This document shows, piece after piece, positions 1-30,390 of a stretch of DNA of 30,390 nucleotides. The translations under genes and the position numbers were made by a program. The DNA is from a virus, in IMG/VR virus record IMGVR_UViG_3300028883_000107, positions 1 through 30,390 of that record. One strand, given 5' to 3'. Each line of letters begins with the position of its first letter. Within the stretch, counting starts at the first letter, position 1. The notes beneath the pieces were generated by a model. That model had not been told where the DNA came from. It saw only the letters and a list, made by a program, of their open reading frames with translations, and did no database searches.

Positions 1-300
1 CCGCGGCCGGCCTGGAAGCGGAAGCGGATCCTTTACGTTCGCGTCGCGAATGCCGCGATTCTCTACGTCGGGCGATGGGAAATTTCCTGGCGAATGCCGC
101 GGCTTATCGCTTCGCTATGGCAGGCGGCCTGGGATGCGGGATGGAGAGCCGGATCTTCGTCCGGATGGGTCCAGGCACACAAGGCCCTGGGGAACAAGGT
201 CGCGGATCCGCCGGAAGGTCGCGTCGAGCAACTCGGGCCCGGATCCTTCGATGAGATGTTCGAGCATCTTGCGGGGGCCGCTCGGAGGGGGAGAGAATGA
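1..300 (+). CDS. Unknown protein, 5' end possibly outside the window
   Basis: The frame is open from base 1 to a TGA at 298-300, so the gene either begins upstream of the window or at the ATG at 94 (68 residues). No convincing ribosome binding site lies before 94. The product is tryptophan-rich, with a run like SLWQAAWDAGWRAGSSSGW, and has an acidic, helical C-terminus. No family was recognised. Its stop overlaps the next start as ATGA, so it belongs to the same translationally coupled run that leads into the terminase gene. Codon choice (ATC, CTC, GCG, GGG) matches its neighbours. Confidence 0.6.
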   Translation, partial: PRPAWKRKRILYVRVANAAILYVGRWEISWRMPRLIASLWQAAWDAGWRAGSSSGWVQAHKALGNKVADPPEGRVEQLGPGSFDEMFEHLAGAARRGRE

Positions 301-593
301 CGGCGAAGGGAGAGCTCGCAAAAAGGATTATCGAGCTCGAGAGAGAGATCGAAGATCGCGATCGGCAACTCTCACAGATCGCCGCGGCGGAATGTTCCGT
401 CTCTCAGATCGAAGAAGAGATCCGCCGGCGAGTCGAAGATCGGCTCGCCGGGAAGCCTCATCTCTCGCAGGGGCCCGGCTTCGACTATTGGGTCGGGGTA
501 TGCGGTCACGAATGGCGCTTGAAGGACTCCAAAGACTGTCCCTATTGCCGGGTCGCAAAACTCGAGCAAGAGCTTAAAGGGGTGAAGCGATGA
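297..593 (+). CDS. Small coiled-coil protein with a zinc-ribbon-like C-terminus
   Basis: This is a 98-residue protein. Residues 5-50 are a charged heptad-like helix rich in E, R, L and I, consistent with a coiled coil. Residues 60-90 hold a CGHEW segment followed about 12 residues later by CPYC, which looks like a small treble-clef or zinc-ribbon knuckle in which Cys and His could bind one metal ion. The start overlaps the upstream stop (ATGA at 297-300), and its own stop overlaps the next ATG. The combination suggests a DNA- or protein-binding accessory factor, but no named family was recognised. Confidence 0.75.
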   Translation: MTAKGELAKRIIELEREIEDRDRQLSQIAAAECSVSQIEEEIRRRVEDRLAGKPHLSQGPGFDYWVGVCGHEWRLKDSKDCPYCRVAKLEQELKGVKR

Positions 594-1102
594 AGCTCGC
601 GGATCTTCTCGACGACGTCGAGCGAACGCGGAAGATCGGGAATCCGTTCGCGTCCGGGCTCGAGGGATACGCGGCCCTTCTCGCCGACGGCGACGAGCTT
701 TGGGAAGACGTCAAGGCGAATAGCGATATCCTGGCGATGGCCCAGGCGGAGCGAGTCGTCGGGACGGCCGTTCGCTTCCTGGTCGATCTCTTCGAGATCC
801 CCGCGGCGATCGCTCTCGGCGATATGCTCGCCGAGCTCGACCGGGCCCGGAAGAAGTTCCCGGCCTTCAATTCGGCTCACGAAGGATATGCCGTCCTTCT
901 CGAAGAGCTCGACGAGCTTTGGACGGAAATCAAGGGGGAGAATCCCTTCGATAATCCGCTCCCTTCCGCCGGTCAAGCCGCGAGACGGAAGGCGATTGGC
1001 GAAGAAGCGATTCAAGTCGGGGCGATGGCTCTCCGGATGCTTACGGATTGTTGGGGAGTCGAGCTCGAGATCGGGAACGGGGGGAAGGGGGCGGATCGAT
1101 GA
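590..1102 (+). CDS. MazG-like all-alpha NTP pyrophosphohydrolase-type protein with internal duplication
   Basis: This 170-residue protein has two related halves about 73 residues apart: LADLLDDVERTRK...EGYAALLADGDELW (from residue 3) and LGDMLAELDRARK...EGYAVLLEELDELW (from residue 76). The second half keeps acidic residues E105, E106 and E109, then a second helix with EEAIQVGAMALRMLTD, which resembles the EExxE and ExxxD metal-binding helices of MazG-type nucleotide pyrophosphohydrolases. The first half has A32 and D33 where the second has E105 and E106, so it may be catalytically dead. MazG-like enzymes remove unusual or signalling nucleotides. The family call rests on motif resemblance only. 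Both ends are coupled to neighbours by ATGA overlaps. Confidence 0.6.
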   Translation: MKLADLLDDVERTRKIGNPFASGLEGYAALLADGDELWEDVKANSDILAMAQAERVVGTAVRFLVDLFEIPAAIALGDMLAELDRARKKFPAFNSAHEGYAVLLEELDELWTEIKGENPFDNPLPSAGQAARRKAIGEEAIQVGAMALRMLTDCWGVELEIGNGGKGADR

Positions 1103-1368
1103 GAAGCGAAAGAAGCGTCGACGTCGCGGAGCTCCGGCGCCTGGGGATCCTGGCCGATCGGCCGGCGCCGAAGGCCGGGCTTCTCGGAGATCTCCGGCCG
1201 AAGCTCCCTTCGGAGGTCGCCGCGGTCCAGCAAGACGCTTTGATCCGGCATCTTACGCTAGGGGGGATCAAGGGGAATCTAATCATCGGCGGCGAGAAGA
1301 TCGACAAGGATCCGGACTCGCCGCTAATGAGACGGCTCCGCGGAGAGAATGAAGAGACAGGATCCTAG
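1099..1368 (+). CDS. Small unknown protein upstream of terminase
   Basis: This is an 89-residue protein. The start at 1099 was preferred to the in-frame ATG at 1048 because it forms an ATGA overlap with the previous stop, as at most junctions here. The sequence is polar, with a proline/lysine-rich middle and a glycine-rich stretch (LGGIKGNLIIGGEKI). Its position directly before the large terminase is where a small terminase subunit usually sits. However, no helix-turn-helix is visible, and the large subunit seems to carry its own DNA-binding N-terminus. Its 3' end overlaps the terminase start by 20 bases. Function is unknown. Confidence 0.7.
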   Translation: MRSERSVDVAELRRLGILADRPAPKAGLLGDLRPKLPSEVAAVQQDALIRHLTLGGIKGNLIIGGEKIDKDPDSPLMRRLRGENEETGS

Positions 1369-3598
1369 CTCCCTATCCTTCCGGGCGCTCGCGACTCTCA
1401 TCAACTCGGCAAAGCCGGGGACGATAACTCCGCGGCAAGTTCAATATCACTTGGAGACGTCGACCTTCCCGCTCGGGACAAAGTCCGGCCGCTACTCGCT
1501 TCTCTTCTATGCCGCTTGGCTCCGCCGACTTCTCGCCGACGGCCGGCATTTGAAGACGGCCGGCCGCGAATCCGCCGACATAATGAGAGAGCGTCGGGCC
1601 CTGGCCCGCGATATCGGTCCGATCCCGGAGATCGTCAATCCGGATCGGCGGGAGAAGTGTCGGCTCGATCCCGCGGCCTTCGGCCGGACCTATCTCCGGG
1701 CGACCTTCTCGCTCCCCTTCTCGAAGACTCATCTCAAGGTCATAGCTCGAGGGAAGCGGAGCGTCCTTCGCCGCGAGAAATACGCTCTCGGCGTCTTCCG
1801 CGGCTTCGGGAAGAGCTCGCTCGCCGAGCTCTTCGTCCTTTGGGGGGCGCTCTACGGACATTTGAGATTCGTTCCGATCATCGGACCGGACAAGGCTCAC
1901 GCTTCGGGGATCCTCGAGAGCCTTCTCGTCGAGCTTACCTATAATCCGCTACTCGCCGACGACTTCCCGGAAGTCTGCAAGCCGATAGAATCGCTCGAGG
2001 GGATCTCTCAGCGATGCAAGGGACAGACATACACCGCGAAAGACGGCTCGAGGCGGCCGACGTTGATCGGCTACGGAGAAGATTATCTCGTCCTTCCGGC
2101 TATCGAAGGCTCGAAGGCGTCCGGCGTTTTCATCAAGGCTTACGGCTTGACGGGATCTCTCCGCGGAATGAAGCACCGTCAACCGGACGGCGAAGTCCTT
2201 CGGCCCGATTGGGTTCTCCTGGACGATCCGCAAACGGACGAGAGCGCGAAGAGCCCGTCTCAATGCGTCTATCGGGAAGAGCTCGTCAACGGGACAATAT
2301 CCGGGCTCTCGGGGCATCTCCGCAAAATGGGCGGGCTCGCTTGTCTTACGATCATCCGGAAGGGAGATCTCGCCGATCGGCTTCTCGACCGGGAGACTCA
2401 TCCGGAATGGTCCGGCGACGTCTTTCCGATGTTGATCAAGCCGTCCGATCGGGAGTCGGATCTATGGCTCGACGAATACGCGAGCCGGCGACGGGCGATT
2501 TATACGGATCTTGAGGGCGGCCGGGAGCGAGCAGTCAAAGAGGCGACGGACTTCTATCGCAAGCATAGAAAGCAAATGGACGCCGGCGCCGTCGTCGCCT
2601 GGAATGCCGCTCGAAACGAAGACGAGCTTTCGGGGATTCAGCACGCATATAATTGTTTTATCGATTGGGGAGAGGCCGCCTTCCGGGCCGAATGTCAACT
2701 CGATCCGATCGATCCCTTCGCCGGGATCCGGCCCCCCATCGAGCCGAAGGATCTTCTCGCGAAGCTTAATCGCTTGAAGGCGGGAATCTGTCCGGCCGGC
2801 TCGAGCGTCGTCGTCGGCTTCGCCGATATCGGAAGCCGTAGCCATGTTCACTATATGCTATGTGGGTTCGGCGACGATTACTCCGGAGCGATCCTTCTCT
2901 ATGGAGCGAGCAAGGTCGAAGCCGACTTCGGCGGCGTCGAAGCGGCGATCGGAAAGACGTTGAAGAAGACGCTCGACGAGATCTTGACGAAGCCTTATCC
3001 GGTCGAGGGCGGAGGGCCGGCTCTTCGCGTCGAGCGATTCCTCGTCGACTCCGGATGGAAGGCGTCGACGGTTTATGAATTCTGCCGATGGGCGGGATAT
3101 CCCGGGATCGTTGTCCCGTCGAAGGCCCAGGGAAGCGAGCGGGAGCTCCGGCCCCCCAGGAAGCTTCCCCGCCGCTATTGGGGCCCGGGATGGTATCACG
3201 CGCCGACGCTCGCCTCGGCGAGATCCGGACGCAACGATCAATGGCTTACAATGTACGAAGCGGACTTCTTCAAGAGCCTAGCGGCGGAGCGGCTCCGGAC
3301 GCCGCTCGGCGGTCGAGGATGTGTCTCGATCAACGGAGATCCGCGGCGACGCGAAAGAATGAGAGAGCTCGCCGAGCAACTCACAAGCGAGCGGAGCCGC
3401 GAGAAGGAACGCTCGGACGGAGAGACGTTCGAAAAGTGGAGCGTCCTTCCTGGTCGGCCTAATCACTTATGGGATTGCTTCGTCGGATGCACCGCGGCCG
3501 CGGCCTATCTTGGGATCCGGCCGCCGCAATCGGAAGAAACGGCCGCCGAGCGGCCGAAGAGACGGAAAAAAAGAGGCGGGGGGATGCGCGGGATCTAG
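1349..3598 (+). CDS. terL: Large terminase subunit (lambda gpA type) with an extra N-terminal HTH-like domain
   Basis: This 749-residue protein is the packaging motor ATPase and headful/cos nuclease. The ATPase shows a Walker A-like RGFGKSS (residues 151-157), a Walker B VLLDDP (289-294) and a coupling-type strand GLACLTII (329-336). The nuclease domain shows the three expected acidic sites: FADIG (D493), FLVDSGW (D567) and NHLWDC (D709), resembling the gpA nuclease fold. Residues 8-66 come before the ATPase and resemble the winged helix of lambda Nu1 (TPRQVQYHL...FPLGTKSGRYS...WLRRLL), which would place DNA recognition and motor in one chain. The C-terminus is a basic tail. SD GGAGA lies just before the ATG. 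Confidence 0.93.
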   Translation: MKRQDPSSLSFRALATLINSAKPGTITPRQVQYHLETSTFPLGTKSGRYSLLFYAAWLRRLLADGRHLKTAGRESADIMRERRALARDIGPIPEIVNPDRREKCRLDPAAFGRTYLRATFSLPFSKTHLKVIARGKRSVLRREKYALGVFRGFGKSSLAELFVLWGALYGHLRFVPIIGPDKAHASGILESLLVELTYNPLLADDFPEVCKPIESLEGISQRCKGQTYTAKDGSRRPTLIGYGEDYLVLPAIEGSKASGVFIKAYGLTGSLRGMKHRQPDGEVLRPDWVLLDDPQTDESAKSPSQCVYREELVNGTISGLSGHLRKMGGLACLTIIRKGDLADRLLDRETHPEWSGDVFPMLIKPSDRESDLWLDEYASRRRAIYTDLEGGRERAVKEATDFYRKHRKQMDAGAVVAWNAARNEDELSGIQHAYNCFIDWGEAAFRAECQLDPIDPFAGIRPPIEPKDLLAKLNRLKAGICPAGSSVVVGFADIGSRSHVHYMLCGFGDDYSGAILLYGASKVEADFGGVEAAIGKTLKKTLDEILTKPYPVEGGGPALRVERFLVDSGWKASTVYEFCRWAGYPGIVVPSKAQGSERELRPPRKLPRRYWGPGWYHAPTLASARSGRNDQWLTMYEADFFKSLAAERLRTPLGGRGCVSINGDPRRRERMRELAEQLTSERSREKERSDGETFEKWSVLPGRPNHLWDCFVGCTAAAAYLGIRPPQSEETAAERPKRRKKRGGGMRGI

Positions 3599-3617
3599 GC
3601 GGAAGGAAGGGCAAGCA

Positions 3618-3836
3618 ATGGCAAAGAAGGGCAAGACAAAAAAGGGAAAGAAGGGGCCGCGGACGATCTATCAATCCCCGCCGATCGAGGCGATCAAGTG
3701 TCCTCATTGCGGGGCTTATGGCGACAGCAAGGCGACCGGGACGAAGGGAGCGGTCCAGTTCCGGCAATGCCGGCGGGGGGCTTGTCGGGCGAGCTTTACT
3801 GTTGCCCGGAAGCGGATTCTCGTCGACGAGCCTTAG
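3618..3836 (+). CDS. Small zinc-ribbon protein
   Basis: This is a 72-residue protein. The ATG at 3618 follows a clear SD (GGAAGGAAGG), which is preferred to the in-frame ATG at 3510 inside the terminase gene. The N-terminus is lysine/glycine-rich (MAKKGKTKKGKKG). Four cysteines are arranged as CPHC, then about 20 residues, then CRRGAC, giving a Com/Ogr-like zinc ribbon of the kind phages use in small nucleic-acid-binding regulators. Its stop codon lies in a perfect 8-bp hairpin. It sits between terminase and the gpW/portal genes, so a role in late-gene expression or packaging is possible but unproven. Confidence 0.75.
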   Translation: MAKKGKTKKGKKGPRTIYQSPPIEAIKCPHCGAYGDSKATGTKGAVQFRQCRRGACRASFTVARKRILVDEP

Positions 3837-3852
3837 TCCAGCTTTGGACTAA
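3833..3852 (+). terminator. Hairpin overlapping the zinc-ribbon gene stop
   Basis: TTAGTCCA (3833-3840) and TGGACTAA (3845-3852) form a perfect 8-bp stem with a GCTT tetraloop. The TAG stop at 3834-3836 is inside the stem. The following bases, ATATCTTG, are only weakly T-rich, so termination efficiency is uncertain. It begins a 188-nt non-coding stretch. Confidence 0.45.
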
Positions 3853-4024
3853 ATATCTTGCAAGGTCCCCGCGGTCGAGCTACATAGGATCTCGGGGGGG
3901 ACGTCCGACAGGAAGGCCCGGACTGATCATCCGGGCCCGAGCGAGAAGGCGCGGCCGATGGGGGCCCATCCCTTCGCGGTCGCGCCTTCCGCTTTCCTGG
4001 CGATCGGATCGGAGGCTCTCCCCG
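3837..4024 (+). other. Structured non-coding region before the gpW/portal genes
   Basis: There is no supported gene in these 188 nt, but there are two further perfect inverted repeats. GGCCCGGA (3915-3922) pairs with TCCGGGCC (3930-3937). GAAGGCGCG (3945-3953) pairs with CGCGCCTTC (3981-3989), extendable to 12 bp with a G-U pair, and encloses a second hairpin, GATGGG/CCCATC (3957-3970). Neither is followed by a T-run. This may be an attenuator, an mRNA-processing site or a structured leader for the head genes. No good -35/-10 pair was seen. Confidence 0.5.
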
Positions 4025-4261
4025 ATGGCTCTCACGGCGACACAGATTCAAACGAAGATCGACGCGATCTCGACGACGCTCGATCAACTATACGCGAAGA
4101 CGGCTAAAGATATGAGTCTCGAGAGCCGGAAGATCGTTCTCCAGGATATCGACAAGCTTGAAGCGTCTTTGCAGATGTGGGAGAATCGGCTCGGGGCGAT
4201 ACAGAAGACGAAGCCGCGAGTCGCCTCGATCAATCTCGAGAGTCCGGGGACCGAAGCATGA
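4025..4261 (+). CDS. gpW-like head-tail joining protein
   Basis: This is a 78-residue protein, mostly helical, beginning MALTATQIQTKIDAIST and containing two amphipathic helices (residues 5-25 and 32-60). Lambda gpW is 68 residues, lies between terminase and portal, and completes the head so that the tail can attach. The position, size and ATGA overlap with the portal start match that role, although sequence similarity to gpW itself was not demonstrated. The ATG at 4025 was chosen because the upstream part of the frame is out-of-frame shadow and hairpin sequence. A weak SD (GGAGGC) lies about 10 bases upstream. Confidence 0.72.
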   Translation: MALTATQIQTKIDAISTTLDQLYAKTAKDMSLESRKIVLQDIDKLEASLQMWENRLGAIQKTKPRVASINLESPGTEA

Positions 4262-5733
4262 TCGGCCCGGGCGCGAACGCGAAGAAAAAGCCGGCGAAGA
4301 AGCGATCGTCTCCAAAGCCGGCCGCCGGCGGGAACGGCTCCAAGCGCAAGCCGGCGAGCTCGAAGCCGCGGGCGGGATATGACGGCGCGAAGTTCACGAA
4401 GCAACGTCGGAGCCCACAGACAAACACACAGAGCGAAGACTCCGTCCTAAACGTTTCCAATCGTCGAGCCCTGGTCGCTACGGGCCGCGATCAAAGACGA
4501 AATTTCTCGGCGGCCGCTTGGGCCGTTCGGAAGCATCTCGACTACGTCTCGAGCTTCGCCTTCCAGGCGCGGACGGGGAATGAAGATCTCAATCGGCGGA
4601 TTGAGGATCTTATTCGATGGTGGTCGGAGCCGGCGAATTGCGATATCGCCGGGCGTCATAGTCTCGGGAGAATGATCCGGATCGCCGAAGCGTCTCGGAC
4701 GATCGACGGCGACGTCTTTCTCTATCGTCTTCGGTCCGGGCATCTCCAAGGGATCGAAAGCGATCGCGTTCGGTCAATGTACGGAATCCCGCCGGAGCAT
4801 AGTTCGAAGAAGATCATTCAAGGGATACACGTTAACGACTGGAACAAGGCCCTGGGTTACTTCATCTCCAAGCGGGGCCCGCATGGGATGGGGCTCTATT
4901 TCGAGAAATACGTCCCGGCGGCCTGGATATGGCCCGTCGGCTATTACGATCGATACGATCAAGTCCGCGGCGTCTCGCCAATGGCGCCGGCGATCAATAC
5001 CTTCCGCGACCTTTACGAAGTGCTCGGCTATGCTCTCGCAAAGGCGAAGGTCGGGCAACTCTTCGGGCTCGTCACTTATCGCGGAGATCCGAATGCTCTC
5101 GTCGATCATCAAGAGAGCTCGCACGAAGACGAAGACGGCAATCCGCGATACGAGATAGATTTCGGGCTCAATCCTTATCACCTGGACTTGGACGAAGGCG
5201 ATCGCGCCGAGGTCCTCGAGTCGAAGACTCCCTCGAGCGAGTTTCAATCCTACACGCAAGAGACGCTAGCTCTCGGCTTGAAGGCTCTCGATATTCCTTA
5301 CAGTTTCTACAATGAGAGCTTTACCAATTTCTCGGGGGCCCGTCAAGCTTGGCTCATGTACGATCAATCCGCGGAGACGAAGAGAAGCGATCTCCGGACG
5401 CTTCTCAATTCCATAACGCGATGGAAGCTCGCTCAATTCCTGGCGACGAATCTTCTCGAGCTTCCCGCCGGGATGGGGATCCGGGATCTTCGTTGGGAAT
5501 GGATCGCGACCGGGATTCCCTGGATCGATCCGCTAAAGGAAGTTCTCGCGGATGCAAAGGCCCTTGAATACGGATTGACGAGCCGGCAACGGATCGCGAA
5601 GCGTAGGGGGGAAGACTTCTTCGAGATCGCCGAAGAGCTCACGATCGAGAATGCAGTGCTCGAGGGGGGCGGCGTCCCGGCTTACGGTCCAGGCAAGGCG
5701 GCCCCCCCGGCGCCGGCGCCGGCCCAGGATTAG
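4258..5733 (+). CDS. Portal protein, lambda gpB family
   Basis: This 491-residue protein would form the dodecameric ring at the capsid vertex through which DNA passes. It has a lysine/proline-rich basic N-terminus of about 45 residues. The portal body follows, with family-typical segments such as NRRIEDLIRWWSEPANCDI, TIDGDVFLYRL, then YNESFTNFSGARQAWLMYDQ and a helical clip/crown region. The last 20 residues are Pro/Ala/Gly-rich. The start at 4258 forms ATGA with the gpW-like gene; the frame is open a further 27 codons upstream, but that part overlaps the preceding gene. Placement between gpW-like and S49 protease genes is exactly the lambda order. Confidence 0.9.
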   Translation: MIGPGANAKKKPAKKRSSPKPAAGGNGSKRKPASSKPRAGYDGAKFTKQRRSPQTNTQSEDSVLNVSNRRALVATGRDQRRNFSAAAWAVRKHLDYVSSFAFQARTGNEDLNRRIEDLIRWWSEPANCDIAGRHSLGRMIRIAEASRTIDGDVFLYRLRSGHLQGIESDRVRSMYGIPPEHSSKKIIQGIHVNDWNKALGYFISKRGPHGMGLYFEKYVPAAWIWPVGYYDRYDQVRGVSPMAPAINTFRDLYEVLGYALAKAKVGQLFGLVTYRGDPNALVDHQESSHEDEDGNPRYEIDFGLNPYHLDLDEGDRAEVLESKTPSSEFQSYTQETLALGLKALDIPYSFYNESFTNFSGARQAWLMYDQSAETKRSDLRTLLNSITRWKLAQFLATNLLELPAGMGIRDLRWEWIATGIPWIDPLKEVLADAKALEYGLTSRQRIAKRRGEDFFEIAEELTIENAVLEGGGVPAYGPGKAAPPAPAPAQD

Positions 5734-5744
5734 GAGTCTCGAGA

Positions 5745-7664
5745 ATGCCTTATCCCAATGAACATAGCTGTCGGCTCCGGGAGCCGATCGACGGAGCTCC
5801 GACTCGTCGGGTCAACGGCGAACGCGAGCACGACGGGAAGAAATACGACGTCATATATCAGAAGACGGGCGGATCCTGGGAAGAACAGGCATATCGATAT
5901 CCGTCGAAAGACTGGACGGTCGGCGAAGCCCGCGAGCATTGCAAAGAGCACAAGGGGATTCGCTTCGAGCCGGCCGAAGGCGAAGGCGACGACGGGAAGG
6001 CTTGCGTCGCTTGCGGCGAGCTCGCCGGCCGGCAACGCCGCTTGAGCTCGAACGTCGCGGACTGGACGTCGCGACCTTGGGCTATTCACCGGGCCCGGCT
6101 CGACGCGATGAGCCGGAGACTCGAGGCGATCAATCTCGCCGAGCCTCGAGTCCAGGATTCTGAGATCAAGGTCGAGACGGAAGAGGATCCGGGATATGCG
6201 ATCGCCGACGGCGTCGCGATCGTCGAGATTGTCGGGGACATATGGAAAGAAGTCCCCTGGCTCTATTCCTGGTCGGGATGTGCGGCGACGTCGACGCTCG
6301 AAGTCCGCGGCGCGATCGAGCGAGCGGAAGAGGATCCCGAAGCCGAAGCGATCCTTCTCCGGATCGATTCGCCGGGCGGGATAATCGACGGAGTCCAGGA
6401 ATTAGCCGACGCGATCTTCGAAGCGAAGCTTCGCGGGAAGAAACCCGTTCACGCTTATATCGAGGATCTCGGAGCGTCCGCGGCCTACTGGATCGCGTCC
6501 CAGGCGAGCCGGATCTCCGCGAATATGACGGCTCAAGTCGGCTCGATCGGAGTCTATTCCGTCATTCTCGACGACTCGAAGAAGAGCGAGCGGGAAGGAC
6601 TTCGCTTCCACGTTATCCGGAGCGGCAAATACAAGGGGACGGGCGCCGGCGCGGAGATCTCCGACGAAGAGCTCGTCCCCTATCAAGAGGTCGTCGACGA
6701 TCTCGCGGGGATGTTCGCGAGCGACGTCGCCCGGGGCCGCGGGATCTCCGAGCAGTCGGCCCGGGACGTCGCGACCGGGCGAACCTGGACGGCGCCGAAG
6801 GCCCGGTCGCTCGGCTTGATCGACGCGATCGAAAGCCTCGAGACGGCGATCGCGGCCGCCCGCGGGAAGGAAGACGCTTCAACGGCGCAAGCGGCCTATG
6901 CTTGTGAATGCCTGGAATGCGGTCACGTTATGGAGTCCGACAAGCATTGTCGCGAGATCTCTTGTCCGAAATGCGGCGGAGCGATGAGACGCAAAGAGCG
7001 ACCGGGCCCCGGCAATACGGCGGCCGATATGAGTCACGATCTCGCCGGGACAACGGTCGGCGTCGCTCTCGAAGATCACAGTCACAGATTCAGCCCGGAA
7101 GCCTTCTCGGGCTCCGGGATCGAATGGTCGGCGGGGACGGGCCCCGTCGGATTCGAGTTCTCCGAAACGGAGGGAAACGCAATGGCAGAGGGAGAGAAGA
7201 CAGGGGATAAGCCGGTCTTGACGGCCGACGAGATCCTCGCCTCTTATCCGGAGGCCGTCGAATCCTGGCGGGCCGAAGGAAGAGAGGAAGGCAAGGCGGA
7301 AGGGAAGAAGGAAGCGGCGGACAATCTCCGGGCGCTCTCCGAAGCTCTTCCGGGTCGGCCGGAAGCCGTCTTGAAGGCGGCGCTCGAGGGGCTCGGGCCC
7401 ATCGAGGCGAAGGCCCGGCTAGCCGACGAGCTCGCGGCGGAGAATGCCGAGCTCAAGAAGAAGGCCGCGGCAGTCGGCGCGGACGGCGGCGAGCCGGTTT
7501 CGGCTTCCGACGCTCCGGCGACTTCCCCGGGATCCGACGACTTCATTTCGAGGTCGAAGGCTCTCGCCAAAGAGAAGACGATCTCTCTCTCCGAGGCTAT
7601 GTCCAGTCTCGCGAAAGAGGATCCCGAGCTCTTCAAGGCCTATAAGGCCGGGCTCCGCAAGTAA
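5745..7664 (+). CDS. S49-family head maturation protease fused to scaffold (lambda C/Nu3 type), with zinc and HxH inserts
   Basis: This is a 639-residue protein. Residues 1-75 carry a YPNEHSCRLREP...RYPSKDWTVGEAREHC segment known from phage head-protease polyproteins. Residues 150-370 form the SppA/ClpP-like S49 fold, with a DSPGG motif (208-212), the probable nucleophile S245 in GASAAYW and the probable general base lysine in SGKYKG (K295 or K297). Residues 387-410 add a CxC-x2-C...C-x4-C-x2-C zinc-ribbon-like cluster. Residues 435-475 contain EDHSHRF...GSGIEWSAG, matching the HxH repeats of the downstream tail fibre. Residues 480-639 are a charged helical scaffold. It would cleave scaffold and portal-region proteins during prohead maturation. 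Confidence 0.88.
   Translation: MPYPNEHSCRLREPIDGAPTRRVNGEREHDGKKYDVIYQKTGGSWEEQAYRYPSKDWTVGEAREHCKEHKGIRFEPAEGEGDDGKACVACGELAGRQRRLSSNVADWTSRPWAIHRARLDAMSRRLEAINLAEPRVQDSEIKVETEEDPGYAIADGVAIVEIVGDIWKEVPWLYSWSGCAATSTLEVRGAIERAEEDPEAEAILLRIDSPGGIIDGVQELADAIFEAKLRGKKPVHAYIEDLGASAAYWIASQASRISANMTAQVGSIGVYSVILDDSKKSEREGLRFHVIRSGKYKGTGAGAEISDEELVPYQEVVDDLAGMFASDVARGRGISEQSARDVATGRTWTAPKARSLGLIDAIESLETAIAAARGKEDASTAQAAYACECLECGHVMESDKHCREISCPKCGGAMRRKERPGPGNTAADMSHDLAGTTVGVALEDHSHRFSPEAFSGSGIEWSAGTGPVGFEFSETEGNAMAEGEKTGDKPVLTADEILASYPEAVESWRAEGREEGKAEGKKEAADNLRALSEALPGRPEAVLKAALEGLGPIEAKARLADELAAENAELKKKAAAVGADGGEPVSASDAPATSPGSDDFISRSKALAKEKTISLSEAMSSLAKEDPELFKAYKAGLRK
7169..7184 (+). promoter_or_regulatory. 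Internal ribosome binding site and start for the nested scaffold
   Basis: GGAGGG (7169-7174) lies 7 nt before an in-frame ATG (7182-7184) inside the protease gene. The spacing is ideal, and the ATG falls precisely at the join between the protease/HxH part and the helical scaffold part. Lambda Nu3 is made the same way from inside gene C. Confidence 0.72.
7182..7664 (+). CDS. Nested scaffold protein (Nu3-like), in-frame with the protease
   Basis: This 160-residue product is predicted from an internal start with its own SD. The sequence is strongly helical and charged (AEGREEGKAEGKKEAADN, then a coiled coil ending AENAELKKKAAAV), with a Ser/Pro/Gly-rich linker and a short C-terminal helix (SLAKEDPELFKAYKAGLRK) that could bind the capsid protein. 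Scaffolds of this type direct prohead assembly and are then degraded by the protease. It would be made in excess over the full protease fusion. Evidence is the RBS, the domain boundary and the lambda precedent; expression is not shown. Confidence 0.72.
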   Translation: MAEGEKTGDKPVLTADEILASYPEAVESWRAEGREEGKAEGKKEAADNLRALSEALPGRPEAVLKAALEGLGPIEAKARLADELAAENAELKKKAAAVGADGGEPVSASDAPATSPGSDDFISRSKALAKEKTISLSEAMSSLAKEDPELFKAYKAGLRK

Positions 7665-7690
7665 CGGGCCCAGGAACGGAGGGAGAGAGA

Positions 7691-8044
7691 ATGGCCGTTC
7701 AAGTGGAAGGGAACGTCAAGACGTTTCCCGCGGGGGAAGTGCTCGCCGCAATCCGGCGAGTGAAGATCGATAGCGACGGAAACGTCGTCTATGCAGACGC
7801 CGGAGAGGCTTACGACGGCGTAACGCAGGACGCCGCGGCCGCTATCGGGGATCACGTTCCGGTCAAGCTCAAGAGCGGAGCGGGCTCGTTCAAGGTCACG
7901 GCGGACGGCGCGGCCGCTTGCGCCGCGGATCTCTACGGGGCGGACGACGGAAAAGTCTCCACAACGGAGAGCGGATCCGTCCAGTTCCGAGCCTTCGAGC
8001 CCGCGACGGCGGACGGGGACATAATCGAGGCCGGGCTCGTCTAG
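7691..8044 (+). CDS. Capsid decoration/cement protein
   Basis: This is a 117-residue protein, all-beta in character, with regularly spaced glycine and valine strands (AIRRVKIDSDGNVVYADAG, then GDHVPVKLKSGAGSFKVTA). The size and position between scaffold and major capsid genes match lambda gpD. The strand pattern also resembles DUF2190-type capsid cement proteins, which form small beta-barrels. It would trimerise or otherwise bind on the expanded capsid to stabilise it. A strong SD (GGAGGGAGAG) precedes the ATG. The exact fold family is not settled from sequence alone. Confidence 0.78.
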   Translation: MAVQVEGNVKTFPAGEVLAAIRRVKIDSDGNVVYADAGEAYDGVTQDAAAAIGDHVPVKLKSGAGSFKVTADGAAACAADLYGADDGKVSTTESGSVQFRAFEPATADGDIIEAGLV

Positions 8045-8074
8045 CGCGGGCTCTAGCAAACGGAGGGCGATCTA

Positions 8075-9043
8075 GTGCCAAGATACGGAACATACGAGAC
8101 GCCGAGAGCCGATCTCGGGCAAGCTCTCATGGAAACCCGTTTGATCCCGGTCGGCGGTTTCATCGGGATCACGATGCTTCCCGTCTTTCCGACTCGGAAG
8201 AAGGCCGCGGCCTTCTCCGCGATCACGCGGGAAAGCATCCTTCGGCGCCGCAACGTCAAGCGGGCGGCAAAGTCCGCTTACAACCGCGACAGCTACGAAG
8301 GCGACGATATCAGCTATTCGTGCCAGGAATACGGACACGAACAGCCGCTAGACGATTCGGAGCGGGCGCTCTACGCTTCGGACTTCGACGCGGAGCTCGT
8401 CGCCGTGATGGTCGCGGAGGGAGTTCTCACCAGGGAGCAGGAGATCCGGATCGCCGCGGCTCTCTTCAACACTACAACCTGGACGGGCGACGCTCTCTAT
8501 ACCGATTACTCGGCGGATCCCTGGGATTCCGCGGACGCCGACATAATCGGTCAAGTGAAGGCGATGAAAGAGAAAGTGCGACAGAACGTCGGGATGGAGC
8601 CGGACTCGCTTCTCGTTTCCAAAGTGCAGTTCGACAACGCGACGACGATCAACTCGGACATTCTCGATCGCCTCAAGTACACGCAGACGGCGACGAAGCG
8701 GGCTCTCGAGGAAAATCTCGCCGCGATCCTGGGGATCGGGCGAGTCGTCGTCGGGAACGGCGTCTACAATTCGGCGGCCGAAGGGCAGGATATGACGGCG
8801 GCGGACATTTGGTCCGACGATTACGCGATGGTCGCCGTCACCGCGAAGACGAATCAACTCGCGGAGCCCTGTCTCGGGCGAACGATGCTTTGGACGGCCG
8901 ACAGTCCCGAAAATGTCACCGTCGAAGAGTACCGGGAGCCACAGAGCCGGAGCGGGATCTATCGCGTCCGGCAGCAGACCGACGAGAAGGTCTTCGACCC
9001 CTACTTCGCGCACCTTGCGAAGATCGACGCGACCGGGTCCTAG
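8075..9043 (+). CDS. Major capsid protein, lambda gpE family
   Basis: This 322-residue protein builds the icosahedral shell. It begins with GTG at 8075, with SD GGAGGG (8062-8067) at good spacing. The C-terminal third is characteristic of the gpE family: VTVEEYREPQSRSGIYRVRQ followed by TDEKVFDPYFAHLAKI. The N-terminal region has the IPVGGFIGITMLPVF strand and an R-rich E-loop-like segment (RRRNVKRAAKSAYNRDSY). A strong hairpin with a TTCG tetraloop follows 14 bases after the stop. Together with gpA-, gpB- and C/Nu3-type neighbours, this fixes the module as lambda-like. Confidence 0.9.
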   Translation: MPRYGTYETPRADLGQALMETRLIPVGGFIGITMLPVFPTRKKAAAFSAITRESILRRRNVKRAAKSAYNRDSYEGDDISYSCQEYGHEQPLDDSERALYASDFDAELVAVMVAEGVLTREQEIRIAAALFNTTTWTGDALYTDYSADPWDSADADIIGQVKAMKEKVRQNVGMEPDSLLVSKVQFDNATTINSDILDRLKYTQTATKRALEENLAAILGIGRVVVGNGVYNSAAEGQDMTAADIWSDDYAMVAVTAKTNQLAEPCLGRTMLWTADSPENVTVEEYREPQSRSGIYRVRQQTDEKVFDPYFAHLAKIDATGS

Positions 9044-9057
9044 ACCTAAAGCATAGT

Positions 9058-9087
9058 CCGGGCGGGGGGCTTCGGCTCCCCGCCCGG
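9058..9087 (+). terminator. Strong GC hairpin with TTCG tetraloop after the capsid gene
   Basis: CCGGGCGGGGGGC (9058-9070) pairs with GCTCCCCGCCCGG (9075-9087) over 13 bp, with one G-U pair and the extra-stable C(TTCG)G loop. There is no T-run after it, so it may stabilise the capsid mRNA 3' end or act as a partial terminator rather than a classical intrinsic terminator. Confidence 0.7.
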
Positions 9088-9130
9088 CGGGCGGAATCCT
9101 AACGGCGGGGGCGGGCGCCGGTCCTTATCC

Positions 9131-9182
9131 GGGGGCCGGCCCCCCCCGTCGATCACGGTCCCCGGAGATAGGAGTCGAAGCG
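9131..9182 (+). promoter_or_regulatory. Palindrome plus motif shared with the 17007-17044 leader
   Basis: A 14-bp palindrome, GGGGGCCGGCCCCC (9131-9144), is followed by CGGTCCCCGGAGATAGGAG just before the ATG at 9183. A near copy, CGGTCCCCGGATAGGAAG, precedes the gene at 17045, also after a large hairpin. AGGAG or AGGAAG in the motif serves as the SD. No -35/-10 elements are evident. Confidence 0.4.
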
Positions 9183-9839
9183 ATGAGACGCGCAATTCTA
9201 GCGGCCCCCCTGGCGATGATTCTTCTCGCGGCGGGATGCGAGCCGCTCTCGGAACAGGATCAGAAGGACAAGGCGATAGCGACGGCGGCGCTCGCCGAGA
9301 TCGGCGAGAGACTCCCGCTCTTGAAGGCGAAGCTCGAGAAGCTCGTCGAACGGGGAAAGTCGATCGCTCTCGAGATCGCCGAAATCCGGGCGAAGGTCGC
9401 GGCCGGGAGCTTCCCGGCGGCCGATGCTCTCGAGCTCGTCGCCGGCCTAATGTCGGAGAAGGATACGATCGCCGGCGAGATCCTCGCGACGAAGGACGAT
9501 ATCTCGAAGCTTCTCGAGCTCGGCAAGCAAGCCGACGCGAAGCTCGACGAGATCCGCAAGCGCAACAAGTGGGCATGGGCTCGGACGCTCGGAGAGGGAG
9601 CTCTCTCGCTTGTCCTGGCCTATTTCGGGATCGCCTGGAAGCGGAAGGCCGCGGCCCTGGCGAACGTCTCAAGCTCTCTCGATGCTCGGACGGCGAGCCT
9701 TGTCGTCGCGGAGAAGACTCGGGACGCATTGATCGCGACGATCGATAAGCATCCCGAAGCAAAACCGACGGCAAGAGCGAAGGCCGAAGAGGCCGGGATC
9801 CTTCCGGCCCTGGCGGAAGCGGTTCGCCGGATCACTTAG
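9183..9839 (+). CDS. Lipoprotein with coiled coil and inner-membrane segment (spanin-like candidate)
   Basis: This is a 218-residue protein. The N-terminus is a lipoprotein signal with lipobox LLAAGC (Cys19) and Glu at +2, which favours outer-membrane sorting. Residues 25-128 form a long charged coiled coil. Residues 135-152 (LGEGALSLVLAYFGIAW) are a probable transmembrane helix followed by positive KRK. A chain anchored by lipid in the outer membrane and by a helix in the inner membrane is the architecture of unimolecular spanins, which fuse the two membranes at lysis. Here about 65 extra residues follow the helix, which is unusual. The role is inferred from topology only; a structural or immunity lipoprotein is the alternative. 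Confidence 0.72.
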   Translation: MRRAILAAPLAMILLAAGCEPLSEQDQKDKAIATAALAEIGERLPLLKAKLEKLVERGKSIALEIAEIRAKVAAGSFPAADALELVAGLMSEKDTIAGEILATKDDISKLLELGKQADAKLDEIRKRNKWAWARTLGEGALSLVLAYFGIAWKRKAAALANVSSSLDARTASLVVAEKTRDALIATIDKHPEAKPTARAKAEEAGILPALAEAVRRIT

Positions 9840-9851
9840 GAAGGGGCATCA

Positions 9852-10172
9852 ATGCCGGACACAGTTCCCGAGCCGAGAAGCGTCAAGGATTGCGCGGAGC
9901 TTCAAAAGACTTGCCGGAGCGAAGTCTTCGGCAAGATCGACAGCAAGCATTCCGAGACGCAAACGCTAATCAACGAAAAACATCTCGAGCTTATGCGGGA
10001 GCTCGGCGAGATCAAGGCGAAGGCGGCCTATCAAGCCGGTTTGGCGAACGCTCGAGCGACGACCGGCCCCCAGGATCCCGTCAAAGGGGGGAAATGGTCC
10101 TGGAGAGAGGTCGCCGCGGCGATCATCATCATAACGGCCGCGATCGCTTCGGCGATCGCCGCGATCAAATAG
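9852..10172 (+). CDS. Small coiled-coil protein with C-terminal membrane anchor (XhlA/holin-like topology)
   Basis: This is a 106-residue protein. Residues 12-60 are an amphipathic charged helix, a Thr/Gly/Pro linker follows, and residues 84-105 (EVAAAIIIITAAIASAIAAI) are a single C-terminal transmembrane helix ending in Lys. The arrangement matches XhlA/haemolysin-type phage membrane proteins found with holins. It starts 12 bases after the spanin-like lipoprotein, with SD AGGAAGGGG. Taken with its neighbours it could belong to a lysis set, but no endolysin is seen nearby. Family assignment is tentative. Confidence 0.65.
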   Translation: MPDTVPEPRSVKDCAELQKTCRSEVFGKIDSKHSETQTLINEKHLELMRELGEIKAKAAYQAGLANARATTGPQDPVKGGKWSWREVAAAIIIITAAIASAIAAIK

Positions 10173-10181
10173 GGGGGCCGC

Positions 10182-10274
10182 CTGGGAGCGGTTTTCGTTC
10201 TCTTCCTTCTCTTGATCCTGGTCATAGTCTCCGGGGATGGAGGGAAGCCGAAGGGGGGAGAGTGGACTAGATGA
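10182..10274 (+). CDS. Possible 30-residue membrane peptide with CTG start
   Basis: The frame after the previous TAG stop encodes a very hydrophobic helix (AVFVLFLLLILVIVS) followed by a polar tail (GDGGKPKGGEWTR). Its TGA overlaps the next ATG as ATGA (10271-10274), the junction used throughout this genome. The only plausible starts are CTG at 10182, preceded by AGGGGGG, or TTG at 10212. Read-through of the TAG at 10170 is another route, since the frame is the same. It would fill a gap otherwise empty in a tightly packed operon. It is weakly supported because no ATG/GTG exists. Confidence 0.35.
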   Translation: MGAVFVLFLLLILVIVSGDGGKPKGGEWTR

Positions 10275-10600
10275 GTCTTCACAAGCGAGACGGCTCGGCT
10301 TGCCTTCCCGGGGATCCCGCCCGCGAGCGTCGCCGGGATCCCCTTCTCGCCGCGGCGTCCTATAAGCTCGGCGGGGATCCGCTCGAGCTCGTCGCTCGCT
10401 TTACGGGGATCTCGCACGGCGAGAGCGACGGAAAGCCCTTGATCTTCGAGCTCGGGATTACCGGCAATCCCCGGAACCGCGATCACGAAGGCTTGATCGG
10501 CGCGACTCGCTATCCCGACGAGGCCGCTTGTCTTGACGACTTCAAGGCGAAGATAGCGGATCTCGAGCGGGCCGGCGCGACGATCTCGGGAAGGGGATAG
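10271..10600 (+). CDS. Unknown 109-residue protein
   Basis: The ATG at 10271 overlaps the stop of the candidate membrane peptide and follows a purine-rich SD (GGGGGGAGAG). The N-terminus is basic with the segment RERRRDPLLAAASY; the middle contains TGISHGESDGKPLIFELGITGN, with glycine and charged residues; the end is a short amphipathic helix. There is no signal peptide or membrane segment. The family was not recognised. It sits between membrane genes and the first large fibre-like gene, so it could belong to either set. Confidence 0.65.
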   Translation: MSLHKRDGSACLPGDPARERRRDPLLAAASYKLGGDPLELVARFTGISHGESDGKPLIFELGITGNPRNRDHEGLIGATRYPDEAACLDDFKAKIADLERAGATISGRG

Positions 10601-10601
10601 A

Positions 10602-12950
10602 ATGGCTTCCCGTTACTTCGTCGGCGATACGGACTCTCATTGGAACGACGCGAGCAATTGGGCCGCGAGCTCGGGCGGGGCCGGCGGCGCCGGCGTCCCG
10701 ACGGCGACGGACGACGTCTTCTTCGATGCGAATAGTCCGGATTGCCTTCTCGATCTCGCGACGGCCGTCGCGAAGAGCGTCGATTGTACCGGGTTCGCGA
10801 ACGATCTCGACTTGAACGGAAACCGGCTCAACACGGGGGACGGGAGCGTCCTTCTCGTCGCCGGAATGACCTTGACGCACAATAACGGCGAAATCGATAT
10901 GGCTCCGACGACGGGAACCGTCACGATTGCGACGGCCGGAAAGACTCTCTATGACTTCTCCGCGGATGGCTTCGGATCCGCCGTCGTCCAGCTTGCCGAC
11001 GCTATGACTTGCGAGAATGAAGTCGAAGTCAATAGCGGCGAATTCGATCTTAACGATCAAGACTTGACGGCGATTCTCTTCGACTTCAACGGGGGGACGG
11101 TCAACGCCGGATCCGGGGATATCAATCTCTCGGGGACGACGGCTGATTTCGATATGTCCGCGGGAACATTCAACGCCGAAAGCGGAACGATCAAGTTCCA
11201 GCGGAATTTTACGATCACCGGCGGGACCTTTAACGCGGGGACGGGAACGATCGAGGAACAAGGCTCGATCTCAAAGACGATCAACGTCGCCGGACAGACG
11301 TTTAATAATTGGGTTCGAACCATTATCGGCGGATACGGAACGACGCTTCTATCGGACTTGGACGTCAACGGAGACTATACCAATAACGACGGCTATTCGA
11401 TCTCCGGAGCCTATAAGATCAAGGTCGCCGGAGACTTGATTGCCAATGGCTCGGAGATTTCGACCGGGTCCGGATTCCTGGGGTTCGAGCTCGACGGATC
11501 CGGAACGCAGAATATCACGCCGGGCTCGGCGACGGATGCTCTCCCGTCGATCCGGCTCAACAATTCGGGGACCGTCGTCGTCGGCGGGGACTTCGTTCTA
11601 AAGGGATCTTGGATCCGCACAAGCGGAACGGGGGCCGACTTCGCGACGAATTCGGTCAAAGTCACATTGACGGGCGGAGCTAGCTTCGAGCAAGACGACG
11701 ACGTCTCCGTCTTCTATGACGTCGAGATGGACTATGGGTCTTACACGCGGACTTTTTCCGCCGACTGGCATATCTCCAATGACTTCACCTTGACGGCAAT
11801 CGGTGGAGCCAATGGCTCGAGCTCGATCTATATCGGCGGCGACGTCTCGTCGGCCGATACGTCAATGAACCTATATTCTAATCGGATGATCCTCAATGGG
11901 AGCGGAGATCAGCAGATCGACGGCCCGGGCGCCTTGTGGAGTGTAGAGATCGACAAGTCCGCCGGAGACGTTGTCTTCGGCTCTTCCTGGCTCGTCTATA
12001 ATTCCTTCCGGAACAAGTCCGCGAGCGCGATCGATGCGGGGACCTATACGCTCGGCTTCCAGGGAACAGGCGCCGAAATCGCGGCCGGCGGGCAAGCTCT
12101 CTATTCGATAGAGACGAAGCTCACTTATAACTATAACACGTTGACGATTATCGGGCTTCTTACGCTCGAGGGCGATCTTCTGTTAACGGACGGCCGGCTC
12201 GCCGGCTCCGTCGACGTCGAAGGCGATGTCGTCGCGACTTCCGATCAGACCGGAGGGACGGCGGCGATCACGCTCACAGGGAGCGGAGCTCAATCGATCG
12301 ATTGTGGATCCGCTTCGACAATGCCTTCGGGAACCTTCACGATCGACAAGCCGGCCGGGACGGCGACGCTCGCGTCGGCCCTGGTGCTCGACTCTTCCGG
12401 TCAAGATCTCGTCATAATCGAGGGGACGCTCGATCTCGCCGGCTATGACTTGACCGTGAATGATATTCTCGACGTCGACGACGACGGTCGATTGAAGCTC
12501 AAGGGGACGGAGACGGTTTCGCGGACGACGATCACGCTCGACGGAACGATAGAATTCTATGATTCCGGAGTGACAGCATTCGTCACGAATTACGGCTCGA
12601 CGTTCGGGAATATGATCTTCGGAGCCTCAAAGACTCATCAATTCGCGAACGGGATCGGGAGCGAGATCACCGTCAACGGGACGCTAGAGTCGGCCGGGAC
12701 AAGCTCGACGCGGGCCGTCCTTCGGTCCGACTCCGACGGGAATCAATGGTATATCGACTTGCAAGGGAGCTCGATTCTCGACGACGCCGTCGACGTCAAG
12801 GATTCGAATGCAGGATCGGGGAAAGACGTTTACGCGATCGGCTCCCAGGATAGCGGGAACAATTCTTCGGAGTGGATCTTCTCGGCGGCCGCGGGGGGCG
12901 GCGGAGCTCCGATCATCGGGAGCCCGATAATCAAGGGGGCCGGTCAATGA
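10602..12950 (+). CDS. Large repetitive beta-rich (beta-helix/adhesin-like) virion protein
   Basis: This is a 782-residue protein. The N-terminus RYFVGDTDSHWNDASNW followed by GVPTATDDVFFD is a motif common in large secreted adhesins and phage surface proteins. The rest is a long series of short beta strands separated by Gly/Asp/Asn turns, with recurring phrases such as GTFNAGTGTI, GDLIANGSEI and LTLEGDLLL, as expected for a right-handed beta-helix. Cysteines and long helices are rare. The protein is acidic. It probably forms a fibre, whisker or decoration. The start at 10602 has SD AAGGGGAT. The 3' end overlaps the next gene as ATGA. Confidence 0.75.
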   Translation: MASRYFVGDTDSHWNDASNWAASSGGAGGAGVPTATDDVFFDANSPDCLLDLATAVAKSVDCTGFANDLDLNGNRLNTGDGSVLLVAGMTLTHNNGEIDMAPTTGTVTIATAGKTLYDFSADGFGSAVVQLADAMTCENEVEVNSGEFDLNDQDLTAILFDFNGGTVNAGSGDINLSGTTADFDMSAGTFNAESGTIKFQRNFTITGGTFNAGTGTIEEQGSISKTINVAGQTFNNWVRTIIGGYGTTLLSDLDVNGDYTNNDGYSISGAYKIKVAGDLIANGSEISTGSGFLGFELDGSGTQNITPGSATDALPSIRLNNSGTVVVGGDFVLKGSWIRTSGTGADFATNSVKVTLTGGASFEQDDDVSVFYDVEMDYGSYTRTFSADWHISNDFTLTAIGGANGSSSIYIGGDVSSADTSMNLYSNRMILNGSGDQQIDGPGALWSVEIDKSAGDVVFGSSWLVYNSFRNKSASAIDAGTYTLGFQGTGAEIAAGGQALYSIETKLTYNYNTLTIIGLLTLEGDLLLTDGRLAGSVDVEGDVVATSDQTGGTAAITLTGSGAQSIDCGSASTMPSGTFTIDKPAGTATLASALVLDSSGQDLVIIEGTLDLAGYDLTVNDILDVDDDGRLKLKGTETVSRTTITLDGTIEFYDSGVTAFVTNYGSTFGNMIFGASKTHQFANGIGSEITVNGTLESAGTSSTRAVLRSDSDGNQWYIDLQGSSILDDAVDVKDSNAGSGKDVYAIGSQDSGNNSSEWIFSAAAGGGGAPIIGSPIIKGAGQ

Positions 12951-14896
12951 AGCTCGGAAGAACGAAAGAAGTCCTTTTCGCGACGTCGCGATTCTCGACG
13001 GGCGAAGCTTACGACGCGACCGGGACGCCGACGGGGACGATCTACAAAAACGGGACGGCCGACGCTCTTTCCGTCACCGTTTCAAACATCAAGACGGGGC
13101 TTTATAAGGCCGTCTTCACGCCGACGACCGGCGCCGGCTTCGCGGCCGGCGACGACGTCGAGCTCGAGATCTCCGCGACGGTCGATAGCGTCCCGGGAGT
13201 CGCAACCGTTTGGAGAGATATTCTTTCGACGAACGATATCGACGACGTCGACACAGTCGCGGACGCGATCAAGGCGAAGACGGATAACCTTCCGGGCTCG
13301 CCGGCGGCGACTGGCGACGCTATGACTCTCGAAGACGACGCGATCACCGCGGCCAAGTTCGACGAGTCGACGGCCTTCCCGCTCAAGAGCGACGATTCGG
13401 GCGCGACCGAAGTCGCCCGGACCGGGGCCGATGGGGATACGCTCGAGACGCTTTCGGACGAGATCGCCAACGTTCAAGCGACCTTGGGGACGCCGATCAC
13501 GCCGATAGCCGACAAGGTCGACGCTCTCCAGGTCACGGCGGACAGCATAGAGAGCAAGGTCGACACGGTCGACGGAAACGTCGACGCAATCAAGGCGAAG
13601 ACGGACAATCTCCCGGCGGATCCGGCCGGAGTCTCGGATCTCGCTTCCCTGGCTCTCGAGGCGACGGCCCAGGGGATCAAGGCGAAGACGGACCTTCTCC
13701 CGAGCTCGCCGGCGGCGACCGGCGACGCTATGACTCTCGAAGACGACGCGATCACCGCGGCCAAGTTCGACGAGTCGACGGCGTTCCCGCTCAAGTCGGC
13801 CGACGCCGGCGCGACGGAAGTCGCCCGGACCGGGGCCGATGGGGATACGCTCGAGACGCTCTCCGATCAGATCGACGGAGCGGCTCTCGAGACGACGGCC
13901 CAGGCGATCAAGGCAAAGACGGACGGGCTCAATTTCTCGGGAACGGACGTCAAGGCGACGCTTGACGGCGAAGAGGTCGACGTCGGAAGCGTCAAGGGGA
14001 CGAGCCTTCAAGCGAAGGTCGGGCCGAATTTCGACGCATTCTATCAGAATGCGGGCGCGGATACGTCGAAGCTCGTCGACGACGTCGGAACGGCGACCGG
14101 CGGGAACGATTGGACGTCGGGCGAGAAGGAAAACATCCGGCAAGCCCTGGGGATCACCGGGACGAAGTCGGCGACGTCCGGCGGGAACCTGGACGCCGTC
14201 AAGGCGAAGACGGACCTTCTCCCGGCGGATCCGGCCGGAGTCTCCGATCTCGCGTCCCTGGCGCTCGAGGCGACGGCCCAGGGGATCAAGGCGAAGACGG
14301 ACCTTCTCCCGGGCTCGCCGGCGGCGACCGGGGACGCTATGACGCTCCAGGACGACGCGATCACGGCGGCCAAATTCGACGAGTCGACGGCGTTCCCGAT
14401 CAAGTCGGCCGACGCCGGCGCGACGGAGATCGCCCGGACGGGGGCCGACGGAGATACGCTCGAGACGCTTTCCGATCAGATCGACGGAGCGGCTCTCGAG
14501 ACGACGGCCCAGGCGATCAAGGCGAAGACGGACCTTCTCCCGGCGGATCCGGCCGGAGTCTCGGATCTCGCGTCCCTGGCGCTCGAGGCGACGGCCCAGG
14601 GAATCAAGGCGAAGACGGACCTTCTCCCGAGCTCGCCGGCGGCGACCGGCGATGAAATGGCCCTAACGGCGGACGCGATCGACGCGATCGTCGCGGATCT
14701 CCGCGACGCGAAATGGACAGCCGGCGGGGTCAATACGCTTGCGGACGTCTTGAAGGCCGTCTTCGCGATGGCCCGGGGGAACGTCTATCGCTCGGGGGCC
14801 GATTACAAGGTCTATGACGACGACGATACGGGCGCCGAGGATGGAACGCTTCTCTTTACGCTCACGATCGGGAGCTCTTCGAGGATCTCGAGCTAA
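12947..14896 (+). CDS. Repeat-rich fibre or neck protein with AIKAKTD repeats
   Basis: This is a 649-residue protein. Residues 1-100 form a beta-type head domain (TGTIYKNGTADALSVTV, then AGDDVELEISATVDSVPGV), similar to N-termini of phage fibre/BppU-like proteins. Residues 105-600 consist of repeated helical stretches with the phrase AIKAKTDLLP, joined to blocks containing DDAITAAKFDESTAFPLKS and ARTGADGDTLETLSDQI. Such heptad-like repeats form trimeric shafts. The C-terminus (YRSGADYKVYDDDDTGAEDG) is a short beta domain. The start at 12947 forms ATGA with the previous stop, in preference to the longer open frame from 12872. DNA repeats are listed separately. Confidence 0.78.
   Translation: MKLGRTKEVLFATSRFSTGEAYDATGTPTGTIYKNGTADALSVTVSNIKTGLYKAVFTPTTGAGFAAGDDVELEISATVDSVPGVATVWRDILSTNDIDDVDTVADAIKAKTDNLPGSPAATGDAMTLEDDAITAAKFDESTAFPLKSDDSGATEVARTGADGDTLETLSDEIANVQATLGTPITPIADKVDALQVTADSIESKVDTVDGNVDAIKAKTDNLPADPAGVSDLASLALEATAQGIKAKTDLLPSSPAATGDAMTLEDDAITAAKFDESTAFPLKSADAGATEVARTGADGDTLETLSDQIDGAALETTAQAIKAKTDGLNFSGTDVKATLDGEEVDVGSVKGTSLQAKVGPNFDAFYQNAGADTSKLVDDVGTATGGNDWTSGEKENIRQALGITGTKSATSGGNLDAVKAKTDLLPADPAGVSDLASLALEATAQGIKAKTDLLPGSPAATGDAMTLQDDAITAAKFDESTAFPIKSADAGATEIARTGADGDTLETLSDQIDGAALETTAQAIKAKTDLLPADPAGVSDLASLALEATAQGIKAKTDLLPSSPAATGDEMALTADAIDAIVADLRDAKWTAGGVNTLADVLKAVFAMARGNVYRSGADYKVYDDDDTGAEDGTLLFTLTIGSSSRISS
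13616..13920 (+). repeat. Long direct repeat in fibre-like gene, copy 1
   Basis: This block starts with GCGGATCCGGCCGGAGTCTC and runs to the AIKAKTD codons. It recurs nearly identically 609 nt (203 codons) downstream. A related partial block, lacking the first section, lies at 13262-13455. Confidence 0.8.
14225..14527 (+). repeat. Long direct repeat in fibre-like gene, copy 2
   Basis: This is a near-identical copy of 13616-13920 with a few mostly silent differences (for example CTCGAAGAC versus CTCCAGGAC, and ACCGGGGCC versus ACGGGGGCC). Confidence 0.8.
14543..14655 (+). repeat. Long direct repeat in fibre-like gene, partial copy 3
   Basis: This is a third start of the same unit, 318 nt (106 codons) after copy 2, truncated after the SSPAATGD codons. 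All offsets are whole codons, so copy number could change without breaking the frame. Confidence 0.75.
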
Positions 14897-15588
14897 TGAC
14901 GATAGCGGCGGGCGATCTTCAATCAATGGGGGTTTGGGGATGGTTTGTGACGCAAGGCGTCCCCGCTCCGACTCTCGCCGTCGAAGATCTCGAAGACGGT
15001 TCGGGGGCCCGCTATACGATAACCGATTCGGCGGCCGGCGTTCAAAATGTGTGCTATGCGATCGACTCGACGGGCGCCGTCAACGAAATCGGGACGATCG
15101 TCGGAAACGGCTCCGAAGTCTTCGCGCTGGACGTAGGTCCCTATTGGGGATTCGCCCGGGCGTCGAACGCTTATGGATCCGCCGTCTCGAATTTCGTTCC
15201 GTTCGGAGTGACAGACGGCTCCGGATGCGTCGTCCGGAGCGACTTCGGCGACGACTTCGAAGCCCTGGAAGAAGCGACGCTTCTCCCCGAATTCGGGGAG
15301 ACGATCACCTATCGCCGCGGAATCGCGGCCGTATCTCTTACGGGGATCCTCGCTCCGGTCATTACACGATACGATCCCCGGGAGGGAATCGACGTCGCGG
15401 TCGGGGATTCGTCCTGGCTTGTTCGCGTCGAAGATCTCGACTTCGGAGCGGGATGCGTGGAGCCGCGGAAGTTCGACAGGATCGTAACGGCGAAGGGGGC
15501 CGAATACGAGGTCGTCGAGCCCGGGGACATTGATCGGGAGCGGATAATGCGATCGATCCCGACGAGACGATCGGAGCACAAGCAATGA
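14896..15588 (+). CDS. FN3/Ig-like domain fused to gpFII-like head-tail connector
   Basis: This is a 230-residue protein. Residues 20-105 look like a fibronectin-III or Ig-like beta sandwich (APTLAVEDLEDGSGARYTI, then YWGFARASNAYGSAVSNFVP). Residues 112-225 resemble the lambda gpFII head-tail connector group: RSDFGDDFEALEEATLLPEF, GETITYRRG, then AVSLTGILAPV and a C-terminal GAEYEVVEPGDI. gpFII joins the completed head to the tail and lies before the Z/U genes, as here. The start overlaps the upstream TAA by one base (TAATG). No internal SD separates the two parts, so they are read as one polypeptide. The FII part is moderately sure, the FN3 part less so. Confidence 0.65.
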   Translation: MTIAAGDLQSMGVWGWFVTQGVPAPTLAVEDLEDGSGARYTITDSAAGVQNVCYAIDSTGAVNEIGTIVGNGSEVFALDVGPYWGFARASNAYGSAVSNFVPFGVTDGSGCVVRSDFGDDFEALEEATLLPEFGETITYRRGIAAVSLTGILAPVITRYDPREGIDVAVGDSSWLVRVEDLDFGAGCVEPRKFDRIVTAKGAEYEVVEPGDIDRERIMRSIPTRRSEHKQ

Positions 15589-16061
15589 CGGCGCCGGCGA
15601 CGGAGATCGCCCGGGGGGTCCGGGACGCTCTCAACAATGCGGATCCGGGGACCTTCTCCCAGGATTTCACGGCGGTCTTTTCCTTCACGCCGACGAAAAC
15701 CTTCCCCGACGCGATCGACGCGACGGAGGCGGACGACTGGCTCGTCTTGACGACGGCCGGCAATCCGGAACACGAAAGATCCGCCCGGGGGCGATGGGGC
15801 GAGACGTTCCCCGTTCATATAGGATTGCTCGTCGATTGCCGGAAGGCGTCGCCGGAGACGGGGCTCGACGAAGACAAGGTCGACGCGGCTCTCGAGCTCC
15901 TGGACGAGATTTATCGCTATCTCCGGAATCGAACGCTCGAGCTCGATTCGGGCGACTATGGTCCGCTCGAGGCGACTCACGATCCGATCTTCGATCCCGA
16001 GGATCTCGCCGGCGGGCTCTTCGCCGGCGTCTTGATCATCAACTATCGGACGGATCGATAG
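15585..16061 (+). CDS. Tail terminator / minor tail protein (gpU position)
   Basis: This is a 158-residue protein. It has a mixed alpha/beta pattern with an N-terminal helix (ATEIARGVRDALNNA), strands, a central FPVHIGLLVDCRK, a helix ALELLDEIYRYLRNR and a C-terminal strand (LFAGVLIINYRTDR). This layout is common in phage tail-terminator and tail-completion proteins, which cap the tail tube and bind the connector. Position between connector and gp10/Z-like genes supports the role. The start overlaps the previous stop as ATGA. Direct similarity to lambda gpU was not established. Confidence 0.6.
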   Translation: MTAPATEIARGVRDALNNADPGTFSQDFTAVFSFTPTKTFPDAIDATEADDWLVLTTAGNPEHERSARGRWGETFPVHIGLLVDCRKASPETGLDEDKVDAALELLDEIYRYLRNRTLELDSGDYGPLEATHDPIFDPEDLAGGLFAGVLIINYRTDR

Positions 16062-16072
16062 GGGGCGAAGCG

Positions 16073-16447
16073 ATGGCTCTTCCCTTCCTGGCGATCAAAG
16101 TCGCGATAGATCTCAAGCTCAAGACTCTTCGGAAGAAGGTCCGCCGGGCCCGGAAGATATGGCTCAAAGAGTCGGCGAAGGAAGTCCAGCGAGAAGCGAA
16201 GCAATCGATCCGGAAGGGCCGGATAACATCGAAGCCCGGGGATCCCCCGATCGGGAAGAAGGGGGATCTCAAGCGGTCGATTAGATACAAGGTCGGGCGT
16301 CAAGATGCGTGGATCGGGCCGACGCGGCCTCTCGGATCTCACGCGAACATACTCGAGCAGGGGACGCGCCGAGTCGCGGCGCGGCCGTTCATGGGGCCGG
16401 CTCTCGAGAGATCGAGGCCAAAGATCCGGAAATTCCGGAAGCTTTAG
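16073..16447 (+). CDS. HK97 gp10-like / gpZ-like minor tail protein
   Basis: This is a 124-residue basic protein. It begins with a hydrophobic helix (LPFLAIKVAIDLKLKTL), then a lysine/arginine-rich helix, then the family signature SKPGDPPIGKKGDLKRSI, followed by WIGPTRPLGSHANILEQGTR and ARPFMGPALERSRP. In HK97 gp10-type proteins this SKPG...G.L..SI...EfGT...RPFM.PAL pattern marks a head-tail connection or tail completion factor. The ATG at 16073 was chosen by its SD (GGGGGCGAAG) just after the upstream stop; the open frame extending back to 15794 overlaps the previous gene and is shadow. Confidence 0.8.
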   Translation: MALPFLAIKVAIDLKLKTLRKKVRRARKIWLKESAKEVQREAKQSIRKGRITSKPGDPPIGKKGDLKRSIRYKVGRQDAWIGPTRPLGSHANILEQGTRRVAARPFMGPALERSRPKIRKFRKL

Positions 16448-16461
16448 CGGAGGGAAGTAGC

Positions 16462-16956
16462 ATGGGGAATGACGTTGAATTGGGGTTTCAGTCGGCCCTT
16501 TACGTCAATACAGGGACGTACGGCTCGCCGACTTGGACGGAGATCGATCTCGCTCGAGACGTTACGAGCCTGGGAGAAGTCTCCAAGATCGACGCGACGA
16601 CGCGGCGGACGGCTCGCAACCGCTACACGGCGAACGTTGCCGGGCTTCGGGAAATAGGCTGGACGGTCCCGACGTTGATCCCGGCGGCCGGAGAGTCGAA
16701 TACGGCATACGAAGCCCTTCTCGCGGCGTTCGAAGACGGGTCCGTCGTCGATATCCTTCACGTTGAAGGCGGCGAGAAGAATACGGACGGGCTCTCGGCG
16801 ACGCGGGCCGTTTGCCGGGTCTTCGGGGGAGCGAAGAGCGAGCCGCTCAACGACGTTTCGAGCCGCGACTTCGAGCTCTCTTTCACTCTCAACGACGACC
16901 AGGACGTTCCCGAATTCGGGACAATGTCCGGCGGGGACTTCGTCCCCGCGAGCTAG
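16462..16956 (+). CDS. Major tail (tube) protein
   Basis: This 164-residue protein is expected to form the hexameric rings of the tail tube. It has beta-rich sequence with features typical of the group: LARDVTSLGEVSKIDATTR near the N-terminus, a TVPTLIPAAGESNTAYEALLAAF helix region (residues 68-91) and a C-terminal FELSFTLNDDQDVPEFGTM. The start at 16462 has a good SD (GGAGGGAAG). It is followed by a strong hairpin, as is the capsid gene, fitting a highly expressed structural gene. It lies directly before the G/GT chaperone pair, the universal position for tube genes in long-tailed phages. Confidence 0.83.
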   Translation: MGNDVELGFQSALYVNTGTYGSPTWTEIDLARDVTSLGEVSKIDATTRRTARNRYTANVAGLREIGWTVPTLIPAAGESNTAYEALLAAFEDGSVVDILHVEGGEKNTDGLSATRAVCRVFGGAKSEPLNDVSSRDFELSFTLNDDQDVPEFGTMSGGDFVPAS

Positions 16957-16979
16957 TTCGCAGAGAAGCGGCCGGATCC

Positions 16980-17005
16980 GGGGCCCCCGCCGAAGCGGGG
17001 GCCCC
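16980..17005 (+). terminator. Strong GC hairpin after the major tail gene
   Basis: GGGGCCCCCGC (16980-16990) pairs with GCGGGGGCCCC (16995-17005) over 11 bp, with loop CGAA. No T-run follows. As with the hairpin after the capsid gene, it may limit read-through or protect the mRNA 3' end. The motif CGGTCCCCGGATAGGAAG follows before the next gene. Confidence 0.65.
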
Positions 17006-17044
17006 CGCCGGCCTTCGGTCCCCGGATAGGAAGAAGGTCTTTCG

Positions 17045-17488
17045 ATGGATACGAGCTTCAAAGACAGCAAGGGCCGGGACTGGACGGTCGTCATTGACGG
17101 CTATGTCCTGGGGCGGGCCCGCTCTCACGGGAAATTGGATCTCTCGGGAGTCATTAACGGCGCGATGAAGGGGAATCTCTGTCCGGATCCCGCCGTCCTT
17201 CTCGAGCTCGCTTTCTACGGGTGCGAGCATCATTCCCGGATTCAATCCGGGAAGGTCACGAAGGAAGATTTCCTTCGGGCTCTCAAAGGGAGCGCAATGC
17301 AACCGGCACTAGAAGCCGCGGCGTCCGGATTAATGGAATGCTTCGGCGTCGATCTCGAGGGGGAGGAAGAGCTCCCGGACCCTTCCGAAAGCGGGCTTTC
17401 GTCCGGGAGTGGAGCGAAGCCGATTGGATCCGACTCGCCGGCCTTGCCGGCGTCGATCCCTGGGGGCGATACCGGCTCCCCGACTTGA
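17045..17488 (+). CDS. Tail assembly chaperone, G part
   Basis: This is a 147-residue protein located between the tail tube and tape measure genes, where long-tailed phages keep the G/GT chaperones that coat the tape measure during assembly. The N-terminus is mixed (SFKDSKGRDWTVVIDGYVLG), the middle is helical (DPAVLLELAFYGCEHHSRIQ, then KEDFLRALKG) and the last 40 residues are Ser/Gly/Pro-rich, as expected if translation often shifts frame before them. Lambda gpG is 140 residues. SD AGGAAGAAGG precedes the ATG. Confidence 0.78.
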   Translation: MDTSFKDSKGRDWTVVIDGYVLGRARSHGKLDLSGVINGAMKGNLCPDPAVLLELAFYGCEHHSRIQSGKVTKEDFLRALKGSAMQPALEAAASGLMECFGVDLEGEEELPDPSESGLSSGSGAKPIGSDSPALPASIPGGDTGSPT

Positions 17489-17622
17489 TCACGCTTGCGG
17501 AGGCTCGCAACGATAATCAGTGGAGCCATAATCTTTCCCTTGTGCTCTTGATCGGGCGGGCTTTCCAGGGGGGACAGGTGACAAGCGAAGAGATCGAGAA
17601 GCTCAAGCCCGGAGGCCGCTAG
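17360..17622 (+). CDS. Tail assembly chaperone, T extension made by -1 frameshift (GT)
   Basis: The -1 frame overlaps the end of G and continues to a TAG at 17620-17622, encoding WSEADWIRLAGLAGVDPWGR, then LPDLITLAEARNDNQWSHN. This is the typical W...AGIAGIDP...L..L...A.AR...W.H pattern of chaperone T parts. It has no start of its own, so it is expected as a G-T fusion. The best slip candidate is G GGG GAG at 17359-17365, followed by a CGAAAG/CTTTCG hairpin (17386-17401). The slip site is not certain because the second codon re-pairs poorly. The next gene starts 2 bases later. Confidence 0.7.
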
Positions 17623-17623
17623 C

Positions 17624-19444
17624 ATGGCGAAGCGTGGAACGTTCATCGGCTCGGCTTATATCTCCATAACCGGCGACGATTCTTCTCTCGGGAAGGTCCT
17701 CGCCGGCGTCCGGAAGAAGATGCAAGCTTTCGGAAAGTCTATGGAGCGATTCGGGCTCAAGCTTATTGCGATGGGGACCGCGATCACGGCGCCGCTAGCT
17801 CTCGCGGTGAAGCAATTCGCGGCCCTGGGGGACGAAGCCGCGAAGGGGGCAATCCGGGCCGGCTTGACGGCGGCGGCCTATTCGGAATTCGCGCACGTTG
17901 CCGCATTGGCGGGGACTTCGGGCGCTCGCTTTGAACGAGCAATGCAAGGGATGGCCCGCGGGCTCTTCGACGCGAAGCGGGGCGCCGGAGAAATGCTCTT
18001 CGTTATGAAAGAGCTCGGGATCACCTGGAGGGATCTCGAGACTCTCAAGACGGAAGAAAAGTTCCTTCTCCTGGCGGAGAGGATCTCCCGGATCCCGGAT
18101 CCGAGCATCCGGGCCGCTATCGCGATGAAGGCATTCGGCCGGGCCGGCGCCGAGCTTCTTCCGATGTTCGAGGGCGGGGCCGAAGCGATCCGTCACTATA
18201 TGGCCGAAGCCCGGCGGCTCGGCGTCTCCATAACTCCGGAGATGGCGAAGAATGCTCAACTCTTGACGGATATGTTTTGGCGATTTCAGCAGTCAATCCG
18301 CGGCGTTGTCCTGGCGATAGGGAACAAGCTCGCGCCGATCTTCATCAAGAGCTTTACGATAATGACGAATCTCGTCGTCAATATCCGTCGCTTTATTGAG
18401 GCGAATCGCGAGCTCGTCGCGACGATCTTCAAGATCGGGACGGCGCTCGTCGGGATCGGCGCCGGTTTCGTCGCTCTCGGCGCGGCGACGAAGGTTCTCT
18501 CTCAGCTAGTGACGCCGGGCGGAGTTCTTCTCGCTCTTGCCGCGATCCTGGCCTATATCTCCGGGCTCTTCGATCCGTTGATAGAGAAGTGGGGGGAAGT
18601 CGTGATGGGCTTCGAAGTCGGAGGGAAGAGAATCTCCGAATGGCTCGAAGTCCTGGGGAATGCCTGGAAGGAATTCGTCGACGCTCTCGGGGACATAGGA
18701 TCGGAGCTCGCGAAGATCTTCCGGGCCGCCTTGCCGGCGATCTCGTCGGCCTGGGATGTGATATGGGAAACCGCGAAGGATAAATTCCTCGCGTTCCTTC
18801 GCTTCGTCGTCAACTCGCTTCAAAACGCTTTCGCGGATATGTCCCGAGCCTTCGCCGAGAGAGCCAAGGGAGCGAGCGTAATTACGAAGCCGATTCTCCA
18901 AGATCTCGCCGCTCTCACGGCGACCGCGGCTCGGGGACTCGCCGGTCAACAGGCGACAGTCTATAAGGCTCAGAAGCTCCGCGAAGGACTCGCCGACGAA
19001 TATCGCGAGATCTTCCAGCGCAAAGCCGGGGCCCTGGGAGAGACGACCGTCGGCGCCGGCGGCCGGATCTTTGATCGGGCTCAACTCGCTTTCGATCGAA
19101 TCGGAAAGATCGGATCGGACGCGATCGGTCCGATCCTCGAGAAGATCTTCGGGGGCAAGCGAGCCGAGAGCGTGAAGAGCCTTTTCGATATCTTCCAGGG
19201 GCTAGGGGAAGAGTTCAAAGAGTTTACGCGACCGAAGGCGGCTCCGGCCTTTGCCGGAGCGGCCGCGACGCGGGCGGATATGCTCGTCTCGGGAACCTTC
19301 GCCGGCCGGGCGGAGGCGATCCGCGGGGCGACTAGGACGACGGATCTTCTCGGGCAGATCGTCGAGGCGACGAAGGCAACGGCGAAGATCCTGGATCGCA
19401 AGCTTACCGGACCGGCCTGGGCGGCGGAGGAAGCGACGCGATGA
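17624..19444 (+). CDS. Tape measure protein
   Basis: This 606-residue protein sets tail length and enters the host envelope during DNA delivery. It starts MAKRGTFIGSAYISITGDDS, followed by a long helical region (RKKMQAFGKSMERFGLKLIA). It has several hydrophobic segments (about residues 45-62, 262-288 and 293-312) and a helical C-terminus ending in TDLLGQIVEATKATAKILDR. At about 1.5 angstroms per residue a tail near 90 nm is expected, a rule of thumb from other phages. The start follows SD GGAGG (17611-17615). The stop overlaps the next ATG as ATGA. Confidence 0.88.
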   Translation: MAKRGTFIGSAYISITGDDSSLGKVLAGVRKKMQAFGKSMERFGLKLIAMGTAITAPLALAVKQFAALGDEAAKGAIRAGLTAAAYSEFAHVAALAGTSGARFERAMQGMARGLFDAKRGAGEMLFVMKELGITWRDLETLKTEEKFLLLAERISRIPDPSIRAAIAMKAFGRAGAELLPMFEGGAEAIRHYMAEARRLGVSITPEMAKNAQLLTDMFWRFQQSIRGVVLAIGNKLAPIFIKSFTIMTNLVVNIRRFIEANRELVATIFKIGTALVGIGAGFVALGAATKVLSQLVTPGGVLLALAAILAYISGLFDPLIEKWGEVVMGFEVGGKRISEWLEVLGNAWKEFVDALGDIGSELAKIFRAALPAISSAWDVIWETAKDKFLAFLRFVVNSLQNAFADMSRAFAERAKGASVITKPILQDLAALTATAARGLAGQQATVYKAQKLREGLADEYREIFQRKAGALGETTVGAGGRIFDRAQLAFDRIGKIGSDAIGPILEKIFGGKRAESVKSLFDIFQGLGEEFKEFTRPKAAPAFAGAAATRADMLVSGTFAGRAEAIRGATRTTDLLGQIVEATKATAKILDRKLTGPAWAAEEATR

Positions 19445-20349
19445 GTTATGACGATTATCGTCCGACGAGCAGTCTCCAGGACGCGAAAGACTCGACGGCC
19501 GTCCGCCGGGAATTCTACCTTTACGCGGCCGATGAAATCGAGGCTTACCAGGATCCGAGCGTCCCCGCGAAGGGGACGCTTCTCTCCCTGGGGGCGCGGC
19601 TTCTCGTCCTTCAAACGATAGCGATCGATCAGATCGAATCCGCGGGGCCGGACGAGTCCGGGAATTTCCTCTTCCGGGTTACGCTCTCGTATGTGCAGGG
19701 AGCTCCGTCGGCGGACAAGGCGACTTGGAGAATCGACGGCGTCAACGAAAAGATTCGCGTTTATGCGGTCGACAAGGAAGACGATCAAGTCCACTATGGG
19801 CCGACGGGGTCCGGAGCGCAACTCTTTACCGGGACGGGAATCAACGTAACCGAAGACGGGGCGCAAGGCGTCGACGTCGACGATCCCTTCGAGGTCTTGA
19901 CTATCGACTTTTGGAAGGATCCCGACGATACGGAAGACTTCCTCGAGGTTCTTCGCGGCCTTCATCAAAAAGTCAACAATGCGGAATGGGAAGGGCCCTG
20001 GGGGACTTACGAGATCGGAGAAGCCCGGCTCAATACCTGGAGCGTTTCTCATCTCTCGACGTCGATCGATCAAGTCTCCGTCTCGTTTCTCGTCCGGAAG
20101 AACAAGGGGGATCTATATTCGGGGACGGGATCCGGGCAAGGCGAGCTTTTGATATGGCTCGATTCGATGGGAGAAGAGGTCCCCGTCGACAAGGGGGGGC
20201 ATCAATACCTATGGGTCCGAATGCAGAAGTGGACGGATCCCGACGACGACTCGAAGAATAGAGTCGCTTCTCTCGACGCTCATGTCGCGACGCTTTATCC
20301 GTCCGGCGACTTCTCGGCGCTCGGGATAACTCCGGATATATGGGTCTAG
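19441..20349 (+). CDS. Probable distal tail/baseplate protein, family not recognised
   Basis: This is a 302-residue acidic protein, coupled to the tape measure gene by ATGA. It is beta-rich with many aromatic and Asp residues (RREFYLYAADEIEAYQDPS, then LLSLGARLLVLQTIAIDQIE, and later YEIGEARLNTWSVSHLSTS). There are no membrane segments or cysteine clusters. In long-tailed phages the gene after the tape measure normally encodes the distal tail protein or hub, and length and composition fit that position. No motif was found that decides between distal tail protein, hub and minor tail protein. Confidence 0.6.
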   Translation: MSYDDYRPTSSLQDAKDSTAVRREFYLYAADEIEAYQDPSVPAKGTLLSLGARLLVLQTIAIDQIESAGPDESGNFLFRVTLSYVQGAPSADKATWRIDGVNEKIRVYAVDKEDDQVHYGPTGSGAQLFTGTGINVTEDGAQGVDVDDPFEVLTIDFWKDPDDTEDFLEVLRGLHQKVNNAEWEGPWGTYEIGEARLNTWSVSHLSTSIDQVSVSFLVRKNKGDLYSGTGSGQGELLIWLDSMGEEVPVDKGGHQYLWVRMQKWTDPDDDSKNRVASLDAHVATLYPSGDFSALGITPDIWV

Positions 20350-20352
20350 GCT

Positions 20353-22299
20353 ATGACGTTGAAGAAGGTCCGCGGCGGCGATAGTCTCAAGACGGGACAG
20401 ATAAATCAATTCGTCGACGAGTTCAACCGGATAGCGGCGTCGGGGACCGGCCGCCGGCTTGATCGGAATCTTCTTCCCGGCAATCCGATATGGGCGGTCA
20501 ATAATACTGGCGTTGACTTGTATATGGGGGAAGTCGCGGCGATCGACTCGAGTCCCTATGTCGGCAACGCCGCTGGGATCCTTACCGATAATCTCGTCTT
20601 GACGCTTCGCGAGACAGGCGAAGGCGACGAAGATAATTGGGTCGTCGCGGCGAATTGGATCCCGGCCGGGGAAGCCGGATGGGTCTATTCGGCCGGCGTC
20701 GCTCTCGCTCGCCTCGAGCCCGAAGGCTCGGGATCCCCGCCCGGCGATTACGTTCAAGCCGTCCCGGGCGAGAAGTATCTCGAGCGATCGGACCGCGGGG
20801 CCGGGCTTCTCGTCGTCGATCTCGGTCAAGTATGCTCGGCCGGCGTCGGGGAGTGGGGACTCGTCCGCTTCGCCGGCGCCAGCAATACGGGCGAAGGCGC
20901 CGGCCCGAGCCCGGGGACGCCGACGACATACATTCAAAAGGAAGGCGACGGGGATCCCGGATCGGGATCTCCCTATATGCGGGCGGACGCTCTCTTCGAG
21001 CTCCGCCGGCGAGTCGGGTCCGGGCCCGTCTCGGGAACGGAGCACGAATCCGGGCTCGAGATGGCGGAAGAAGAGGATCGGATCGGCGTCCTTTGGGAGA
21101 AGGACTCCGGCTATATCCTGGACGTTGCCGGGACGACGGCGAGCGTCGGCGACCGGGGGACGGTCGCCCGGGGCAATCATCAACACGCTTTCGACGGATC
21201 CGCTTTCGCGGGGACTGGCGTCTCCTGGAGTGCCGGGCAATTCCACGTTACGCCGGCGCCGAGCCCGGGGACGCCGACAACGTACATACAAAAGGAAGGC
21301 GACGGGAATCCCGGATCGGGAGCTCCCTATATGCGAGCGGACGCTCTCTTCGAGCTCCGGCTTCGAGCCGGCTCCGGGCCGGCTTCCGGAACCGAAGACG
21401 AATCCGGCCTCGAGATGGCGGAGGAAGAAGATAAGCTCGGCGTCCTTTGGGAAAAGGACTCGGGCTATATCCTGGACGTCAACGGGACGACGGCGAGCGT
21501 CGGGGATCGGGGGACGGTCGCCAGGGGAAATCATCGACACGCTTTCGACGGTTCGGCCTTCGCCGGGACGGGGATCTCTTGGAGCGGCGGACAGTTTAAT
21601 GTCTCAGTCCCGACTCCGCCGTCGAAATATACCTCGATCCCGGAAGCCGTCGATTACGATACGGTCGGCGCGGCCGGGTCGTCCGACGACTATTCTCCCG
21701 GCGATCATAAACATCCGTTCGACGGGAGCAATCTCGCCGGCGCCGGGCTCAACTGGTATTCGGGCGGGGGCGTCGGACAGTTCCGAAACGATTACAGTCC
21801 GGCGACGAATCCTCCGCCGAATATAGCGGCTTCGAGTTCCCTTGGGATTCAAGCGGCCAAGTTTGCTCGAGAAGATCATACTCACGGAATTGACGTTACG
21901 GCCGGCGGCGGCCTTGAGATATCCGGCGGTTATCTGCAAATGGAAACGCCGACGGACGGGGATCTTTGGTATGGCGGCGGCGGATATTGGGGACGGCTCG
22001 GCATCGGCACGGCCGGGGATGTGTTGACGGTAGTTTCGGGGGCGCCGGCCTGGAACCGAATCGGAACATCAGACCTAACCTTCGACAATGGGGTCGATTT
22101 GGTTTTCGGAACGGGGGCGGGGACGAATCTCGGGAAGGCCGCTAATCAAAAGTCGGCCTTCCACGGCGCGACGCCGGTCGTCCAGGCGAGCCATATTTCC
22201 GATCCGAGCGGCGGCACAACGCAAGACGCCGAAGCCCGGACGGCGATCAACGCGATTCTAGTCGCTCTCGAGAATAAGGGGATCTTGGCAAGCGCATAG
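20353..22299 (+). CDS. Tail fibre with HxH repeats
   Basis: This is a 648-residue protein. Residues 1-180 are a non-repetitive attachment part (SLKTGQINQFVDEFNRIAAS). Residues 186-420 are two near-identical 118-residue units, each ending VARGNHQHAFDGSAFAGTG or close to it. Two more HxH sites follow (GDHKHPFDGSNLAGAG and EDHTHGIDVTAGGG). HxH motifs in T4 fibre and needle proteins bind iron along the trimer axis, so a metal-stabilised trimeric fibre is likely. The C-terminus (SGGTTQDAEARTAINAILVA) is a common fibre ending. It would bind the host surface. Confidence 0.82.
   Translation: MTLKKVRGGDSLKTGQINQFVDEFNRIAASGTGRRLDRNLLPGNPIWAVNNTGVDLYMGEVAAIDSSPYVGNAAGILTDNLVLTLRETGEGDEDNWVVAANWIPAGEAGWVYSAGVALARLEPEGSGSPPGDYVQAVPGEKYLERSDRGAGLLVVDLGQVCSAGVGEWGLVRFAGASNTGEGAGPSPGTPTTYIQKEGDGDPGSGSPYMRADALFELRRRVGSGPVSGTEHESGLEMAEEEDRIGVLWEKDSGYILDVAGTTASVGDRGTVARGNHQHAFDGSAFAGTGVSWSAGQFHVTPAPSPGTPTTYIQKEGDGNPGSGAPYMRADALFELRLRAGSGPASGTEDESGLEMAEEEDKLGVLWEKDSGYILDVNGTTASVGDRGTVARGNHRHAFDGSAFAGTGISWSGGQFNVSVPTPPSKYTSIPEAVDYDTVGAAGSSDDYSPGDHKHPFDGSNLAGAGLNWYSGGGVGQFRNDYSPATNPPPNIAASSSLGIQAAKFAREDHTHGIDVTAGGGLEISGGYLQMETPTDGDLWYGGGGYWGRLGIGTAGDVLTVVSGAPAWNRIGTSDLTFDNGVDLVFGTGAGTNLGKAANQKSAFHGATPVVQASHISDPSGGTTQDAEARTAINAILVALENKGILASA
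20907..21260 (+). repeat. 354-bp tandem repeat in fibre gene, copy 1
   Basis: This unit begins GAGCCCGGGGACGCCGAC, encodes a 118-residue module and is followed directly by copy 2. The period of 354 nt is in frame. Confidence 0.85.
21261..21606 (+). repeat. 354-bp tandem repeat in fibre gene, copy 2
   Basis: This copy matches 20907-21260 closely, with scattered substitutions, some of which change the protein (QH versus RH, RRRV versus RLRA, EHE versus EDE). It diverges after GGCGGACAGTTTAATG. Confidence 0.82.
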
Positions 22300-22372
22300 A
22301 GAGCGGGACGTCTCCCCGGATAATGGGCCGCCTCGATTGTCTCGAGGCCTGAGCGAAGGAAGGGAAAAGGAA

Positions 22373-22738
22373 ATGAGTCTCTCGAACAAGCTCGATCAAG
22401 CTCGGAATAGCTTTCTTCACAATTGGGAGCGAAGCCGGAAGGTCGAAGCCAACAATCTTCAAGGCTACTTCGACGAGCTCTCGGAGATCCTCAAAGAAGT
22501 TCGCGAGAAGTCCGCGGAAGCCGAGAGGATCATCGAGGCACGGAAGACGCTCGACCGGCATCTCGCCGAGACGGCGCTCGCTCTCGAGAATGCGAAGTCG
22601 CGGATCCTCGAGCTCGAGGCCGCGAATATCAAGCTCCAGGGGATCGCCGGCGTCCGCGAACATATCGAGCGGGAAATCGCCGTGAAGAAGGCGGAGCTCG
22701 ACGCTCTCGAGGGGCAACTCGTCAACAATCCGGAGTGA
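22373..22738 (+). CDS. Coiled-coil protein after the tail fibre
   Basis: This is a 121-residue protein with SD AAGGAAGGGAAAAGG before the ATG at 22373, preferred to the in-frame ATG at 22337, which lies in a small hairpin (22330-22348). Nearly the whole chain is a charged coiled coil (residues 15-115, for example ELSEILKEVREKSAEAERII and RILELEAANIKLQGI). There is no signal or membrane segment. It could be a fibre chaperone or a structural rod; no family was recognised. Its stop codon TGA is the first of four TGA triplets spaced exactly 21 nt apart in the same frame. Confidence 0.75.
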   Translation: MSLSNKLDQARNSFLHNWERSRKVEANNLQGYFDELSEILKEVREKSAEAERIIEARKTLDRHLAETALALENAKSRILELEAANIKLQGIAGVREHIEREIAVKKAELDALEGQLVNNPE

Positions 22739-22821
22739 ACGCTCGTCGGCTTTCAGTGAACGGAGCCGGGCTTCGCGTGAATAAAGGCGGCCCGGGCGTG
22801 AACAATGATCCCGATCAGTAA
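22735..22821 (+). repeat. Four 21-nt units beginning GTGAAY, upstream of the radical SAM gene
   Basis: GTGAAC, GTGAAC, GTGAAT and GTGAAC occur at 22735, 22756, 22777 and 22798, exactly 21 nt apart. In one frame this reads VN-x5 four times (VNARRLS, VNGAGLR, VNKGGPG, VNNDPDQ) and then TAA. In the frame of the upstream gene it gives TGA every seven codons. The units differ outside the first bases. It could be a short GTG-started peptide of up to 28 residues, a remnant of a longer C-terminus of the upstream gene, or a nucleic-acid binding array. GTG is otherwise rare here. The last unit overlaps the next gene's ATG. Confidence 0.5.
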
Positions 22822-24880
22822 ACAAAAGATCTTGCAGATCGAAGTCACGAACGCTTGTCCTCATCGTTGCTCGAATTGTACGCGATTCTCGGGGCATCAT
22901 CGGAAGCCCTTCTTTATGGATCTCGAGACGGTCGAGCGGGCTCTCGATTCCGTCGCCGGCTTTCCCGGGATGGTCGGGATCATGGGGGGCGAGCCGACGA
23001 TTCATCCCGACTTCGAGAGGATCGCCGAGCTTGCCGCAAGCCGGCGGCGTCCCCGGCGGATCCCGCGGGCCCGGCTCGAACCGATAGCGGACTTCACGCA
23101 ATACCGAAGCCGATATCTCTCGAGGATCCCGGGCGTTCCCCTGGGCTTGTGGACAAGTCTCGGGGAGGGCTATTATCGGCATTTCGAAACGATTCAAGAC
23201 GTCTTCGCTTATCAGTGCATTAACACGCACGACAATCCGGGAGAACATCAAGCGATGCTGGTCGCGAGCTCGGAGCTCCCGATCCCCGCCGAAGAGAGGA
23301 AGCGGCTCATCGATCAATGTTGGGTCAATCGGTTATGGAGTGCCTCGATCACGCCGAAGGGGGCCTTCTTTTGCGAAGTCGCCGCGGCTCTCGATATGCT
23401 CTTCGACGGTCCGGGCGGATGGGAGATCTCTCCGGACTGGTGGCGGCGGCCGCCGGAATCCTGGGGCGATCAAAGGCAATGGTGCGAGCTTTGCGGGGCC
23501 GCGATGGCCGTTCCCAGGCGGCCGGCCTGGGATGGGATCGACGACGTCTCTCCGGAGAATCTCCGCCGCTTGAAGGACGTCGGCTCGCCGAAGATCAAGG
23601 CGGGGAAGATTCGGATCTTCGACGTCGCCGGATACGATCCGGCGCAATATGCGGACAAGCCGTCGGCCGAATGGTATCTTCCCCAGGGAGACAACGCGAA
23701 GCGTATCGGGACGGATCGCTCGCTCTTCCCCCGGAAGATCGAAGGTCTTCTCGTATGCGTCGGATATGCGGACTTCCTTCGCCGGACGCTTCCCGCGAAT
23801 GTGCCGCTCTTCGATCGCTTCGTCGTCGTTACGGCTTCGGAAGATTCCGATACGATCAAAGTCGCGCAAGACGCCGGCGCCGAAGTCGTCGTCTCCGACT
23901 CGTACAAAGAGCATGGCGCGGCCTTCAACAAAGGACGAATGATCAACGCCGGAGCTCGGGTCCTGGACTTCGACGATTGGGTTTTGATAGCGGATGCGGA
24001 TATCTACTTCCCGCCGGACTTTCGAAGGGCGCTTGACCGGATGATCCTCAATCCCGGGTGTCTCCATTACGCGACGCGATTCTCTCCGCCTTACGAGAGC
24101 CGGATCCCCTGGCTCGATCGATACGCCGAAGATCGCTCCCTCGTCCGAGAGCTTCGGCTCGTCGATCCGAGCTCCAATCAAAAGCCCTGGGGATATTGCC
24201 AATTATTCAACGTCCGGGCGAAGGCTCTTCGGGATCGCGGCCGGGATCTCTATTCCGAGAGATTCGCGTCCGCCGGAGGTGTCGATTATCATTTCAATTC
24301 CCTATGGCGGCCCGATCGGAAGATCCTTCTCCGGGGGCCGGCCTTCCGGCTCGTTCATATTCCGCACGGCTCCCTGGGCGTCAATTGGAATGGCCGAAGC
24401 TCGACGCCGCTTGATCCCGGATACGTTCCCGTCAAGACTCGGGGCTCCGGCTCCGGATGGCGCAATATCGGATGGATCAACCCGAGCGGTTTTCATCGGG
24501 CGGGCGCGATTCCCCGCCGCGGATTCCTTCGCTTGATCCGCTATGATACGTCCGACTTCGTTATCGTTCCCTATATGCCGGGGCGCCGGCCGGGCTCGAA
24601 TTGGATCCGCGGCCGCTTCGAATACGGGGCCCATCATGTCGGGATAGCCGTCCCGGCCTTCGAGGTCCCCGTCGAGCCTTCGAGTCGCGGTCGGATAATC
24701 ATCTATCGTCGGCGCGGCCGGGAGTTCTCCGGCTTCGGCATGGGTCATGTTATGTACGAAGACAATCGTCAAGGTTACGTTTGGGCCGGGGAAGAGATTT
24801 CCGAAACGGACTTCGACGTCGCTTGGAAGCAACGGCTAGACGAAGAGGATCTTTCTCATCTCGTCGAGGGGGCTCTATGA
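22805..24880 (+). CDS. Radical SAM enzyme fused to a GT-A glycosyltransferase
   Basis: This is a 691-residue protein. Residues 8-80 hold the radical SAM cluster motif C18-x3-C22-x2-C25 (ACPHRCSNCTRF) and GGEPT (61-65). Further cysteines C172, C190, C227 and C230 could bind an auxiliary iron-sulphur cluster, as in twitch/SPASM proteins. Residues 313-500 are a GT-A-type glycosyltransferase, with FVVVTASEDSDT, AAFNKGRMINAGA and the metal/nucleotide-sugar motif DAD (397-399) in VLIADADIYFPP. The last 150 residues are beta-rich and unassigned. It would modify a substrate by radical chemistry and attach a sugar; the substrate is unknown. The SD is weak, so translation may depend on coupling. The next gene overlaps as ATGA. 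Confidence 0.82.
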   Translation: MIPISKQKILQIEVTNACPHRCSNCTRFSGHHRKPFFMDLETVERALDSVAGFPGMVGIMGGEPTIHPDFERIAELAASRRRPRRIPRARLEPIADFTQYRSRYLSRIPGVPLGLWTSLGEGYYRHFETIQDVFAYQCINTHDNPGEHQAMLVASSELPIPAEERKRLIDQCWVNRLWSASITPKGAFFCEVAAALDMLFDGPGGWEISPDWWRRPPESWGDQRQWCELCGAAMAVPRRPAWDGIDDVSPENLRRLKDVGSPKIKAGKIRIFDVAGYDPAQYADKPSAEWYLPQGDNAKRIGTDRSLFPRKIEGLLVCVGYADFLRRTLPANVPLFDRFVVVTASEDSDTIKVAQDAGAEVVVSDSYKEHGAAFNKGRMINAGARVLDFDDWVLIADADIYFPPDFRRALDRMILNPGCLHYATRFSPPYESRIPWLDRYAEDRSLVRELRLVDPSSNQKPWGYCQLFNVRAKALRDRGRDLYSERFASAGGVDYHFNSLWRPDRKILLRGPAFRLVHIPHGSLGVNWNGRSSTPLDPGYVPVKTRGSGSGWRNIGWINPSGFHRAGAIPRRGFLRLIRYDTSDFVIVPYMPGRRPGSNWIRGRFEYGAHHVGIAVPAFEVPVEPSSRGRIIIYRRRGREFSGFGMGHVMYEDNRQGYVWAGEEISETDFDVAWKQRLDEEDLSHLVEGAL

Positions 24881-25536
24881 ATTGTCCGCTTTGCCTTTGG
24901 GATGAATGGGAAACCTTCCCGGGGAAACACGTTTCCCGGAGATATGTCGCTTGCCAGCATTGCGGGAAGGACGTCGTCCGCCTCGATCCCTTGATCTCTT
25001 TCGAGGAATCTCTCGGGATCTATGGGAAGAGTTACTTCGAAGAGATGCAAGGGACGATGGATCCCGGCCGGGCCGCGGACTTCGCCGATTACGGGCTTCT
25101 CGACTTCGAGAGCTTCGTCGAGTTCGGTCCGGGCGGGGATCAAGTCTTGAAGTGGCTCCGCGGCTTCGGGAAATACGTCGAAGGCGTCGACGTCAATCCG
25201 GCGACGATCGAGCGTCTCCGTTCCCAGGGAATCCCGGCCCATATGACGCCGCTCGAGCTCGACCGGGATCTCTTCGACGTCGCTCTTTCGTATCATTATC
25301 TCGAGCATATACGAAATCCGAGGCTCGAGCTCCGCTATCAAGCGGCGATCGCGAAGCGGATCTTCCTTCATGTTCCCGTCGGCCTGGACGAGCTCGGGAA
25401 TCGGGATCACAATTGGCTTATCTCCGCCGAGGCTCTCGCGAAGATCGCGGAGAGATTCGGAACAATCCTTCGGAGCGATATCCGGATCTATCCGGCCGGC
25501 TCGGCTCTTCAACTCTTGATCGAGGTCCGGCGTTGA
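24877..25536 (+). CDS. SAM-dependent methyltransferase with N-terminal zinc ribbon
   Basis: This is a 219-residue protein. Two knuckles, CPLC (3-6) and CQHC (26-29), make an N-terminal zinc ribbon. Residues 79-190 follow the class I methyltransferase order: motif I VEFGPGGD (81-88), an acidic residue ending strand 2 in VEGVDVNP, then LFDVALSYHYLEHI as motif IV and post-motif. The layout resembles sugar or small-molecule methyltransferases of the Methyltransf_13/23 groups that carry a zinc-binding N-terminus. ATGA and TTGA overlaps on either side couple it to the two glycosyltransferase genes, suggesting one pathway. The acceptor is unknown. Confidence 0.8.
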   Translation: MNCPLCLWDEWETFPGKHVSRRYVACQHCGKDVVRLDPLISFEESLGIYGKSYFEEMQGTMDPGRAADFADYGLLDFESFVEFGPGGDQVLKWLRGFGKYVEGVDVNPATIERLRSQGIPAHMTPLELDRDLFDVALSYHYLEHIRNPRLELRYQAAIAKRIFLHVPVGLDELGNRDHNWLISAEALAKIAERFGTILRSDIRIYPAGSALQLLIEVRR

Positions 25537-26348
25537 TCTCCGTCGTCGCTTGTCATTATCGCTTGCCGGAATACCGGCTCCGGCAATTCCTGGAATGGAA
25601 TCGGAAGCTTTTCGAGGTCTTCGGCGTCCGGACGATCATTGTCTCCGACGTTGATCGCTCCGGCTTGCCGGCCTGGGCCCGGCTCGTCGTCTATCCCGGG
25701 AAGCTCGAGATCTATTCGCCGTCCCGGGTCAGTAACTACGGGATCCGGATCGCCGGCGCGGGAATCATCTGCAAGACGGATATCGATTGCGTCTTCTCCC
25801 GATCGGCGCTCGAGGAAGTCGCCGGCGTCCGGGAAGGCCTGGGCGTCTCGCTCCCGTATCTCATGGCGATGAGCTATGACGAGCGGCCGAAGGCGATCAA
25901 GTGGGAATCGACGAAGGGGACGCTCGCTCTCGTCTTCGAAGATTGGGATCGGATCTCCGGCTATGACGAGCGACAAGCCGGATACGGGCTCGAAGACGGC
26001 GACGGCTATTGTCGGGCGATGAGGATCGCGAGAGTCCGCCGTCCGCAAGTCCCCTTTTGGCATATCGCGCACGATTCCGAGCGGGGAGCTTGTCCCCAGG
26101 CGAATCAGAATCGACGCTCCGATCACTGGCACCGAGCCGACGGCTTTTGTCCGGTCCGCCACAGGGAAAACCGGGCGGCCCGGCGGTCGGGCTTATGGTC
26201 TTCCCCTTCCTGGGGTCTTCCCGTCGACCGGCTCGGAGCCGGCGACAAGGGGCCCGGGGGCCGCGATCGACTCTCCCCCCTAGATCCGGTCCCCGGAGGC
26301 CCTTCCCGCCGGGATCCCGTTTCGGCGGCCCCGCCGGCAAGAGCATAG
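25533..26348 (+). CDS. Second GT-A type glycosyltransferase, TTG start
   Basis: This is a 271-residue protein. The TTG at 25533 overlaps the methyltransferase stop as TTGA, and ISVVACHYRLPEYRLRQFL at the very N-terminus is a normal GT-A first strand, so no residues are missing. The DxD motif is D83-I84-D85 in CKTDIDCVFS. GYDERQAGYGLEDGDGY is the usual acceptor-side ED motif region. The sequence up to about residue 210 is typical; the last 60 residues (AARRSGLWSSPSWG onwards) are Gly/Pro/Arg-rich and look like translated intergenic DNA. It probably adds a sugar to the same product as the upstream fusion enzyme. Confidence 0.78.
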   Translation: MISVVACHYRLPEYRLRQFLEWNRKLFEVFGVRTIIVSDVDRSGLPAWARLVVYPGKLEIYSPSRVSNYGIRIAGAGIICKTDIDCVFSRSALEEVAGVREGLGVSLPYLMAMSYDERPKAIKWESTKGTLALVFEDWDRISGYDERQAGYGLEDGDGYCRAMRIARVRRPQVPFWHIAHDSERGACPQANQNRRSDHWHRADGFCPVRHRENRAARRSGLWSSPSWGLPVDRLGAGDKGPGGRDRLSPLDPVPGGPSRRDPVSAAPPARA

Positions 26349-26469
26349 CTAGGGCCGCGGCTCCTGGCGCTCTCGAGGCGATCGAAATCGATTCCGGCCC
26401 ATCGGTCCGGGCCCCCCTGGCGGCCGCCTGGGGCCCTTGAAACGCGAAAGAGGCCCTATCCGGCGAAGT

Positions 26470-26484
26470 GTGCCAAAATGGCAC
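26470..26484. other. 15-bp palindrome GTGCCAAAATGGCAC
   Basis: GTGCCA and TGGCAC are perfect inverted arms around AAA. It stands out in a GC-rich region and has the size of a dimeric repressor operator, or a small hairpin. Its role is unknown. Confidence 0.4.
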
Positions 26485-26508
26485 GATGGGCCCGGGAGCC
26501 GAAAGAAC

Positions 26509-26537
26509 GGGGGCCCGGGGATCTCCCCCGGGCCCCC
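26509..26537. terminator. Bidirectional GC-rich terminator hairpin
   Basis: GGGGGCCCGGGG (26509-26520) pairs with CCCCGGGCCCCC (26526-26537) over 12 bp, with loop ATCTC. It lies between convergent transcription units, where it can stop both. No T-run is present on either side. Confidence 0.65.
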
Positions 26538-26571
26538 TGGGCCGTCCGGGCCGGCTAGATCCGGCTCGCGG

Positions 26572-26781
26572 CTAGACCTTCTCCGGGAGATCCCCGAGCT
26601 TGCGAAGGATCCGCTCTCTCGAGAGCGGGAGCTCCGCTTCCGCCGGCGGCGTCCGCTCGCCTCTTTCCCATCGGGCGAGACTGTTAGGCTTGACTCCCAG
26701 GATCCCGGCCGCTTTCGCCTGGGAGATCCCGACTCGCTTCCGGAGCCGGCGAAGGGCCGCGGCGAATTGCCGGGGAGTCAC
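26572..26781 (-). CDS. Cro/XRE-type helix-turn-helix regulator
   Basis: This is a 69-residue protein. The GTG at 26781 is preferred as start because it overlaps the upstream stop as GTGA, has GGGGG at normal SD spacing, and gives the usual N-terminus of this family, TPRQFAAALRRLRKRVGIS. An ATG at 26799 lies in frame but has no SD. The HTH is residues 18-40: SQAKAAGILGVKPNSLARWE, with the GERTPP ending typical of small XRE proteins. It is the last gene of the minus-strand operon and could bind the repeats in the 28820-29032 control region; that target is inferred. Confidence 0.8.
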   Translation of the reverse strand: MTPRQFAAALRRLRKRVGISQAKAAGILGVKPNSLARWERGERTPPAEAELPLSRERILRKLGDLPEKV

Positions 26782-27050
26782 GACCGGCCCCCGAGCCATT
26801 GACGGACGATCGGCTCGATCGCGTTTCCCATCTTGACGCCGGCGGCGACGGTCGAGCTCGAAAAGCTCCGCGATTTCAAGCCCTGGGCCCTATTCGAAAC
26901 GGCCGCGAGAGCGTTCGGATCGAGAAGGATCTTCCGCTCCCCGGGGACGCCGGGATCCTCGAAGTCGATCGTCAACTCGAAGACGGTTTGAAGGCGACGC
27001 CGGCGGCCGACGTTGCCCACGACGAATTGTCTCGCTCGTATCAGTCTCAT
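26778..27050 (-). CDS. Unknown 90-residue basic protein
   Basis: The start at 27050 has a strong SD (AAGGGGG, 3 bases before ATG); the frame is open to 27125, but that part overlaps the previous gene. The N-terminus is strand-rich (MRLIRARQFVVGNVGRRRR, then LQTVFELTIDFEDPG) and the C-terminus is helical, with a Ser-rich link (SRSFSSSTVAAG). No motif was recognised. It is coupled to the XRE gene by GTGA. Confidence 0.68.
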   Translation of the reverse strand: MRLIRARQFVVGNVGRRRRLQTVFELTIDFEDPGVPGERKILLDPNALAAVSNRAQGLKSRSFSSSTVAAGVKMGNAIEPIVRQWLGGRS

Positions 27051-27060
27051 CGGTCCCCCT

Positions 27061-27438
27061 TCACTTGAGAAGAAAAGCGGCGGCTTTGTCTCCGCCTTGA
27101 TTGGCGAGAAGTCTCTTCTCTTCAATCGTCCAGGTCCGCGAGCCGGAATCGTAGACGGTCGCGGCTCTTATGTGCGAGAGGATTCGCTCGTCTTTGACTA
27201 ATTGAGTCGCGACTCTCTCGAGATCGCCCGGCTCCCCTTCCGGGAGATCTTCGGCGATGTTTCTCAAAGCCTCGAGCATGGCTTCGACTTCGTCTTCGAT
27301 ATCCTGGAAGCCGTTCGCGAGAGCGTCCGCCTTGTCGATCGCGTTCGCGAGTTTGTCTTTCAGATCCGGCGAAGTCGAGACTCTCAGCAGGAAGGCCACA
27401 ATCGGGCCGCGATCCGGTTCAACGTTTGAGCCGTTCAT
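27061..27438 (-). CDS. Unknown 125-residue acidic helical protein
   Basis: The ATG at 27438 overlaps the upstream gene's stop (ATGA on the minus strand) and has SD AAGGGG. The protein is mainly helical and acidic, with IEDEVEAMLEALRNIAEDLP in the middle and a C-terminal IEEKRLLANQGGDKAAAFL. There is no signal peptide, membrane segment or cysteine. The family was not recognised. Its low pI and early position are compatible with a host-takeover or anti-defence protein, but nothing in the sequence proves it. Confidence 0.7.
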   Translation of the reverse strand: MNGSNVEPDRGPIVAFLLRVSTSPDLKDKLANAIDKADALANGFQDIEDEVEAMLEALRNIAEDLPEGEPGDLERVATQLVKDERILSHIRAATVYDSGSRTWTIEEKRLLANQGGDKAAAFLLK

Positions 27439-28082
27439 TCCCGGCCCCTTGCCTTGTCCGATTCCCGGCGGAAGACGACGAGAAGATCGAGGATCTCGCG
27501 GAGAGCTTGTCCGTCGTCGAGCTTGTCGAATTTCCAGCCGAGAGCGACCTTCCCGGCTTCTTCGAAGAAGCTCTCGATCGCTTTCGCGAGATCCTTCGTC
27601 TTGATCTCGAGAAGATCGGGCCCGGTCAAGTGCCGATGATCTCCCGACGATTCTTCCGAATTCGGCTCGCCGGCGAGCGGATCCGAGAAGTCAAGCCGGC
27701 GAAGAATGCGGAGCCCGTCTTTCCGATTGCCCGTCGCGACCAGGGAGCCGGGCTTGTCGTGAATCTCGACGAGCTCGACTCGAGGATTATCGAAAGCTTT
27801 CCCGGCCCTGGCGATCGCTTCGGCCGCGGGGATCTCGAGAAGCTCGGAGGTTTGCTCTCGGGATTGAGCTTGAAGAGCTCCGCTATCATTCTTCCAGTAG
27901 ACGGAGACGGAATAAGGCGGATAGCTCGGAAGCTTATCGGCGCCGTCGTCGTCGACGAGCTCAAGCGAAGAGGCTTTCGCCTTCGACTCCCTCTTGATCT
28001 TCCCGACGAGATGATCCTCGATCGATGGGGCCGGCGGCATCTCCGCCGGGGACGTCTGTTTCTTGAAGTGTCGATTTCCCAT
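27435..28082 (-). CDS. Unknown 215-residue protein
   Basis: The ATG at 28082 has SD GGGAG about 10 bases upstream. The sequence has a polar N-terminus (HFKKQTSPAEMPPAPSIEDH), a beta part (SVSVYWKNDSGALQ, then VELVEIHDKPGSLVATG) and a helical C-terminus (LLEIKTKDLAKAIESFFEEA). The tail is basic. No family was recognised. Its 5' end overlaps the preceding reading frame by about 120 nt, so either the start lies further in (for example the Met of MPPAPS) or the upstream gene's end is overprinted. Confidence 0.68.
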   Translation of the reverse strand: MGNRHFKKQTSPAEMPPAPSIEDHLVGKIKRESKAKASSLELVDDDGADKLPSYPPYSVSVYWKNDSGALQAQSREQTSELLEIPAAEAIARAGKAFDNPRVELVEIHDKPGSLVATGNRKDGLRILRRLDFSDPLAGEPNSEESSGDHRHLTGPDLLEIKTKDLAKAIESFFEEAGKVALGWKFDKLDDGQALREILDLLVVFRRESDKARGRE

Positions 28083-28275
28083 TGTCGCTTGTCTCCCTTC
28101 TCGGAATGCGGATCCGCCGGCCGTCGAGCCATACCATAGCGCGGGGATCCGTCTCTCGGAGGCTCTCGAGAAGATCGATCGCGGACGCGAGAGCCTCGCG
28201 CTTCGTCCCGATCCGTTGGGCCCACAAGGTACGCTCCCCGCGGGCCGTCTCTCTCATCTCGATTGAGTGACTCAT
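27961..28275 (-). CDS. Unknown small protein with a long overlap into the next gene
   Basis: This is a 104-residue frame starting at 28275, with a weak SD (AAGG/GGAAG). The first 65 residues look protein-like (TKREALASAIDLLESLRETD, then MVWLDGRRIRIP). The last 40 residues, Gly/Asp/Arg-rich, lie entirely over the start of the next gene in another frame and look like shadow. The N-terminal part fills an otherwise empty gap in the operon, which supports a real gene. A frame change or a very long overlap would explain the end. Function is unknown. Confidence 0.5.
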   Translation of the reverse strand: MSHSIEMRETARGERTLWAQRIGTKREALASAIDLLESLRETDPRAMVWLDGRRIRIPRRETSDNGKSTLQETDVPGGDAAGPIDRGSSRREDQEGVEGESLFA

Positions 28276-28292
28276 TCTTCCGGCCTTCTGTC

Positions 28293-28514
28293 CTAACTAT
28301 GGGGCCAATGTATAGGCCGCTTCCCATCTTCCCGGCGACATTTGGCGCAAGGACAACGGTCTTCCGCCTTCCCGTCTTCTTCGGCGCATTCGTGAACGGC
28401 ATGATAGAGACAGGCGCCGTCAATCATTTTCTTGATAATGCGGAGATCTCGAGCCGTCGTCGGTTCTTTGAAATAGATCCCTCGAAAGACTTGAATCGCC
28501 GTTTCGCGTTTCAC
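28293..28514 (-). CDS. Small Cys/His-rich protein, GTG start
   Basis: This is a 73-residue protein. The GTG at 28514 starts one base after the upstream TAG, giving VKRETAIQVFRGIYFKEP; the longer frame back to 28715 is only shadow of the previous gene. Residues 35-60 hold CLYHAVHEC and, after about 10 residues, CPCAKC, so a small zinc-binding module is likely. It lies third from the end nearest the promoter pattern of the early operon. A nucleic-acid binding or anti-defence role is possible but not shown. Confidence 0.62.
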   Translation of the reverse strand: MKRETAIQVFRGIYFKEPTTARDLRIIKKMIDGACLYHAVHECAEEDGKAEDRCPCAKCRREDGKRPIHWPHS

Positions 28515-28515
28515 G

Positions 28516-28803
28516 CTAGCAACTCCAGGCGTCTTCGATCGTCTCCCCGTTCGCGTCGGCCTCGAAGGCCGTTCCCGCGGCGAGACTCTTTCCGAGATCG
28601 AGGATCCCTTCCCATGCCTTGTTGATCGCGTCCTTCTCGCGATCGTCGAGCTTCGCTCCGATCGGCCGGACTTGCGCGATCGCGGCCCGGGCGGCGGCGA
28701 CAAGTGCGAAGGCATGGGCCCGATAGATCTCCCGCTCGATCTCTCTCTTCGTCTTCTGCAAAGGAACGACTCCGGCGACGCTTACGATCTCTTTGATTCC
28801 CAT
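28516..28803 (-). CDS. Unknown helical protein, first gene of the minus operon
   Basis: This is a 95-residue protein. The ATG at 28803 has SD AAGGGGA at 7 bases; an ATG at 28833 lies inside the leader hairpin and lacks an SD. The sequence is helical, with REIEREIYRAHAFALVAAAR and then DREKDAINKAWEGILDLGKS. There is no motif that names a family. It is preceded by a TATAAT element and an inverted repeat in the leader, so it should be the first product made from this promoter. Confidence 0.68.
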   Translation of the reverse strand: MGIKEIVSVAGVVPLQKTKREIEREIYRAHAFALVAAARAAIAQVRPIGAKLDDREKDAINKAWEGILDLGKSLAAGTAFEADANGETIEDAWSC

Positions 28804-28819
28804 CCGACTTCCCCTTCTT

Positions 28820-28843
28820 CGTCGCCGGCCCATCCCGGCGACG
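28820..28843. promoter_or_regulatory. Inverted repeat in the minus-operon leader (operator or hairpin)
   Basis: CGTCGCCGG (28820-28828) and CCGGCGACG (28835-28843) are perfect 9-bp arms around CCCATC. It falls at about +1 to +24 of the predicted minus transcript, right before the SD, so it could be a repressor site or an RNA hairpin controlling the first gene. Confidence 0.5.
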
Positions 28844-28850
28844 TTACTAT

Positions 28851-28886
28851 ATTATACCGCCGGCATAGGCGCCGCAAGCGTGAAAC
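28851..28886 (-). promoter_or_regulatory. Promoter for the minus-strand operon
   Basis: On the minus strand TATAAT (28856-28851) is a perfect -10 in a region whose AT-richness is exceptional for this DNA. The -35 is weak; TTGCGG at 15 bp or GCTTGC at 17 bp spacing are the only candidates, which would suit activator control. Confidence 0.5.
28855..28867. repeat. 13-bp direct repeat, copy 1
   Basis: TACCGCCGGCATA overlaps the minus -10 element and recurs with one change 43 bp away. It is an operator candidate. Confidence 0.5.
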
Positions 28887-28897
28887 CGGGGAAATCC

Positions 28898-28910
28898 TAC
28901 CGGCGGCATA
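28898..28910. repeat. 13-bp direct repeat, copy 2
   Basis: TACCGGCGGCATA matches 28855-28867 at 12 of 13 positions and lies on the far side of the -35 region. Confidence 0.5.
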
Positions 28911-28921
28911 TGGCCCGGCCC

Positions 28922-28948
28922 GGATTCCTCGAGGAAACCAGTCCGGCG
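28922..28948. repeat. 27-bp direct repeat with CCTCGAGG core, copy 1
   Basis: The copy begins GGATTCCTCGAGGAAA and ends AGTCCGGCG. The inner TCCTCGAGGA is palindromic, as for a dimeric regulator site. The second copy is 84 bp downstream. Confidence 0.6.
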
Positions 28949-29005
28949 AGAGGGGCCGAAAACGGGCCCGGAGTGGCCCTTCCGGGCGACAATGGGCTAG
29001 AACCG

Positions 29006-29032
29006 GGATCCCTCGAGGAAATTAGTCCGGCG
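29006..29032. repeat. 27-bp direct repeat with CCTCGAGG core, copy 2
   Basis: The copy begins GGATCCCTCGAGGAAA and ends AGTCCGGCG, with three differences from copy 1 (T to C, and CC to TT). It lies about 20 bp upstream of the -35 of the plus promoter. Confidence 0.6.
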
Positions 29033-29050
29033 GATCCTGGCGGATTCGGC

Positions 29051-29080
29051 TTGACTCCGGGCGGCCGGGGAGCTCATAAT
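29051..29080 (+). promoter_or_regulatory. Sigma-70-type promoter for the rightward genes
   Basis: TTGACT (29051-29056) and CATAAT (29075-29080) are each one base from consensus and are separated by 18 bp. The start of transcription should be near 29087, giving a 20-nt leader before the first gene. This is the clearest promoter in the window. Confidence 0.65.
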
Positions 29081-29108
29081 CCGCCCGGACGCCGACGGCG
29101 CGGGAGCA

Positions 29109-29267
29109 ATGATGGGAGATCCGAAGAGACAGGGGGCTCGCGGCTTGCCAGCTTTCGCGCTAGGCGTCCACCTTGCCGAGACGGCGACCGCGGCCCCCGT
29201 CGATTATTGGAAGGCGGAGCCGGCCGCGGACGCCGGCTCCGCCTTCCTTCGGAGGTCGAGCGAATGA
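29109..29267 (+). CDS. Unknown 52-residue protein, first rightward gene
   Basis: This short gene follows the plus promoter and has tandem ATG codons (29109 and 29112) after GCGGGAGC. It encodes KRQGARGLPAFALGVHLAET and then VDYWKAEPAADAGSAFLRRS. Its stop overlaps the next ATG as ATGA (29264-29267), strong support for a real gene despite its length. There is no membrane segment, cysteine or known motif. Confidence 0.6.
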   Translation: MMGDPKRQGARGLPAFALGVHLAETATAAPVDYWKAEPAADAGSAFLRRSSE

Positions 29268-29581
29268 CGGGGGGCGTCGGGCTTCCTTCTTCTTCCCCGA
29301 CGACGCCGGGCGGGGGCCCCCGCCCGGCCCCCCCTCTTGACGAGATCCGGATCTCCGTCGGCGAGCTTCTCGCACTAGCGAGCGGGAAAGACGTTTGTCG
29401 GATTTGCGGAGCCGTCGTCCTTCGGGATGAAGATCTTCGCTTGTGCGCCGTTTGCCAACGTCGCGAAGCCGCGGCTCAATCCGGAGATCCGGACTTCGCC
29501 GACGTTCACGAATCCCCCCCCGACGCCGGGGGAGAGAGCCCGTCGCTCTCTCCCCCTGGCGTCTCTTCTTCGGACGGCTAG
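29264..29581 (+). CDS. Small zinc-finger protein with low-complexity ends
   Basis: This is a 105-residue protein. The N-terminus is Pro/Gly/Ser-rich. The middle has a helix (EIRISVGELLALASGKDV) and a C4 zinc finger, CRIC then 13 residues then CAVC. The C-terminal 30 residues are Ser/Pro/Gly-rich and coincide with a strong hairpin in the DNA. The start at 29264 forms ATGA with the previous gene. Comparable phage proteins act as small transcription or DNA-binding factors, but the family was not identified. Confidence 0.68.
   Translation: MTGGVGLPSSSPTTPGGGPRPAPPLDEIRISVGELLALASGKDVCRICGAVVLRDEDLRLCAVCQRREAAAQSGDPDFADVHESPPDAGGESPSLSPPGVSSSDG
29305..29328. other. 24-bp perfect GC palindrome inside a gene
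   Basis: GCCGGGCGGGGG is followed directly by its reverse complement, CCCCCGCCCGGC. It encodes part of the Gly/Pro-rich N-terminus of the zinc-finger protein. It can extrude as a cruciform or form a hairpin with minimal loop; function unknown. Confidence 0.5.
29522..29563 (+). terminator. Long hairpin with pyrimidine tail inside the end of the zinc-finger gene
   Basis: GACGCCGGGGGAGAGAGC (29522-29539) pairs with GCTCTCTCCCCCTGGCGTC (29545-29563) over 18 bp with one bulged T; the loop is CCGTC. It is followed by TCTTCTTC, closer to an intrinsic terminator than the other hairpins here, yet it lies inside coding sequence before the next gene, so it may act as an attenuator. Confidence 0.5.
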
Positions 29582-29583
29582 CG

Positions 29584-29886
29584 ATGGCTCGCGGGATGCT
29601 TCGGGCTTATCTATGCTCCAAGGGGACTTGTTCGCTTATGGGGATGGATCTTGCCGCATGGGCGGCGGAGAAAGAGCGTCCCGTCTTGATCCTTCCGGGA
29701 TCCTGGCTCCTGGATCCGGAGTCGGCTCCCGAAGGCTTCCGGCGGATCGCCCGGGAGGATCGCGAGCTCTTCGGTCGACAAGCCGGCCGGAAGCTCTCAT
29801 TCCCGATCATGTTCGAAGAGCATCCGGCGCCGGCGGTCGATCGAATCGTCGGCCCGGAGCAATGGCTCGAGTTCAATCGGCAATGA
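29584..29886 (+). CDS. Unknown 100-residue protein
   Basis: The ATG at 29584 comes 2 bases after the upstream TAG; the open frame back to 29443 overlaps the zinc-finger gene. The protein has a mixed pattern, with MDLAAWAAEKERPVLILPGS, EGFRRIAREDRELFGRQAG and a C-terminal VDRIVGPEQWLEFNR. Two cysteines (CSKGTC) near the N-terminus could form a small site. No family was recognised. The stop overlaps the next ATG as ATGA. Confidence 0.66.
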   Translation: MARGMLRAYLCSKGTCSLMGMDLAAWAAEKERPVLILPGSWLLDPESAPEGFRRIAREDRELFGRQAGRKLSFPIMFEEHPAPAVDRIVGPEQWLEFNRQ

Positions 29887-30233
29887 GACGGCAACGCAGA
29901 CGGAAGAGAAGCTCCCCGCCGCTTGTGTGCCGGCTTGTCGATGGATCCGGCCGGGCTTGCGGAGCTCCGATCGCTTGGATTCCCGGCGTCTCGTATCCGG
30001 TCAATCCGGGATCGGTCGAGATCCTACTCTATGAAGAAGGCTCGCCGCGGATACAGGGAGTCACGATCAAGGGGGACGAATGTTGGGGCCGGCGCCGGGA
30101 GCCGGGCGAAGACGGTCGCGTCGTCGAGATTTGGACTCGGCATCAATGCGATTTTGCCGGCCGGCCGGCTTATCTTCCGCCGGATCCGGAAGCGAAATGG
30201 GGGATCGATAGATCCGTCGGGAGCGACGAATGA
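29883..30233 (+). CDS. Unknown 116-residue protein with four cysteines
   Basis: The N-terminus is very basic (MRRQRRRKRSSPP), followed by CRLVDGSGRAC, a beta-rich middle (APIAWIPGVSYPVNPGSVEI), then further single cysteines at DECWG and HQCDF. The spacing suggests a small zinc-stabilised domain that could contact nucleic acid. No named family was recognised. ATGA overlaps join it to both neighbours, so it is part of the rightward operon. Confidence 0.66.
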   Translation: MRRQRRRKRSSPPLVCRLVDGSGRACGAPIAWIPGVSYPVNPGSVEILLYEEGSPRIQGVTIKGDECWGRRREPGEDGRVVEIWTRHQCDFAGRPAYLPPDPEAKWGIDRSVGSDE

Positions 30234-30390
30234 AAAAGAGAAAGCTTCCTCCCTATACGGGATCGACGCAAGCCGAGCGGGCGAAGAATATCCCGTCGGC
30301 GGACTGGCAAGCCGCGATGAAGCTTCGAGCCGCGAGAATGGCAAAGGGAGCGAGCTTCTCGCTCCGGGATCTTGCGGTCTATGTCTTCTT
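30230..30390 (+). CDS. Unknown protein, 3' end beyond the window
   Basis: The first 53 residues are visible and open to the window end: MKKRKLPPYTGSTQAERAKN, then SADWQAAMKLRAARMAKGAS. The N-terminus is basic and probably helical. The start forms ATGA with the previous stop. Nothing visible allows a family call. Confidence 0.6.
   Translation, partial: MKKRKLPPYTGSTQAERAKNIPSADWQAAMKLRAARMAKGASFSLRDLAVYVF

Follow-up and report, generated by a model that had tools for sequence, protein, structure and literature searches.

A radical SAM-glycosyltransferase fusion with adjoining methyltransferase and glycosyltransferase genes in the late operon of an uncultured phage

Locus organization

The window, i.e., the whole stretch of 30,390 nucleotides analyzed here (IMG/VR record IMGVR_UViG_3300028883_000107), is a phage record encoding a terminase, a portal protein, an S49 protease, a head protein and a tape measure, in keeping with the phage tail region named in a preliminary description of this DNA. 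The cassette under study (22805-26348) consists of a fusion gene (P0001), a methyltransferase gene (P0002) and a gene for a second GT-A-type glycosyltransferase (P0003). All three open reading frames, their overlaps, and the fibre-like and coiled-coil genes upstream of them were found where they had been described:

20353-22299, + strand: tail-fibre-like gene, 648 aa, with a duplicated module of about 300 bp and repeated HxH motifs
22373-22738, + strand: coiled-coil protein, 121 aa from ATG, with coiled-coil family matches that are all weak
22805-24880, + strand: radical SAM-glycosyltransferase fusion (P0001), ATG start, 691 aa
22805-23623, + strand: radical SAM domain of P0001 with a putative twitch-type auxiliary cluster (C18/C22/C25 and C172/C190/C227/C230)
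23732-24364, + strand: GT-A glycosyltransferase domain of P0001 (GT1), residues 310-520, with DAD at 397-399 and conserved D494 and H518
24374-24877, + strand: C-terminal region of P0001, residues 524-691, similar in the phage records L005/L007, low-confidence model
24877-25536, + strand: zinc-ribbon class I methyltransferase (P0002), ATG start, 219 aa, ATGA overlap
25533-26348, + strand: second glycosyltransferase (P0003, GT2), TTG start, 271 aa, TTGA overlap
26509-26537, no strand: G+C-rich hairpin of 13 bp at the boundary between + and - genes, a pattern match only

The duplication in the fibre-like gene is a direct repeat of 300 nt, 88% identical, with a spacing of 354. Since this gene has no PHROG match, the label "fibre" relies on its place after the tape measure and on its HxH motifs; its product may be a substrate of the cassette. 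Between the fibre-like gene and the cassette, no promoter or terminator scored above chance level, and none of the three cassette proteins has a membrane span (maximal 19-residue Kyte-Doolittle hydropathy of 1.2). Judging from its sequence pattern, the hairpin could form the end of the late transcript.

The radical SAM domain

Both motifs previously noticed in the fusion, C18-x3-C22-x2-C25 and GGEPT (residues 61-65), are present, and residues 12-81 match Pfam Radical_SAM (PF04055) with 37.4 bits for a cut-off of 29.5. All seven cysteines, i.e., the three of the motif and the four assigned to the auxiliary cluster, are invariant in the window and in the related loci L002, L003, and L004. Structure prediction, which had been proposed as a check, gave a model of P0001 that is confident over residues 1-520, with a SpeY-like fold on the iron-sulphur side and a GT-A fold on the glycosyltransferase side. 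Over residues 2-299, the model resembles the twitch radical SAM dehydrogenase SpeY (Z 16.1-16.4, rmsd 3.4, 238-242 residues, model residues 5-299), which also took ranks 1-4 in a Foldseek search with the fusion model. In profile searches, SpeY was reached at E 0.0018 and BtrN at E 0.05-0.06. In the HMM alignment to BtrN, which extends over no more than two of the four auxiliary cysteines (C172 and C190), both align with BtrN cysteines.

Glycosyltransferases and methyltransferase

The GT-A domain with a DAD motif claimed for the fusion is supported by fold comparison, the model of residues ~310-520 matching many GT-A structures (Z 15-16.7) with its DxD intact. Its score against Pfam Glyco_tranf_2_4 (14.3 bits) lies below the cut-off of 27.5, so we call GT1 GT-A-like and assign it to no Pfam family. 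By sequence, the GT1 profile found no relative among solved structures, and it was too diverse for a collection-wide scan. P0002 passes both Methyltransf_23 and Methyltransf_11 of Pfam, in agreement with the class I methyltransferase proposed, and its relatives adjoin the fusion in L005/L006 and L074.

P0003 carries the motifs TDIDC, GYGxEDGD, and HxxH and falls just under the cut-off of Pfam Glyco_transf_7C (22.3 vs 23.0 bits), whereas the homologous domains in L005 and L007 pass it (34.7 and 31.9). A second DxD glycosyltransferase can be retained, but its extension to 26348 is doubtful: conservation fades near residue 228 (nt ~26216), and the final ~40 residues may therefore not be real protein. 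The P0003 model is poor (pLDDT 47.6, built from three sequences), and its GT-A fold matches (Z 10-12) are therefore taken as no more than supportive. Used alone as a query, P0003 found no relative in viral contigs; its profile has matches in the L005/L007 groups only.

Recurrence in uncultured phages

The radical SAM-GT1 fusion is also present in other, independent records (L002, L005-L008, L047, L074), which argues that the cassette is more than chance. The survey suggested earlier for the same gene grouping recovered a methyltransferase gene adjacent to the fusion or one gene away in L002, L005/L006, L007/L008, L047, and L074. Two other phage lineages (L005-L008) even carry the radical SAM domain, GT1, and GT2 in one chain of 976-993 aa with an adjoining methyltransferase, the P0003 match within these chains reaching an i-E of 2e-29. 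GT1 also occurs as a gene of its own, with a short-form radical SAM gene of the family 1-5 genes away (L023, L026, L039, L051-L054, L056, L057). The catalytic DxD of GT1 is retained in all eight phage-type fusions. In podovirus-type loci (L003, L024, L027, L041, and others), the radical SAM gene stands alone, with no glycosyltransferase or methyltransferase nearby, which counts against the pathway proposed below.

Among 44 non-redundant phage loci of the family, a glycosyltransferase is found within four genes in 31, a methyltransferase in 23, and both in 20. Glycan genes account for 78/327 neighbors up to four genes away and for 13/401 of those farther out (OR 9.3, p 1e-17), values that are optimistic because the genes of one operon are not independent. 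Gene junctions in these loci frequently overlap (47/80), and the cassettes are set among terminase, portal, scaffold, coat, or tail genes. Searches by tblastn of 50,697 deposited phage records and of plasmids detected no close relative, Campylobacter phages showing only a generic radical SAM similarity over 24% of the query, and literature searches found no description of a radical SAM-glycosyltransferase fusion in phages. The pairing, once described as unusual, is so for cultured phages, where none was found, but uncultured phages and bacteria have it repeatedly.

Bacterial relatives

Bacterial relatives mostly exhibit a decayed glycosyltransferase-like tail that has usually lost its DxD. The motif was found at the exact position in one of 45 alignable bacterial fusions (L078), and the idea that all bacterial members are active radical SAM-glycosyltransferase enzymes was therefore rejected. 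Some relatives lie in surface-glycan loci of the O-antigen or capsule type with epimerases and UDP-sugar dehydrogenases, as well as RmlC-, NeuB-, and UDP-glucose dehydrogenase-type genes. Others are linked to flagella. In three Selenomonadaceae MAGs, the gene is located inside the flagellar export operon (fliO-P-Q-[rSAM]-fliR-flhB), and in Desulfopila it is 14-19 kb from two flagellin genes. Flagellin is encoded in 36 of 38 carrier genomes, to be compared with 125/149, 3/39, and 15/40 in three control groups; as general proof, its presence is weakened by a base rate of 84% in Bacillota. The short form has no strict link to flagellin, being present in one Kiritimatiellota genome that lacks flagellin. 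Some of the bacterial members of the family probably serve flagellin. Literature searches found no description of radical SAM enzymes in flagellin glycosylation islands.

Proposed function and alternatives

The same parts turn up in unrelated uncultured phages, either as fusions or as neighboring genes, so they probably cooperate in building an unusual sugar decoration, with the virus particle as its most likely site. The preliminary description held that the four activities act on one product. A single pathway is well supported, given that both GT1 and GT2 occur in one chain with this radical SAM domain in other phages and that GT1 is also found separately in the same operon. A glycan is likelier than an amino-acid modification because the closest fold is SpeY and the neighbors include glycosyltransferases, methyltransferases, and nucleotide-sugar epimerases; the choice formerly left between a fibre and a host surface molecule stays unsettled, with a virion protein favored.

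The cassette would then encode a pathway that builds a glycan in the cytoplasm and is expressed together with the late virion genes. GT1 would put a sugar onto the acceptor, and the radical SAM domain, built like SpeY and BtrN, would take a hydrogen from a sugar C-H. The electron would pass to the auxiliary 4Fe-4S cluster, yielding an oxidized (keto) or epimerized sugar, which P0002 may methylate before GT2 extends or caps it. The acceptor would most likely be a virion protein (fibre, coiled-coil, or head protein), flagellin being a comparable target. While the domains, folds, motifs, gene order, and repeated fusion are observed, the order of the steps, their chemistry, and the acceptor are all putative. 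As a whole, such a pathway acting on a virion protein is the best explanation, and we consider it about as probable as all other readings together.

The main rival is a modification of the host surface, the LPS O-antigen or capsule being altered during infection or lysogeny so that superinfection is blocked. The acceptor could indeed be a surface polysaccharide because bacterial relatives also sit in such loci, and the host-recognition cluster of pelagimyophages has glycosyltransferases and radical SAM cassettes beside tail fibres (PMC7029224). However, the cassette lacks a membrane protein, a flippase, and a lipid-carrier transferase, shows no promoter or terminator of its own above chance after the fibre-like gene, and forms the final genes of a late operon rather than an independent moron. 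We consider this rival less likely than a virion protein, yet far from negligible. A RiPP-like role, in which the radical SAM domain alters an amino-acid side chain of the fibre and the glycosyltransferases act on the modified residue, would fit the structural-protein and coiled-coil genes directly upstream and the weak matches that residues 7-80 gave with several models of peptide-maturing radical SAM enzymes. Yet these matches are limited to the generic iron-sulphur core, the whole domain folds like a dehydrogenase of an aminocyclitol antibiotic pathway, and no leader-peptide-binding domain was among the family matches; we hold this role to be improbable. Phage glycosyltransferases are also known to glycosylate DNA, and some base-hypermodification pathways include radical SAM enzymes, so the cassette might decorate modified bases of the phage genome. 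DNA glucosylation is cited in PMC12619734. Against this stand the 47 related phage records, all fragments, with Tet/JBP in none (control genomes also gave no match) and thymidylate synthase in one, and the links of bacterial relatives to surface glycans and flagella rather than DNA. Hypermodification is considered the least probable of these readings.

Returning to a glycan on the virion, a broader scenario is offered tentatively, with somewhat less confidence than the pathway itself. A widespread system, so far confined to uncultured phages, would equip their own virion proteins with a methylated glycan tailored by radical SAM chemistry. It would use a module for flagellin glycosylation that bacteria and phages have exchanged, the active transferase being kept in phages and lost in most bacterial copies. 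If true, phages make sugars that need radical chemistry, which to our knowledge has so far been known for antibiotics and cofactors and not for virus particles. Such glycans could alter host recognition, immune recognition, or stability of the virion, and the enzymes, which combine oxidation and transfer in a single polypeptide, would offer glycan chemists compact tools. A radical SAM family that many flagellated bacteria carry would also gain a testable function.

Comparison with known systems

Serotype conversion of the GtrABC type relies on a membrane flippase and a membrane-anchored transferase, both absent from the cassette. In mycobacteriophages, phage-encoded glycosyltransferases place glycans on capsid and tail-tube subunits (Freeman 2023, via PMC12619734); the accessible part of the latter source describes no radical SAM enzyme for that system. 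In uncultured pelagimyophages, radical SAM cassettes and glycosyltransferases lie among tail-fibre genes as they do here, and the authors propose O-chain modification by the glycosyltransferases; radical SAM proteins are named there, but no domain, fusion, or mechanism is given for them (PMC7029224).

The cassette glycosyltransferases share the fold (for P0003 a tentative assignment), the DxD, and a later Asp/His with GT2-like (chondroitin polymerase K4CP, TarS, WrtF) and GT7/GT27-like (beta-1,4-galactosyltransferase, GalNAc-T2) GT-A enzymes, and P0003 also contains E-D-x-D and H-x2-H motifs like those of Glyco_transf_7C, whereas GT1 differs from known GT-A enzymes by its sub-threshold Pfam scores and a profile with no solved relative by sequence. 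The radical SAM domain resembles SpeY and BtrN of aminoglycoside/aminocyclitol biosynthesis in its whole fold (as compared with SpeY) and its CX3CX2C motif, and possibly in its four auxiliary cysteines, the first two of which align with BtrN cysteines, at an identity of only 13-17%; unlike these enzymes, it is fused to a GT-A domain and encoded in a phage late operon instead of an antibiotic cluster.

Gene organization of the window

The + strand of this 30,390-base virus record successively encodes a terminase, a lambda-type portal, an S49 head protease, a scaffold-like protein, the major head protein, a tape measure and a fibre. The cassette and its surroundings comprise:

20353-22299, +, fibre-like gene, upstream of the coiled-coil gene
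22373-22738, +, coiled-coil gene, between the fibre-like gene and P0001
22805-24880, +, P0001, radical SAM-glycosyltransferase (GT) fusion, first of three overlapping genes
24877-25536, +, P0002, zinc-ribbon methyltransferase (MT), second of the three
25533-26348, +, P0003, second GT (GT2), third of the three
26509-26537, 13-bp hairpin, at the boundary where + genes change to - genes

The overlaps reported in the preliminary description, ATGA (P0001/P0002) and TTGA (P0002/P0003), are present, and no internal promoter or terminator above chance level was found from the fibre to the cassette. The fibre gene contains a tandemly duplicated 300-base module (window 20905-21558; 88% identity, spacing 354). 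Conservation of P0003 stops at about residue 228; the ~40 residues beyond the conserved domain (window 26216-26348) are of low complexity, a tail that may reflect read-through or a frameshift.

Domains of the cassette proteins

P0001 had been described as a radical SAM domain joined to a GT-A domain. The radical SAM half was confirmed, as P0001 exceeded the Pfam Radical_SAM cut-off (37.4 vs 29.5 bits) and the confident part (residues 1-520) of an AlphaFold2 model built from 74 sequences retrieved SpeY, a twitch radical SAM dehydrogenase, at the top of the Foldseek ranking (VIA-align Z 16.4, 238 residues, model 5-299). C18-x3-C22-x2-C25, GGEPT and C172, C190, C227 and C230 all lie within the first ~273 residues, the last four cysteines being invariant among the window and three diverged relatives. 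Profile searches reached SpeY at E 0.0018 and BtrN at E 0.05, the cysteines of the latter aligning with the first two auxiliary cysteines of P0001. The GT-A half (GT1) held by structure, many GT-A enzymes matching residues ~310-520 (VIA-align Z 15-16.7), but scored under the Pfam cut-offs by sequence, so that its case rests on the fold, on a DAD motif (397-399) and on two conserved residues, D494 and H518. P0002 passed both Methyltransf_23 and _11 (Pfam), and P0003 bears TDIDC, GYGxEDGD and H-x2-H, its profile reaching beta-1,4-galactosyltransferase at E 0.001.

Spread and association of the parts

Scans for the radical SAM family identified 67 viral and 77 bacterial/archaeal loci (L numbers). 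The protein comes in two forms, a long one with ~25 additional residues and a C-terminal domain, and a short one of ~270-330 aa. On the tree, 8 switches between viral and cellular records are required, indicating that the gene moved several times. No relative was found in plasmids, nor, beyond generic radical SAM similarity, among 50,697 deposited phage records. Phage-type fusions occur in the window, L002, L005/L006, L007/L008, L047 and L074. Despite its bacterial MAG bin (Candidatus Elulimicrobium), L074 (contig DYNY01000007.1) reads as a phage with a radical SAM-GT and zinc-ribbon MT pair, its genes, partly judged by eye, being terminase, portal, GT-like, fusion, zinc-ribbon MT, and scaffold- and coat-like.

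In L005/L006 and L007/L008, radical SAM, GT1 and a P0003-homologous domain (i-E 2e-29) form a single chain of 976-993 aa, with an MT gene adjoining or one gene off. GT1 is a gene of its own, one to five genes from the family radical SAM gene, in L023, L026, L039, L051-L054, L056 and L057. The components of the window cassette are thus found joined, separated or reordered, but in each other's company. Among 44 non-redundant phage loci, a GT was present within four genes in 31, an MT in 23 and both in 20, and 47 of 80 gene junctions overlapped. Glycan-type genes represented 78/327 neighbours within four genes vs 13/401 farther (odds ratio 9.3; p 1e-17, which is optimistic since members of an operon do not count as independent observations). 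Pfam assigned 24 of 148 neighbours to Methyltransf_24, 10 to Glycos_transf_2 and 5 to Epimerase; coat and terminase families were likewise present.

One large phage clade shows the order GT (cluster c4), MT or epimerase, and radical SAM, with 4-base overlaps. Cluster c4 (alignment A6; L010-L020, L031-L040, L046, L050) gathers conserved DxD proteins of 225-276 aa, usually encoded directly ahead of the MT/epimerase gene and the radical SAM gene, and is probably a new GT family; L035, the sole member scanned, had no Pfam or PHROG match. In podovirus-type loci (L003, L024, L025, L027, L041, L049, L055), the space between the scaffold and coat genes holds just a short radical SAM gene, and neither a GT nor an MT is close by. 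On two viral-labelled contigs (L009:2756-3790, L030:4169-5266), the radical SAM gene has NeuB-like and N-acetyl-sugar-amidotransferase-like genes next to it, recognized by eye, an arrangement reminiscent of nonulosonic acid pathways.

The bacterial branch

Bacterial fusions have a C-terminal domain whose alignment to GT1 is weak and centres on W...LNPG. DxD is kept in 8/8 phage-type fusions and occurs in exact position in 1 of 45 alignable bacterial ones (L078), its loss extending to nearly all bacterial members (L069-L122). This domain is probably a decayed transferase (pseudo-glycosyltransferase) retained for binding.

In three Selenomonadaceae MAGs, the family gene lies inside the flagellar export operon fliO-fliP-fliQ-[gene]-fliR-flhB (L073:135-4852, L075:87-5152, L088:6114-11149), and in Desulfopila it is 14-19 kb from two flagellin genes on a 6.3-Mb chromosome. 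Flagellin is encoded in 36/38 carrier genomes; the base rates, each counting the carrier itself, were 125/149 for the Sporofaciens phylum, 3/39 for Kiritimatiellota and 15/40 for the class to which a Gastranaerophilales carrier belongs. Further bacterial loci are of O-antigen/capsule type.

Proposed pathway and acceptor

In the most likely scheme, whose step order, chemistry and acceptor we infer, GT1 would attach a sugar, the radical SAM half would oxidise or epimerise a sugar carbon with the assistance of the auxiliary cluster, P0002 would methylate the product and P0003 would extend or cap the glycan. We favour a virion protein as acceptor, at about even chances. Flagellin is glycosylated as a protein in the cytoplasm, the same situation as a virion protein would offer.

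Host surface glycans are a distinctly less probable acceptor: they would agree with the bacterial relatives found in polysaccharide loci and were proposed for pelagimyophages (PMC7029224), but the cassette lacks membrane proteins, flippases and lipid-carrier transferases and closes the late operon. A side-chain modification appears improbable, and DNA as the target slightly more so. Against DNA, Tet/JBP was found in 0 and thymidylate synthase in 1 of the 47 related records, which are fragments; the control genomes gave no Tet/JBP hit either.

Comparison with known systems

The literature searched contained no description of a radical SAM-GT fusion, of a triple fusion with a second GT, or of the flagellar-family link. 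Radical SAM cassettes adjoining phage tail fibres are already mentioned for pelagimyophages (PMC7029224), and mycobacteriophages are a known case of glycosylated virions (cited in PMC12619734).
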